From Sweltsa coloradensis (lineage: Eukaryota > Arthropoda > Insecta > Plecoptera > Chloroperlidae): 64,000 bases of DNA. The stretch spans positions 868,001 through 932,000 of the forward strand of contig JAMZAV010000054.1 of assembly GCA_024449915.1 (NCBI GenBank), written 5' to 3'. Both the position numbers and the translations under genes were made by a program. Positions 1-64,000 of this stretch are shown in pieces. The notes below the pieces were generated by a model. It did not search any database and was not told the origin of the DNA. It was given only the letters and a program-made list of their open reading frames with translations. Each line of letters begins with the position of its first letter. The first letter of the stretch is position 1.

Positions 1-608
1 GAAGAAGATACATTTTTTTGTAAGAAAAACGATAACAGCGTTAGAGACACGAGAAAGAAGTGAATGACTATACTCAGGAGAACAATAGCAGAAGAGACAA
101 AAATCTTGTTTGCATGGGCACGCCCGACTGACTTCAAACTCTCACAGATCTGCTAACTGTACAAAGATGTTATGAGAACACAAACTAAGACTTCTTTTGT
201 GACAATTCATGAATGTTCATTTTAATATTTACAATACAAATCGATATTAATTTGGATAATTTTTAGAATGGTCCATAAAATTACCAGAATCCTTATTTTG
301 TCTTCTTCCCGTTTAATAAACTAAAAAATTATGATATTATTTTTACACTTTGTGTGTTTAATATGTGCTTGCTTGACTGCTTGTGCTAGGCATAGATGTA
401 TAGTAACCAGACGCTTCCTGGCTGCCTATAATATGGAACTAACGAAATGACAAATTACCATTATAACTCGCTGATCTGCTGAAAATGAAACGGGAGGATA
501 CTCTAAACTGATATCTATTTTAATTCTAATTTTTTAATTCGAATCTCAATCGTGTTCTCTCATATTTTTTATTTTTATTTGTAAGACTATAATACAAGTT
601 TGTCAAAG
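1..608. repeat. Direct repeat copy 1 (~608 bp)
   Basis: This segment recurs at 2495-3102 in the same orientation with a constant offset of 2494 bases, so there is no net indel. I see about seven substitutions in the first ~150 bases and none obvious afterwards. The window starts inside the repeat, so the true left end is unknown. No terminal TG/CA or inverted ends were found, and nothing between the copies codes for a retroelement, so I do not call these LTRs. Confidence 0.9.
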
Positions 609-643
609 GTTTATAATAAACGGTTTATTATAAACGGTTTATA
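609..643. repeat. 35-bp AT-rich insertion at the repeat edge
   Basis: Copy 1 carries an extra stretch of alternating AAACGGTTTAT and its complement between the end of the direct repeat and ACACCGT. In copy 2 the shared sequence runs straight into ACACCGT at 3103. The stretch is partly palindromic and partly tandem, which suggests either a small insertion in copy 1 or slippage. Confidence 0.55.
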
Positions 644-1452
644 ACACCGTTATCCGTTATCAAATTTCACACTAATGTTAATAAAGAATAAATCTATGAT
701 ACCCAGTACGCGTATTTCTAAATTAATTCATTGATTTTGAATAAAAAAATGAGTGAAATCACTGAAATTTACTCAATTTTGGTCAAATTCGGGAATTTAT
801 TCAAAGTACACAGATTTTGTTCTCGAATTTGCATACTGGATGTCAACGTTTAAATCAATGTAAACGCGCAGGTTAATGTAGTTTTATCGTAAGATAAACA
901 TTTTGGTGGAAATTTTCAGAAATTGAAATCCATGTTTTGGATTTCCCATTTTTTCCCTTTTGGACTTATGTCTCGCAATGGATCTTTAAAAGGCTTATTT
1001 TTTGCAACCAAGTGCGGATTCAATATATAAGTACTTTATCAGCATCCATGCAAAATTTGGTAATGATATTATAAACCGTTCAGCAGAAATCATTAGACCT
1101 GAGTGCGCGCATTTGAGTTGGGCCAAGCTCAGCGTCCCCTCTTAAATCTTTGCTGTACTGGCTGGGTAAGGTATCATGGGCGCCGTGCGTGTAGGGTAGG
1201 CGTCGTGGGCGTACAATAATGGTCAAGTAGGTACACCTTGTCAGGTGCACTGTAGACTGCCGATGATGCGTTGTCTACGAGCTAGTGTGCAGTGTCAGTA
1301 CCGTGCTGAGTGCTGATACTCTGCTGGTCCTCAGAATACGTCACAGATGGTGGAAAGCGAAGGGATTCAAATAGAGGAGGGGTGCAAATCAAAATAGTGG
1401 CGCGAACAGTATTTGATTAATTAATTATTATTTATTTTAATATTTAATAATC
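644..1452. other. Non-genic stretch
   Basis: AT-rich to about 1130, then a somewhat GC-richer part at 1130-1400. No credible reading frame, splice pattern or known repeat was recognised. Confidence 0.5.
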
Positions 1453-1473
1453 GAGTACGGTAGAACCGTACTC
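1453..1473. other. Perfect 9-bp stem, 3-base loop hairpin
   Basis: GAGTACGGT is followed by AGA and then by its exact complement ACCGTACTC. The hairpin sits in AT-rich DNA 46 bases upstream of a copy of the GGTGGAGGTGCCGG repeat family. It has no T-run, so it is not a terminator-like element. Confidence 0.6.
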
Positions 1474-1518
1474 AAAATTGGGAGCAAAACTTCATCGCTT
1501 GTTCAAGTCTTCATTATT

Positions 1519-1714
1519 GGTGGAGGTGCCGAGCACATTAAAATCCAAACTTATGAGGGATAATTCCACGCCCATTAAAATCAATACTTTCTGGGAGAAA
1601 TTCCGCACCCAAAAAACATTTCGACTATACTTGTTGAGACGCATGTGGCTGCAGCGATTTTTATCGTGAAACGTGACATAAGCTCAGACGGACGGTCAAA
1701 TAGAAAAGTGATGC
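1519..1714 (+). repeat. GGTGGAGGTGCCG-headed dispersed repeat, copy 1
   Basis: The head GGTGGAGGTGCCG (1519-1531) is followed by unique-looking sequence and then the family tail TTATCGTGAAACGTGAC (1661-1677). After that comes a GACGGACGG run and AGAAAAGTGATGC. The same head-to-tail order is seen at 30603-30866 and, reversed, at 26874-27091, 57272-57382 and 63405-63612. Confidence 0.7.
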
Positions 1715-2409
1715 ATATAGGAGAGTTTTTCTCCCTAAAATAGAATAAATTAACCTAAAATAAATCTCGAAAATAAGGTAAGGTCAATGCTCTCCACACG
1801 CCACCTAATGGCATCTTTCAGTATTCTCAACTTCCCAACATGCATAATATAAACGTTAAGTATTCGGTAACATCGCCAACAACACTAAAATTACAGTGGA
1901 GGTTTTAGGGGGTTAACTATTGTATAGTGAGTTTATGTGAATGAGGTGGAGATCGTATATTTAGTTTGAAGGGAAGATTTTTTCCAACACAGGAGAGAGT
2001 TTATATGTTTCTTCCAAGTCAAGTAATCAGTAATAAAAAAGTTTCAAGTTTGTAATGAGGTGCTAAAATGGTACTGCTGCTTTTAGTGTAACGCTGTTTA
2101 TTGACGAGTGGTATGTTGGCCCCAGTGGTTCCATGCCTCTTATTGAGGTATTCATCGCCAGATTTGTTGGTCAATCAGTGGGGAGTAGCACGGTTACACA
2201 AACACAGTAACGAGATGAACGGTTTCCTTCAGATGATCAAAGGACGGGATCAGAAGATAAAGTAACGAATCGGAAAGAATGTGGAAATGTGATGGAGATG
2301 AAGGGGATTGGGAAATGTGTGATAAAAGACTTGAACCTTGAAGAGAATGCTGAAATGACAAGTCGGATAAATTAAATTAAAACGAGTATTGAGAAATGAG
2401 ACATCTCAT

Positions 2410-2720
2410 TTAGGAGGCACGCGTGTAGGTTTTGAAAGAAGTGAATACAGCTTGATGAGTTGAAAGATGTATCTGAAGATCATCCAAAGACAGGGAAGAA
2501 GATACATTTTTTTGTAAGAAAAACGATAACAGCGTTAGAGACAAGAGAAAGAAGTGAAAGACTATACTCAGGAGAACAATAGCAGCAGAGACAAAAATCT
2601 TGTTTGCATGGGCACGCCCGACTGACTTCACACTTTCACAGATCTACCAACTGTACAAAGATGTTATGAGAACACAAACTAAGACTTCTTTTGTGACAAT
2701 TCATGAATGTTCATTTTAAT
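2410..2720 (+). pseudogene. Possible protein-coding relic in direct repeat copy 2
   Basis: Reading on the plus strand from 2495, one frame stays open to a TAA near 2719 except for a single TGA. It gives a plausible, mixed-composition C-terminal segment containing FAWARPTDFTLSQIYQLY. The same frame and the same TGA occur in copy 1 at the window start. I do not recognise the family. It may be the tail of a decayed transposase or gene captured in the duplication. Confidence 0.25.
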
Positions 2721-3102
2721 ATTTACAATACAAATCGATATTAATTTGGATAATTTTTAGAATGGTCCATAAAATTACCAGAATCCTTATTTTGTCTTCT
2801 TCCCGTTTAATAAACTAAAAAATTATGATATTATTTTTACACTTTGTGTGTTTAATATGTGCTTGCTTGACTGCTTGTGCTAGGCATAGATGTATAGTAA
2901 CCAGACGCTTCCTGGCTGCCTATAATATGGAACTAACGAAATGACAAATTACCATTATAACTCGCTGATCTGCTGAAAATGAAACGGGAGGATACTCTAA
3001 ACTGATATCTATTTTAATTCTAATTTTTTAATTCGAATCTCAATCGTGTTCTCTCATATTTTTTATTTTTATTTGTAAGACTATAATACAAGTTTGTCAA
3101 AG
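2495..3102. repeat. Direct repeat copy 2 (~608 bp)
   Basis: This partner of 1-608 looks essentially identical over its last ~450 bases and is more divergent over its first ~150. It ends at GTCAAAG and is followed directly by ACACCGT, whereas copy 1 has a 35-bp insertion there. Confidence 0.9.
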
Positions 3103-4318
3103 ACACCGTAACAACGTAGAATTGATTGCGTGTGTATACTAATAATATTAGCTCTAACGGAAAAATGTTATCATTATTTCTGGAATTACGAAAAAAGTGA
3201 CCTTATTTCAGCCACCACCATATTATTAAAAAACTTTTATATTGATATCCACACTCGGTTGCAAAGAATTAGCCTTATGCTCATTGCGAGGCACAAATCC
3301 AGAAAAAAACTAATGCGAATCATCCAAAACATTGAATTCAATTCGTGAAATTCCCATTAAACCGTTAACCATGGAATTCAAAAAATTAACCTTCGTTTTC
3401 ACATTGATTAAAAGGTTGAGATTGAGTTCCAGTATGAAAATATGCGGAAAACAATCTGTACAGTTCAATTACATTCTCAAAGTTCACAAAAATGTAGTAA
3501 ATTGTGGAGAATTCACGAATTTTTTATTCGAAATCGATGGATTAATTAAGGAATGCGCGTACTGCATCTCATAGATGTATTATTTATCAGCGTTCACGTA
3601 TTACTCGGAAAAAGTAGAAAGCTAATCGCTTAAACTCGTCTCCGCGCCAATAACTGACTCTTCAACATACGGATTACAAAATTGACATGCACGTTCAATT
3701 ATTTTAAATGATTGGATCCAGTACGAAATTCTGCCCTATAAATATCTAGACAGATGGAATAAATTGCCACCATTACAAAATTGTTGTGAACTCAAATATT
3801 ATCAAAGCCTGAAAACTGTTGAAGTACGCACTTTCCAGTTTCGATTCCCGGTAATGGCACATCTCAACTTTAGTCCGTGTAAGAATATGATACTCGTGCA
3901 CCCATGTATCCACCCCTTCGCGCCGTTTATATTGGACTGTTCTTTGCTTAAGGTCAGACAGACGAGAAATATTCACCCTCAGTATTGTTTACTTAATTAA
4001 CAGCGCTTCGGTTTGCTTAACGTCAGAAGACGTTGAAATTATTGAGTGCTTATAATTCACTTCAAGAAAAAAAATCCCAGCGAGAAACTAAATTGGATTA
4101 TTCCATTCAGCCACTCTTTGTAATTGTGAAACATATTTATAGCTGCGAGTTCGGTAAATTGGAGATTATTGGATTATTAAACCGAGGGGGTTAGCTTTTA
4201 CATCCGTCGGTTATAATTTATAAGTAGACGAAATTGTTCTATATTTGGAAGAAATGTGCCGACGAAAATAGAAATAAAAAAGAGTGTTTCCACATTACGG
4301 CCTGGTATTTCGTGCTTA

Positions 4319-4361
4319 GAAAGAGATAGATAGAGAGAGAGAGAGATAGAGATAGAGAGAG
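4319..4361. repeat. GA/GATA microsatellite
   Basis: Imperfect run of AGAT and AG units (AGATAGATAGAGAGAGAG and variants). Confidence 0.9.
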
Positions 4362-5366
4362 CCTTGACTTTGATGGCAGTTCAAGGGGTTGTGAGTGGAT
4401 GGGAAATGCTCTGAAGTCTTTTTATGTTTCAAAATGTGAACATAACACAAATTATTTATTCAATTCGAACAAAGATGTTAATATTTGTACTCGATCAAAA
4501 TCAGTATTGCGTGTGTTTATGACATGTGTACAAGTAATGCAAATTACAAATATATTTCATGATGTATTACGAATCATGTATATTTATTTTATAATAATTG
4601 TATAATGAATAGAAATATTCCTGACTTACTAGGCAGGAATAAAATACCTAATCCAAAGTGATTCCGTAATGTGAACCTAAGGATTTGTTGCATTGTTGCA
4701 CCAGAATAAGAAAAGTAGCCTAATAATTCGACGCATCCGCAATAAATTAAAAATAAGTTGTTTTGTTTTTATTCCAGTGTTGTCGCATTGGCATAGCGAC
4801 TAAACCATTTTTTAATTTTTAAAGGGGATATCGTTGAAATTAATTTTAGGGCGTGCACTTTAGTTGCTCCAACCCCCACTACTCCTCTCAATGGAAATTT
4901 TACGAATTGGATTTTCAATATTTTCGACTTTCTAGTCTTTTGTCTTGGAATCGTTGCTCAGTTCCAATTGCATCAAAGTGTAGATATCAATAGTAGAACG
5001 GTTCTTCATTAACGTCCTTGTAAAATTATATAATGATATTGATTCCGTTAAGCCAAACATCTGAAACCTAAGCATGTTCACTTTTCCCTCGTTAGCCTCA
5101 GCGACTCCTACTTGGTTCCGGGGAAATGAAGATAGTGAATGTGAATGTGTAAACAAGGCATCTCGCAAATATGTACCGAGAGAATGATATTCGCAAGTGT
5201 ATTTTAATCTTCCATCGGACTCTACTTCTTCCCATTTCAACAGACATATCTCTTACTTCGGGTCAGTTGAGTGAGTTAGTTTGACTTAACATCAAACGGA
5301 TCTTGTAACTATCGTAGTGTTTAATTCGTACCTTCTACTGATGATAAGGCAAACGGGGTTGTACAG

Positions 5367-5394
5367 CCCCTAAACCCCTAAACCCCTTAACCCC
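5367..5394. repeat. Short CCCCTAAA tandem run
   Basis: About four units of CCCCTAAA/CCCCTTAA. It resembles telomere-type repeats of some eukaryotes but is far too short to call an interstitial telomere. Confidence 0.5.
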
Positions 5395-6353
5395 ATCCAC
5401 CCCATCATCTGTCATCAGAACAGCCTACACCCACAGACCGGACTCTCGAATCAACATCAATAATAAATCTAACATACCCACAATGTGTTGTTACGAATTT
5501 AAACCCAGCCGTATGGTTTACTTATAGACAGGGGTAATTTAACGAACTTGTGTGTGAAAATTGATATCGTAGTGGTTGGAGAGTGGTCACTAGTCACTAT
5601 TGAGAAAGTTATCCTGAATATACTTCTCATAGCAAATACCGTATAGCGTCTGATTAGCACTTTACCGTATTTGCCCATACTTCAATATCACCCAACACAT
5701 ATTGTTCGTTTGTTAAATATAAGAATAACGATAAAAACATCTTCTTGCAGAAAATATTGATCCCAACAGTTAATATTCATCAGGTACTGACTCGGGGAAG
5801 AATGAAGCCTGGGTGTCTATTAACTAATTATGACAATAGTCAATCGAAAGTGACAGCAGTCGATTGACTGTTGTCACTTGTCGCTGTCGATGTGTCACTA
5901 GTAAATAGACCCCAGGAGAATGTGTCATATTAGCAAGGAAGGCTAGAACACGTACATTTAGGTCATAGTCCAGCTCGCCATAGTTTCACGGCATTATAGT
6001 ACGGGAGAAGTACATCCTCCCCCAAGGTAGGGGGGCAAATGAACCGGCCCCCTACCCTCTCTACCCGCCTGTGGCTTGCTCTGTTCATACTGACGTCTCT
6101 CACATCCCTTAGTTTTGATGAAGTAATGGTTGACTTGCATTTCTTATCGAAATAACCATGCATGTAACGAAATAAATTTTGATTTTTTTAAAGCAATATA
6201 ATTATAAATGCTAACATTTAACCGTATAATAAGATTATTATCGTCGGTATTTATAAAATAAATCTGCATCGTTCTAGATGGCAATCATTCATACTCGTTT
6301 ATTAATACAGTTTTAGCAATAAACAATACTTTCACATGGTGTACATACATGAA

Positions 6354-6602
6354 ATTTAAATTCCTCGTGCAAAACCTGCTAGGGTGCAAAGCATGCCCTT
6401 CTTCAGGTGTCTAACTGTAACAGGTACATTAGAATGCTGACAAATTTTAAAAGATGCCCGAGGGCTCAATCGATTGCGTTCGGATTAACGACTGAGAAAA
6501 ACCTCGGAAAAAACTAAGTCAGGATTGCCGGTCTCGACGAGATTTGAACCTTGCACCTTCCGAATCATGGTCGCCTCTACCTCGAGCGACACCGTCGGTT
6601 AT
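6354..6602 (-). mobile_element. tRNA-derived SINE, family 1 (degenerate)
   Basis: The complement of this segment carries a tRNA-like head (a GTTCAAATCTCG-type B box). It is followed by a body with GGCAATCCTGAC, a CTCAGTCGTTAA-like block and an ATCCCTTCACAAT-like block shared with the copies at 7928, 32404 and 60488. It is flanked by a 9-bp duplication ATACATGAA at 6345-6353 and 6603-6611, the expected mark of target-primed insertion. Confidence 0.75.
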
Positions 6603-6611
6603 ATACATGAA

Positions 6612-7916
6612 TAACTAAATCCAAATCAATCTCAACTTGCATCAAGCCGTAATGAATAGTACATATGAAGCACACACTAGCAGCAATGTTCCCACTGTTT
6701 GCGAACGTCGTCTAGTTAATTGCAAACACATGTCGTGACTATCCCTTTTCTCTATAATGTTCAGTAAACTACTTAGGTAATTACTGCGGTAAGGTTAAAT
6801 TGCGCACTATTTGATGAAGGATCGAAATGCAAACTACATAAATATGAATAATAATTCGATTCTGATAACTTAATTTCTAATGATTTCCTAAAGGACGTGA
6901 TACTCCAGTCGTAGTATAAATACAGAAGAAATGTCTACATCAAGGTAGTACTGTTCTCTTCGACAACTTAATTAACTTAATTACCTAATCAACTAAATGA
7001 ACCTTATTTCATCTCTAAAATGGTTTTTACTATTATGAGTATATCTAAATAGTGACTGATTTGTATTATATTATGTAAGTATGAGTAAGCTATAATTTGT
7101 GTTTTGAAATAGAAAAAAGGGCACATAGTCTAAAAATTAGTTAGTTGTGTAAAATGTACATTGGCTCCTATGTCAATAATAAAATTGAAATTAAAATAAA
7201 ATCGCAAACGCAGAGCAATTTATTACCGAGTAACTTATGTATGAGTGCCATTTGTGCATTATTGATGACATGGTTTAATTTCAATTCTGAGTTACAACAT
7301 TCTCGTTATCTTGATTATTTGTATTTAAATCTTATTTTATAATATTTTCTGAGTTAATATGTTATAATAATATAAAGTCATCATGAGACAATTGTGCATG
7401 TACACCACTCTTACACGAATCGGCAACCATAAAGTTAAACCGCGTATCATAACGCCCGTTTATAATTCAATCAAAGAATTAATATGCATTCTTGAAAATT
7501 CGTAAAAATAGTATGACTACGGTGATGAATTTGTGGAAAGAGCTCAATTACTGTTTAAGTATAAATAATATCAAAATGGAGAACAAAAGTCAAGACAAGA
7601 TTTCTCAAACATACACTCTTGGTATAAATACCTTTAGAATACTTCATACCTGCTTAAATTACCTCGTAATGTTTCTCTTGGCCATACTACTGCTGAACGT
7701 AGGTCTGTTTTTAACGTCGTTCAGCCATGTATAATGCTTTACCAAATTTTGCAATTCTAATATAAGTAGGCTACTTCGCTGCGCGAATCTACCGCGTTCT
7801 TTACCGCTCATCTGCCTATCCGTATATATTATCATCCACGTTCGACACGGACTGTATTTTGTTTAATGTGTTTTAACAGTGTTGAAATGTATGTATTACT
7901 CTAATATGGCATCAAC
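6612..7916. other. Non-genic AT-rich DNA
   Basis: No gene, repeat array or RNA gene was recognised. The short open frames present lack coding composition. Confidence 0.5.
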
Positions 7917-7927
7917 TGATGTTAATA

Positions 7928-8186
7928 TAAATTTAAATTTTTATCGTGGGAAACCTGTCATAGGGTGCAATTAGCCCCTCTTCAGGTGAACTAGGTATGT
8001 GCGGATAGGAAATTGTGAAGGGATGTCCGAGGGCTGTTTAAGAGGACTCAATCCCTTGCATTCGCCTTAACGACTGAGGAAAACCTCGGATAAAACCTTC
8101 AGTCAGGATTGCGGTCTCGACGGGATTCGAACCCGGGACCTCCAGAATCAGAGTCGAGCGCTTAGCGCCCGAACCACCACTGTCGG
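7928..8186 (-). mobile_element. tRNA-derived SINE, family 1 (well preserved)
   Basis: On the minus strand it begins with a tRNA-like head: GCGCTAAGCGCTCGACTCTG-type region, then GGTTCGAATCCCG (B box). The family body follows and it ends in a TTTATCGTGGGAAACC-type tail region read in reverse. The 11-bp target duplication TGATGTTAATA is at 7917-7927 and 8187-8197. It would be mobilised in trans by a LINE; it encodes no protein. Confidence 0.85.
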
Positions 8187-8654
8187 TGATGTTAATAAAG
8201 ATCAATATACGTTTTATATATTGTGTTATTTTAATCTCTTGTTGGTTGGAAACATCTTCAACTGATTTAATTTTTATAAGGTGGTAGGCATGAGTCTTTC
8301 TGGTGAAATAAAGATGGCTGTATTTGTTTAAATTTTAATTTGTATTTTCTTACTCTTATGTCAAATGTCATGAAACCCGTGGAAGAGAACTGATTAGTTG
8401 TCTAAATATTGCTCACATAGTTTTCTTTATTTAAAGAGTCAAGTGTACAGTCCACATAACTAGATATGTTATAAACTAATGTATTACAAGGTGTGTTTAA
8501 TATATCTTTTTAGAAAGAAAGATGTGTCTATTGATAATCAGGTATACTAGTGGTTTCCAACCAAAGCTTGCCTAAAAATAATGGAGCAGTGTTGTATTAG
8601 TGTTGGTACTATAGATTTCCATTTTATAGAAATCAATCCAGAAATTACAAAATC

Positions 8655-8712
8655 CATCCCAGCGGGGTATCGATCCCCGGTCGAGTGCTTTACCCCTAAG
8701 CTACCGGGACGG
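8655..8712 (-). repeat. Truncated tRNA-like sequence
   Basis: The minus strand reads CCCGGTAGCTTAGGGGTAAAG (A-box-like) and then GGGGATCGATACCCC (B-box-like stem and loop). The spacing between boxes is too short to hold an anticodon arm; about 15-18 bases are missing compared with a normal tRNA. It is best read as a SINE head or tRNA pseudogene, not a working tRNA. Confidence 0.5.
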
Positions 8713-10457
8713 TTAACTTCATAACATCTGGATTGTTGGTATTTTTATTCAAAATATATTTGTAGTTTGAATTAATGCGTTCTATGTAAATGACAATTTA
8801 TAATATCTTTGACCCTCACATTATTGCCACAAGACAATGATTAACATAAGGGTATTTGAAAATAGGCTTTTTCAACCTTTTAAACAATGAAAATATGATT
8901 AAAACTGAAAATAAATGACACAATAATTTTACAAATTACCAAGATAATAACAAAGCAGCTATTATAATTTTTTTTCTTGAAGGTATTCATGTTTTTAATT
9001 CTTTCAGTTCTTCTGGGAGTTAATTATATCATTTTGAGTTAATGTATAATCAATTGAGTTGCATACATTAAGGTTTAGGATATTGAGAGTAAATATTTTG
9101 AATCTGTCTAGTATTATGACTGTGAATGTTGTGATTTGATGTTAAGTTGCTTTAATTTTTATGAATGTATAAAACAGTTTGCATGATATAAAGCGGTTAT
9201 GATGTGAGGATATCATGATTTTTAAATTGTTGTTTCCAATGTGGTTTGATAAAAGAATCATTTCTCTATCTTAACCCCAGAACAATTTTGAAGTGTTTCG
9301 TTTTGTAAAGTGAAAATGTTTTTAGCATAAGTGGTACAACCCTTAAATTCAACCCCATATCTCATATGATATTCAAAATTGGAAGAATATACTACCTTGG
9401 CTGTTTTAACTTTTGAAATAGATTTTTGTATTATTCTTAAAGCAAATATGGTTGAACTAATTGTTTAGAAAGCTTTTCACGTTGTTTATGCCAATAAAGA
9501 TTTTCATCAATTATTAAAGCAAATAGCAATAAACCCTTACGAAGACACATTTTTTGTATTACTGTGCCAGTTTCATTGTCAATATTGTAACGCAATTTTT
9601 TTCATCTTGACGTTTCGATATTTTCTTACATCCTACACAAAACATTGTTAGTCAAAAGAAGGTTTTAAATGCGATGTGACATTATAATTTCTTTGCAATA
9701 TTTTATAATGATCTGTTTTTCTATCTGAGCTTTGTACCTAGTAAAAATCTGTATTATTCTTGGTACGATTGATGCTAGTGGAACTTGCAGTACGTTAGCA
9801 ACTGAGTACCAAGGAATTGAGAAAGAGAGCGGAAGGGGGGGGGGGAAGAACCGTCTCATTTTTTACCATTTGTTACTCCCTTATTTTCCCAATAGAATCT
9901 GAAATCAATAGACCTTGTTAGTGAGGATTCTCAATTTGCCATTTTTCACATTTCCAAATGACAGTCTAAGCTCTGATTAATTTAAATGTCGACGCCACAA
10001 CACTGTTTTGTGCTCATTGCATTTTAGTATCAACTTCACCAAGATAGGTTAATATATTTGAAGTGCCACGTAACAAAAATACAAGTTGTATTAAACATGT
10101 ATACAAGTTGTATTTTTGGAGTTGAAAAGTCCCACCTTATGTGTACAACGCAGTACAATTTTAATAAATGTTAGCGACACATCCCTTCACATCAACGGCA
10201 AACCGGTTGGGAATTGTTATATTTATGTATAATTTGTTTATACGGCATACATTCATTAAAGTAAGAAACATACTGATGGATGCAAATAGCGGACCTATGA
10301 AATGTTTTGGGCATTTGCACCCATCATAAGAACAATATGAAATACAACAATAATAAAAAGAAGAAACAGACAATATAAAATGTGTAACACACATATCAAA
10401 AACTAAAAAACATACTCGTATAGCTGCTCTCTCGAACCTATCGAGAGACAGTTCCTA
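8713..10457. other. Non-genic AT-rich DNA
   Basis: No coding exon or recognisable mobile element. It includes a G9 run near 9836-9844. Confidence 0.45.
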
Positions 10458-10684
10458 AGTGCTGACTCCCTGTTATGTTATACACGGATTTCTGTTTCAG
10501 AGTGCTAACTCCCTGTTATGTTACACACGGATTTCTGTTCCAGAGTGCTGACTCCCTGTTATGTTACACACGGATTTCTGTTCCAGAGTGCTGACTCCCT
10601 GTTATGTTATACACGGATTTCTGTTCCAGAGTGCTGACTCCCTGTTATGTGACTCACGGATTTCTGTTCCAGAGTGCTGACTCC
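10458..10684. repeat. 43-bp minisatellite, 5.3 copies
   Basis: Five full units start at 10458, 10501, 10544, 10587 and 10630, plus a 12-bp partial unit at 10673. Each begins AGTGCTGACTCCCTGTTATG and ends TTTCTGTTCCAG. Units differ by only one to four bases, so the array is young. No coding frame runs through it. Confidence 0.95.
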
Positions 10685-11113
10685 TTAAAAAAATTGTCAC
10701 CTTTTAAGATATTATTAAAATTGTAACTTATGTTCGTTGTGTGGCCAGCGTTGTTATGTATAATGAGTGTAATTTCTTGTAAAGAACTGGATAAACAATA
10801 TGAAAATTATATATATGTAATAATTTTTAACAAATCTCCCCAACCCCTCTAATAGTGTATGCCTACTTTTCTATTTAAGGGTCTGTGAAGTAGGCTTTGA
10901 TTTAAGATACTGTTTTCAGTAAGACTGGCCGAAGATGTCTATATTTTGATACGATATCGATATTTGAACTCCATATATACAACAACAACAAAATTACTTC
11001 CGGAACTAGAATGAGGATAGGATTTTTTGGGAATGGAAATAAATAAGTCTGCTGCAAAAACAAGAAAAAATGGTCGATTTCTTCAAAATTAGATTCGTGT
11101 GGAGGTCAGTAGA

Positions 11114-11690
11114 GGTGGAGGTCCCGGGTAGCCTATAATAGATAAGATCCGACTTAAACAAATGGTGGAGGTGCCGGGTAGCATATAATATATTAGATAT
11201 TGTGTGGCTCGTTGGTCTTGTTGTTAGCGTATCTGCTTCCAATGCAGAAGGTCAAGGGTTCGATTTTCACTAAAGTCAGTAGTTTTTTAACTTCTGATTT
11301 GGACTTAAGTCCATCAGTTCTTGTCTTAGGAGTTTGTAAACGGTGACTTTGGAGCCGTCCTAGCAACGAAGCACATAGTAAATTCAGAGTTGTTCTGAAT
11401 CGGCCTTGTTGATTCTGGCGTTGATTCGCGGGTGTTCGCACTGTCCATACCACTGACTGCTATATTTCCTATAAAATCCTATTAAAAATATCGATCTTTG
11501 GTTGGTTATCGCTCACTCGTTGATTGCGTCGGGGCCTACAGGGTTGGCTTGGTCGCTTTGATTTAAAGTCCTCCACTGAAAATCAGTTATATAACTGAGT
11601 GGATAGACTCTAAATACAATTTATTTTTATTTTTATTTATCCGACTTTTACTAATGGTGGAGGTGCCGGGTAGCATATAATATATTAGAT
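11114..11690. repeat. 50-bp minisatellite carrying the GGTGGAGGTGCCGG core, split by a SINE
   Basis: Units start at 11114, 11164 and 11656. Each reads GGTGGAGGTGCCGGGTAGC and then an ATATTAGATCCGAC-type segment. Unit 2 is interrupted after TATTAGAT (11198) and resumes with CCGAC at 11641. Removing 11199-11640 restores a continuous array. Confidence 0.8.
11199..11640 (+). mobile_element. tRNA-derived SINE, family 2 (full length, ~442 bp)
   Basis: The 5' part resembles a tRNA. TCTGC and GCAGA form a 5-bp anticodon-like stem around TTCCAAT, giving CCA (tryptophan) in the anticodon place, and GGGTTCGAT forms a B box. The 3' part contains TTGGTTGGTTATCGCTCACT and CTCCACTGAAAATCAGTTAT and ends in an AT-rich TTTATTTTTATTTAT tail. 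Fragments of the same family lie at 60080-60250, 60935-61080 and 63815-63915. No long target duplication is clear. Confidence 0.75.
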
Positions 11691-11699
11691 CCGACTGCA

Positions 11700-12919
11700 T
11701 GCATGCATGCATAATATAAATAATATATATACGTAATAATATAATACAAAATATTAATTACAAAAATATCTTGTATGAGATCCATCTTCTTTCTATTGGA
11801 AATTCAGATTAAAAATGAAGTTTTACATAGCTTAGCCCAGGAAAGATATGTATTCACTAGGAGAAAATTCCGAACCAGCTAAGAATTTGAACACAGTCTC
11901 AACTTGTTCGTAATTTTGTCCGGGTTCACCATAGATTTGTCAAACTTTCCTGGTATAGACATAAAACTAGTACACCAACATACATAATGGGAGAAACAAC
12001 TTCTTCAAAAAGTATTTTTCCTCTGGTGAGGCCAGAAATATGTTGGTCATGTCTTTGGAATATTAAATTGTGAAAGCCTTCTTTTGAGTTCATCGTTGAT
12101 ATAGTCTCATTTCATAAAGTAATAACTTAGAATTTTACATACTACCCCCATATTCAATACATTACTAGAAAACAGAATAAACCGAGAAAGACTCTTTGAA
12201 ATGTTTGACAACGACTCGTAGCTAAAGTTTAATGGATATTGGCTTGTGATAAATCTAAACTTTCCCGCATATTCATATTTTTCATTACTCTGCTAGAACC
12301 AATTCCGTTTTTAATTACTGACGCGTACTCAACGATGTACTCAAATGCTTCTCTCATCTAGTTTAATATAATTCCAATATTTTCCGGTAGGTTGAACCTC
12401 TCTTCAAAGTAACTCAAATCCAACCACTACTCGGGATGGGGCCCTCCTTAGCACTTATCTCAGGAGCCGGGGATTCTACACTTACTATTACTATACTAAC
12501 GATTCGCTTTAACTTGAAATAATGTTAAGAGTGCTCATTCTCCTAAAACCCTAGAAATATTTCGTATGCATATCATCCACGTTAAAAGTTCACGATTTAA
12601 TTCAATCGTAAAAAGAAGCTAAAAAAACATGGACCACAAAAAGAATTTAAGAGAGAATTTCCTTGGGTACACTGCGGATTTTAATACACTTCTATTTTTT
12701 TAAATGGATATCGTACCCTACAAAATTAAAGCACTTCTATTTTATGTTCGTTAGCTCATGATGAAGATAACCGTTTGTGGAATTCCAATAACAACGGAAA
12801 GGTAATTAAAATGAGTTTGATCAATTAGGGCACGAAATCTGCCCTCATTTGTTACTGCGAATGTCTATTATTGATTTAATGCCCATGAATGCAACGTCCA
12901 ACATTTCTACGTTGGATCA
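11700..12919. other. Non-genic DNA
   Basis: AT-rich with no supported gene. A GC-richer patch around 12430-12480 has no convincing exon boundaries. Confidence 0.45.
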
Positions 12920-13070
12920 CCTCCATAATATAATGCCATGGCCAGCAGCACTTCCTTTTCAACTAAATTCCGTTCTCCGCTTCGCTGTTTAACTTCTTCA
13001 CTGTCCTGCCATTGTTGTCGTGGTCTTCCCCTTTTCCAGCGGTCTTCAAACTTTCTCACCCAAGTCCCAA
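12920..13070 (-). pseudogene. LINE ORF2 C-terminal fragment
   Basis: The minus strand encodes an uninterrupted stretch with WVRKFEDRWKRGRPRQQWQD. This is the basic GRPR-xxW-xD signature found near the C terminus of many non-LTR retrotransposon reverse transcriptase polyproteins. The rest of the element is not recognisable here, so it is a truncated relic. Family assignment beyond LINE is not possible. Confidence 0.5.
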
Positions 13071-13116
13071 TTATTAATCAATGAAATCGCCACGTCCCAA
13101 CACTCCTTCGGATAAC

Positions 13117-13139
13117 CCCCCCCCCCTCCCCCCCCCCCA
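13117..13139. repeat. Poly-C tract
   Basis: Two long C runs separated by a T. Confidence 0.9.
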
Positions 13140-15158
13140 ATCGTCAGGACCGTTACTACTGTCACTTTAACATTTAAGCTCAATTTTTGTTCAGGCTTGG
13201 GGCCTATAAGGCCATGGTACACAATGCTACTGCTTAATAAAAGTTTCCACTAACCACACCTACAAAAATATGTCAACCCGGTAAAATATTGCCTACTACA
13301 GACAACTTTTCATTGCGTTGAATGGTCTCTGTACGGGGGCTACTGAGCAACTGACAACCTAGACCTCACGTACCAAATGGTATTCTACTGCCACCCTTGT
13401 AATTGGGGGCGGCAATATGGACCAAAGCAGCAAGGACATATTATTATTAGCAGTCACACAACGAACCTCCAGTAAGGTGGCGTTGCAGTTCTGAGATTTT
13501 CATGGTGGAGCGTCATTTTCCACATGTGCATCCTTCATACATATCTTCAAAGAATGACTCATTTCGACTTCAAAAGATCACAGTCAAAAGATCACAACAG
13601 GAGTTGTGCTTATAACGGGACAATGCAGGAAGTCACACTTTATTTTCAAATTTAATTATTTATTTTGTGAAAACAATTATTTTTATTATTTATTGACTAC
13701 TACTCTTCCATTACCCAATTTTCTTGGTGTCCCAAAAGCAAATCCTCACTGTCCCAAGTTTGGGACGCGACCCAGACTTTGAAACTTACTCTCTTACCTC
13801 GAATATCCAATTCCTTCATTCTTCTAGGCAATCTTACTCCTTCCATCATTTTGATATATCCAAAGGACTTTAATCTCCTCCCACAATTTTTTTCATTACA
13901 CTTCTCATTCCCTATTCGGTCACATATGTACCTACCAACGACGCTTTTAAAAATGTTCCATCAACAGGTTGCCGTCGACTTTCATCTGGTGTTCACATAT
14001 TACTTATTCTATGTCCAGCTGCATTTTGCCAGTATTGGGACTAAGTCGCTTACATCTAGATATGACAATATATGACTGATACTTATCTTCAATATAATAT
14101 GTATTTTCCATTATATTGAATCTATTTTATTTTTTTTATTAATTTATGGGTTTCAATAAACAGTAATAAACAAATAATATTGTACAGTCTACATCAGCTA
14201 AAATCCTTGCTGACCTTTGTGGGTTCCAAGACGCAGAATTTGCCACTGTTTACTTCGAAAAAATATGTTGTGATTCAATAACATTGAAAATTAATTAAGA
14301 TCGATATTCCATTTTGATCAAATGTGTATGTGTTTATTTCCATGTTATCGTGTGTTGCCTCAGACCACACTTAAAAGGGAAATTTTCCCGCTAAACCACA
14401 AAAATGTACTTCAGACTTGCTCATTAGTTATGAATGTACAGAATATAAGAAACAAAATAGGTTTACCATAGCCAGGTGAAAAATAGACAAACTTAATCAT
14501 TTTCAATGAAGTACCCATCGGCCGTAGCATTATTCAGTATTATACGGTATAGTACTTTATAACCCGTGACCTTGGGAGATTCTGATCAGAAAATATATTG
14601 GCCATTATTGACGTACTCGTAAATCTTTCCTGTACATTGAATACGTTTCGTTTTGTGATTTAGGCACTCGGATCAATCACATAATATGATGATTACCAAT
14701 TATAGAGGGGTGTATAATTTAGGAACGGATATTTTTTAGTGTAAGAGTGTATCTAGGTGCACAGATATTCTATGTGAAACAAATAATAAACGCGTGAAAA
14801 CCGATTTAAACATTCACCAGATTCCAATTTTAATAAATATTTAAAAAAAAATTAATTACAAATATAAAATCGTGGATAATTTGTTTAGCGATCACATAAT
14901 TAGTAAGCTATAGAAACCGTGATAGTTGTAGCCTCTTTAAATAATTCAAAGTTTTCATAAATGTTGAAATAATTACAACGAAGCCTCTCAACAAATTCTA
15001 AAGCTACTCGCAAGCCTTGTTTACCCGACTAGCAGGCGACAAGTCATGACAAGTTTTGTGCGGGTACCTGAAATTTCCGGTCGCGTCGGATATCTATTTC
15101 TGACCGTCAAAAAAGGTACCCGATTGTAGAGTGACAAAAAAAATATTTTATGGGTGGT
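13140..15158. other. Non-genic DNA
   Basis: No gene recognised. The 98-residue frame at 13779-14075 lacks coding composition or any recognisable domain, and I treat it as chance. Confidence 0.45.
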
Positions 15159-15208
15159 GGTGGAGGTGCCGGTCCAGGATTTACAAACTTCCTTGGTGGA
15201 GGTGCCGG
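15159..15208. repeat. Two tandem GGTGGAGGTGCCGGTCC units
   Basis: The 14-bp core of the dispersed family occurs at 15159-15172 and 15195-15208, 36 bases apart, each followed by TCCA. The family tail is not present nearby. Confidence 0.7.
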
Positions 15209-15394
15209 TCCAATCAATTTTTAATTTAAAGTCTATATACAAAATATACGTATTATATACATTTAAAAAAATGACATACAATGAACATCCAGACAATTGA
15301 AATATATTAATGTGGAGGAAATTATAATGTAAGATTCTTCACAAGTTCAATTCTTGGTCCATTTTAACATGTAGTATTATAACGGACGCATTTT

Positions 15395-15475
15395 CCCTAC
15401 CCGACCCGACCCGAAAACCCAAAGCAGTAGTACTCAAACCCGACCCGACTGCCAAAACCTCGACCCGCCCAGCTT
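15395..15475. repeat. CCCGA-rich simple repeat
   Basis: Clusters of ACCCG units (ACCCGACCCGACCCG and later copies) in otherwise AT-rich DNA. It probably belongs to a degraded low-complexity tail. Confidence 0.6.
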
Positions 15476-17487
15476 CCTAGAGTCATGACAGCTCGCCAAG
15501 TCCTCCCCTCCCATACGAACACGTAGCTTGGCGGTGACCCGTCTGGCCGCTTCCAGTAGCTACAGCATTGATGTACTGTGGTCAACGAGTTTCACTTTAA
15601 GTTATTGCATGTTCAGGTGTGCATCGGTTCAACATTTTGTCACCAGGGCGAACATTGTAGTGTTTATGGACCCTAACGATTGCGGCATTGCGTTACAAAC
15701 AATTTATAAACGCAATTTCCTTCGTTAACGACAGATTAATATAATTATATAATTTTCCAGAACAACTACTTTGATGAAAGCTAAGGCCATACTCGTTGTT
15801 CGCAAGATGTTTGAATTGATTAGTAACTTCAAAAAAGTAGTTTCTTGTTATTTATCAAAAATGTTGGTTTCTTCCAAATGCATTTGTTACCGACAACGGT
15901 TCAGAATGTATAAAAATAATGCAGTGTATTTGAATTTGTTGTCCACATTTTGAATCAAGTTGCAAAACGCTTTTATTCGTATTTTTAACTTCCAAATATA
16001 ATTCGGTGCAAGAAAATCAATTCATCATGGATTTTTCTTACAATGAAATCACCAATTTTTCTCAAAAACACATTACTTTATCTTGTTATTATCCACCAAA
16101 TTCTTGATTTAATTTGGTTTGAACGTGTGACTTGAGTCGTGTAGGTAAAACCCATGTTACCTGAAGAGCTCACCCGATAGACGTATATGAGGGGCACTCC
16201 TGCGATTAGTATGTATTTGTATTTCCCTTATTTCTCAACTCTGTATGTGATTGAGGGAGAATTTGTGTAAAACTTCTGCTTGAACTTTTATTGCAATTTA
16301 AAGTTAGTGAAGAATATTACATGCATGTCCTAAAGTTAATTATATTTATGACACGCAATGTTTGGTGCGTTTAAATTACGCTTTGTTCGTGTGACTCAAG
16401 TTGCAAACAAACGGCATGGTCGACCAATTCGTTGACGACAGATGTGGCTCAATGCCTGTGCAGGACACTCCCTAGTTGGCAGGTTTATGGCTATTGCATT
16501 AAGAGGATGTATGACATGCGTATTAAGCAACTTCCTGTTTGCTCAGCCGACTGACTCCACTGCAATTAGGGGTAGTTGTCAAAGAAGCAGAACCATAGGG
16601 CTCAATGTTAACACTTTTCAAGAAATAATTATAATTTTAAAAAAATTGATCTTTAGGTTTTGGATTTTATTAAAACGTCTAAAATTAGGCACATTTTGAT
16701 TGATCCTTGATGATAAACATAAAATATTGAAAATCTACGACCCTAGGGCTGTCTATGTAAGCTTTATTGACAACCAAGTAAAGTTTCACATACGTTGGAT
16801 TCATCCTGGCCGAGCGAATAGCTATGTGGCAACTGACAAACATTCCCTCTTAACCTCTACCTGATAACTTAAAAGTAAAAGAAAAATAACTTAGAAGTTG
16901 GCGGAATAAAAAAGGAACTTGAATTAATTATAACAGTGAAAAAAAAATTGGGAAGACAGAAACTCTATGGCAGTCATTACATGACGATTTTGGTACAAAA
17001 GTGTACACACTGAAGAATTTCGAGCGACGATTTTTTAACGTTGTTCCTACACACCTTTGTCTTCCCCCTAGCACAAGGAAAATTATTTTCTTGAATATCG
17101 ATTTATTACGATTTATTTTGTCATATGGTCGGCACTACAAAGTTTTGTACCTGCGGACAAAACAAAATCGTACATCCAACTTTCTTTCGGAAAACAATTT
17201 TCCATTATACTAGGGTGCTAAGCAAAGGTGTATTAAAACAATATAGATGTTGTCGTTGTATGTCAGTGTTCCTCTTTCACTCAGCCAGCTAGGTCCATAA
17301 TAACTTTTAAGATATCGGTGAAGGGGTTATATATTTGATGGAAGTAGCCTTTAAATTTAATTGTTTGGACATTTAGAATGTGTTACAGGTTGTTAAAAAA
17401 GCATCAAGCATCAAGTGTTCATTTAATAGTCAACACCGGTTCTCTTGGAAATAATACCGACTGCACGTTTCACAGATAATCAAACCC
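15476..17487. other. Non-genic DNA
   Basis: Short open frames only. None shows a recognisable domain or splice context, and no mobile element was identified. Confidence 0.45.
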
Positions 17488-17600
17488 TTAAGGGGGACCA
17501 GTCGCCAATATTAAAACCACGTGAAATTACCTTATTTTTGTAATATCACGCAAAAAGCCACGCAAAATAAAAAAAGTGGATAATAGGCCCCATGTAGTTT
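17488..17600 (+). repeat. Left inverted repeat flanking the LINE stack
   Basis: Starts with TTAA at 17488 and ends with ATAATAGGCCCCATGTA. The complement of 26728-26792 has the same order of blocks: TTAAG, a GACC-GTC block, ATTAAAAC and AAGTG-ATAATAGGCCCCATGTA. The left copy has extra sequence in the middle. The two together look like arms of an older DNA element, or two inverted copies of one dispersed repeat. Confidence 0.5.
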
Positions 17601-17859
17601 CGTTTGAACTATACAACCCCCAAAAAATGTTTTTCAAATATTTTGATAAGAAGTAATTTTAATTTCGGATTAAATTAAATTTATTTATTCTGTAATTAAA
17701 AACGTCACTTTTATAATTTTTGAAAGATATCTTGCAGGGTATATGCTATGCCCGGCCTGTGTTGTGCGTGTGTCCCCTACGGCCGAGGAGTTTGAACCGG
17801 CGGTAGAAGTTGTGTTTCTAAGACGTGAAAACATACTACTGAAACAATTTCTCGATTAA

Positions 17860-18590
17860 ATGGAGGATGGTAACAAATTGCTTAAAGATAAAATTATAGA
17901 TCTCCAGATGCCTATTGCCAATGCAAGGGCCGGGAAACATCCTCGCAATAAGTGTGTGATGTCAGATCAAGTCGAACATGGGACGTCATCGTTTCCTCCA
18001 AAGTCTGGTTCTTCTAAAGCTGTGTGTCAACTGGTCGGCGACCTTCACAACACACACGGAAAGATAAGCGAAAATAAACAAACTGTTGATGACAGCGAGG
18101 TGGCTCGTGAAGCAGTGGATGACAATGCTGTGCTTAGTGGTAATCAAGAATCTCAGACTCTACTCTCAACTGAAACTTTTGCATCTGCAGAAGTCAATAA
18201 AAGTAAGAAAAGCAAAGAAAACAAGAGAATTCAACCCAAGAGAGCCCCCCCCCCCCCCCCCCCCCCCCAAGAAGAGCGCTTTCAAGAGGTGAAATATAAG
18301 CAGCGGCGCACTAAAGTGATTGTTGGCTCAAGCACCGGTTGCTCATCGGCGTCTCTACCGTCTGCGGAGCGGATGTCATTGCTTCAGCTATGTACACTGC
18401 ACGAAGATGTTACCCCGGACGAAGTTATTAACTATCTGAAAGAAAATGAGCCTAGAAAAAAGTACGTGTGTGAGCAACAAAAAAACAAATGAAACTATAT
18501 AGTTCATTTAAAGTGGGCGTGCCAAATGAAATGCAGGCTACTCTTCTCAATGCAGACTTCTGGCCGCATGGAGCTACAGTAAGCCGCTGA
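17860..18590 (+). pseudogene. LINE A ORF1 (RNA-binding protein), frameshifted
   Basis: An ATG opens 210 residues to a stop at 18490. The frame includes a proline run encoded by 24 Cs (18245-18268), basic stretches such as KSKKSKENKR, and a leucine-rich segment near residues 165-200. The ORF1 C-terminal signature continues in another frame just after the stop: SSFKVGVPNEMQATLL followed by FWPHGATVSR at about 18508-18590. This type of end is seen in ORF1 proteins of jockey/CR1-like LINEs. ORF1 proteins bind LINE RNA and chaperone reverse transcription. The frameshift means no full product is made. Confidence 0.65.
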
Positions 18591-18709
18591 TTTTTTCGGG
18601 TGACCGTGAAGGATAAAACCCTTGAGGTAAACAATCAAGCGCGTGTCGAAGATTCCTTAAAAATTCTGCATCTTAATTTTTGAGTGTATTAGGAACAAAA
18701 GAGTGGAAT

Positions 18710-19450
18710 TGAAAATGTTTCTAAGCGATAACAACTATGACATTTTATGTTTTACGGAACATTGGCTAGTAAAGATGAATTAGAAAGTTTCAATATCAGG
18801 CTACCAACTTGCTAGTGCGATGTGTCGTGCACACTTTAAACATGGGGATGAGGGTATTTTTGTTAAACTGTGTCATATAGAGAACACTGTGGATGTAACA
18901 AAAATAAAAACATTTCCCACGGAAAAGATCATGGAGTGTTCTGCAAAACGTCTGTGCGACCCGCTACGCTCTACTCAGGTTGTCATAGCTGTGATCTACA
19001 GGTCTCCCACTCAACAAGGACCTTGTGAAAATTTAATCAGTTTATCTTAAAATTAGGTGAGATGTTGACAGAGCTGATCGAGTTTAACATTCCCGTCGTT
19101 TTATGTGGCGACTTTAATATCGATTTCCTAAAGGCTAGGGATACTAGGAGCGAGTTACGTGATTTACTCTATAGTTTTAAGATGAATGTCATGATAAATG
19201 AGGTCACTCGCTTCAATGTAAATACAGGTCGGGGTACTTGCATTGATAATATTATTACAAATATAGATGCTAGTGATGTGGTTGTTAATGCCACGGAGCC
19301 ATTACTCTCAGACCACATAGCGCAGGAAATTAACATTGCCTGGACCTCGACCAACACTGAGGAGGAACCAATGTTTGCTAAACAAAGAATTTTCAGCGAG
19401 ACAAATATTAGAAACTTTAGTGAAATGCTGGGAAAATTAGACTTGGGCTA
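18710..19450 (+). pseudogene. LINE A endonuclease domain (APE-like), broken
   Basis: Pieces in different frames match the APE-type endonuclease of LINEs. They are FTEHWL-like and VIAVIYRSP (about 18980-19010), CGDFNIDFL (about 19100-19130, the GDFN metal/phosphate site), CIDNIITNI (about 19240-19265) and LLSDHIAQ (about 19305-19325, the catalytic SDH). Stops and frameshifts separate them. In an intact element this domain nicks the target DNA to prime reverse transcription. Confidence 0.75.
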
Positions 19451-19539
19451 GTGTTTTTTCTGGTTTGTGTAAAAATACAAACGCTATGTTTGAATGCTTT
19501 ATGAATATATTTTTAATGTATTTTTACTTATGTTTTCCC

Positions 19540-19870
19540 TTAAAAAAGTGTTTTAAAAATACCCACGGATCAAACCCTTGGTGTAATGAGGAATTGTGGA
19601 CAATGAAACGGACCCTCAGAGAGCTTTATAATGATATGAAACTGATAAAAACGGTAGACTTAAAAAATAGGTACAAAAGTTATAAAAAGAATTACCGTGC
19701 TCATATAAAAGAAGCAAAGGAAAAATACTACTCGTCAAAAATTCGAAACTCAAAAAACAAATAAAAAACGTTGTGGAACATAGTTAAAAATGAGACTGGT
19801 AATCAAAAAAATAATATCGTGAAAATCATTACCTTAAAAAACAGTGACAATGGATCTATAATAAGTGATC
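19540..19870 (+). pseudogene. LINE A linker between endonuclease and RT
   Basis: Contains PWCNEELWTMKRTLRELYND and RAHIKEAKEKYYSSKIRNSK, followed after a stop by LWNIVKNETG and GSIISDP. This is the familiar linker of jockey/CR1-type ORF2. The reading continues on the far side of LINE B with QGVAQKLNNYFVN. Confidence 0.7.
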
Positions 19871-19871
19871 C
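19863..19871 (+). repeat. Target-site duplication of LINE B (left)
   Basis: AAGTGATCC here is repeated at 24929-24937, exactly at the other edge of LINE B. Removing LINE B plus one copy joins the two halves of LINE A. Confidence 0.8.
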
Positions 19872-20286
19872 GATCAAGATGGCCGAACAGTAGTCAGCAG
19901 CAAGTGGGTCGGAGCTCATACATACTTCTCTTACAGTGGTATTTTCTTACATTTATTGCACCAAACTTAAATCATCACACCCCACTAGTATTCTCACAAC
20001 AAAACCGTAAGTCTCTTAAGTAATATACAATAATATTAGACTACAAAATCAGAAACTAAAAACGTCTATTAGCTCACAATAGCATACCTCTCTCCGAACC
20101 ATCTGTAAAACATCTCTTACCGACTGAGCCCTCTACAAACCATCTCTTTACCGACTGAGCCATCACACTAACACCAACACCCCCATACTAGCCGCATTCG
20201 TAAGACGCTTTCATAGCTTTCCGCTAGAGGCCGGAAGCTGCACCACTGGTACGTGCCTCTGGTCATCAACCCCATCACCCGAGACT

Positions 20287-21126
20287 ATGTCGTCGCGATC
20301 CACGAGACACTCGACAGCTGTCCCAAAGCAGTTAGCTGCCCCCGCTGTGAACAAGGTCACGAAGCAGCGAGAGATGCCAATTACCCCCCGAAGACAAGAG
20401 CCCAACACCTCACTAGACAGCGTAGGAGCGCAAATTACAAACGTTCAGAGTAATATGAACGAACGTATGACTGCGTTCGAAGAGAAACTTGCCACTATTC
20501 AAGCTTCGCGTGCCACAACTCCAGACGCCACAAACGATGAAGACCTTACTCGACTAACCTCCTCCTTCAGCGAATTCAAGAAACAATGCTTGGAAGAGTT
20601 AGCTCTCATTCAAACAGTGGTGAGTGAACTGAAGGAGAAGATAAAAAATTGTGATGACCGCACGGAACAACTCGAACAATACAGCCGTCGTAATTGTCTT
20701 CTTCTGCACGGCGTTGAAGAGAAACAGGGAGAAAACACGCTTGCTGTTGCTCTTGACATTGTCAACAACATGATGGGTATTCAGCTAGCACACCATTGTT
20801 TAGACCGCGTACACCGGATCGGTGCACCAAACAAGTCCGAGAACGGGACAGCACGTAGAAACAGGCCCATCATCATCAAATTTATCTCGTACCAGGCGCG
20901 AGATGCTGTATGGCGCGCCAAGGTAAAGCTACAGGGCAGTCGTATCGTGCTCACTGAGTCGCTCACCAGGGAGCGACAAGACATCTTCCGGGAAGCACGA
21001 ACCAAGTTTGGCATGAAGCGTTGCTGGACGGCTGACGGCAACATAATATTTCTGGACTCGAACGGACGGAGAAATTACGTTAGAAAAATGGCAGATAGAG
21101 ACATCATACTAACTCTACAACCGTGA
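20287..21126 (+). CDS. LINE B ORF1 protein (coiled coil plus RRM-like)
   Basis: An intact 279-residue frame from ATG. Residues ~1-45 are basic and Ser/Thr/Pro-rich. Residues ~45-135 are heptad-rich (coiled coil, probably for trimerisation as in L1 ORF1p) and end in EQLEQYSRRNCLLLHGV. Residues ~135-230 resemble the L1-type RRM, with DRVHRIG and RPIIIKFISYQARDAVW. The C-terminal part has TESLTRERQDIFREARTKFG, as in the L1 C-terminal domain. ORF1p coats LINE RNA and acts as a nucleic-acid chaperone in the ribonucleoprotein. There are no stops, and an ORF2 follows after 269 bases. Alternative frames here are shadows. Confidence 0.85.
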   Translation: MSSRSTRHSTAVPKQLAAPAVNKVTKQREMPITPRRQEPNTSLDSVGAQITNVQSNMNERMTAFEEKLATIQASRATTPDATNDEDLTRLTSSFSEFKKQCLEELALIQTVVSELKEKIKNCDDRTEQLEQYSRRNCLLLHGVEEKQGENTLAVALDIVNNMMGIQLAHHCLDRVHRIGAPNKSENGTARRNRPIIIKFISYQARDAVWRAKVKLQGSRIVLTESLTRERQDIFREARTKFGMKRCWTADGNIIFLDSNGRRNYVRKMADRDIILTLQP

Positions 21127-21395
21127 GCGGTAAACGAAACCCTAAATCTCCGAGAAAGAGTTTGTACAAACAGACTTTACTATCTCGAAACAAAAACAAA
21201 AAATCCTAAAACTCCGACCCCACAAATCAAGGCCTATTGCCTATTGCCTAAAGTCTTCATTTATTAGAATAAGATTAAAATTATATCAAATTAGATCTTT
21301 TTTGTTGCAATACATACGCAGAAGCGTTAATTTGTTAATAGATTTAGAACATATAGCCTTATATAGCCTTATATAGCCTTATTATATCTAGCTAG
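21127..21395 (+). other. LINE B inter-ORF spacer with three 10-bp repeats
   Basis: Non-coding, AT-rich. It contains three perfect ATATAGCCTT copies at 21351-21380, directly upstream of the ORF2 ATG, and GCCTATT repeats near 21231-21250. It may bear on ORF2 translation, but that is only a guess. Confidence 0.6.
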
Positions 21396-24300
21396 ATGAA
21401 CCAAAATGTACTGATAGAGGATAACGAGGAAAATCACGAAATTGACTTAAAGTATAATGCATACGACCCACCAATCACAGGCAATTTGACAAATAATATT
21501 GCATGTAATAATACCTTAGATTTAGATCAACTGTTTAAGAGCAACCTTGACCCCAAAATTATACACATTAACATAAGAGGGATAAACAAAAACTTTGACC
21601 AGTTGTTGGTGCTACTGCAGAATACCAAAACAACTTTTGACATAATAATATTAATGAAACTAATACAGATAAATACACAATAAATGGTTATGAAACAATC
21701 CACCAACCACACAAACTTTCTACATATGACGGCATCACCGTACTCATTAAAATAGACACATTCAAATCATATCATGCAAATCACATTGATGGAATAACAT
21801 CTTCGAACAACCTCCTACTGCAACTTGTAACACCATCATCTAAAACATATTCAATATTAGCAGTCTACAGATCCCCTTCAGGGAATGCAAAACTATTCGT
21901 TGAAGAAATCGGAAACGAAGCCAGCAGCCTAAGAAGTAATTATAATGTTGTTATGGGAGATACGAACATTAATATTGACGGAGAATTAATTAAAACCCCA
22001 ATAGCGACTGATTATCTCAATGTTATGTTAGCACTCGGATATCTCCCAGGCATAACGAAACCAACCAGAATTACCCCAAAAACAAGTTCATGTATAGACC
22101 ACATATTTATAAAATCACGTGATGAAAATCATATAACTGCTATCTTAGAGACATTTATCACGGATCATTACCCTATTATACTTGGCTGGAACACTACACA
22201 TGACGAACTAGACGCAATTCGGCAAGCCAAACGGAAAACTCAATCCATTAAAAAAACTCTAGATCATGATAAATTGATCGATTCATTAATAGCAGAGGAT
22301 TGGAAATCAGTAACTGACCAGACAGACGTTGATACGGCCACGGACAATTTTATTAACACTCTCACAAAGTATATCAAGTTAGCCACAAATGACAAAATTA
22401 TCTCGAATGTGAACTATAAGCTAAAACCTTGGATCACAGCCGGACTTGTGAAATCTATTAGGACCAGAGACAAACTCAGTAAACTATCCCTCAAGTTTCC
22501 GGAAAACGAAGAGCTACGTAATAACTACAAACAGTATAGAAATCAATTAAACTCTCTCTTAAAACGCACTAAAAACGATTATTATAAGCAGCAAATTGAA
22601 GAAGCATCTAATGTTAGAAAAGTATGGAAGGTTATAAACGAGGCCACGAATAAGTCCCAAACAAGCCTCCAAATCAAACAGATTGCAACAGATAGTGGCA
22701 TGATAACTAGTAAAGAGAATCCTAAAAATGTAGCGGATGTATTTGTTGACTTCTTCTCTGACATTGGCAAAAATATGGCTAGTAAAATAACACCTCCCAC
22801 CTCTGGCCACCTCCATTCAGATTATATAAACATAAATAAAGATAAAACGGTACACAAATCAATCTACATGACACCTGTTGATGACGCTGAACTAGGGAAT
22901 TGTATTGATGCCTTAAAAAATAACTCAGCGCCTGGATAGATGGGATAAAATGTCCAACAATCAAGCTAATCAAACCATATATAATAGCACCTCTTAAATA
23001 TATCATCAATACAAGTTTTTCTGAAGGAGTATTCCCTAAATCATTTAAAAATTCCGTTATAATACCAATTTATAAGAAAGGAGATAGAACAGCAGTTACA
23101 AATTACAGACCTATTTCTCTTATCAGTAACCTATCGAAGATTTTAGAAAAATGCATACAATCTAGAATGTATTCATTCTTTGAGAAACATAAAGTTATTT
23201 CACCTAACCAGTTTGGCTTCCAGAATAATCTTAGCACACAAGACGCTATCACCAAACTTACTAATGAGGTGGCAAACGCAATGGATAAAAACAAAAAGTC
23301 TTTAGTTGTATTTCTAGATCTTGCAAAGGCGTTTGATACAGTTTCTCACTCACTTCTGATCACTAAACTGGAGCAATACGGAATAAGAGGCACCCCCCTA
23401 GAACTTATAAAAAGCTACTTAGCAAACAGAAAACAATTTGTACGAATTGAAGGGAACCTCAGTAAAGAGAGAAAAATTGAATATGGTGTCCCACAAGGTA
23501 CGACACTGGGGCCATTGTTATTCTTAGTATATATTAATAGCCTTTGTAACATGAACCTCAAAGCAATAATAGTTAGTTTTGCTGACGATACAGTAATCAT
23601 ATTTCAGGAGGACTCATGGACTGAAGTACATAACGTAGCAGAACTAGAAATGAGACGCGTAAAAACCAATCTTGAAACCAATTTACTTACTCTTAATTTA
23701 GAAAAAACAACTTACATGACCTTCTCACCCAACGTCACTGACCAACCACAACACTTTAATCTGAAAATTCACCAGTCCACCTGTTCAACACAACAAAGTG
23801 CGTGTAGGTGCCACGTACTAAACAAGCGCGAAGACAATATGTATCTCGGCGTACTTATTGACCAACATCTTAGATGGAACAGGCACATTAATTACATCAC
23901 TAAACGGTTGCGAAACTCCATATATAAATACTATACACTGAGGAACATTCTGACGCCATCCACACTGAGATCAGTCTACTTTGCACTTACCCAATCAATT
24001 ATACAGTATGGAATAATAGGCTGGGGAGGAGCTAGCATCACCCACATGGAACCTCTCAATGTGGTTCAAAAATGTATCCTTAAAGTAATGTTAAATAAAC
24101 ACTTCCTATACCCGTCTAACCTCATTTTTACCGATTCCAACATACTAACGATAAGAAAATTGTACATAAAAAACTCCCTTATTCACATCCATAAAAACTA
24201 TAAATCATATAATTCGGTAATTCACAGAGTTACGACTAGAGATAAAGTGAATAATAAACTACAAGTACCAAGAGTAAATAAAGGGATCACCCAAAAGCAT

Positions 24301-24468
24301 TTCATGTACTTGGGGCCCAAAATATTTAACCTTTTACCAGCAGAACTGAGAGATAATGTAAGCAAAACAAAATTTTCCCGACAAGTAACACTTTGGCTAA
24401 AAGAACGCTCGAACACGAATATTGAAGATATAATAAATTTAAGACCCTCTAGACACACCCTCTGTTAG
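21396..24468 (+). pseudogene. LINE B ORF2 (APE endonuclease plus reverse transcriptase), two 1-base frameshifts
   Basis: The endonuclease part has HINIRG (21564-21581), AVYRSPSG, GDTNI (21956 on; Thr replaces the usual Phe of GDFN), SCIDHIF and TDH (22160-22168). The reverse transcriptase has NYRPISL, FLDLAKAFD (23311-23337), GVPQGTTLGPLLF and the catalytic FADD (23578-23589). One base appears deleted near 21652 and one near 22936 (APG then a stop instead of APGIDGIK). Apart from these the product would be about 1,020 residues, normal for the family. The protein nicks DNA and copies LINE RNA at the nick. The defects could be real or sequencing errors. Confidence 0.88.
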
Positions 24469-24928
24469 TAGCAATGTTTATAGCTCTGTGATTATGGATG
24501 CATTGTATCCTCCTTTTTGGTTCTAGTTTAGTTTAGTTTAGATTAAGGTACCTAGTTTAGTTTAGATTATATTCATAATACTTACTGACCTTCTGTAGTA
24601 GAGTTGGCAAGTTTTTTCACTAGTATACATTGCTATCGCAATAAGCATACATACACACATGATGTAATTTATTTTCGTCCTAGCCTATTATTATTAGTTG
24701 CATAAATTAGTAGACTATGAAATCAAGAATGGATGCATATTAATAATTATCTTTGTCAATTTTACTGCTATACACATGTATAATGTATATTAACCTTAGT
24801 CCACGTAAAAGGGATGCTCCATACACACACAAGTTGCCTTATGTGGTGGAGAATCTCTGAAATATATATATATATATCTTTAGTATCTGTTATAATGTAT
24901 TAATGTGGAATTGAATAAATTGAAATTG
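24469..24928 (+). other. LINE B 3' UTR and tail
   Basis: Contains TAGTTTAG repeats (24519-24567), a short (TA)n run near 24861-24876, and a tail of TTGAA-like units ending at the target duplication. The tail is probably where the RT recognises its own RNA. Confidence 0.7.
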
Positions 24929-26719
24929 AAGTGATCCCACAGGGTGTAGCACAGAAACTAAATAACTACTTTGTAAACGTTGCACAATCGTTGGTAACGA
25001 GTATGGGTCCAGTACCAAGAGACTTAACGCTAACTCAGTGCAATAACAAAACTATATTTTTAAATGACGTAACTGAGGGCGAAGTGCTAGACATACTCAA
25101 TGATTTATCCAATAAGAATTCGTCGGGATCTGATGAAATACCTTGTTCGATTGTGAGGTCAATCAGAAGGTTCATAGTCGCTCCTCTGTGTATTATAATA
25201 AATAATTCCTTTCAAAGTGGTGTATTTCCAGCTATGTTGAAAATAGCGAAAGTAGTTCAAATTTTAAAACTGGTGATCAACAAGACATGAAAAACTATGG
25301 ACCAATATCATTGCTGTCAGTATTTTCTAAGGTTTTTGTAATAGCTATGCATAGGAGAATTGTTGCTTTCTGTGAAAAGTATAATGTTATATCAAACATG
25401 CAATATGATTTTAGAGCTAAAAGATAAACTGAAACAGCCATCTTCGAATTTACTAACGCAATTTCTGGCCTCTGAGACAATGGTGATATAACTGCAGGGT
25501 TATTTCTAGACTTAAGCAAAGCTTTCGATTGTATTCACCATTCAATATTGCTGACCAAAATTAGTTTTATGTAGTCTTAGAGGGAAATGTTGGGATTGGA
25601 TAAGGTCGTACCTAAGTAACCATGTTCAATTTGTTACTAATAAGTACAAAATATCTCGAATCCTAGCCAGTGCCAAATCAGATAATTTACCGGTCACTTC
25701 AGGTGTGCCTCAGGGATCTGTGTTGTGCCCTCTGTTTTACAGACTCTACGTCAACGATATTTGTAGCTATATAGCAACAATTTTTAAAATTATCATGTAT
25801 GCTAACGACACCACAATTATTGTTAGTGCTAAGACCTTGCAAGAATTAATAGCTCTTTTAAATTTATTAATCAGTAAGTTGAAAGACATTTTGCTTCAAA
25901 TAACCTTGTACTCAATAAGGAAAAAACAATGGTAACATTGTTCTCAGCTATAGTGGTGTGGTGGTGTACCTGATTCATTTTTAACAATACTTGAAGAACG
26001 GTGTAATATTAAACAATGCAATTTTATATATAAAAAAAATAGGAATATTTGTTGATCAAAGTCTTAAATGGAGTAACCAGCTAGATTACGTGTGCTAGGA
26101 TTAATTCCTGTAGTTATGCTTTTAAACGGATCGGTAATTTATGTGATATAGATTCCCTGTTAACTATGCATTATGGTATATTCGGTGCACCCATAGTATG
26201 GGGCGAATGCCCAAATGTGGTCAAAGTTCTTAAAGCTAAAAAAAGAGTACTAAGGTCAATGCTAGGATTGAGACATAGACACCATGTAATCCAATTTTTA
26301 AACGATTGAGAATTTTAACTGTACCCAGTTTAAATATTTTTAACTCTGTTTTATGGGTGAGAAAACACCACAGTAATTTTACTTTGAATGATGAAATTCA
26401 TTGTTATAATACCAGACCACAGAAAGATGTTCCCACATTGAAATATAATTTAGGTGTTTTTAAACGAAGCCCAAAAATCAAATGTGAAAGATTGTGCAAT
26501 AAGGTTCCGAATGATATTAAGAAAATTGACGCTTTTCATCGTTTAAAATCTGTTTTTAAGGAATATCTATTGGATAGTGCTTTCTATAAAGTGTCTGATT
26601 TTATGGACTAATATATTAATAATTGTGATAAAAATATATTTTAATGTGTATTGTGGAAAAATTGACGAAATCAGTCATATATTTTATGATGTATGATGAA
26701 TAATGAAATGAAATTCTAA
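24929..26719 (+). mobile_element. LINE A, 3' half
   Basis: Resumes with the second AAGTGATCC and continues LINE A from the start of the RT domain to its 3' end at ATGAAATGAAATTCTAAC. The next bases (about 26728 on) are the inverted flank that matches 17488-17600. Confidence 0.8.
24938..26611 (+). pseudogene. LINE A reverse transcriptase, heavily broken
   Basis: In several frames: QGVAQKLNNYFVNVAQSL, GSDEIPCSIV, NYGPISLLSVFSK, LFLDLSKAFDCIHHS (near 25501-25545), MPQGSVLCPLF (25705 on) and YANDT (25798-25812, an altered YADDT). The conserved C-terminal tail YNTRPQ...NDIKKID...FKEYLLDSAFYKV (26306-26608) ends in a stop. The catalytic Asp of YADD has become Asn, and there are many stops and frameshifts, so this copy is dead. 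It is clearly older than LINE B. Confidence 0.8.
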
Positions 26720-26727
26720 CAAAAATA

Positions 26728-26792
26728 CATGGGGCCTATTATACACTTCGATTTTTGGTTGTTTTAATGCTGACGGTCGTCCTTCCTCTTAA
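26728..26792 (-). repeat. Right inverted repeat flanking the LINE stack
   Basis: Starts with TACATGGGGCCTATTAT and ends at TTAA (26789-26792). Its complement matches the left flank at 17488-17600 block by block, with an internal gap. LINE A therefore sits between inverted copies of one sequence. Confidence 0.5.
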
Positions 26793-26873
26793 CCATATTC
26801 ATTGAACCACCGAAGCATGAAATATCCACGAAATTAATAAATATACGAATTAAAACCTGAGTTGTCTTTCTTT

Positions 26874-27091
26874 GGTCGTCCGCCTACGCTTGTCACGTTT
26901 CACGATAAGAACTTCGTTTTTTGTTTGCATTGCCCTTCAACAATGAAGGCACAGCATTTTTTTGGTGACCCTGGAGTTGAAGAGAGAGTGGATAGCTCCC
27001 ATGGTCGAAGGATACACCAAAGAATATTTTCTGTACCAAGGATAGCTTCCCAAAGAAGATTTGAAAATTAATGACCCGGCACCTCCACCAA
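26874..27091 (-). repeat. GGTGGAGGTGCCGG-headed repeat, copy 2
   Basis: On the minus strand the head TGGTGGAGGTGCCGGG (27075-27090) precedes the tail TTATCGTGAAACGTGAC (26895-26912) and a short ACGGAC-like end. Same architecture as 30603-30866. Confidence 0.75.
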
Positions 27092-27589
27092 ACCATTAGC
27101 ACACATCTATTATTTAATATTTGCATCTTCTCTGACGACCTGTAGATTAAGCATAGCTTAAGTAAGTAGTTTTTAAGTAAGTAGTGGCCTAGATCATAAG
27201 TTTTTAATTTACGTTTTAATAAGTATAGCTTATCTCCTTTACTTGGGAATTCCAGTTTGTAATGATGGTCAGTTAGCCATTCGATTCATCTAGATGGGCG
27301 AATAGTTTCTAACCATGGTATTCATTGCATATAGAAGATTGCTGGCTTCCGAGTTGTTTTATGAATGAGATTTATTTTATTCATGTATATCAATTACTCG
27401 TTTTCGTGGATATGTGTAAAATCGCAAGTAAACTTATGATGTTTTACCCTAGAAACGCAAGGAATAAAATATTTTCAATTGAACTAAAATAAGTCAATTC
27501 TGCTTGTGGTTTCAATAATTCATGCATACTGCATATTTAGTTTTTCGAACCTAGTCAAAGAATTACGCAATAGTTACCCTAAGAACACG
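27092..27589. other. Non-genic DNA
   Basis: AT-rich, with a small AAGTAAGTAGT duplication near 27160-27190. Nothing else recognised. Confidence 0.45.
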
Positions 27590-27785
27590 TACGTCTGGGC
27601 CTTGTAAGGGCCATATCTGGCTAGCCGGCGAAAACGTCCATGCCACATGCGGCTAGCCGTGTGTGGCTGGTATTCGTTTTTGGCAGTCATGCCACATATG
27701 GCCCATGCGTCCGGGCCTCGTTCGGGACGCATCCGGCTAGCCAGACGCACGGCTAGCCTTGTCGTTGCCAGAGCCCAGCCAGACA
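27590..27785. repeat. GC-rich GCTAGC-repeat block 1
   Basis: Contains repeated GGCTAGCC, ATGCCACAT and TGGCC motifs in a sharply GC-rich island. Related motifs recur at 28751-29170. No consistent reading frame is maintained between repeats. Confidence 0.65.
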
Positions 27786-27974
27786 AGTTTTATTTACTGA
27801 TGAGAGCATAGCCATGTTGCCATATGTGGGTCTGACAGGAAGTTTAGGACTCATCATGGGGTAAATAATGATACGCATACATATTTATTCACAATTTTTT
27901 TATAAATAACTATCAATGATGTATTTCATATTTTGTTTTTTCTTGCGATGGATGTGAGCGAGTGTATACTTACA

Positions 27975-28600
27975 TGAAACATGGAGAGTTTCTGGCACCA
28001 TGCGCCGATATGAATTCACCTTCTTGCTGGGGGTGCGTACGTACTGCATGTGTTACTATTAGTATATAGACCCAATTTTCTGGCAAGGGCTGAGTGGTTT
28101 AACCTTATCTTCATGTAACACTTCTGTGTGCGTTCTGCATGCATTACCATTAGTATGAAGACACGTTCTATCTGGCAAGAACTGCATGAGTCCTTCTGTA
28201 CGACTTCTGCTCCTGGCTTTGCGCGGTGTGCCTATATGAATCATCCTCTTGCTATAACGGTTCGTGCGTACTGCATGTATTACCATAAGTATGAAGACAC
28301 GATCCTCCTGGCAAGGGCTGAGTGGTTTAACATTACCTTCAGTTCGACTTCTGCTCCAGGCTTTGCCTATATGAATCCATCTTCTTGCTATAGGGGCGAG
28401 TGCGTACTGTATTTTAACCTTGAGTATTTTTACACTTTCTGGCAACAGATGTGTAGTAGCTACACTACCATTTACCTTCAGGATGACTACCGCTTCTCGC
28501 TGGTGCGGTGCGCCTATATGAATCCTTTGGGGTGTGTGGACTGCGTATATATTACCTTTCCATGGGACTCCAAAAACGTGTGCTACGTGCGTGTGCATTA
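27975..28600. repeat. Degenerate ~136-bp tandem array
   Basis: Landmarks recur in order: GCCTATATGAATC near 28004, 28230, 28366 and 28512, and GTGCGTACTGCATG near 28033, 28127, 28263 and 28399. Spacing is mostly ~136 bases with one deleted unit. Open frames of 183 (minus) and 159 (plus) codons run through it, but both translate the repeat and neither looks like a protein. Confidence 0.75.
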
Positions 28601-28750
28601 TACGTAGCATAAATACCTACACCACAGAGACCAGCATAGATCCAGCCTTCTCGAGAGAGCATTCGCAACTAACCAAAGAAAGGTAACAGACAAGTCATTC
28701 ATTATTTTCAAATTCAAAGTCGACGCTACCCCCACCCTCTTTCTGCCCTA

Positions 28751-29092
28751 ACGGCTAAACAGTTGTTTGTCAAGACGAGTCTGGCTGGCCGTGTGTGGAA
28801 ATGACATGGCTAGCATCCGTCGTGCCACATACCTCTGAGCTTGGTTAAGACGCATCTGGGCCACGTGTGGCTAGCCAGTTGTTTGCCAAGTCATGGCTAG
28901 CCGCGTACGGCAAGGATCTGGCTGGTATCCGGCGTGCCAGATGCAGCTGACTAGGGTTAAGACGCATCCGATCCAAATATGGCTAGCCAGTTGTTTGCCA
29001 AGTCATGGCTAGCCGCGTACGGCAAGGATCTGGCTGGTATCCGACGGCCAAGCAGTTTAAAATGTATGGCTAGCCTGGTATGGGCCAGACGA
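28751..29092. repeat. ~112-bp tandem repeat with GCTAGC motifs
   Basis: Near-identical units at 28869 and 28981 (GGCTAGCCAGTTGTTTGCC...) follow an older diverged unit at 28751. Each contains AGTTGTTTGCCAAG and two NheI-type GCTAGC sites. A further GC-rich remnant with TGGCCCAGACGAT repeats reaches about 29170. Confidence 0.85.
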
Positions 29093-29894
29093 TGCCCAGA
29101 CGTGCTTTCCCGTACGTCAGGCAGCCAGATGAGGGCCATACGTGGCCCAGACGATCCCAAAAATCCTGTGCTACTAGGGATGCCTTGTGGGCCTATCTTG
29201 TAAACCCAACGTTGAGCAATAGGATCCAAACTCGAACCGGAAATGAACCCTTGAAACAACCTTCATGAAATCAAAACCTAAACCAGAACTTAATTCTCAA
29301 CTTTGGCAAACCTTGGACATTTGTACTTTGATTACCACTAAGCATAAATCTGAACCAGAGCAGAAATAAATTATCTTTAGTTTTAAGATATACAATTATT
29401 TTTTTAAATCCAACTTATTAATATTGTTATTGTTAAGTCTCTATAATATAACCATAGACATCCCATATAAATTGGCTAGACTAGCCAGTCAGAGGTCCAC
29501 TTCCGGGACAATTGGAAGCCATCTTGAATGGGTGAGTTTGCATGTTAATTAGATGGGAGCGATTAATCGAAAACATATTTTTAAAGATGGCCGCCAGTTT
29601 GGCAGGTGAGCATATCAGACTTTAACACCAAATGATTACTAAATTCCCGTATGCAATAACTTTGCATTGTTTCTGGTTGTTCAATACCATGCTGCACAAG
29701 CTAAAACCATATCAAACAATCCAGTAAAGTACTTTATTGCATTAAAAAAGCATAAATTAAAACGCCAAACCGCCATCTTGAATGGGTGGGATTGACGCTT
29801 CAATTTGGTACACTCGCGCCTGTGCGGAGGTATTGGAGACTGCGCATCTAGCCTACTATAGGTGTTAAGATATCTATGAATATAACCCACTGGT

Positions 29895-30185
29895 GCAAAT
29901 TTAATAGAGAAGGTAGGAGGAGAAACCCGGTACCGGCACGTAGCCTTCTCCTTTCAAAAAGTACCAAGGAGACCACGGCTTTAATAATTAAGTCCCATCC
30001 GAAAGGACGGTGTAACCTTGACAGTCATATAGGCTCCTCCACTAACCCAGACTGCCAAGCAGACGTCGAGGAGAACGAAGCCGTTACACTAGCTATCGAA
30101 ACCTCCATCTGCTCTAACCAGCGGTATACGTGTGTATCAGGGCAGAGCGGTCACCCAACTTTACTTCTGTCGACACCCGAGGTTG
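29895..30185 (+). mobile_element. Dispersed repeat, family 3 (SINE-like)
   Basis: Shares AACCCGGTACCGGCACGTAGC, CTCCTTTC-AAAGTACCAAGG, CCCATCCGAAAGGACGGTGT and CCTCCACTAACCC-GACTGCC with 34135-34376. Part of it recurs at 49498-49643. It encodes nothing. A tRNA-type head is not clear, so SINE is an inference. Confidence 0.65.
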
Positions 30186-30602
30186 CTTAACTTCGGTGAT
30201 CGAGTGGAAACCGGTTAAGCGACCGCGGCTAAGGGAGTGAATGTATTGTACCAAGGAGAATGATTGCACAGCCGGAGCGTTACATAATATAACAGGTGAC
30301 ATCACGTAGCGCTCGAAGGAGACACGCTACAATCACAGCTACTATCGTAGCATACGTAATTGGAAGCAGCTAAGTATTTGTGGCTCTCTCTAGCACGTAT
30401 ATGTTGATACGGTTTACAGCCTTGTACGCGACTGTGCGGCTACACGCGTTCCCTCGGGCCAGGATCTATACCGTACCCAAGCCCCCTGGCTACACATTGT
30501 AATTCAGTATAATGTGTAGAATCAAGGGCTGGCGATTAGTTGGGGGGGGGGGATACATACATTATGACAAGCACAGGTACCTGAAACAGGGAAATAATTA
30601 TT

Positions 30603-30866
30603 GGTGGAGGTGCCGGAAACATAAATATTCAAAATGTCTTGGGTTCCAGGTTGATTTGGTGGAGGTACCGTGAACCAGGATATTTTAACTTCCTGGTGAG
30701 CTAGTATCAACCCTCCCTTCAGAGTCACAAAGAGTCAAAGACCCCCCCCCCCTTGTTGAACGTCAAAAAATCTCATGTAAATTGGAGGTCATGTTCGGTT
30801 TTTATCGTGAGACGTGACACACGCACAAACGGACAAACGGACGGACGGATAGAAAAGTGGTGCAAG
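30603..30866 (+). repeat. GGTGGAGGTGCCGG-headed repeat, copy 3
   Basis: Head at 30603-30616 and a second variant head GGTGGAGGTACCG about 56 bases later. The tail TTTTATCGTGAGACGTGAC is at about 30799-30817, followed by an ACGGACAAACGGACGG run and AGAAAAGTGGTGCA. This is the most complete copy and defines the family. Confidence 0.8.
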
Positions 30867-31166
30867 GTGTATAATTTTAGTCATTTTTTTATTGTGTGAA
30901 CAAAGACACAAGCAACCAGTTTGAAATTCTTTGAACACACGCGTTTAACTTGCCTTTTTTGTTGTTGACGTCTATTCCGTTATAAAGTAGCCGAGTGAGT
31001 ACATGATTCAGACGGTTTTTTGTAACGTCAAGACAAAGTATAATACAGTGATGTCAATCGATACGACGTGCTAGTTTAGAATTAATGAGGAATACAACAA
31101 TACATGGCTTAAAATGTCTCTTCCCCATCTCCATGCCAAACCGACAAATAACGTTCATGCGCAATG

Positions 31167-31386
31167 TCTGAGCCTTTGATAGACTGGTTCGAATCAACCC
31201 ACTGGCAATTCCATCTGAAATACATTTCTAAGAATGTTTCGCTTGTTTGGTCGTATGCGATATTGAGTCCTCTTAAACAGCCCTAGACATTGTCTTAAAA
31301 AATCTAATACCCTAATAATAACACAATAATACAATAACCATAATAACCTACTTGGCTACCTGAAGAGTGTCACACCGGGAAACACT
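31167..31386 (+). mobile_element. tRNA-derived SINE, family 1 (very degraded)
   Basis: Retains GGTTCGAATC-like, CTGGCAAT and ATTGAGTCCTCTTAAACAGC, and an ACCTGAAGAG...ACACCGGGAAAC end, in the family order. Confidence 0.5.
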
Positions 31387-31618
31387 CATGTGTGCCGTAC
31401 AGCAGATTAATGATATTAAAGAAGGGTAAACAGAAGGGTAAGGCTAACCGCCTAAAATAAGGTATCTATCAATTTGTCAGGAAAGTATTGTGGAATGAGG
31501 AGATGCCCAGAAAATGCATGCTTCTACGGTACAAGTTATTATATTTCGTTCCAGTACCAAGTGGCGTATTCTTCAGCGACCTGACTCTAGGTAACAAAGA
31601 GAAGTTGTTTTGTTGCCT

Positions 31619-32053
31619 AGCCCTCTCAGGTCATTTTCAGCAAACAATTCATTTTTTTCTGAGAATGTTGATATTTTTCAATATTGTTTTGAATCTTTTT
31701 AAGTAATTTGGGTCAAATTTTGGATTTCAAATTTTAGCTACAATTTTTGAACAAATTTAAATTTTAGTGCATTTGTAAAAGAAGATTTTTTCTGAATTTT
31801 TTGTTTGTTTAAGATTTCATTTAGTTAAAAAAAACAGCAATAAGACAATGATATCACATTTCCGGGACAAGCCAAAATTTTATTTTTTTGCAATTTTTGC
31901 AGATGTGTTTTTTCAATATTCTCTAATAAAGGTACAATTCATTCCATTGAAATAGTCCCAGGGATATTTTATTTAACCTGAAAAACCCATCATTTACCCG
32001 GATTTAAATTAAGAATTTCATGTCCATAATCATGGACCGTGACTGAAAGGGTT
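31619..32053. mobile_element. MITE-like element with TA duplication
   Basis: Imperfect inverted ends: GCCCTCTCAG on the left, and the complement of CTGAAAGGGT on the right. Each end abuts TA. The interior is AT-rich and homologous to 37806-38308 and to the complement of 58590-58930 (TTTTGGATTTC..., AGTGCATTT, GAATTTTTTG blocks). No coding capacity, so it would need a mariner-type transposase in trans. Confidence 0.55.
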
Positions 32054-32089
32054 AGTAAATGAAAATTAATTTCTTAGTATTTTTGGGGT

Positions 32090-32392
32090 GACGAATTGGA
32101 TAAAATGAGATTTATGAAATGATAAGGAGGAAGGGTGTAGAAAGTTTGAGATGGTGTATTGAAAGAGAGCTGCTGAGATGGTTTGGACACAGATAAGAAA
32201 GGAAGCGGAAAGAACACCGAAGGAGAGTATATAATGATAGTAGGGAATACGAGGCAAGAAGGAAAACCAGGAGATAGGGGGATTGAACCAAAAAATAAGC
32301 GTTAAGAAATTGTCGTGTCTTAGAAGGTCAATTTGGAAAGATGGTGGGAAGATTGGAAGTAATGGCGGGACTTGGTAAACAAACAGCAAAGT
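32090..32392 (+). pseudogene. LINE ORF2 C-terminal fragment
   Basis: In one frame RELLRWFGHR is followed after a stop by RRVYNDSREYEARRKTRR, and later RRSIWKDGGKIGSNGG. This order (LRW-GH, RR-V, RRK-RR) is typical of the extreme C terminus of LINE reverse transcriptases. Several stops show it is dead. A family 1 SINE is inserted directly downstream. Confidence 0.5.
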
Positions 32393-32403
32393 ATGGAAGA
32401 GGT

Positions 32404-32667
32404 ACCGACAATGTTGGCTCGGGCGCTAAGCGCTCGACTCTGATTCGTGAGGTCACGGGTTCGAAACCCGACGAGTCCGGCAATCCTAACTGAAAGTTTT
32501 TCCGAGGTTATCCTCAGTCGTTAATGCGAATGCAAGGGATTGAGTCCTCTTAAATAGCTCTCGGACATCCCTTCACAATTTCCTATCCGCACATACCTAG
32601 TTCACCTGAAGAGGGGCTAATTACACCCTATAACAGGTTTCCCACGATAAAACATATTTTTTTAAAA
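32404..32667 (+). mobile_element. tRNA-derived SINE, family 1 (best-dated copy)
   Basis: Head with GGCTCGGGCGCTAAGCGC (A-box region) and GGTTCGAAACCCG (B box), then GGCAATCCTAACTGAAAG, CTCAGTCGTTAATGCGAATG, TCGGACATCCCTTCACAAT, and a tail CACGATAAAACATATTTTTT. It is flanked by the 11-bp duplication ATGGAAGAGGT at 32393-32403 and 32668-32678, which proves retrotransposition. Confidence 0.9.
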
Positions 32668-32678
32668 ATGGAAGAGGT

Positions 32679-33747
32679 GTCATCTGTAGTTGCACACGAT
32701 TCCCTGAAACTCAATACTTATTTGAGTTGCGATTACATTATAATTATTTCCATTAACATTCCATAATGTTGAATTAAGTTATTCGTCTATCAGGATAACT
32801 GTTGATTTTTAAAATTCAAAACAAAGAAACGAAAATTAAATTGATAAATCCTCTATCTCACTTTTTTGTTAAATAACTTCTTTGTTGTAAAGTTGTAATT
32901 CCATTGTAAAATGTGGAAGTCATAGCATTTTTTACTAAATGTCCGATGTTGGAACACCAACAAGAAAAAACAATTATATTTTTGGGGCTATAAATACGAT
33001 TTTTATTAAATATGACAGCACGTCCAAATTGTAAATGTATACATATGAATTTGGCCCGAGATTGAATAGTGGACTGTATTTTTGGACCTTAACTTACCGA
33101 CACAGTAGACGTCAGGTATAAGATGATTGTATGGTCACGTGAGCGAACGACCTTGTAGTTCGAGAATGATAGCGTACGTTGGAATTTGGAAGAGAAGAGA
33201 GAAACGTCGTTCGACAGTCGAACCCAGGACGCTCAGAAGATGGTGGACTGGTAGACGGATGCCGCGAGTGGTTACTTCAAGTCCGACGAAGTTTGACTGG
33301 AGATAAAACTGATACTGTTTGAAGTTCGCTATTCGTCGAGGAACGCACGCCTAAACTGAGCCTCCCGGCTGTAGTCTGCTAGGCCTAGTAGCTGGAGAGA
33401 CGGACTGCCAACGAGCTCTTGACAGAGCGAGCTAAGAGACAACACTGAGTCACGTAGACTAGGCACTAGGGGAAAGGTATAGGGTGGCCGGAACACAGGG
33501 TGAATCAGGCATAAGATAGAACGCGAAATATAAATAATCCTAAACTTCACTGAGGAACGCCGACATTGGCGCGAACACTGTGAATATGATTAAAGGATAA
33601 AAAATTGTAAACATCATAGTCGAATATGTTTAAAATATTTTATACCGTAATTTTGTTTTGATTTGTAGGATGAATTAATAAGTTAGGTTATTTTCAAAAT
33701 TGAACAATAAAGGTACCAAAATGCTAAGTGTGACAGGTTGACACTTC
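32679..33747. other. Non-genic stretch with a GC-richer middle
   Basis: 33120-33580 is clearly GC-richer than its surroundings and ends near a TTGGCGCGAACAC sequence. I considered an LTR or untranslated exon, but no matching partner, terminal dinucleotides or splice pair could be confirmed. Confidence 0.35.
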
Positions 33748-33850
33748 ATTCATTCATTCATTCATTCATTCGTTCATTCGTTCATTCGTTCATTCGTTTA
33801 TTCGTTCTTTCGATCATTCGTTCTTTCCTTCATTCATTCATTCATTCATT
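33748..33850. repeat. (ATTC)n microsatellite with ATTCG variants
   Basis: CATT/CGTT tetranucleotides through most of the interval. Confidence 0.95.
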
Positions 33851-33879
33851 TTTATCTTTTTTTTTTCTTTTTGTATATG

Positions 33880-34058
<179 letters not shown>

Positions 34059-34134
34059 TAATTAATTTGTAAATTGGCCACATACAGCATTTTCTGCCAA
34101 TTCAGAGTGACCAGTGATCTGTGACGTATGATGT

Positions 34135-34376
34135 TGATGATGAAGAAGGGAGGAGGGAAAACCCGGTACCGGCACGTAGCCTACTCCTTTCGAAAGTACC
34201 AAGGGGACCAATGGCTTAACGTCCCATCCGAAAGGACGGTGTAACCTAGAGTCATAGGTTCCTCCACTAACCCGGACTGCCGAGCAGACGTCAAGGAGAA
34301 GGAAGCCGTCACACAAGCTTTCGAAATTCGAACCCTCGCCAGCGGTATGTGTAGGTTGGTTAGGCACTATCCGCTT
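34135..34376 (+). mobile_element. Dispersed repeat, family 3 (well preserved)
   Basis: Best-preserved copy here: AAAACCCGGTACCGGCACGT, CTCCTTTCGAAAGTACCAAG, CCATCCGAAAGGACGGTGTA, GGACTGCCGAGCAGACGTCA and TTCGAACCCTCGCCAGCGG in order. Confidence 0.75.
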
Positions 34377-34820
34377 TAACCCTTTATAGGACAGTATTTA
34401 GCGACCCAAAATTTTGTTTTCTACTTCAGCAATTTAAAATTTGTGATTTTTTAAACAAATTTTAGATTTTTTATTTTTCCTTGATATTTTTGGAACAAAA
34501 TGCTGATTTTGAATTCCAAATTGACATCAAAGTTTTAAAAAAAATAATCAAAATTTGATTTGATATTTTAAAATTATATTTTTTTTGCAATTTTTCATTT
34601 GTTTTCGTTTGTATTATATGTTCAAATTGAATCTACTACAGGCAAACAAAATATCCGGGACATCCCGGAAATTTGAGTATTTCTGTGTTTTTATTCACAA
34701 TTTGATTTTTGAACCATTACAAAAATCCTTGTAATCGTTATAATTTAGTTGGGAACAATTTTACTAATTCAGAACAAAATAAAGCAGCTTTTTACCCGGG
34801 CTAAAAGTATGTAAAACTAA
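34377..34820. mobile_element. MITE-like AT-rich element
   Basis: Starts TAACCCTTTATAGGACAG directly after the family 3 repeat. The interior resembles 31619-32053 (including a CCGGGACATCCCGGAAATTT stretch similar to TTTCCGGGACAAG). The right inverted end is not clear. Confidence 0.4.
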
Positions 34821-35484
34821 CCGATTTAATGGTGTAGATTTTGAAATGTGGTGGTACATATGTGTACTAATAAACTTGAGAGGGGTTTAAAAAAAGTCCT
34901 ACAGACGTGTAGAGAAAAAATTGAAACGATGATAATATTTACGAGGAGTACATCATGCTAAAAACTCAAAATACTAAACTAAATATTTCTATTAACTGCC
35001 ATATTAAATCGTTGCTACATTGAATCATTACCACATTGAGTCAAACGTCATGTCCGATGGTCCTATAATGGCACTTTTTCATAAATTGATGATTGAAAAC
35101 AAAATAAGAATGTAAGAAAAACGAATATAAGACGGCTCCGAGTCCGACCGACTATTGTGAATCTGCCTTGGGACGTAGATAATGCTATATTCATTGTGAA
35201 CACAGCACAAAGCTTGTTCACATACTGTTCTTCACAACTAAATAGATGCTATTATGCTAAACATAAACCTACGGGTATCGTGTTCCAACTTGTTCGCTAT
35301 GTATCAGTTTCACTCATCCTTCATATATAATGAGATCGTTCATATCTTCGTTGTAACATGTAAATCGATTTTGTCTGTATAATCTATGTCATACCAAACT
35401 TCAATTTGTCAATATTTTATGTATCATTGTGGCTTTTTTGAACAAGAAGGGATCAGTTTTATCAATCCGTATTAATTATTTCCG

Positions 35485-35716
35485 ACATATGTGGCTCTAA
35501 CATAAAGCGCGAGACACTGTTTGCGATTCAGCATCCTGCCACCTGCAATTCGGATACCGAAAGTTTTCTTCGAAGTATTCTTCAGTCGTTAATGCGATTG
35601 CAAGGATTTGAATCCTCTTAAACAGCCCTCGGAAAATCCCTTGACAATTATACAACTCCAAAGAGACATCAAAAGAGGGACATCCAATTACAACTGGACA
35701 GATTTTCCACAATAAT
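35485..35716 (+). mobile_element. tRNA-derived SINE, family 1 (degenerate)
   Basis: Retains CAGTCGTTAATGCGATTGC, TCCTCTTAAACAGCCCTCGG and the TTTTCCACAATAA end. The tRNA head is mostly lost. Confidence 0.65.
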
Positions 35717-36265
35717 TTCCATTTTCATTCGTATTAATAACTATTAGCTTTAGATTCTTTATTAGTTTTATCTCGACATGGTCTCCACGATCCTAAACTA
35801 ATTTAAGGAGAAAGGATATTATTTTTAATAATATCTACGTCGTTTTACTGTCCAGTTTTATTATTGTTATAATAATAATATCGTTATATTAAAAATTCTT
35901 GGCTACCATTATCTTCATCACTTATAAAATAAATATGAACTGATTGTACGTCTGAAACGATAAAGGACATTATTCAGGGCGGAGGAGCACGAAATAAAAT
36001 GTGACAAGTATATATATTGTATAAATTTGCAAATTTCAGATTCCATAATTCTAAGCACGAATAACATTTCAAAAGACAACCAATCAGGCCCTATGACAAG
36101 AAGCCGGACTAAAAAGGTTTCACTACAGTAAGCTGTGCTATTTAGTTTCTCAATTGACGACTCGAAATGGGCGGAGCTTAAAACGATCGATAGGTCACGT
36201 GACAAGTATTGAGTATAAATCCTCATTTCGCAAGTTGGCGTCTGCTGAACGGCGCATCACTTATC

Positions 36266-36991
36266 ACGCTCTAACTTTTATTCTATTCATTATTCGACAA
36301 TACTTAAATGAATAATATTTAGCAAACGTATCATTCCTTGTAAAAGCGATTATTTCGATTAATTGACAAAGTCGTTAGCTTGTTATAACAATGTACGCAT
36401 CACACAAGTGAAAATTATCAATGACTTAAGTTTTCTCATTAATTAATTTGACAAAAACTACTGATCGATTTCGACAAGAATTCTTTGTAATGCAACAAAA
36501 TCTTTAATCGAACTTTTAGACAAGAAATTACAACCTCTACGTATTGATAAGTCGCATGAACGAAAATTTACAGCATAGAGTTAATCGATGAGGTCCTTCA
36601 CCTTCGTATCATGACTATCATCAAGCAACGTAAAGAACAGTTTCTGACGTATTTTAAATAAAACACATTAATGCAATATTACTTATTCTCATTTATCTGC
36701 AGGTCTCACGATCTACTTCTATTAGAAAGTTATTTTAATATATCTACTAAACAGTCTGATGCATATTTTTAAAAAAAGGTCATTGTCGAAATCCGATCAT
36801 ATTTTTTGTCAAAATAAATATGATGAAACTTTAGAATCGATAATTTTCAACAGATGATGCGTAAATTGTTCATATACAAGCTAACGAATGTGTCAAAAAA
36901 TCAAAATAATCGCTATAACAAAGAATGATATATGCTAAATATAGGTATATTAAGCTATGCGTTCAGTATGAATAGAATAAAGTTAGAGCGT
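36266..36991. mobile_element. Element with ~220-bp inverted arms
   Basis: The left arm (36266-36485) begins ACGCTCTAACTTTTATTC. The complement of the right arm (36776-36991) begins ACGCTCTAACTTTATTC. The arms share GCGATTATTT-GATT, TTGACA, CGTTAGCTTGT, TACGCATCA, GAAAATTATC and GATTTCGACAA in the same order. About 290 bases of unrelated sequence lie between. No transposase frame is present, and flanking duplications are unclear. Confidence 0.75.
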
Positions 36992-37139
36992 TGGATAGTG
37001 TCCGGGTTGGCAACATGCAAGCAGCTGTCAACTTGCAAATTAGATGTATTTAATACCAAACTAATTCCGCCATATGCCGATCGGTAACGGTCCAAAGGAA
37101 GCGGATACATTAGTCGTCAATTGCCACCATCCGTATATT

Positions 37140-37387
37140 TTTTCATGACATGCCCGCACCGACCCCGCACCTCACTTTTTCTATATAACCTCGCGCCCCG
37201 CACCTTCAGCCGAGGCTATATAAGGCGGGCGATGCGTGCTTGCCAACCACTGTGACTCCAACCCCCGTAGAGTCACGGTCAACCTTGAAAATGTCTGACG
37301 TAGTACAGACGAAACGTCGGTGGACGCCCAGGTTCTGCCCTGGTTCATCTTATTTTCGACGCGGTTTTACCCAAGATCCTTGTTTTT

Positions 37388-37390
<3 letters not shown>
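37140..37390 (+). promoter_or_regulatory. TATA-containing GC-rich segment with GAAACGTC hairpins
   Basis: A TATATAAG box at 37217-37224 is followed by GC-rich sequence with GTCTG/CAGAC and CCAGG/CCTGG stems around GACGAAACGTCGG (about 37308-37320). Such GAAACGTC segments are common in Penelope-like and related retroelements. It could be a retroelement end with its own promoter. A complete hammerhead core is not present. Confidence 0.35.
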
Positions 37391-37427
<37 letters not shown>

Positions 37428-37430
37428 TAT
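37391..37430. repeat. (TA)n microsatellite
   Basis: Alternating TA run with one C interruption. Confidence 0.95.
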
Positions 37431-37805
37431 ACGTCATTAGAAATGAAACATAAAGCTCACTGCCCACATTAAACTCGAAATCAGTTTATGGCATTATTAC
37501 AAATCATTGCTAAGCTGCCAGAGCTTTACTTAACAAAGAGAATGCCATCAAAGACACGCCTGCCTGCAATATCCGGGCTGTCTAGTGTCTTGACCGTGAA
37601 TAAAATGTTATGATTAGAGATACGTGCATATTGCACTTTCAAGTGTCCATTTATAGCGTTTCGTAGCATTTTTTTTGCCACCTTCAAAAGCTTGTGTATG
37701 AAGTTTTTTAATATTTTTTTATTTAGGAATTATGTGATCAAGGTTGAATCAATATCAACTGATTAAAAATGTGTAAATAATGGATAATATGTAATATTAA
37801 ATTAG

Positions 37806-38308
37806 CTCATTCAGACCATAATTAAATTGGCACGAATTAGGATATTTTAAGCTAAAAATTAACATTCCGTGATTTTTTCTAAAAAATTTTAGTAATTTTA
37901 TTATATTTTTCATTGAATATTTAAGGAATTATGGGAAATTTTGGATTTCGAATAAAAGCAACGTTTGATGGTCAAATGTAAATTTTAAGTGCATTTCTAA
38001 AACTAGATTTTTTTCGGAATTTTTTGCATATTTTGGATTTTCTGTACCTCAAATACTCGCAATACTAGTAATATTTTAAATTCCGGGAAAAAAACAAAAA
38101 CAATTTTTTTTGCCCGTTTTTACACATTTCAATTTTCAATCTTCTCTAAAAAAGGTACTATTCGTCCTATCGCAATGAGGTAGAAAAAAATGTGAATTTG
38201 AATTCCCCAATTTGTTTAAATTTTTTGTTGGCCAAATTAAAAAAACTTTGTCTAATTTTTCAAAAATCAAAATTGTGTACATTATAATTGACGCGTGGTC
38301 TGAATGAG
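37806..38308. mobile_element. MITE with 13-bp terminal inverted repeats
   Basis: CTCATTCAGACCA (37806-37818) and its exact complement (38296-38308) bound an AT-rich, non-coding interior homologous to 31619-32053. TA lies one base outside the left end and immediately outside the right end. This fits a mariner-type insertion. Confidence 0.7.
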
Positions 38309-38399
38309 TACTACTGGAAAACCATAGTTTTAAGTGAAAAATTGCGCTTTGTAGAATCTTTTTACAAAACGCTTTTTCACGTAGGCTATCTCTAGTTAT

Positions 38400-38600
38400 G
38401 ATGTATATTTGTCGTATGTATTATATTGCCGGATACGTACTAGGGTCCTGGATAAAATAAACCTATTTCCAGGTACTTCAAGCCGTAAGGATTGATTATT
38501 GAATGTTTAAGATAGGTAAATGTGTTTTGACTGAGGAAAGGTCGGGAAAAAGTAAGTCAGAATCAGGCATGCATTCGTACCCGTGCGAGCCAGGGCGGCG
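38400..38600 (-). mobile_element. Probable family 1 SINE relic
   Basis: The complement keeps CTGACTTAC-like, CCTTTCCTCAGTC and CCTGG-type blocks in family order, but divergence is high. Confidence 0.3.
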
Positions 38601-38875
38601 CCCTGGCTGAGATTTTATCTTCAGACAGGGCGCACCTAGGCTAAACTGTGCAAAAACCGAGTGAGTGTATCCATATTTTCTTGAAGTTTTCGTTACTCTT
38701 TTACACTTTCCAGAGAAAATTTATAAATCTGTTCTTAGCCACACAAAAATACCGTGAATATTATCTTTGAAATATTGTTAGATTAAATAGTTGGAAGTGT
38801 TGTATCGTCGGTGATTAGGACATTTGCAGTTATTTTTATATTGTGTTGTGGTTGTTGAACTAATGCATATCCATA

Positions 38876-39271
38876 GTGAAAAGACGTGACACTTCTTGTG
38901 AATCTCAGAAGAACCTACAGCAAGTTCCTTTTTTACTAAGACTTCCAAACGAAGTGTTACAGGGAAATATGATTGTGTCTAGTAGTTTTACACAAGATAG
39001 CGAAGTGTTAGATTTAAATTTGGGCTGTGAGATTGAAAGTCTGCCGGTAGTAGGCGTACAGAATGAATGCAATACGAAGTATATTATGCTACATTATGGC
39101 AATGACAGGGAATATATTGAAATCTCTGCACAAAAATATTTTCGAATCGATAAACTAAAACATTTTCTATATTCAGGCCTTGCTACGTACGAAACATTTT
39201 GTCTTGACTATATTAAAAGACAGCTAGATTCATGCACAAAGGTGGCATACTATTGTTTTACTTACAAATAG
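38876..39271 (+). pseudogene. Unrecognised 131-codon open frame
   Basis: Open from 38876, but the first codon is GTG. The first ATG is at about residue 32, so it is either an internal exon or a relic. Composition is protein-like, with balanced charged and hydrophobic residues and a C-terminal FLYSGLATYETFCLDYIKRQ segment. I recognise no domain. The CAGGGCGGCGCCCTGGCTGA palindrome upstream (about 38591-38610) resembles hAT-type element ends, so a transposase N-terminal fragment is one possibility. Low confidence that it is expressed. Confidence 0.3.
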
Positions 39272-39504
39272 GATCAACTGCATAATTTGCAGCGAAATTA
39301 TTTTTTATTGTTTTAATTGTCATAGAGAGCGGGGAGGAGGGGTATAACAATGCAATATTATCGGTATTCACTTTTGACCGTCCTGGCACTATTTTATTTA
39401 CGACTGCACCCCTGGTCAGAATGGCTGCTAGTGGCGGGGGTCGAACCCAACACGTCGTGGGTATCGGTCTTGTTTGCAAGCGCTGAAGCACCTATATCTA
39501 TGTT

Positions 39505-39716
39505 TCAGGTGAACTTAGTATGTTGCGGATAGGACAATTGTGAAGGGATGTTCGAGGGCTATTTATAACCGGACACAACCACTTGCATTCGCATTAATGA
39601 CTGAGGAAAACCACGGAGAAACTTTCAGTCAGGTTTGCCGGTAACGACGAGATTTGATACCTGGCCCTCCCGAATCAGAGTCAAGCGCTAAGCGCTCGAG
39701 CCAACACAGTCGGTAT
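39505..39716 (-). mobile_element. tRNA-derived SINE, family 1 (3' truncated)
   Basis: The minus strand shows GCGCTTAGCGCTTGACTCTG, a degraded B box, GGCAAACCTGACTGAAAG and the ACATCCCTTCACAATTGTCC region. The last part of the family consensus is missing. Confidence 0.75.
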
Positions 39717-40107
39717 AGACTATGAGTTGTAGCTAGACCATTAATAAATGTAAATGTTTCTTCTGTAAGCGCGTGCGTGACACAAATTATGTTCCTTCAA
39801 ACCATGTGACTAGTACCACTGCACGCTCAGTAGCACGTTGTCTGTAGAACGAGTCAATAGCTAATCGGAAAACGAGACAAAACGGCTGACTGTCTGCACC
39901 TACTTAAAATACTCTTGATTTTGATTGGCAGGAGCCTGCAGTATACGAGCAAATAGCGTACCGTTCATAAATCAATAGTAACAGCTGTTTCCTGAATAAA
40001 ACTTTTGTTTCACGCTAATAAAAGAGTAGTTGCCTGAGGTTGGTACCGGCGTTGGTTGTCTTTTATTTGTTATGTATATTTGCCGCTACGTTCGCGTCGT
40101 TTCTGAG

Positions 40108-40141
40108 TCAGTCTTCGGGTGAGTTTGCGTCTTGCTAGTTG
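40108..40141 (+). promoter_or_regulatory. Candidate TATA-less core promoter (Inr + DPE)
   Basis: TCAGT (40108-40112, with A as +1 at 40110) is followed by AGTTG exactly at +28 to +32 (40137-40141). That is the spacing of arthropod initiator and downstream promoter elements. The region is CpG-rich and 457 bases upstream of the ATG at 40567. A second TCAGT at 40342 lacks a good DPE. GGTGAGT at 40117-40123 could be a 5' splice site for a non-coding first exon. Confidence 0.35.
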
Positions 40142-40566
40142 CTAGACGGGACGGGAGACGGGAGACGGTAGACGAGAGCATGCACTCGCTCTCTCGGTCA
40201 AGCGGACGGCGCACTATGATCGCGTGTCGCTCTGTACTGGGCTAGTGCCCATTGCATAAATATCGATGTAGGCAAAGGAAACTGACAGGGGGCATGGCGT
40301 GACTACCAACCAGCCATTCTTTGGAATCAGGCCACTGTCATTCAGTCGGTTCGATGTTGTCTTCGCACACAGTACGAACGTAACACGTCGCGCCGCGAAC
40401 TAATAAGTGAGGCTATGTGTTGCACGCACGCCGTGAAAAGTGTTTCTTTAAGAGAACTGATGGGTTTTATATCGAGTCAATTCGACAATTGGACGATGTG
40501 TTGATAGCGTTTCGTTTCTTTATCGAGGTGGTGAAGTGATGTGTCTGGCCTAGGGCGAGTGTTGAC

Positions 40567-41295
40567 ATGCGGTGGCCCATGGGCCTCGCAGTGGTTTTGA
40601 TGACGAGTATGTGCGCGCCCACGTCCTACAAACACAACCCCGAAATCGCCAGATCCTGTTGGAACGACGAGGACTGCAAACTATACCCGTTTTGTATCAA
40701 GAGGCCTCTGGGGTGCCGCTGTCTACACAATGGTATCTGCCTCATGGCAAGGGGCCACCATCAACACTGTGAGGCAGACAGTCACTGCACCTGGGGTATG
40801 ATCTGTTCCGAGGAGGAGCTATGTGTATGTGTGATTGGTTCACGTTATTCTAGATTTAAAGATAATTGCATCATAGTGCCAAACCGAGACGAGCTTCCTC
40901 GTTTCGCCGACCTCCCCGATGGGGAGGACGAGCTTCCTCGTTTCGCCGACCTTCCCGATGGGGACGACCCCGACGCTCCCCCTCAGATCCCGGCGACCTA
41001 CGGCGGCCCCCTGCTGGTCGGCATCATCAGCATGAGCTTGGTGGTGCTCTGCTTGGGGGCAGCTCTGTGGTGTCGGTGCACTTCTCCACGGAGCCCTGCC
41101 GGACTGTCGCCGCCATCCTACCCCACCGAGAGAGAGGGCGAGAAGATACCACTCGACCTCCTCTACCTACCGCCGCCGGAGAAGTTCCAGACGCCGGGCT
41201 ATTACAATAACTATCGGAGTGTTGGGGAGAGATCACTTCCCAGCACCTCGAGAGATTCCCCAGCCGGAATAGGTCACCAAGACCTCTCAAGTTAA
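40567..41295 (+). CDS. Type I membrane protein, two six-Cys modules, PPxY tail
   Basis: A complete 242-residue frame in a GC-rich island. Residues 1-20 form a signal peptide. The ectodomain has exactly 12 cysteines in two modules: C31, 37, 43, 50, 52, 58, and C68, 74, 80, 86, 88, 101, with nearly identical spacing (5,5,6,1,5 and 5,5,5,1,12). This looks like an internal duplication, loosely like insect EB modules. An acidic 13-residue unit, DELPRFADLPDGE, is repeated in tandem at 108-133. The transmembrane helix is about 147-169, followed by a CRC motif and a proline-rich tail with PPSY at 182-185, a WW-domain ligand as used by Nedd4-type E3 ligases. The architecture recalls Shisa/WBP1-type adaptors, but I do not recognise the orthologue. 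It is probably a cell-surface or endosomal adaptor. Confidence 0.85.
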   Translation: MRWPMGLAVVLMTSMCAPTSYKHNPEIARSCWNDEDCKLYPFCIKRPLGCRCLHNGICLMARGHHQHCEADSHCTWGMICSEEELCVCVIGSRYSRFKDNCIIVPNRDELPRFADLPDGEDELPRFADLPDGDDPDAPPQIPATYGGPLLVGIISMSLVVLCLGAALWCRCTSPRSPAGLSPPSYPTEREGEKIPLDLLYLPPPEKFQTPGYYNNYRSVGERSLPSTSRDSPAGIGHQDLSS

Positions 41296-41414
41296 CCGCT
41301 CAACTTCTGCCAACCAAGTATTCACGAAGTTACAACTTTTGTTTACATAATTCTCTACTTTCGACGAGCGACCATTGGTTAACTATTAACTTTATACGTG
41401 TGTTTTATCCCTAA

Positions 41415-41446
41415 AATAAATGGGAATTGATAATAATGTAAATAAA
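41415..41446 (+). terminator. Candidate poly(A) signals of the plus-strand gene
   Basis: AATAAA at 41415-41420 and 41441-41446, 120-146 bases after the stop codon, in AT-rich 3' UTR sequence. Confidence 0.55.
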
Positions 41447-41749
41447 TTTTCCGCACAGTAAATGCTTAACTGTGCAGTGTGTTTGTGATATTAATAATGC
41501 CAGTAACATTTATGATGAAAATATTTATTACAAATAATCTTGTAGACATCAATATAGATTATACATTCTACACACAATAACCAACAAATTGAGGTAAGTT
41601 GAACAAACCAATTGACTCAATAATTGAGTACTTGTATCATTAGTTACATGAACAAAGAACAGCATTATAACATTCACCTTGAAATTACGTACGCAAGCAA
41701 ATAATGAGTACATTCAATAAACCGTTTAAAGGGACACATTGAAATTGTT

Positions 41750-41755
41750 TTTATT
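41750..41755 (-). terminator. Candidate poly(A) signal of the minus-strand gene
   Basis: AATAAA on the minus strand, 178 bases beyond the TAG at 41933-41935. With the plus-strand signals at 41415-41446 it makes the two loci convergent with non-overlapping 3' ends. Confidence 0.45.
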
Positions 41756-41932
41756 GTTCAGCCATTAGTTTAGTGGTCGAGTCGGTTGAGTTGCAGTGCA
41801 GTGGGCGGCTTCGTTTGCGTGACTCGTTTAGGCGGTAAGGACGGCTGCTGCGGCGGACCTGTGCCCTTATAATGATTTTTTAAATGTAGCACAAAAACGG
41901 CACTGCGCACAAATCACGACACTTTGTTTGGG

Positions 41933-42080
41933 CTAGAACTTGGTCGAGTGGAAGAGACAGTCATCTGATGGGAGAGGGGGCGCCACAACTCGTGGGGGTG
42001 CTAGCGAAGATCGGAGGACCGTGGGGGGCACCGGTAGAGGGTCGCTGCTGAAGAACTGTTGGGGTGGCCGGGCGTCCAAC
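41933..42080 (-). CDS. Terminal coding exon of an unrecognised minus-strand gene
   Basis: An acceptor TGATGGTTTCAG is followed by an exon starting with one base of a split codon, then 48 codons to TAG. The product is proline-rich (RPPQQFF, DPLPVPPTV, LAPPRVVAPPLP) and ends CLFHSTKF. Codons mostly end in C or G while surrounding DNA is AT-rich. A TATTAAC branch-like site lies about 20 bases upstream of the acceptor. The phase matches the donor exon at 55894-56050, giving a glycine at the junction. It is probably the intracellular or disordered C terminus of a larger protein. The plus-strand frame here is weaker. No domain is recognised. Confidence 0.55.
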
Positions 42081-43792
42081 CTGAAACCATCAAACACGGC
42101 GTTAATAATAGTTAAAACACCGGCGTATCTAATAGAAAACCAGGATAACGTAAAAGGGTTATTACGAAATTGGTTAGGGGTAGGCCTACTGTAATGGACA
42201 GGAATTGTTATGGTATATGGTGTAAACTTTTGGTTCGTGTCAACCTTAAAATCAATATTTCTAACCATAGGCCTACTCAAATACCAAAATTCAGATCAAT
42301 TTTGTGATTCAAGTTGTGGGTTACATTAATGTGTTTGATAATAGTAGGCGTATGTTTTGTGAAACCTATCAGAAAATACCAAACGAAAGTTTTACGATAG
42401 CTTGAATTACCAATTTTATTGGCGATAAAAATCGTTTACGATAGAGAAGACGTCGCTTTTATTATTTTTAGCTATGATATCTTTCACCTTTTCTTATTAA
42501 GGGATGTTCGGTTTTTATGCTTCTATACATTTAACGACCTTGGCACAAATAAAGCAAATGTCAAATATCAGCACTAAAAAGTAAATCCATTTCAAATCGC
42601 AGACTACCGTAGGTCCAACATTTTACTTCCTCAGTTTAGTGTATAGAAAATGCATGAATGCTATTGACTGTTAACCAACTATAAAATAAAAGAATGTATT
42701 AAAGAATTTACAATGTTATTTAACAAACCTTTATTGACTCTTCTGAAGGGGGGACAATTTTTAATCGGACAGTCATTGTAAATGTATGCATTAATTTATT
42801 ATAAAACAACAATGGTGCTAAAATAATAATATTTGTAATTAACTGTGAGCTAAGATGGCATTTGCGAGAGAAATAACATTAGTTTCAGAACTACAATCTT
42901 AACCAATTTTTTTCTGCTATTATATTGTTAAAGAGTAACGGTAAATCGAGACGATTTTATTAAAAAAGGGTAAAAAGGGTTAATTGGAAACTAATTTGGC
43001 CAACATTAATGCGAGAACTTGAAACATAGGCCTAATCATTGTATTAGTTTAACACGTGATATATTCAATAATAATGTGGGTCACTGTTATAAACTTCACT
43101 ATACCTAAGAAGCAAAGTGATACAAAATTAATATAAACAGGGTTAAATGCCTCGAATATTATATTAAATCTACACGTTTGAAACACTGTTTGAATGGAAA
43201 TACTTTTTAAGAAAACTGCGTGCAAAGGAATTATTGATTTCTGTTATCAGAGCTCCGGACGTGTTTTCACATTAACCTAACGAGCAATGTTTATGATAGA
43301 ATGTATGTTTTAATACATTATTCATAACAATCTACATGTATACCTTGATAAATTATTTATGTATTTATCGTAAATCCAATTTAAATTATAAAAACTCTAT
43401 ACACGACGTCCACAAATGCGGAAATCTATTTTTACACACACAAGATTTGAAGCGTGATGGCAGGTAAATGCACGATTCTCTGTGTGGAGTACATTGGTTG
43501 TAATTTCAATTACGTTGCGTGTGCAATTATCATGCCATGCAACGATGTATGCAGCCAACTCATTATCTACTTGCAATATAGCAGTTTAATGTTCAATGAC
43601 TGGGCCTAATTGATTAATGCGAACTAAGCGATAATGTCATTGTCTTAAGGTTGCAATTGTATTTTAGAAAACTAATACACTAGGATTTGTTTAAATAAAT
43701 AAATTTGGTTTTAACTCGAGTTATGCGTATAAGTAGATGGCTTGATAGATGTTTGTTGTTTGTCTCTTATCAATGCAATATTGGTATTTAGG

Positions 43793-43925
43793 ATGATGAG
43801 TAGTGATATATGAGGATATAATAAACATGACTTATGCGGGACTCAAACCCACGTCCTCGATTGTGCCATACGTGTCATACGTTTCGAACCAGCGCCCTAA
43901 TTGTGTGGGCCATCACGGAAGGCTA
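43793..43925. mobile_element. Dispersed repeat, family 3-related
   Basis: Shares GATGAGTAGTGATATATGAGG and a CTTATGCGGGACTCAAACCC block with 46493-46605 and a GATGAGTGGTGATAGATGAGG start with 49498-49643. The TCAAACCC/TCGAACC block looks like a reversed tRNA B box. Confidence 0.5.
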
Positions 43926-45537
43926 CAAATACATTGTACATTAGAATTCACGCAACTGATAAAGCACTTAGCAGATAATATGGATGTACTGTTTAATTTT
44001 TCCTAATGTTTTTTTTTGTAATTACATGGAACACATTCTCGTAATAGACTGTAGTATAGTAATAATCTATAAATCTACATGGAACCATTAGATTTATTAG
44101 CTGATTGCTTTCTCTGTGTGTTAGGTTAATATTGGAGCTTTATAAATAGTTCGTGTTCACAAAGCAAAATGCACGGCCGTTATTAACAATAGCTATTTGC
44201 TGTGCTACTGCTGTCATATTCGTGCAAACAAGCCAATAACTTTGTCAACTGAGTGTTATTTTTAGTTGAGTTCAGAGACCCACTGTTGTCAAGGTACGTG
44301 TGTTGGTACAGGACACTAAAGCTAGGCTTGTGCGTGTATTTCAGTTTAATCCGTACAAAGGTAAGCTACATTACAAATAGTGCTTCGTCTCTCGTTGAAT
44401 ATTATTATGCAAATTGAAAAACATATTTATCATGCAGCTTAACTGTCTGCCTAGCATTATCTTATATCGTGCATGTATCGTTCTACAATATAACAAAACA
44501 CGAACGTGTAATAGTTAACCAAAGAAATCGTCCATGCAATGTATCACATGTTGTTAATGATATTGTACTACCACTAATGAAAATCACTTCCTTGTACAGA
44601 TCATAATGATAATCTAACTATTCTACTTTATTAATCGTGCCAATCAAGTCCATTGCATTTACGCTGTGATTGTCAATAATGTCATCTTTCGTGTTAGTAG
44701 GTTTGAATGCATCAACAGGCGTACTACTAAATTAAACCATATTCGTGGGATTGCTCACATCATTTTTCACTATGGAGTTCGTCTGATGCTAAGCCAAATT
44801 AAATATGCAAATCATTACTTTTGGAGTAAAAACTGATGAGATTTTAGTGGCTTTATTATTTTTTAGAAGACCAAAACTATTTTGTTTGGTTGATACATGG
44901 GCTTACTCATATTATTAATGTTTCTGTCACATTTAACGTAAAAGTATACGATTTGAATAACTGCTTTTTGTTAGCTTTCACTTACACCTGTGACTATAGG
45001 AGCTGTGACATTTTGAATTGTGCTCCTAAAATCTTACGCTCTTTGCTGTTTTGGAGTATTTGAATCGTTAAACGTAACAAACAAGTCCTAGTCACAGGTA
45101 CGTGTAAGTAATAATTAAAAATTTAGCCATACAATAGTTTATAAGTATACAAAATAAAATAGTGTAAAAGTCGAAATGAAGGTTGAATGAAAATTAATAC
45201 ATTGTAGTATTGTAATGTTTTTTTGCTAACACACAAATTAATGTGTTCTAAAAAATGTGCTTTTGTATGTTTTTAACTTGCCAGTATCGTTAGAGTGGAT
45301 GCACGGATAATCGATATTAATGTTGTGTGGTCATGAATTGAATGAAAATGATATGTACTTTCCATAAATTATTTTTGGGAACATATTTATTGGTAAAATA
45401 TTGTTATCATAATATCGTGTCAATTTAAAGGTTTTAAAGTTGCTTGTATTGTATAACAAGGCTGAGTGCACGGATTTTCGTGTCATAAATGCTTCAGTCT
45501 TCAAAACAGAATGCCACCTGTGTATTGTTGAGTGTAA

Positions 45538-45596
45538 TTATATTTGTAATCGGTGTAATAATTAATATTTGTAATCGGTGTAAAAATTAATATCTT
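45538..45596. repeat. Short ~30-bp tandem duplication
   Basis: ATATTTGTAATCGGTGTAA followed by TAATTAAT or AAATTAAT occurs twice in a row. Confidence 0.8.
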
Positions 45597-46492
45597 TATT
45601 CCCAATAGTGACACTTAGCAACTCTTTATTTTTTTGTCCTCTTTTAGTCCTTAATCAGTTTTATTGCCAGTGATGATGCCGCAAGCCAAACCCTCCTCGA
45701 AAATAATAAATGCATTCCATGAAAATCACACACTAAAGAACCACACTTTGCGCCATTCGCCCCGTTCTATAATACTCATTTGTCTTGAATACCACAATAT
45801 TACTGAAATAAGTACAACAAAAACATTCTCATTGCGAGATTAAAAGAATTGGCAATCTTCAATCTTATTTTTATTCGTCAATAATTATATCCAATGCGTA
45901 CTGGATGCGCATTGAAAAAAACTGCTCAAATAATAATTATATTTCTTTTCTTTAATCAAAGAAATAACGGTGGAGTTTCTGATGCCAATTTAAGTTTGTA
46001 AATTACATTCTCAATATTACCTGGAAAACAAAATATGTAGACGTTGAAAAATAAGCATGGCTGGTTAAGATAATTCAGAAAGTTTTTCAAACTCTTTTTT
46101 TCTGTCTATGAAAACGAGAAAAGCTACATTTTCTTTTCACAGACTTTTTAAATTTCAACACCTCCACACAATTATTATTGAGCAAAATATGTGAAATAAT
46201 AAATTAGATCATCTCATGTTTCTACTTTTTGTCTGATTCAGTGCGTCATGAAATGTAATCTTAACGCGGAATCGGATTGTTACCTGCCAACTCAATGAGA
46301 GTAAAAAGAAAGTTTGTATGGATTTTATTTAAAAACAACTGGTGAGCGGAATGAGTTAATTTATAAATCGGAAAGTAGTATAAATGAAAGCAATATTACA
46401 AAAGTAAAGTTAGTTGTTATAGTCATTGTATATCACATAATGAACGATAATATTGATTTCTGTTATTATTGTAATAATATTTCTATTCAAGA

Positions 46493-46605
46493 CAATGAGT
46501 GGTGATAGATGAGGGTGAAGGACAGTTAAAAAAACCATGCCTAATGCGGGATTCGAACCAGCATCCTAGAGTCACACGCTTTGAACCGGTGCCCCAATAA
46601 GTTAC
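46493..46605. mobile_element. Dispersed repeat, family 3-related
   Basis: GAGTGGTGATAGATGAGGGT, then CTAATGCGGGATTCGAACC and a TTTGAACCGGTGCCCC end, as in 43793-43925. Confidence 0.5.
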
Positions 46606-47699
46606 GAGTTTATAAATTTAACTTTAATACACATTCAATCGTAAATGGCATGTACACCGATCAATAGTCTTTCGACATGACCAAAACAGCTTTGTGTTAA
46701 TTTTGGTTGAGTCATACGTACGTTAGTAAAGTCAATGTAAATATAGTTTGCAGATTCCCAGAAACCATAAGGGGTTGGAAGGCTGACTGTTTTTATTTGT
46801 TATTCCTACTCTTGTCAATATTGTTATTTTAAAATATTTGTATTTCATTTTATATCTTGCATTCTAATAATAGTTTTTTTCTTCGACGGTACAACCATGA
46901 CTTTTATAACTGGGGTACAAGTCAACAAGGAATACAAACAAAATCGCTTTGAACATGTTAGACATCACAACAATAACATGACAACTAGTAAATTCTATTT
47001 TCATAAAGTATTAGAAAACAAGGATGTATTCCCTTTGTTACATACAGTCAAACAATCATTATTAATTTTATGCTCACTTCACAAGTAGGATGAATCTGAA
47101 AACATCCTACTACCCTCACAATAACATGGTTTCTTTAACATCCATCCATCCAATGTACCCACCGACATGCATTCATTCCATTGGAATTCAAATCCAAAAT
47201 GAAAATATATTTGGAATATATTTTTAGGTATTACTAAACACACGTTAGGGAGGTATTAAGTAAGGTATTTTTGGGTTTTGTTAAAACATATACTCATGTA
47301 CAAAACCCTATTTTTTCACGTTTTTATTCAGTTTGCTGTCAGTGTTGCTTACAACTTGCGCGTCAGTAATTTAAACTTGTAAATTACAACTAGCTAAATT
47401 AGAAGAGTTATTGATTAGACGAGTTACATTCCGTCTTTTTGGAGAAATTGGTTTCTTATCCGTGGTCAAGCATATCAGTGCTTTATGCTTGTGATTTAAA
47501 ATATTATTCATTTGTTTTTTCTCCTAGGTCAAGAAATCCAAACTCGCAACTTTCATATACAGTGCGCTAAACGAGACTGGTCACCTATTTGAGTCTCAGT
47601 ATAGAGTTGGTCCATTGTGTAATTCTGCTTTTTGTACTCGGCGACTCAACTGCTCATCACCTTTTCTGTCATCATTCAAATTCTTGTCTTAATTGATAT

Positions 47700-47732
47700 C
47701 CCCCCTCTCTCCCCCCTCCCCCCCCCCCTCCC
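47700..47732. repeat. C-rich polypyrimidine tract
   Basis: C runs with T interruptions. Confidence 0.9.
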
Positions 47733-48900
47733 AAGAGTACTGGAGAAAGTTCGAGGGGTATTTATTATACCATGATACGCGCCTTACTGTCCAATTAGAT
47801 AACTCATCATTACAGACGTAGAAATTAAGACGTTTTTGGATTGTTCCATTACAACAATAATTCTAGTTTTTTAATTATTTTGTGTTTCCAAATTATGTGT
47901 AATGGTTTTGTAACAAGGTTTAACGTTGAAAATTCAAGTTTTTACGAATGCTATAGCTCTTTATTTTGAAAAACTAAAAGGTTAACATCAATTCATATTC
48001 CACAATTGCTTTGGTTAATATATTAATTACTTAAATTAAAAACATATGTCATTGCTAAAAATAAAATAAAATAAAATGAAATTTAAGAAAATCAATAATT
48101 GGGGTGCATGTAACATCAAAGGATCTGTGGTTGCCGTATAGATCAAAGCAACCATCTTACTACGTAAGTAGATATAGTAGAAAACGTACACGAGTAAAGA
48201 TGATTACTACAAAAGTGATTACTTTTCTATATTATAAATACTATACAAAGCGTAGTTGGAAGATAGCTTCCGTGAGTGGATCGTATTTATATTGAAGTGA
48301 GGATGGAGGGTTAAGCAAAGTTACAGATTGATATATATATATATTTGAATAAAAAACACCTTGCTGCAAAGCAATATTGTGCAACGTGAGGAAAGGATGA
48401 AGAATCAACCAAACCACAGGATTCACTCGTTCATTTAAAACAATTACATTTTACCTTTGCAAAATAGCCGATCGTTTTATTTTTCTATACATAATTGCAT
48501 TGTTGACTAAGCATTCCAATATCATTAGATGGAAACTGATTTTCGTTTTTCACAAAAATCTAAAAATACATCGAATAATAGCCCGGTTCCAGTTTCAATT
48601 GTCGCTGGCATTTCCTTATCCTAGTCCTAGGTGAACTTTTATTTACAATGAACACGCCATGGCTAGCCTGCGTTGATACAGCCGAATTACTATCTTGAAT
48701 TCGTAAACATGGATTTAGAACGCAGAACGGAGTTCCCTACCATACTAATATGTTTACCAAAGATTATCCACATGGAAGTGACCCAATTCTAAAAATATAA
48801 ACTTAACTTAATCGAACCCGAGAAAATGGAAATAAATACTCATGTTCAACTTGTGTGATTGTTTGAAGCACATAATATTTAACGTTCAGTGTTATCAGGC

Positions 48901-49065
48901 GAGGGAGCGAAGCGACTGAGTCTTACAACGGAACTCGAACGAGACTTCTTTGTGCATATGTCTGTCTGTCGTTCGTTCGATAAGAATCGACCGAACCATA
49001 GAAAAGATTGCGCTGACATTTTAAACAGACATCCGGACCAGTTTTGAGGGCGCTGTTATAATATT
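48901..49065 (+). repeat. Dispersed GAGGGAGCGAAGCGACTGAG repeat, copy 1
   Basis: Begins with this 20-mer, then a GTCTGTCTGTCG run and TTTAAACAGACATCCGGACC. Matches 61845-62022 in reverse orientation. Confidence 0.65.
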
Positions 49066-49497
49066 CAGCAACATCTGTAACGATTCAAATGCTGCAATAC
49101 ACAAGAAATAATATATTGAAAATAGTCTGAAAACGTGTAGCTTTTAATTTAACGACAATGGCTTTTGTTCTTGAAAAAATCATTAGTATGGAATCATGTT
49201 TTGAATGTAAAACCGTAAATGCATGGCACTGGCTGTGACCAAGGTGTACCGAATCTTGCACTCTCAAGGTTCCCCAAAATTCCTCGTACTTCGTACGGGC
49301 TGTGTTTTTCAAAATATGTTATGCATTTCAAAAGATGATCTATAATGGTGTTTCATGAATAACGTACATGATCATGTTTAATTGATAGTTATGTGAAGTT
49401 CCATGTCGTATAACCTTTAAACATACATCTAATCAAGTATGCAGCGTAAAACAATTGGGTCTATCCCTCGTCTAGCAACGACTTTGTCATTCTCCTA

Positions 49498-49643
49498 GTT
49501 GATTGATTGGTTTGTATTGCTTAACGTCTCACACAAAGCTGTTCGAGACGATGAGTGGTGATAGATGAGGATGAAGGGTGAATAGAAGGGAGGAGGGGAC
49601 ACCCGATACAGGCACATAGCTTACTCCTTTCGAAAGTTTATTT
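49498..49643 (+). mobile_element. Dispersed repeat, family 3 (5' part)
   Basis: TTGATTGATTGGTTTGTATT, GCTTAACGTCTCACAC, GAGACGATGAGTGGTGATAG and GGAGGGGACACCCGATACAG link the two sub-types of family 3. Truncated after CTCCTTTCGAAAG. Confidence 0.6.
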
Positions 49644-50609
49644 ATGTATTGTGTGTACACACATGTGTTGTTTTGCAATTATTTCACATAATTATTTCCA
49701 TTTGTTACAGCAAAAAATCCCAGAAACAATAATATGCAAGTCATACCGAATTTTTAGCTAAGCTTAACTGAACCGTAATCCTGTTAAAAGACTAGACATA
49801 TACAGTTTCTGGAATATAATATTAATATAATGAAAACTTCGGCAAAACAGCAAACAGAATGACGAAATAAATAAGTTGGTTTTCGTTTCTTCAAACATGT
49901 AAGCAGCTTCCTCGAGAGGGTTGTCATAAACTATTGTAGCCTCTGCCTCCAGTTAATACTGTTTTCATATTTTTAACCAAGAAATAACACTGCCAACACA
50001 TGGATTCGCTGGACGAATCATACCCAACATTGTGATGTCCCAATGAACAGTTCGATATTCACAAAATTACGGTACTAGTTCATAATAACAAAAATGTATA
50101 TGCGTGATGGTTACAATGACAATTCTTTAACCCTCATACGTTTTTAAGTCATTTATAAAACAATTGTTATGGTTGTTACATTAGTTATACAGAATTTGTA
50201 CAAGACCAAACATGTTTTTATTATATTCTTGGTTGATGTGTTCTCCCACAATTGTGACTTTTAAAAAACGTTTAGTCGCAGCTTTCCGCAAACGTAAACT
50301 GCTTCTTTGTTTTTTTTAGGGCGAGGCAGCTGCCCTTCTTTTATTGTAACTGTATAAATAAGTTTAAAATAGATATGTACTGTTTTGATAAGTGTGTCAT
50401 AAATAGGGCTGAACTATGTCATATTCAAAAGATATCGCATGAAAATTTCGATATCTGTATCAACAAATCCAAATTTTATTTATGTGCAATACAAATTGAA
50501 TTCTGTTGTAAAATTTATCAAAGAAGGTCTTTATATTATTGATAATGTGTGGCTAAAAATCGCCAAAAATGAATAACTATGTTTTTGTTCTCACATTCGC
50601 GTTGAATGA

Positions 50610-50625
50610 CCCGGCACCTCCACCA
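50610..50625 (-). repeat. Isolated GGTGGAGGTGCCGGG core
   Basis: TGGTGGAGGTGCCGGG on the minus strand. The family tail is absent, so it is a truncated copy or an independent core. Confidence 0.6.
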
Positions 50626-51560
50626 TTTGTATAAGTTGGGACGAATCAATAGGTCATTTAGCACGCGACCAAAGTTTGAAGAATAATATAATTTTTTTGT
50701 GGGTATTGCAGCATTAAGGGCTAACAAATTTATTTCTCTGAAAATTTCTATCGTCTTTCCACTATTTAAATTTTTTTTAAATATTAATTTTTCTAGTTTT
50801 CCTAAATGTCAATAATTTTATTTTCGTTTGGAGTCCAATGTCGGTATCGAAAATATTCCCACATATCCATTTCAAATCGAAATATCTGGGTTTTTTTCAG
50901 CTCAAATCTTGAATACCAATTGCGTTTAACGATTATTTACGTTTACCGGTACGGCGAAAGTATTATCGTATGTATGTTGAAGTCCGTCTAAATACACTTA
51001 GGAATACTAAAAAGTAAAAATATGTGGCCAAAATATACTTGTTCTTCAATTAAAAATAGAAAAATAAGCATAGTTTATATATGAATATCTTATTCATTTA
51101 CAATTGATTTACAAAGTGGATCAAGCACCATTCGCTTGTAGCATAACATTTTTCAAACTCTATTATTCATGTAAAAAAAAAACTCGCTTTACCACGAGCT
51201 TGATTAATTATTATATTTCTTGCATAAATTAACTAAATAAGGTCAATCTCTAGAAAGTAAATATGTATTTAGATTATTAATTTGAGTACATAGCTTAGCT
51301 AAGCTTTGTGCAAATAACTCGTAACATATAACTTATGAGGGTAAATGATTTAAGATACTTGAAAACAACACTTTGTGTTAGTAAAATATTATATTCAGGA
51401 AAATGCAGGGACGATTTATTTTAACCAACATCAAGGTTGTTCATGTATGTTTTTATTAAATGCAAATTAAGTTGAATTAATATGCAATCTTATTTTTTAA
51501 TGATATTTCAATTAAGTTGTATGTCATTCAATATTTGATGCACAATTTTAAAATAAGAAT

Positions 51561-52013
51561 GCAAGATACACCATGCACACGTTATTGAAGGTAGCCTTAA
51601 AAATAAACACACTGAAAATGCTACAACTTACTCAAGTTTTAAATTAGGTGCTAAACATTTTTATTCAAATGCAAGATAATACCATTTACACGTTATTGAA
51701 GGAGACCTTAGTAATAAACACGTTAAAAATGATACAACTTGCTCAGAATTCAGAATTAGGTGCTAAACATTTAAAATTAATATTACAATGGTGAAACAAT
51801 TTTAGAGTAGGTCAGGTATATGATCATGGTGTTTTTAGGACTATACACTACTCAAAATAAAACAAAGATTAGGATATTTCAAAGGTTAATCAACCACCAT
51901 CAATTAAAATAGAAGATAACACCATGCACACGTTATTGAAGGTCACCTTAGTAATAAACACATTAAAAATGCTACAACTTACTCAGATTTTGAATTAGGT
52001 GCTAAACATTTAA
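51561..52013. repeat. Three ~100-bp repeats
   Basis: Units at 51561, 51671 and 51911 share ACACGTTATTGAAGG, CCTTAGTAATAAACAC, GCTACAACTTACTCAG and AATTAGGTGCTAAACATTT. Units 1 and 2 are adjacent. Unit 3 is separated by about 130 bases of unrelated sequence. Confidence 0.85.
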
Positions 52014-53059
52014 AATACAAATGCTATTCTCACGTATATATCCAAGTTATGATTTAACTCTTACTCGGAGACCGATTGTACTCAAGCTTGTCGAATGCAA
52101 AATGAAATGAGAAACCATCCAGTTAAAATGTTATAATCAATGAAATTTCCCTCCCCCTCATTTGAAATTCTTGCAGCCGTGGTTTTAAAAGCAATGGCAC
52201 TTCTCCAGTGTCAGCTCTAGCCCCGTTCATTTGACAGGTGCTAGCTGTGTCGCCCACCCACCCACCCACGCAATCCACTCGACGATGCGTGGACGGGACG
52301 GTAAATGACATCAATTATATTACTCGGGTGATTAGTGAAGTCGATCGTTCGCTACGAGCTTATCACTCAAATTGAATTTAGTGCATTTTAAAATTAGAAT
52401 GTATTTCTATAGTTAAAGCGAACAAAGGGAATGCGTTTGCCGCTCAGGTGTGGAGAGAATAATGCTAGACAAATTCATGGATATGTTATTGATAGTATGA
52501 TTTATCTTTAAAAAATTTTAATTCAATATTATTTATTGCATTCAACAATAGAAACCATTGATTTGTATCTACGTACACACAGAAAGTAATAAATTGTAAT
52601 AGTAAATAAATCAAAACATTATCAAGCGAGCGCACATTTGAAATCACTAAAACGAAAAATATTATTGAAAAACTAATTGACAGATAGTGGAAAATAAATA
52701 TTACAGCGAGTACATTGTTACTAATTACTATTATTAGATACTAAATCATACTACAAATAAAATAAACAGTACAATTATCACCATAGAGAACGGAATATAT
52801 GGATTGTGAAAGACTTGTCGCATAAATGCATGCACAAACACATAAAAGCATATACCATAAAGTTGACCCCTCGCAAAAAAAAATAAATAGAAACAACATT
52901 AACATGCATAATTATGACGCAAACACAATCTGTTGAAAGCATAATGAAATAAATAAATAATCCACTACTCTAGTAAGCAACTAAATGTCTAATTTAGAAA
53001 ACTACACTACAGTTGCCCTCATAATTTCAATAGGAAATGCAATTAAATATTTGGACCCA

Positions 53060-54215
53060 GATATAGTGAAAGCTGTAAGCGGAAAAATATTGCAAATCCG
53101 GATACCAGCGTAAAATTTTGCATGTGGGTAGATAAAAATATCAGAATTAAAAATCCGCCGGGAGGCAAGCGATATCTCACCCCCAATACCCCCTAAATCA
53201 TCCCCTGAAATTAGAATAATTCATAGCTCGAAACCAAAAAAGAATTTTTATTCAAATTAGTTATTAAAATTATGTTTTAATGTGTTTTAACCCAATCGGC
53301 CTATTCTCATTTCCTAAACCACATTTTTTCAACCCCCATCCCTAATAGTTTATATTATTTTTACCTTGATTTCCAGCATTCACCAGTGAGGCACCCAGTG
53401 AGTTATCAGCATGAAATTTGGCATGATGGTACATAATAACCTGAAAAATAATAATCCGCCGGGAGGCAAGCTATATTTAATCCCTATTGTTCTCTACCAC
53501 CCTTAACTTTGGGGAAAACGTAAGGTAGTATTTAATACATTTTGAATATTTCAATTGCTGATTAAAATTATGTGTCGATGTGTTATAGTCCAGTCAACAA
53601 ATCATTCACACAAAACAGACAATTTTTTCACCCCTAACCCTAATAATTATACATTTAGTGACAAACACTGTTTAGTAAGTTACCAGCATGAAATTTGGCA
53701 TGGTGTTAGATAAAAATATAAGAATTGATATTCCGTTGGGAAGCAAACGATATTTCACCTCTAGTGCCCTCTATAATCCTTTAAAATTGGAATTGGCACT
53801 AGGTCGTATTCTATAGATTGTAATTATTAAAATTATCCAAAAATATTATGCTCAAGCATGTTTCGATCCAATCAACCTAATTTCTCACTTTTTTTTTACC
53901 CCCACCCCTAATAGTGATTTTTTTATCAACCCTTACCAGCATGAAATTTGGAATGGTGGTGGATAAAAATATAAGAATTACTATTCCGTTGAGAGGCAAA
54001 CGAAATTTCACCCCTAGTGCCCTCTATCGTCCCTTAAAATTGGAACTGGTACTAGGTCATATTCTAAACATTGTAATTATTAAAACTATCCAATAATATT
54101 ATGCTCAAGCATGTTTCGATCTAATCAACCTAATTTCTCATGTTTTTTCTACCCCCACCCCTAATAGCGATTTTTTTTATCTACACTTATTAGCATGAAA
54201 TTTGGCATGGTGGTA
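53060..54215. repeat. Left arm of the 2.4-kb palindrome
   Basis: Four degenerate head-to-tail units start near 53104, 53405, 53682 and 53935, plus a partial one at 54189. Each begins CCAGCATGAAATTTGGCATG or a variant. They continue with GATAAAAATATAAGAATT, a CCG-GGGAGGCAA block, CCCCTAGTGCCCTCT and a pyrimidine-rich CCCCCACCCCTAATAG end. Unit length falls from about 300 to 254. Confidence 0.9.
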
Positions 54216-54270
54216 TCGTATGGTAATATCGTTTGCCTTTCAACGGAATAGTAATTCTTATATTTTTATC

Positions 54271-55430
54271 TACCACCATGCCAAATTTCATGCTGGCAAG
54301 GGTTGATAAAAAAAACCACTTTTAGGGGTAGGGGTAGAAAAAACATGAGAAATTAGATTGATTGGATCGAAACATGCTTGAGCATAATATTATTGGATAA
54401 TTTTAATAATTACAATGTATAGAATACGACCTAGTACCAATTCCAATTTCAAGGGATGATAGAGGGCACTAGAGGTGAAATATCGTTTGCCTCTCAACGA
54501 AATAGAAATTCTTATATTTTTATCTACCGCCATGCCAAATTTCATGCTGGTAAGAGTTGATTAAAAAAATCCCTATTAGGGGTGGGGGTAGAAAAAACAT
54601 GAGAAATTAGTTTGATTGGATCGAAACATGCTTGAGCATAATATTTTTGGATAATTTCAATAATTACAATCTATAGAATATGACCTAGTACCAATTCCAA
54701 TTTTAAGGGATGATAGAGGGCACTAAGGGTGAAATATCGTTTGCCTCCCAACAAAGTATTAATTCTTATATTATTATCTACCACCATGCCAAATTTCATG
54801 TTGGTGACTTACTAAACAGTGTTTGTCACTAAAAGTATAATTATTAGGGTTGGGGGTGAAAAAATTGATTGTTTGGTATGAATGATTTGTTGACTGGACT
54901 ATAACACATCGACACATAATTTTAATCAGCAATTGAAATATTCAAAATGTATTAAATACTACCTTACGATTTCCCCAAAGTTAAGAGTGGTAGAGAACAA
55001 TAGGGGTAAAATATAGCCTGCCTCCCGGCGGATTATTATTTTTCAGGTCATTATGTTCCATCATGCCAAATTTCATGCTGATAACTCACTAGGTGCCTCA
55101 CTGGTGAATGCTGGAAATCAAGGTAAAAATAATAAACTTTTAGGGATGGGGGTTGAAAAAATGTGGTTTAGGAAATGAGAATAGGCCGATTGGGTTAAAA
55201 CACAATAAAACATAATTTTAATAACTTATTCGAATAAAAATTATTTTTTGGGTTAGAGCTATGAATTATTCTAATTTTAGGGGATGATTTAGGGGGTTGG
55301 GGTGAGATATCGCTTGCCTCCCGGCGGATGTTTTGTCCTGATATTTTTATCTACACCCATGTAAAATTTCGCGCTGGTATCCGGATTTGCAATATTCTAG
55401 TATTTTTTTGTCCCTTTACAGCTCTCACTA
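54271..55430. repeat. Right arm of the 2.4-kb palindrome
   Basis: Reverse complement of the left arm in the same unit order (heads at about 54294, 54550, 54805, 55081 and 55380 on the minus strand). The innermost paired segment starts with TACCACCATGCCAAATTTCA at 54271, leaving a ~55-base loop (54216-54270). Outer ends pair at CTGTAAG/ACAGCT-type sequences. Confidence 0.9.
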
Positions 55431-55674
55431 ATAGTCTTTAAAGCCACTGCCCCTTTTCCTATTTTTACGGGGAACTTCTAAAATATAAGAAGTATCCAAT
55501 AATATTCTTCTTGTTTTATACAGATTGGATAGAGATAAATCTACTGGTATTTTGTAGAAACAGGGATAATTTTATATTAGAACATTTAATTTTTTGTTTC
55601 TATGGTGAAAAAAGTGATAAAGCGACGAGCGTATTAGTGATTAGCAAGTGATTTTAACTCTGGAATCTGGAATC

Positions 55675-55700
55675 ACACACACACACACACATGCATGCAT
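55675..55700. repeat. (AC)n and ATGC microsatellite
   Basis: ACACACACACACAC followed by ATGCATGCAT. Confidence 0.9.
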
Positions 55701-55893
55701 CGACACATGCATTTAATATCCCAGGTTATAAAAAATGCTTAAAATGTTTATTTGATAAAATAAGAAATTGTGCTACATTTCTAGTAGGTAGGAGTAAATA
55801 ATATTGAATGAACGTGCGTTACTCAACCGAGTTCGAGGGTATAATTACATCGGTCTCTCATTGAGTTTCCAACAGTGGTTTCCCTTCACTTAC

Positions 55894-56050
55894 CCGGGTG
55901 TCGGCAGTTCCACAGAGGACTGACGGTGAGTCCGGATGGTGTAGGGTCCGGTGGGGAAGAGTTGCGGAGCACCAGCCTTCCCGGGGGAGAGCATGCCTAC
56001 CCCTCTCCCGCCGCCCTCGTCGCCACCCACACCGGCTTCGAAGGCCACAC
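55894..56050 (-). CDS. Internal (or first) coding exon of the minus-strand gene
   Basis: A 157-base exon on the minus strand, bounded by CAATTAG acceptor and a consensus donor CCCGG|GTAAGTGA. It is open in one frame across its whole length: VAFEAGVGGDEGGGRGVGML, then a basic, proline-containing part ending GPYTIRTHRQSSVELPTP. Nearly all codons end in G or C in an AT-rich background. It ends with two bases of a codon that the exon at 41933-42080 completes. Upstream, an in-frame ATG at 56064-56066 precedes a continuous frame, so it could instead be a first coding exon. The Gly-rich sequence looks disordered or intracellular. Family unknown. The plus-strand frame is Arg/Pro-rich and looks like a shadow. 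Confidence 0.6.
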
Positions 56051-57271
56051 CTAATTGAGTTGACATGGGAAATGTTTCAGTTAATTGTGATCGAGTGCGT
56101 ATTTAGAAGATCGGTATAAGGTAGGTAGGTAAGTCTGCTTTTGCTAAAAGAATTTACATCAAAATGTAAGGAGAGATTTACACAATATACAAAAAGTGTT
56201 ATAATTAAATCTCATAAAGCAATCCTCATCTAGCTATATTGAGCAATGTTATACTTGTTCGTAAAAGAAATATAGGTTATTAATCTGAAAGCTTTTTCGA
56301 AGCCTTGATAAGCAATGTAATAATTAGTTCTTCAGGCGTTTATTTCGGGATTTTTGATACTTGTTTCGATAAAGAAGATATTAGGCCTCCTCTATCTAAT
56401 CTGAAACTATTTTCAAAACCATTTATATAACAACTGTAATAATTAGTTTATCATTTTGTAATGTATTTTTTGTTTATTTTCTTAAGCTGGATCCGTGACA
56501 AAGGTTGGTTTAGAGCCAACAAATTAATTATCTATATTTTGTACCGTATTTACAACAATGCAAGCAATTCTTTGGAGTAGAAGTTTGAACAATAGATTCT
56601 TATAGAGAATCAATATAAATAAAAAGTGAGTTTCATCAAAAAGCACATTCATGACTTTATATCGTTGAGGATAAAAACAAATTAACACAAATAATGTTTT
56701 CTAGAAGAAAGATTTTTTAGCAAATGATTTGTCAAAGTAAACAAAACAGACAAAACGAATTAAATCTTTATTATGCGTAAACTAAAATGTATGCAAGAGA
56801 TTAAAATAATTGCACACGTATTTCCCCCCCCCCCCCCCCTGGATAATGAAAAGCCAACATTCATAATATTTTAACACTTTATCATCGAGTGAATTGAACA
56901 TATTGGTAATGCACAGTATTTTAACCATTGTCGTATATAGGCCTACTTGACTTGATAGAAATAAAATAAAATAGGCCACATTCCGTATTCCGTTTTTGAA
57001 ATTATAGTTCCACGTTTTTTCGATAGAATAGCATCGTTCACAACTTCGATGTAACAGTTCAATGAAATAAGTGCATTAACTATTTCTTCAAAAAAACCAT
57101 TCCCAATAACAGGAGACTCAATTATAATTAAGTAACTTGAATGTAGCTGAAAGCCATACAGGATTTGGAAATGCTGATCTTTGTCCATAAGCCTGATGGT
57201 TTTTTAGTCTTGTTCAAGAAATTCTAATACGTGACTAAATGCATCACTTTTATCTACGTCTGATTATCGGT
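56051..57271. other. Non-genic AT-rich DNA
   Basis: No further exon of the minus-strand gene could be recognised. Includes a C15 tract at 56825-56839. Confidence 0.45.
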
Positions 57272-57382
57272 GTACCTGTGCATGTGTCACGTCTCACGAT
57301 TAAAGCACAACATGACATTCAATTGACAAGAGCTTTTTTTGTAGAATTCGACCTTTTTTACATTAACCCGGCACCTCCACCA
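57272..57382 (-). repeat. GGTGGAGGTGCCGG-headed repeat, copy 5
   Basis: Short copy: minus-strand head TGGTGGAGGTGCCGGG (57367-57382) and the tail ATCGTGAGACGTGACAC (about 57285-57301) only ~70 bases apart. Confidence 0.75.
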
Positions 57383-58589
57383 AAAATTATAATTTTTATT
57401 TTGTATCCTTAGATAATCTTTTAGAGTTCGTTTGACTGACTGTTGTAGCCTTGGGCCCTATTTTAAGTATTCACTTGTACTTATGCTTTATTTATTATAA
57501 TTTTGAGAAATGTACTGCATTTCTAATAATTAGTTTAACTTTAAATTATTATTAATGTTGATAATTGAATTAAATTAAGTAGCTCTTGTAACTTATAGAA
57601 AATAATACTCTTGCTGTGATGTCGCCTGCTGACCGTGAAACGCTGGCCTACAGATGTTCAATACACATTTCAATCGCGGTTAATAGGGTTTAGAATAAAC
57701 TTGAAAACGTAAATGTTTTGGCTTGAAAAAAGAATAGCAAATATATTGGAATATACGCATACTCGCAAAAGGACTTGTAATGAACAAGCAATAATAAATT
57801 ATACCTAAGAAATAAGACCTATGTAAAACATACAACGGATATTGGACTAAGTGGGAAATAAAATAAATGTACTACCCTAGGCTGATGGTGAAAGGCGATT
57901 CGCAGCTACTTAAAACAAAGATAAAATCTATTTAACGCCCCGAAAGTATATTCGCTGTTCAAATCCAATTTCAACAAATTGTTTAAATTATGCTGAACTG
58001 ATTCCAAAGACGACAACAAAGGTTATGGGTAGGGTAAAAGTAAACAAATGAAATCATTTTTTGTACTTGCTGGCTATCATTGGCCAAAATTAAGAAAAAC
58101 CGGGTGGCTTACGTATAAAGTGTTGACGATCAGTTCAGTAATGCCTTCACACGAAGATAATGTTATTGCGTCTTGCATGATGTAGCCGTATGTTCCAACT
58201 TTTGAATTTAAGTTTTAGCGTTAAGTCATTGTGAACGGACCTTTATAATATAGGTAAGAATTAGAATAATAAAGCGGAATAATTAGACTAGAGTCATTAT
58301 AGAGTTACGTATAGATTTCGGACTGTAGATGTTAGATGCTTGAAAACAAACGAACAATGAAAACAAATTCAGTCTCCTAACAAAGGTTGATTCGTTAAAA
58401 TAATCCCTGCCACTTTGGTCTAGTTAGAAAATGTATGTGAGAGCTAATTAAAACCATCCGTTCCACGAAGAAAATAAAAACGCGAAGAAAAGTTTATCTG
58501 TAATAGCAGCCTCTAACTGTGCATCACCTGTTTTGTTGACACAAGAACTGTCCTACTTAAATGATGTTACAAATAACAAACAACCGGGT

Positions 58590-58930
58590 AAAATGATAGT
58601 TTTTTCAATTGGACCCAATTTTCGCAATTGGCTTAAAGTTACTTTTTTTATAGAAGATTAAAAACACATCTGCAAAAAAGGCTAAAAAGGGGAAAAATTG
58701 GTTTGTCTCAGAAAAGAAATTTATTTCTAGTATTGCTACTATTTTGAGATACAAAAAATGTAAAATATGCAACAATTTCAGAAAAAAATTGTTTTTGAAT
58801 GACATCAAATTATTTTACCTTACGTAAAGATTTAATTCAAAATTTAAGAAATCCCAAAATTCCGTTAAAAACATGATGAAATGTATTAAAAACAATAAAA
58901 ATCATAGAAAAAATAGTTGTTTGAAATAAT
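58590..58930 (-). mobile_element. MITE-family copy (degenerate)
   Basis: Complement shares GGAATTTTGGGATTTC, AATTGTTGCATATTTTACATT, GTATCTCAAAATAGTAGCAA and TTTTGCAGATGTGTTTTT blocks with 31619-32053 and 37806-38308. Ends not defined. Confidence 0.5.
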
Positions 58931-60079
58931 TGTTTACAATAATTTAATCTTGACCGATTAAATTCGAACAGAAAGTGTTAGTTACATGTTACATTATACA
59001 AGTTCTAGCTCCTCCAAAGATCCTTAAAACTGTCGTTCCAGATTACTACTCTAATCAGACGTTTAATTTCGCTATTTGAGGTACGTACAGTTTTTCAATC
59101 TTCCGGGACTATCATATCACGGTTATATAAACTAAAAAAAAACCATTGAATGTACATCACAATCGTCGAAGAATGACGTGTACCTAATTCCAAAACAGGG
59201 TGATGACGAAACCAAGAGGCCACTTGAAGTAAGTTTGAAGTACCCGCAGAATCGTATGAATTTAATTAACTTAATAAATATAAAAGAGCATGTGTGGTCC
59301 AAAAATCTAATTTATAAACCAAGCTGTTCTAATAACCTCAACATCTGTATAAAAAATAAATGCTAAAAAATGCTAAATTTGCTCAAATTTAAAAAAAATA
59401 AGTACCCAATATTTACAATTAAAATCCCATTTTTACCTGCCTCTTATTATAATTAATACTGGTAACTGAAAATCAGAGCATGAAATTCATGTGCTCTGTG
59501 TAGGGATGAGCAACACATAGATGACAGGAAATTATAAATAATATAAGAATTGGAGTAGTTTAACTTTCGTATTCTTAAGTCAATAATGGTTATGCAAAAA
59601 ATTGCATTACTTACAAACAACTGACAATCGTGGCTAAAAGTCAGCTATGCTGCAGATTATACATTTGTGATTTGCAATTTAAGAAATTTTAAGTCCTGGA
59701 ATTCTATGGCGAGTACACACACGATTAAGCTACTCTATGGATATGTTACTATTGTCACTAACAGAGTTAACCAACTCTAAATTTTGGTAACAAATTTTTA
59801 TTTCATAAGTGAGAAAACGATTTAAAACTAGACAAATTTTATTGTATTTGAGTAGAGGGGGCAACCATAACAAACACAAATTTTACAAATTAAACAGAAT
59901 AAAATTACCATGCAAGATCCACTGGATGACCGATAAAGCACGAAAGAGTGTTACATTTTTGTTGAAGCCATATAGTTCACATCATTTGTGTGGACCGCAA
60001 CCCAAATCACAAATATTTCTTCAATGCAGTTGTTTTAGATTATCATGGTTTATTCTGACAACATACGTAGGTGAATATA

Positions 60080-60250
60080 GAATAGTCGATATTTCTTCTT
60101 TCAAATACCGATCTCTGGTTGGCCATTATTCGCTGGCCGATGACGTCTGTGCCGGCAGGGTTGGTTGGCTTGATGGTCTGGTTTTAACTAAAGTCTTCCA
60201 CTGAAAATCAATTATGTCACTCAGTGGACACTCTAAGTAAAAATAAATTT
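60080..60250 (+). mobile_element. SINE family 2, 3' fragment
   Basis: CTCTGGTTGGCCATTATTCG, CAGGGTTGGTTGGCTTGATG and TTCCACTGAAAATCAATTAT match the 3' half of 11199-11640, with an AT tail. Confidence 0.7.
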
Positions 60251-60487
60251 ATGAATTAATACTTAACCACAAATCACGAGTTTTAAGTAATTTCTCGCCT
60301 TAACGGATTGTCAAGGAGTTCTTACTTTCCGAAAGACAAAAGTTTTGACAAACGTTCAACTCCATTGATTAAGAACACTATCATCGAAAGGCATTCGATT
60401 CAGAAACTAAACCTCTAGCGTGCTAGTAAACTACAGTAGCCCCTATACGTATTATATTTAAAACTTCTATATTGATAAGAGGACCAT

Positions 60488-60740
60488 TAGTGTTGGCATG
60501 AGCGCTAAGCGTGCTACTCTGATTCGGGAGGTCCCGGATTTAAATCCCGTCGACACCGGCAATCCTGACTGAATGTTTTTATCGAGGCTTTCCTCGGTCG
60601 TTAATGCGAATGCAAGGGAGTGAGTCCTCTTAAACATCCCTCGGACATCCCTTCACAATTGTCCTACCTCCAATATATCTAGTTAGACACCTAAAGAGGG
60701 GCATGCATTGCACCCTGGACAGGATTCTTGCGATAAATTT
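60488..60740 (+). mobile_element. tRNA-derived SINE, family 1
   Basis: TGTTGGCATGAGCGCTAAGC, GGATTTAAATCCCGTCG (B box altered), GGCAATCCTGACTGAATG, TCGGACATCCCTTCACAATT and a CTTGCGATAAATTTTT end. No clear flanking duplication. Confidence 0.8.
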
Positions 60741-60934
60741 TTAGATTTTATGTTCAATTAGGCCATTATGGTCGTTGATTATTTTCCCAACAATGACCGA
60801 ACAAACTCACAACTCTACTAATTGATAAGCGGTCGCCATGCAAATGAAAGTGTACGTGAAACATTTAGGCAAATAAATTAGAATGATTGGACTTAGAAAT
60901 ATTTTGTTTAATTATATTATTCAAGTTGGGTTTC

Positions 60935-61080
60935 AAGGCATAGGCTATTGTCTCTGCTTCAAATGCAGAAGGTTCTGAGTTCGATTCCCGGTTCAGATAC
61001 AAGTTTTGGACTTCTGTTAGGGACTCTAGACCATCAAAACATAGGCCTGTTGGCGTTGCACGTAACTGCCTAGAAAACCA
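60935..61080 (+). mobile_element. SINE family 2, 5' fragment
   Basis: TCTCTGCTTCAAATGCAGAAG, GAGTTCGATTCCC (B box) and GACTTCTGTTAGGGACTCTA match the tRNA-like head region of 11199-11640. Confidence 0.65.
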
Positions 61081-61844
61081 AAATCAAAGATTACCTACAA
61101 CTATGCAATACTTGCTGATACATAAAATATTATGCCTTTTAAATACAGACTTAGCTGACAATTGTTACACTTACAATTCGAGCTTCAGGGAAGACAAAAA
61201 TTTGTTCAATTAATTGGCTCTGCTTATGCTTATGCTTATGTCGAGTGCATTAAGCCATTATTTTGCTCATGCTTTTCGTCCAATACCGAGTTTGTTAACT
61301 CTTAAGAGGAGAATGATAGGATATAATTGTGGAGAAAACTCTTTTGTCAGTTGGACTGGTAATATTGAAAGAAAAATGGTATGCAGCCGTAAATGCGAGT
61401 CACACCATGGTGAATACATAATTACTGTGTGACTGTAATGATATTGAGTTTGTTATGAATGTAAAATCGATTAAAAAGCAAAGTTAGTGACGGATGTCCA
61501 ATAATTATACAGAAACATATCGTACTTTTCACAAGCAAAACATATATGGTGGGTGAGAGGAAATAAATTCATAAAAGTGACGTTGACTGTAGTTTGTAGA
61601 AGTAGAACAAACAGTTTGTACACCTATTGTTGAAGAGAATTTCTTGTTTCAGTTTGAAAGGATTGAAAGAGAACAGAATTATTAAGGAATGTGTGGTTGC
61701 ATTTTGTAAATAACTAGGGAAACGCCAAAGTCGTTGTTAAACGAGTGAGTGACCCATGTGTTGAGTACATATGAAAAATCTAAACAAATGCTATCAATAT
61801 TTTTAAAAAATCACATTTTTATTTATGTAGGTTTAAATCGCAAT

Positions 61845-62022
61845 GGATCTAGCTGATTTTCTTAACAGTTCTCAGTAAACTCGTACTGGATGTCTGTTTA
61901 AAATTTCAGCTCAATCTGTTCAGCGATTCGGCTGATTTTAGACGTACAGACAGACACACACACAGAATCACAAAATAAGCGCCGTTTGTGTTGAATGGAG
62001 ACCTCAGTCGCTTCGCTCCCTC
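61845..62022 (-). repeat. Dispersed GAGGGAGCGAAGCGACTGAG repeat, copy 2
   Basis: Minus strand: GAGGGAGCGAAGCGACTGAG, then a GTGTGTCTGTCTGTACG run and TGAGCTGAAATTTTAAACAGA with ACATCCAGTACGA. Same order as 48901-49065. Such tails are widespread in invertebrate LINE-derived repeats. Confidence 0.65.
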
Positions 62023-62299
62023 GTTTAAATACCTCTACATACAAAGATGTTACACAAATTACAGTATGCGTTTGGAGACTTACTCTAGACTCCCAAAGAA
62101 GAATTGAAAATTGAACGTTATGAAATCACTTGCGACAACAATACAACTCATGGAATTATCTCATGGTTGCAGAACAATAATGTATTTGATATTTTGGCAA
62201 AATTCCTGTTTAATTAATCAGCTCGATTTAATTCCCATTGGAAAACAAATTCTGCATCTTAACGAATACACTTTAACAACAACTAATAGATGAAATTAT

Positions 62300-63404
62300 T
62301 TAAGATTGTGTTGTGTAGAATTAAGGATAAAACAGGGAATGCGTTATGTCAACCCATATGGGAACACAGTCTTAGTTTAAACGCTAGCTATATACACATG
62401 CCTATTCGTTCGATTCACAATGAACTTTTTGGTTGTGCAAGAAATGCTTAACATTTCCACATTCTTTGAGTAGAACACAACACAGTCATGTATTTCATTT
62501 CGATTTTGCATGGAATGCTAAACTTATACATATTATTGTGCATGCCAATAAGTAACATGCATTATTTTGTCCTTTTCTTTTCCAATTTCGAATCGAATGT
62601 GAGAGTTAGTATTGGTGTCTTGATCACAGTCCTTTCCACCTCAACCATAAACGCACCTTTTAATTTAGTTCTCGTCATAAACTGTCACAAAATTATATAT
62701 CCCCCTGTTCTTCTCCAACATCGTTGCAATATTATAGCCCAAATAGGGTTATTACATATTGATCACTAACAACAGATATTAACCCACAAGTGTTAGGTAA
62801 CTAAAACTAATCTATTAAGAATAGCATTTAAAACCATACAAATACGTTATACAAAACATTAATTACATAAACACACACATGAATGTTACATGAATGTTAC
62901 AACAAATACAAGAAGAAAAACTTGATAACAAAACTATAAATATATCAAAAGGCTGAAAGCCCAAGATGAATGAAGAAAACAATGAGGTTATAATACAAAA
63001 CAGGTGAAAAGGTGATAAGATGGCAAAGAGTGATAAATGAGTCATGTTGGTAAACTGGCATAAACAGCTGCTTTAAATGAATGAAGTTTCATATGGTTGA
63101 TGTTAATTTCTGTATTAATGGCTAATAATTTGTTGTAGGTGCTTGAATTCGGTTGATGGGGGAAATTTAAAAACATCAATACGAACACATGGAATTTTGA
63201 AGGGGATGTAATTTCTTGTAAATCTTGTAGGGATGTGAAAGTTTATATCTTGAAGTAGGTCCATGTCGATGAAGTTGTGGAGAAGTATGTAGAGGAAAAT
63301 TATATTAATTGGATGTATGTCCTTTTAGGATATAATTTTCACCAATAGTAGGAAAATAGCTTGGACAACATACTATTGTGTTTAGTTTTAGAGATCAAAG
63401 CTCC
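62300..63404. other. Non-genic AT-rich DNA
   Basis: Contains a small ATGAATGTTAC duplication near 62880-62900. No gene or known element recognised. Confidence 0.45.
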
Positions 63405-63612
63405 TCTATTTGCACCACTGTTTTGCACGTCCGTATGCGCATGTGTCACATTCCACGATTAGAACTGAAAATGATCTCCGATTGACATTGTTTTTTGTGA
63501 CATTGTTCTTCAACAAGAATGATAAAGAATGTTATTGTTGACACTGAGGTTAGGGGGACGGTACGGGACTCATTCAAACAAGGGATATTTGTAACTCGGC
63601 ATTACCACCAAA
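63405..63612 (-). repeat. GGTGGAGGTGCCGG-headed repeat, copy 6 (degenerate head)
   Basis: Minus strand: a mutated head TTTGGTGGTAATGCCG (63597-63612), and a tail with TCGTGGAATGTGACAC, a GCGCATACGGACGTGC run and ACAGTGGTGC at 63411-63420. Confidence 0.6.
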
Positions 63613-63814
63613 GGAGATTGACGTAGGACAGAATTTTATTTGTATGTCCTGCTAGGTTCGTATACTTCATAGAAAGACACAATAAATAAATGTGACATCT
63701 TGAAAATAACTTTTACATACAATTCTTTTTTTAACCTGATGAGTGCTGCATTCTTCACTAACAGACTCGTACTGAAACAATGTGTGCAAACTTAGTTTAA
63801 AAGTATGAACATTG

Positions 63815-63915
63815 GCGCCAATATTGTTGGCTTGGTCTGATTTAATTTAATGTCTTCCAATGACAATGAGTTTCGTGACTGAGTAAGTAGACTCAAAATA
63901 CGAATTTATTTATTT
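63815..63915 (+). mobile_element. SINE family 2, 3' fragment
   Basis: TTGTTGGCTTGGTCTGATTTAA, then a CTTCCAATGACAATGAGTTT and GACTGAGTAAGTAGACTC end, as at 11540-11640, and an AT tail. Confidence 0.6.
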
Positions 63916-64000
63916 ACGAACTTTCGAGAAGATTAACGCAATTTCTACTTGATTTGAAAATTATGTGAATAGAAAATATACGTGACTTAATTTTATCATT

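Follow-up and report, generated by a model that had tools for sequence, protein, structure and literature searches.

A long palindrome in the stonefly Sweltsa coloradensis is very probably an old insertion of a non-autonomous foldback DNA transposon present in many copies

The window analysed here is a stretch of 64,000 nucleotides from the Sweltsa coloradensis assembly GCA_024449915.1 (contig JAMZAV010000054.1, positions 868,001 to 932,000 of the forward strand); positions below are those of the window unless a copy is named. It contains a palindrome of 2367 bp, far beyond what would be expected by chance (Table 1). The two arms (53064–54215, 1152 bp, and 54271–55430, 1160 bp) are inverted repeats that make up most of the element's length, separated by a loop of 55 bases (54216–54270). 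With the loop excluded, the arms are identical at 1065 of 1147 aligned bases (92.9%) and differ at 82 positions, and their alignment contains four short gaps, two in one arm (12 and 1) and two in the other (3 and 2). Each arm is itself built from tandem units, whose order is mirrored between the arms. Those of the left arm measure 301, 277, 253 and 253 bp and are followed by 29 bp of a partial fifth; those of the right arm measure 296, 277, 254 and 254 bp, with 75 bp of a partial fifth. An earlier, sequence-only reading of this DNA had described two inverted arms of ~1.15 kb around a spacer of ~55 bases, each with four units of ~250–300 bp, and these measurements bear it out, adding part of a fifth unit.

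Table 1 Features of the window copy and its surroundings, in window coordinates
Feature	Position	Strand	Basis
Foldback transposon copy, whole (TAGTGA...TCACTA)	53064..55430	.	Ends set against 28 other two-ended copies
Target-site duplication ATA, left	53061..53063	+	Flank comparison
Target-site duplication ATA, right	55431..55433	+	Flank comparison
Left end domain, L form	53064..53101	+	Resembles L ends of 14 other copies
Unit L1	53102..53402	+	
Unit L2	53403..53679	+	
Unit L3, 253-bp array unit	53680..53932	+	
Unit L4, 253-bp array unit	53933..54185	+	
Partial unit L5, broken at the inferred deletion	54187..54215	+	
Nine unexplained bases where the middle is missing, read as filler	54216..54224	+	Inferred against L051
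Partial unit R5	54225..54299	-	
Unit R4	54300..54553	-	
Unit R3	54554..54807	-	
Unit R2	54808..55084	-	
Unit R1	55085..55380	-	
Right end domain, R form, with ~12 bp extra stretch	55381..55430	-	
Putative exon: splice signals, open frames, without homology	55894..56050	-	Exon of the sequence-only reading

The same reading had placed the duplication of the units before the inversion of the arms. This is firm for the two outer units: L1 and R1 are 93.6% identical and L2 and R2 95.3%, but units 1 and 2 share just 60–69% identity with every other unit, which implies that they had diverged before the inversion took place. It does not extend to units 3 and 4, which are 90–92% alike both within and between the arms and whose cross-arm pairing has weak tree support (0.72 and 0.82). 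The longest identical run between the arms, 90 bases, was matched in 385 of 5000 shuffles, so that gene conversion in the window copy is not remarkable.

The remainder of the window holds several further features. Non-LTR retrotransposon-like frames at 20128–24468 include a reverse transcriptase (PF00078, E 6.8e-37), together with an endonuclease match that falls below threshold; their nearest proteins are about 50% identical. At 40567–41292 lies a frame for a cysteine-rich protein with a likely membrane-spanning stretch, a 39-bp repeat and a Dickkopf_N match below cut-off; its best match (44% over 84%) is a protein of Blattella germanica, with Hemiptera supplying the other named matches. A dispersed repeat family, perhaps a short interspersed element, is present at five sites (7939–8194, 32403–32652, 35556–35633, 39566–39715 and 60476–60660) and has inverted pairs of 76–156 bp at 77–96%. 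Finally, 10451–10684 holds 5.4 copies of a 43-bp tandem repeat (94% matches).

Using the left 641 bp of the palindrome as a query, we searched the 1.45-Gb assembly and scored 40 of 2492 first-look candidates. This returned 40 full-length matches, comprising the window and 39 others, among which those on contig C2407 represent both arms of one copy; the remaining 37 of the 77 matches were short secondary ones on contigs already counted. The best 40 of the 2492 candidates therefore correspond to the window copy and 38 others, the latter at 94–96% to the query, and from this left-arm search alone the family has at least 39 copies. All 38 were retrieved for analysis. They are the copies most similar to the left arm of the window, and since the list is ranked by that likeness the sample and the divergence figures drawn from it are biased. 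Within the stretches read, both ends were present in 29 of the 39 copies (window included) and one end only in 10.

In all 29 two-ended copies the end, unit 1 and unit 2 are mirrored on both sides. The common plan runs from the end through unit 1, unit 2 and a variable array of 253-bp units to a middle of ~430 bp, and is then repeated as its mirror image. The number of full 253-bp units per arm ranges from 0 to 6 among the 29 copies; in the right arms of L054 and L062 the array is reduced to one broken unit, and the arrays of some copies are interrupted by insertions. Some or all of the middle domain, which measures ~430 bp in full copies and is largely palindromic, is present in 27 of the 29, and it is absent from the window copy and from L079. 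In 15 pieces of middle or inserted sequence, taken from 14 copies, the longest open frame was 50–102 amino acids in each. Extra insertions were seen in several copies, for example L063, L067, L069 and L089.

The elements have short ends of the form TAGTGARAGCTGT, which were laid out for 15 copies, the window among them. When ends are classed by their best match, one L-form and one R-form end are seen in 28 of the 29, so that the copies descend from one asymmetric palindrome and not from separate inversions. Furthermore, 24 of the 29 are flanked by an exact 3-bp target-site duplication (TSD), which is ATA in the window copy and varied across the family (ATA, TAA, TAT, GCA, GTG, TGT and others); flank matches at other lengths were found at 2 bp in two copies and at 4 bp in one. 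The five copies without an exact 3-bp TSD are L058 and L062 (one mismatch each), L084, L087 and L066. The flanks of L084 share a 6-bp match, the longest of the 29, and those of L087 a 4-bp match. L066 (48–5000) has two L-type ends, reverse-complementary flanks and six full 253-bp units per arm, and may be an assembly fold-back.

To look for empty sites, the two flanks of every two-ended copy except L066 (28 in all) were joined and aligned to the retrieved G000 loci and to the window. This revealed 11 junction-spanning matches from five copies, two of which matched their own locus only, and the junction alignments were inspected for six of the 11. Related empty sites in which the 3 bp are present once were identified for L052 (96.5% and 91.5%) and L067 (90.3% and 89.1%), both of them copies other than that in the window. 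The empty site for L065 was weak (68%), and one further L052 match was uninformative.

Taken together, the mirrored copies elsewhere, the 3-bp TSDs and the related empty sites lead us to conclude, with a probability of about 0.96, that the palindrome is an old member of a non-autonomous, high-copy family of foldback DNA transposons. It combines long inverted repeats, internal tandem repeats of variable number, and dispersed copies with TSDs and empty sites, as foldback elements do. The counterpoint is that no transposase is tied to the ends and that five of the 29 copies are without an exact 3-bp TSD. The sequence-only reading had named a fold-back transposon as an alternative to its own headline, had proposed a genome-wide search with one unit for other palindromic copies, and had listed, as evidence against a hairpin-RNA locus, many identical palindromes at random sites together with a lack of small RNAs and of a transcript. 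On the first of these points, the search with the left 641 bp found 38 other copies, 28 of them two-ended with the mirrored plan, and so similar palindromes do occur elsewhere and the alternative has become the preferred explanation.

For units 1 and 2, compared between arms and placed in a tree for 14 copies (L066 left out for its mirrored flanks), the mean identity within a copy is 97.0%, and the window copy, at 94.4%, is the second lowest. Its two arms lie on terminal branches of 0.030 and 0.046 without any supported grouping, so that most of the arm difference could postdate insertion, and the copy is an old one; the K2P distance between the whole arms is 0.076. The window copy has the same unit number as L051. 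Measured against L051, its fifth unit is broken near base 30 on the left and near base 75 on the right, with nine unexplained bases between, and on the simplest reading of this junction the middle would have been lost by internal deletion with filler.

On the foldback reading, a transposase supplied by another element would cut at the short ends, and the whole palindrome would be inserted with a 3-bp stagger. Array length would then shift from copy to copy through unequal exchange or slippage. The window copy would have had its middle deleted internally, leaving the 9-bp filler, and would afterwards have decayed with no selection to keep the arms paired. A transcript running through the element would fold as a long hairpin, as a by-product.

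Both strands are indeed predicted to fold as one hairpin, with energies of −1733.7 kcal/mol (plus) and −1765.1 kcal/mol (minus), as compared with −475 to −766 kcal/mol for 13 control stretches of equal length from the window, one of which (55001–57376) overlaps the right end of the element. In addition, 15 perfectly matched runs of at least 21 bases span 544 of the 1147 aligned positions. The putative minus-strand exon nearby is 157 bp long and 68% GC, with a canonical AG and GTAAGT and two open frames; the palindrome lies 464 bp from its 5' splice site, making an intronic location for the element plausible. The sequence-only reading was right that the distance is ~460 bp and that a transcript would form a long imperfect duplex, which the minus-strand fold predicts as a single hairpin. 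As for the exon, the splice signals and open frames hold up, and Pfam support was lacking in the two frames scanned.

Two readings give this hairpin a role. One, which operates within the foldback family, is that the intronic hairpin of this copy feeds piRNA or siRNA silencing of the family itself. The predicted fold, the many homologous copies available as targets and the putative intron location all speak for it, and siRNAs could arise here as from any inverted-repeat transposon inside a transcript; against it, the gene model is putative, and we consider such silencing rather unlikely.

The other reading, the headline of the earlier work, is a functional intronic hairpin-RNA (hpRNA) locus, in which Dicer-2 would process a minus-strand intron transcript into target-silencing endo-siRNAs. 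The near-perfect long fold predicted for both strands, the 15 perfect runs and the plausible exon upstream in the minus-strand sense would all fit, and the long hairpin geometry predicted here would suit Dicer-2 as in Drosophila hpRNA loci. However, an element with at least 38 other copies belongs to a dispersed repeat family and so is not a dedicated locus. Nor are the arm mismatches biased by strand towards G-U: those that would form G-U pairs number 22 in the plus transcript (G/T) and 29 in the minus (A/C; p = 0.40), and neither count hints at selection for pairing. Moreover, ten arm frames had no Pfam match at cut-off, the protein search with one arm frame gave one candidate and none passing, and the palindrome had no match elsewhere in the 64-kb window at E 0.01. 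Drosophila hpRNA loci are transcribed and have siRNA evidence and gene targets for most, and most new D. simulans hpRNAs have compelling antisense targets (PMC10317233), whereas the window element is a dispersed transposon, described here through its DNA only. We therefore regard a functional hpRNA locus as very improbable, and the headline as unsupported.

A number of weaker matches were set aside. Nlp36 in an arm frame scored 12.3 bits against a cut-off of 27.3 and was read as chance. An Rfam search of the window returned nothing at gathering level; MIR7533, MIR6217, MIR8565 and other miRNA models matched the centre of the palindrome below their gathering score and were read as generic long-hairpin matches. 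The unit motif was matched once in each of 41 bacterial and archaeal stretches, also read as chance; two scans of viral contigs and a phage search gave no match.

Two further explanations concern the origin of the palindrome rather than its product. The first, that a tandem array was duplicated in inverted form where it stands, was likewise raised earlier as a recent event. It would account for the mirrored arms and units, but it fails to explain the same mirrored element at 28 other two-ended loci, 27 with both distinct end forms, or the TSDs and related empty sites, and these refute it. An assembly or sequencing fold-back artefact, of a type familiar for long palindromes and resembled by L066 with its reverse-complementary flanks and two L ends, can be dismissed with near certainty for the window, where the arms are mismatched at 82 of the 1147 aligned positions, the end forms differ and the flanks are not mirrored.

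Turning to the transposase, a second foldback-like element of 6787 bp (1184–7970 of L089) sits in a unit of a window-family copy. Its ends, TAGTAGAGCTGTT, are similar to those of the window family, its TSD is TAT, and its arms consist of 312-bp tandem repeats. The right end scored 20 points as against a best of 12 in 20,000 shuffles, and the left end 7 points, a score equalled in 13 of 20,000. Within this element lies a DDE_3 transposase, one of whose two frames is above the Pfam cut-off. As an autonomous partner it was rejected: the 3.46-kb stretch with the transposase recurs in L093 (99.6% over 3467 bases), where those ends are missing, indicating a separate nested insertion with other termini. 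Among the relatives listed (124 matches, with 122 of 278 candidates scored), four stretches, L090, L091, L092 and L093, were examined and lack the end motif. No transposase tied to the family's ends was found in the copies studied or in these four relatives.

The two families, one with 253-bp units in the window and the other a 6.8-kb element with 312-bp units in L089, have similar ends (TAGTGAGAGCTGTTAGC and TAGTAGAGCTGTTAAGC) and both make 3-bp TSDs, while their satellite-like arms differ. It is conceivable, though we advance this only tentatively, that they represent a foldback lineage from a superfamily not known for making such elements, in which the arms are swappable cargo. The joint reading, equally tentative, would have fixed, transposase-recognised ends with the arms growing inside them. 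Candidate superfamilies with TSDs of 3 bp are PIF/Harbinger, CACTA/CMC and Academ. Such TSDs have been reported for Zator (PMC10045372), a further candidate.

The FB (Foldback) element of Drosophila melanogaster has inverted repeats that are internally repetitive. In its foldback architecture and repetitive inverted repeats the window family resembles both FB and the Mutator-type foldbacks, which are named in PMC4079207. TSDs of 4–10 bp are given for MuDR and IS256 (PMC10045372). The family departs from the Mutator-type TSD of about 8–10 bp, with 3 bp in 24 of the 29 copies and a longest flank match of 6 bp. P-type elements make TSDs of 7–8 bp, and in this too the family, at 3 bp, differs from the P superfamily and hence from Galileo. 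In the literature surveyed, mostly abstracts, we noticed no foldback element with a 3-bp TSD, and one could be in print. A 3-bp TSD that is neither of Mutator nor of P type is in line with the view in print that different transposon lineages have acquired the foldback form independently.

Galileo, an element of Drosophila, has TIRs of more than 1 kb, with inner tandem repeats that hold extra transposase-binding sites; its putative transposase, which binds the TIRs through a THAP domain, places it in the P superfamily (PMC3688188). The window family shares with it the long TIRs with internal tandem repeats and, by analogy, its repeats may bind a transposase as those of Galileo do. In Tetris, from Drosophila virilis, the TIRs reach 1735 bp and combine an outer flanking domain with AT-rich tandem repeats of ~220 bp, variable in number; its middle is described as non-coding, a transposase as absent and some copies as rearranged (PMC4079207). 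By description, not by sequence, the window family is like Tetris in its outer domain, its tandem repeats within the inverted repeats, its non-coding middle and its want of a transposase. It is unlike Tetris in its TSD of 3 bp, as compared with 8–10 bp (PMC4079207), in tandem units that start ~38 bp inside the end, in a pair of outer units divergent from the array and in a middle domain that is largely palindromic. A candidate hairpin-RNA gene is thus replaced by a documented transposon family, and a high-copy foldback family is now described in another insect, adding to a form of element that has been linked in flies to chromosome inversions (Galileo) and to satellite DNA (Tetris; PMC4079207).
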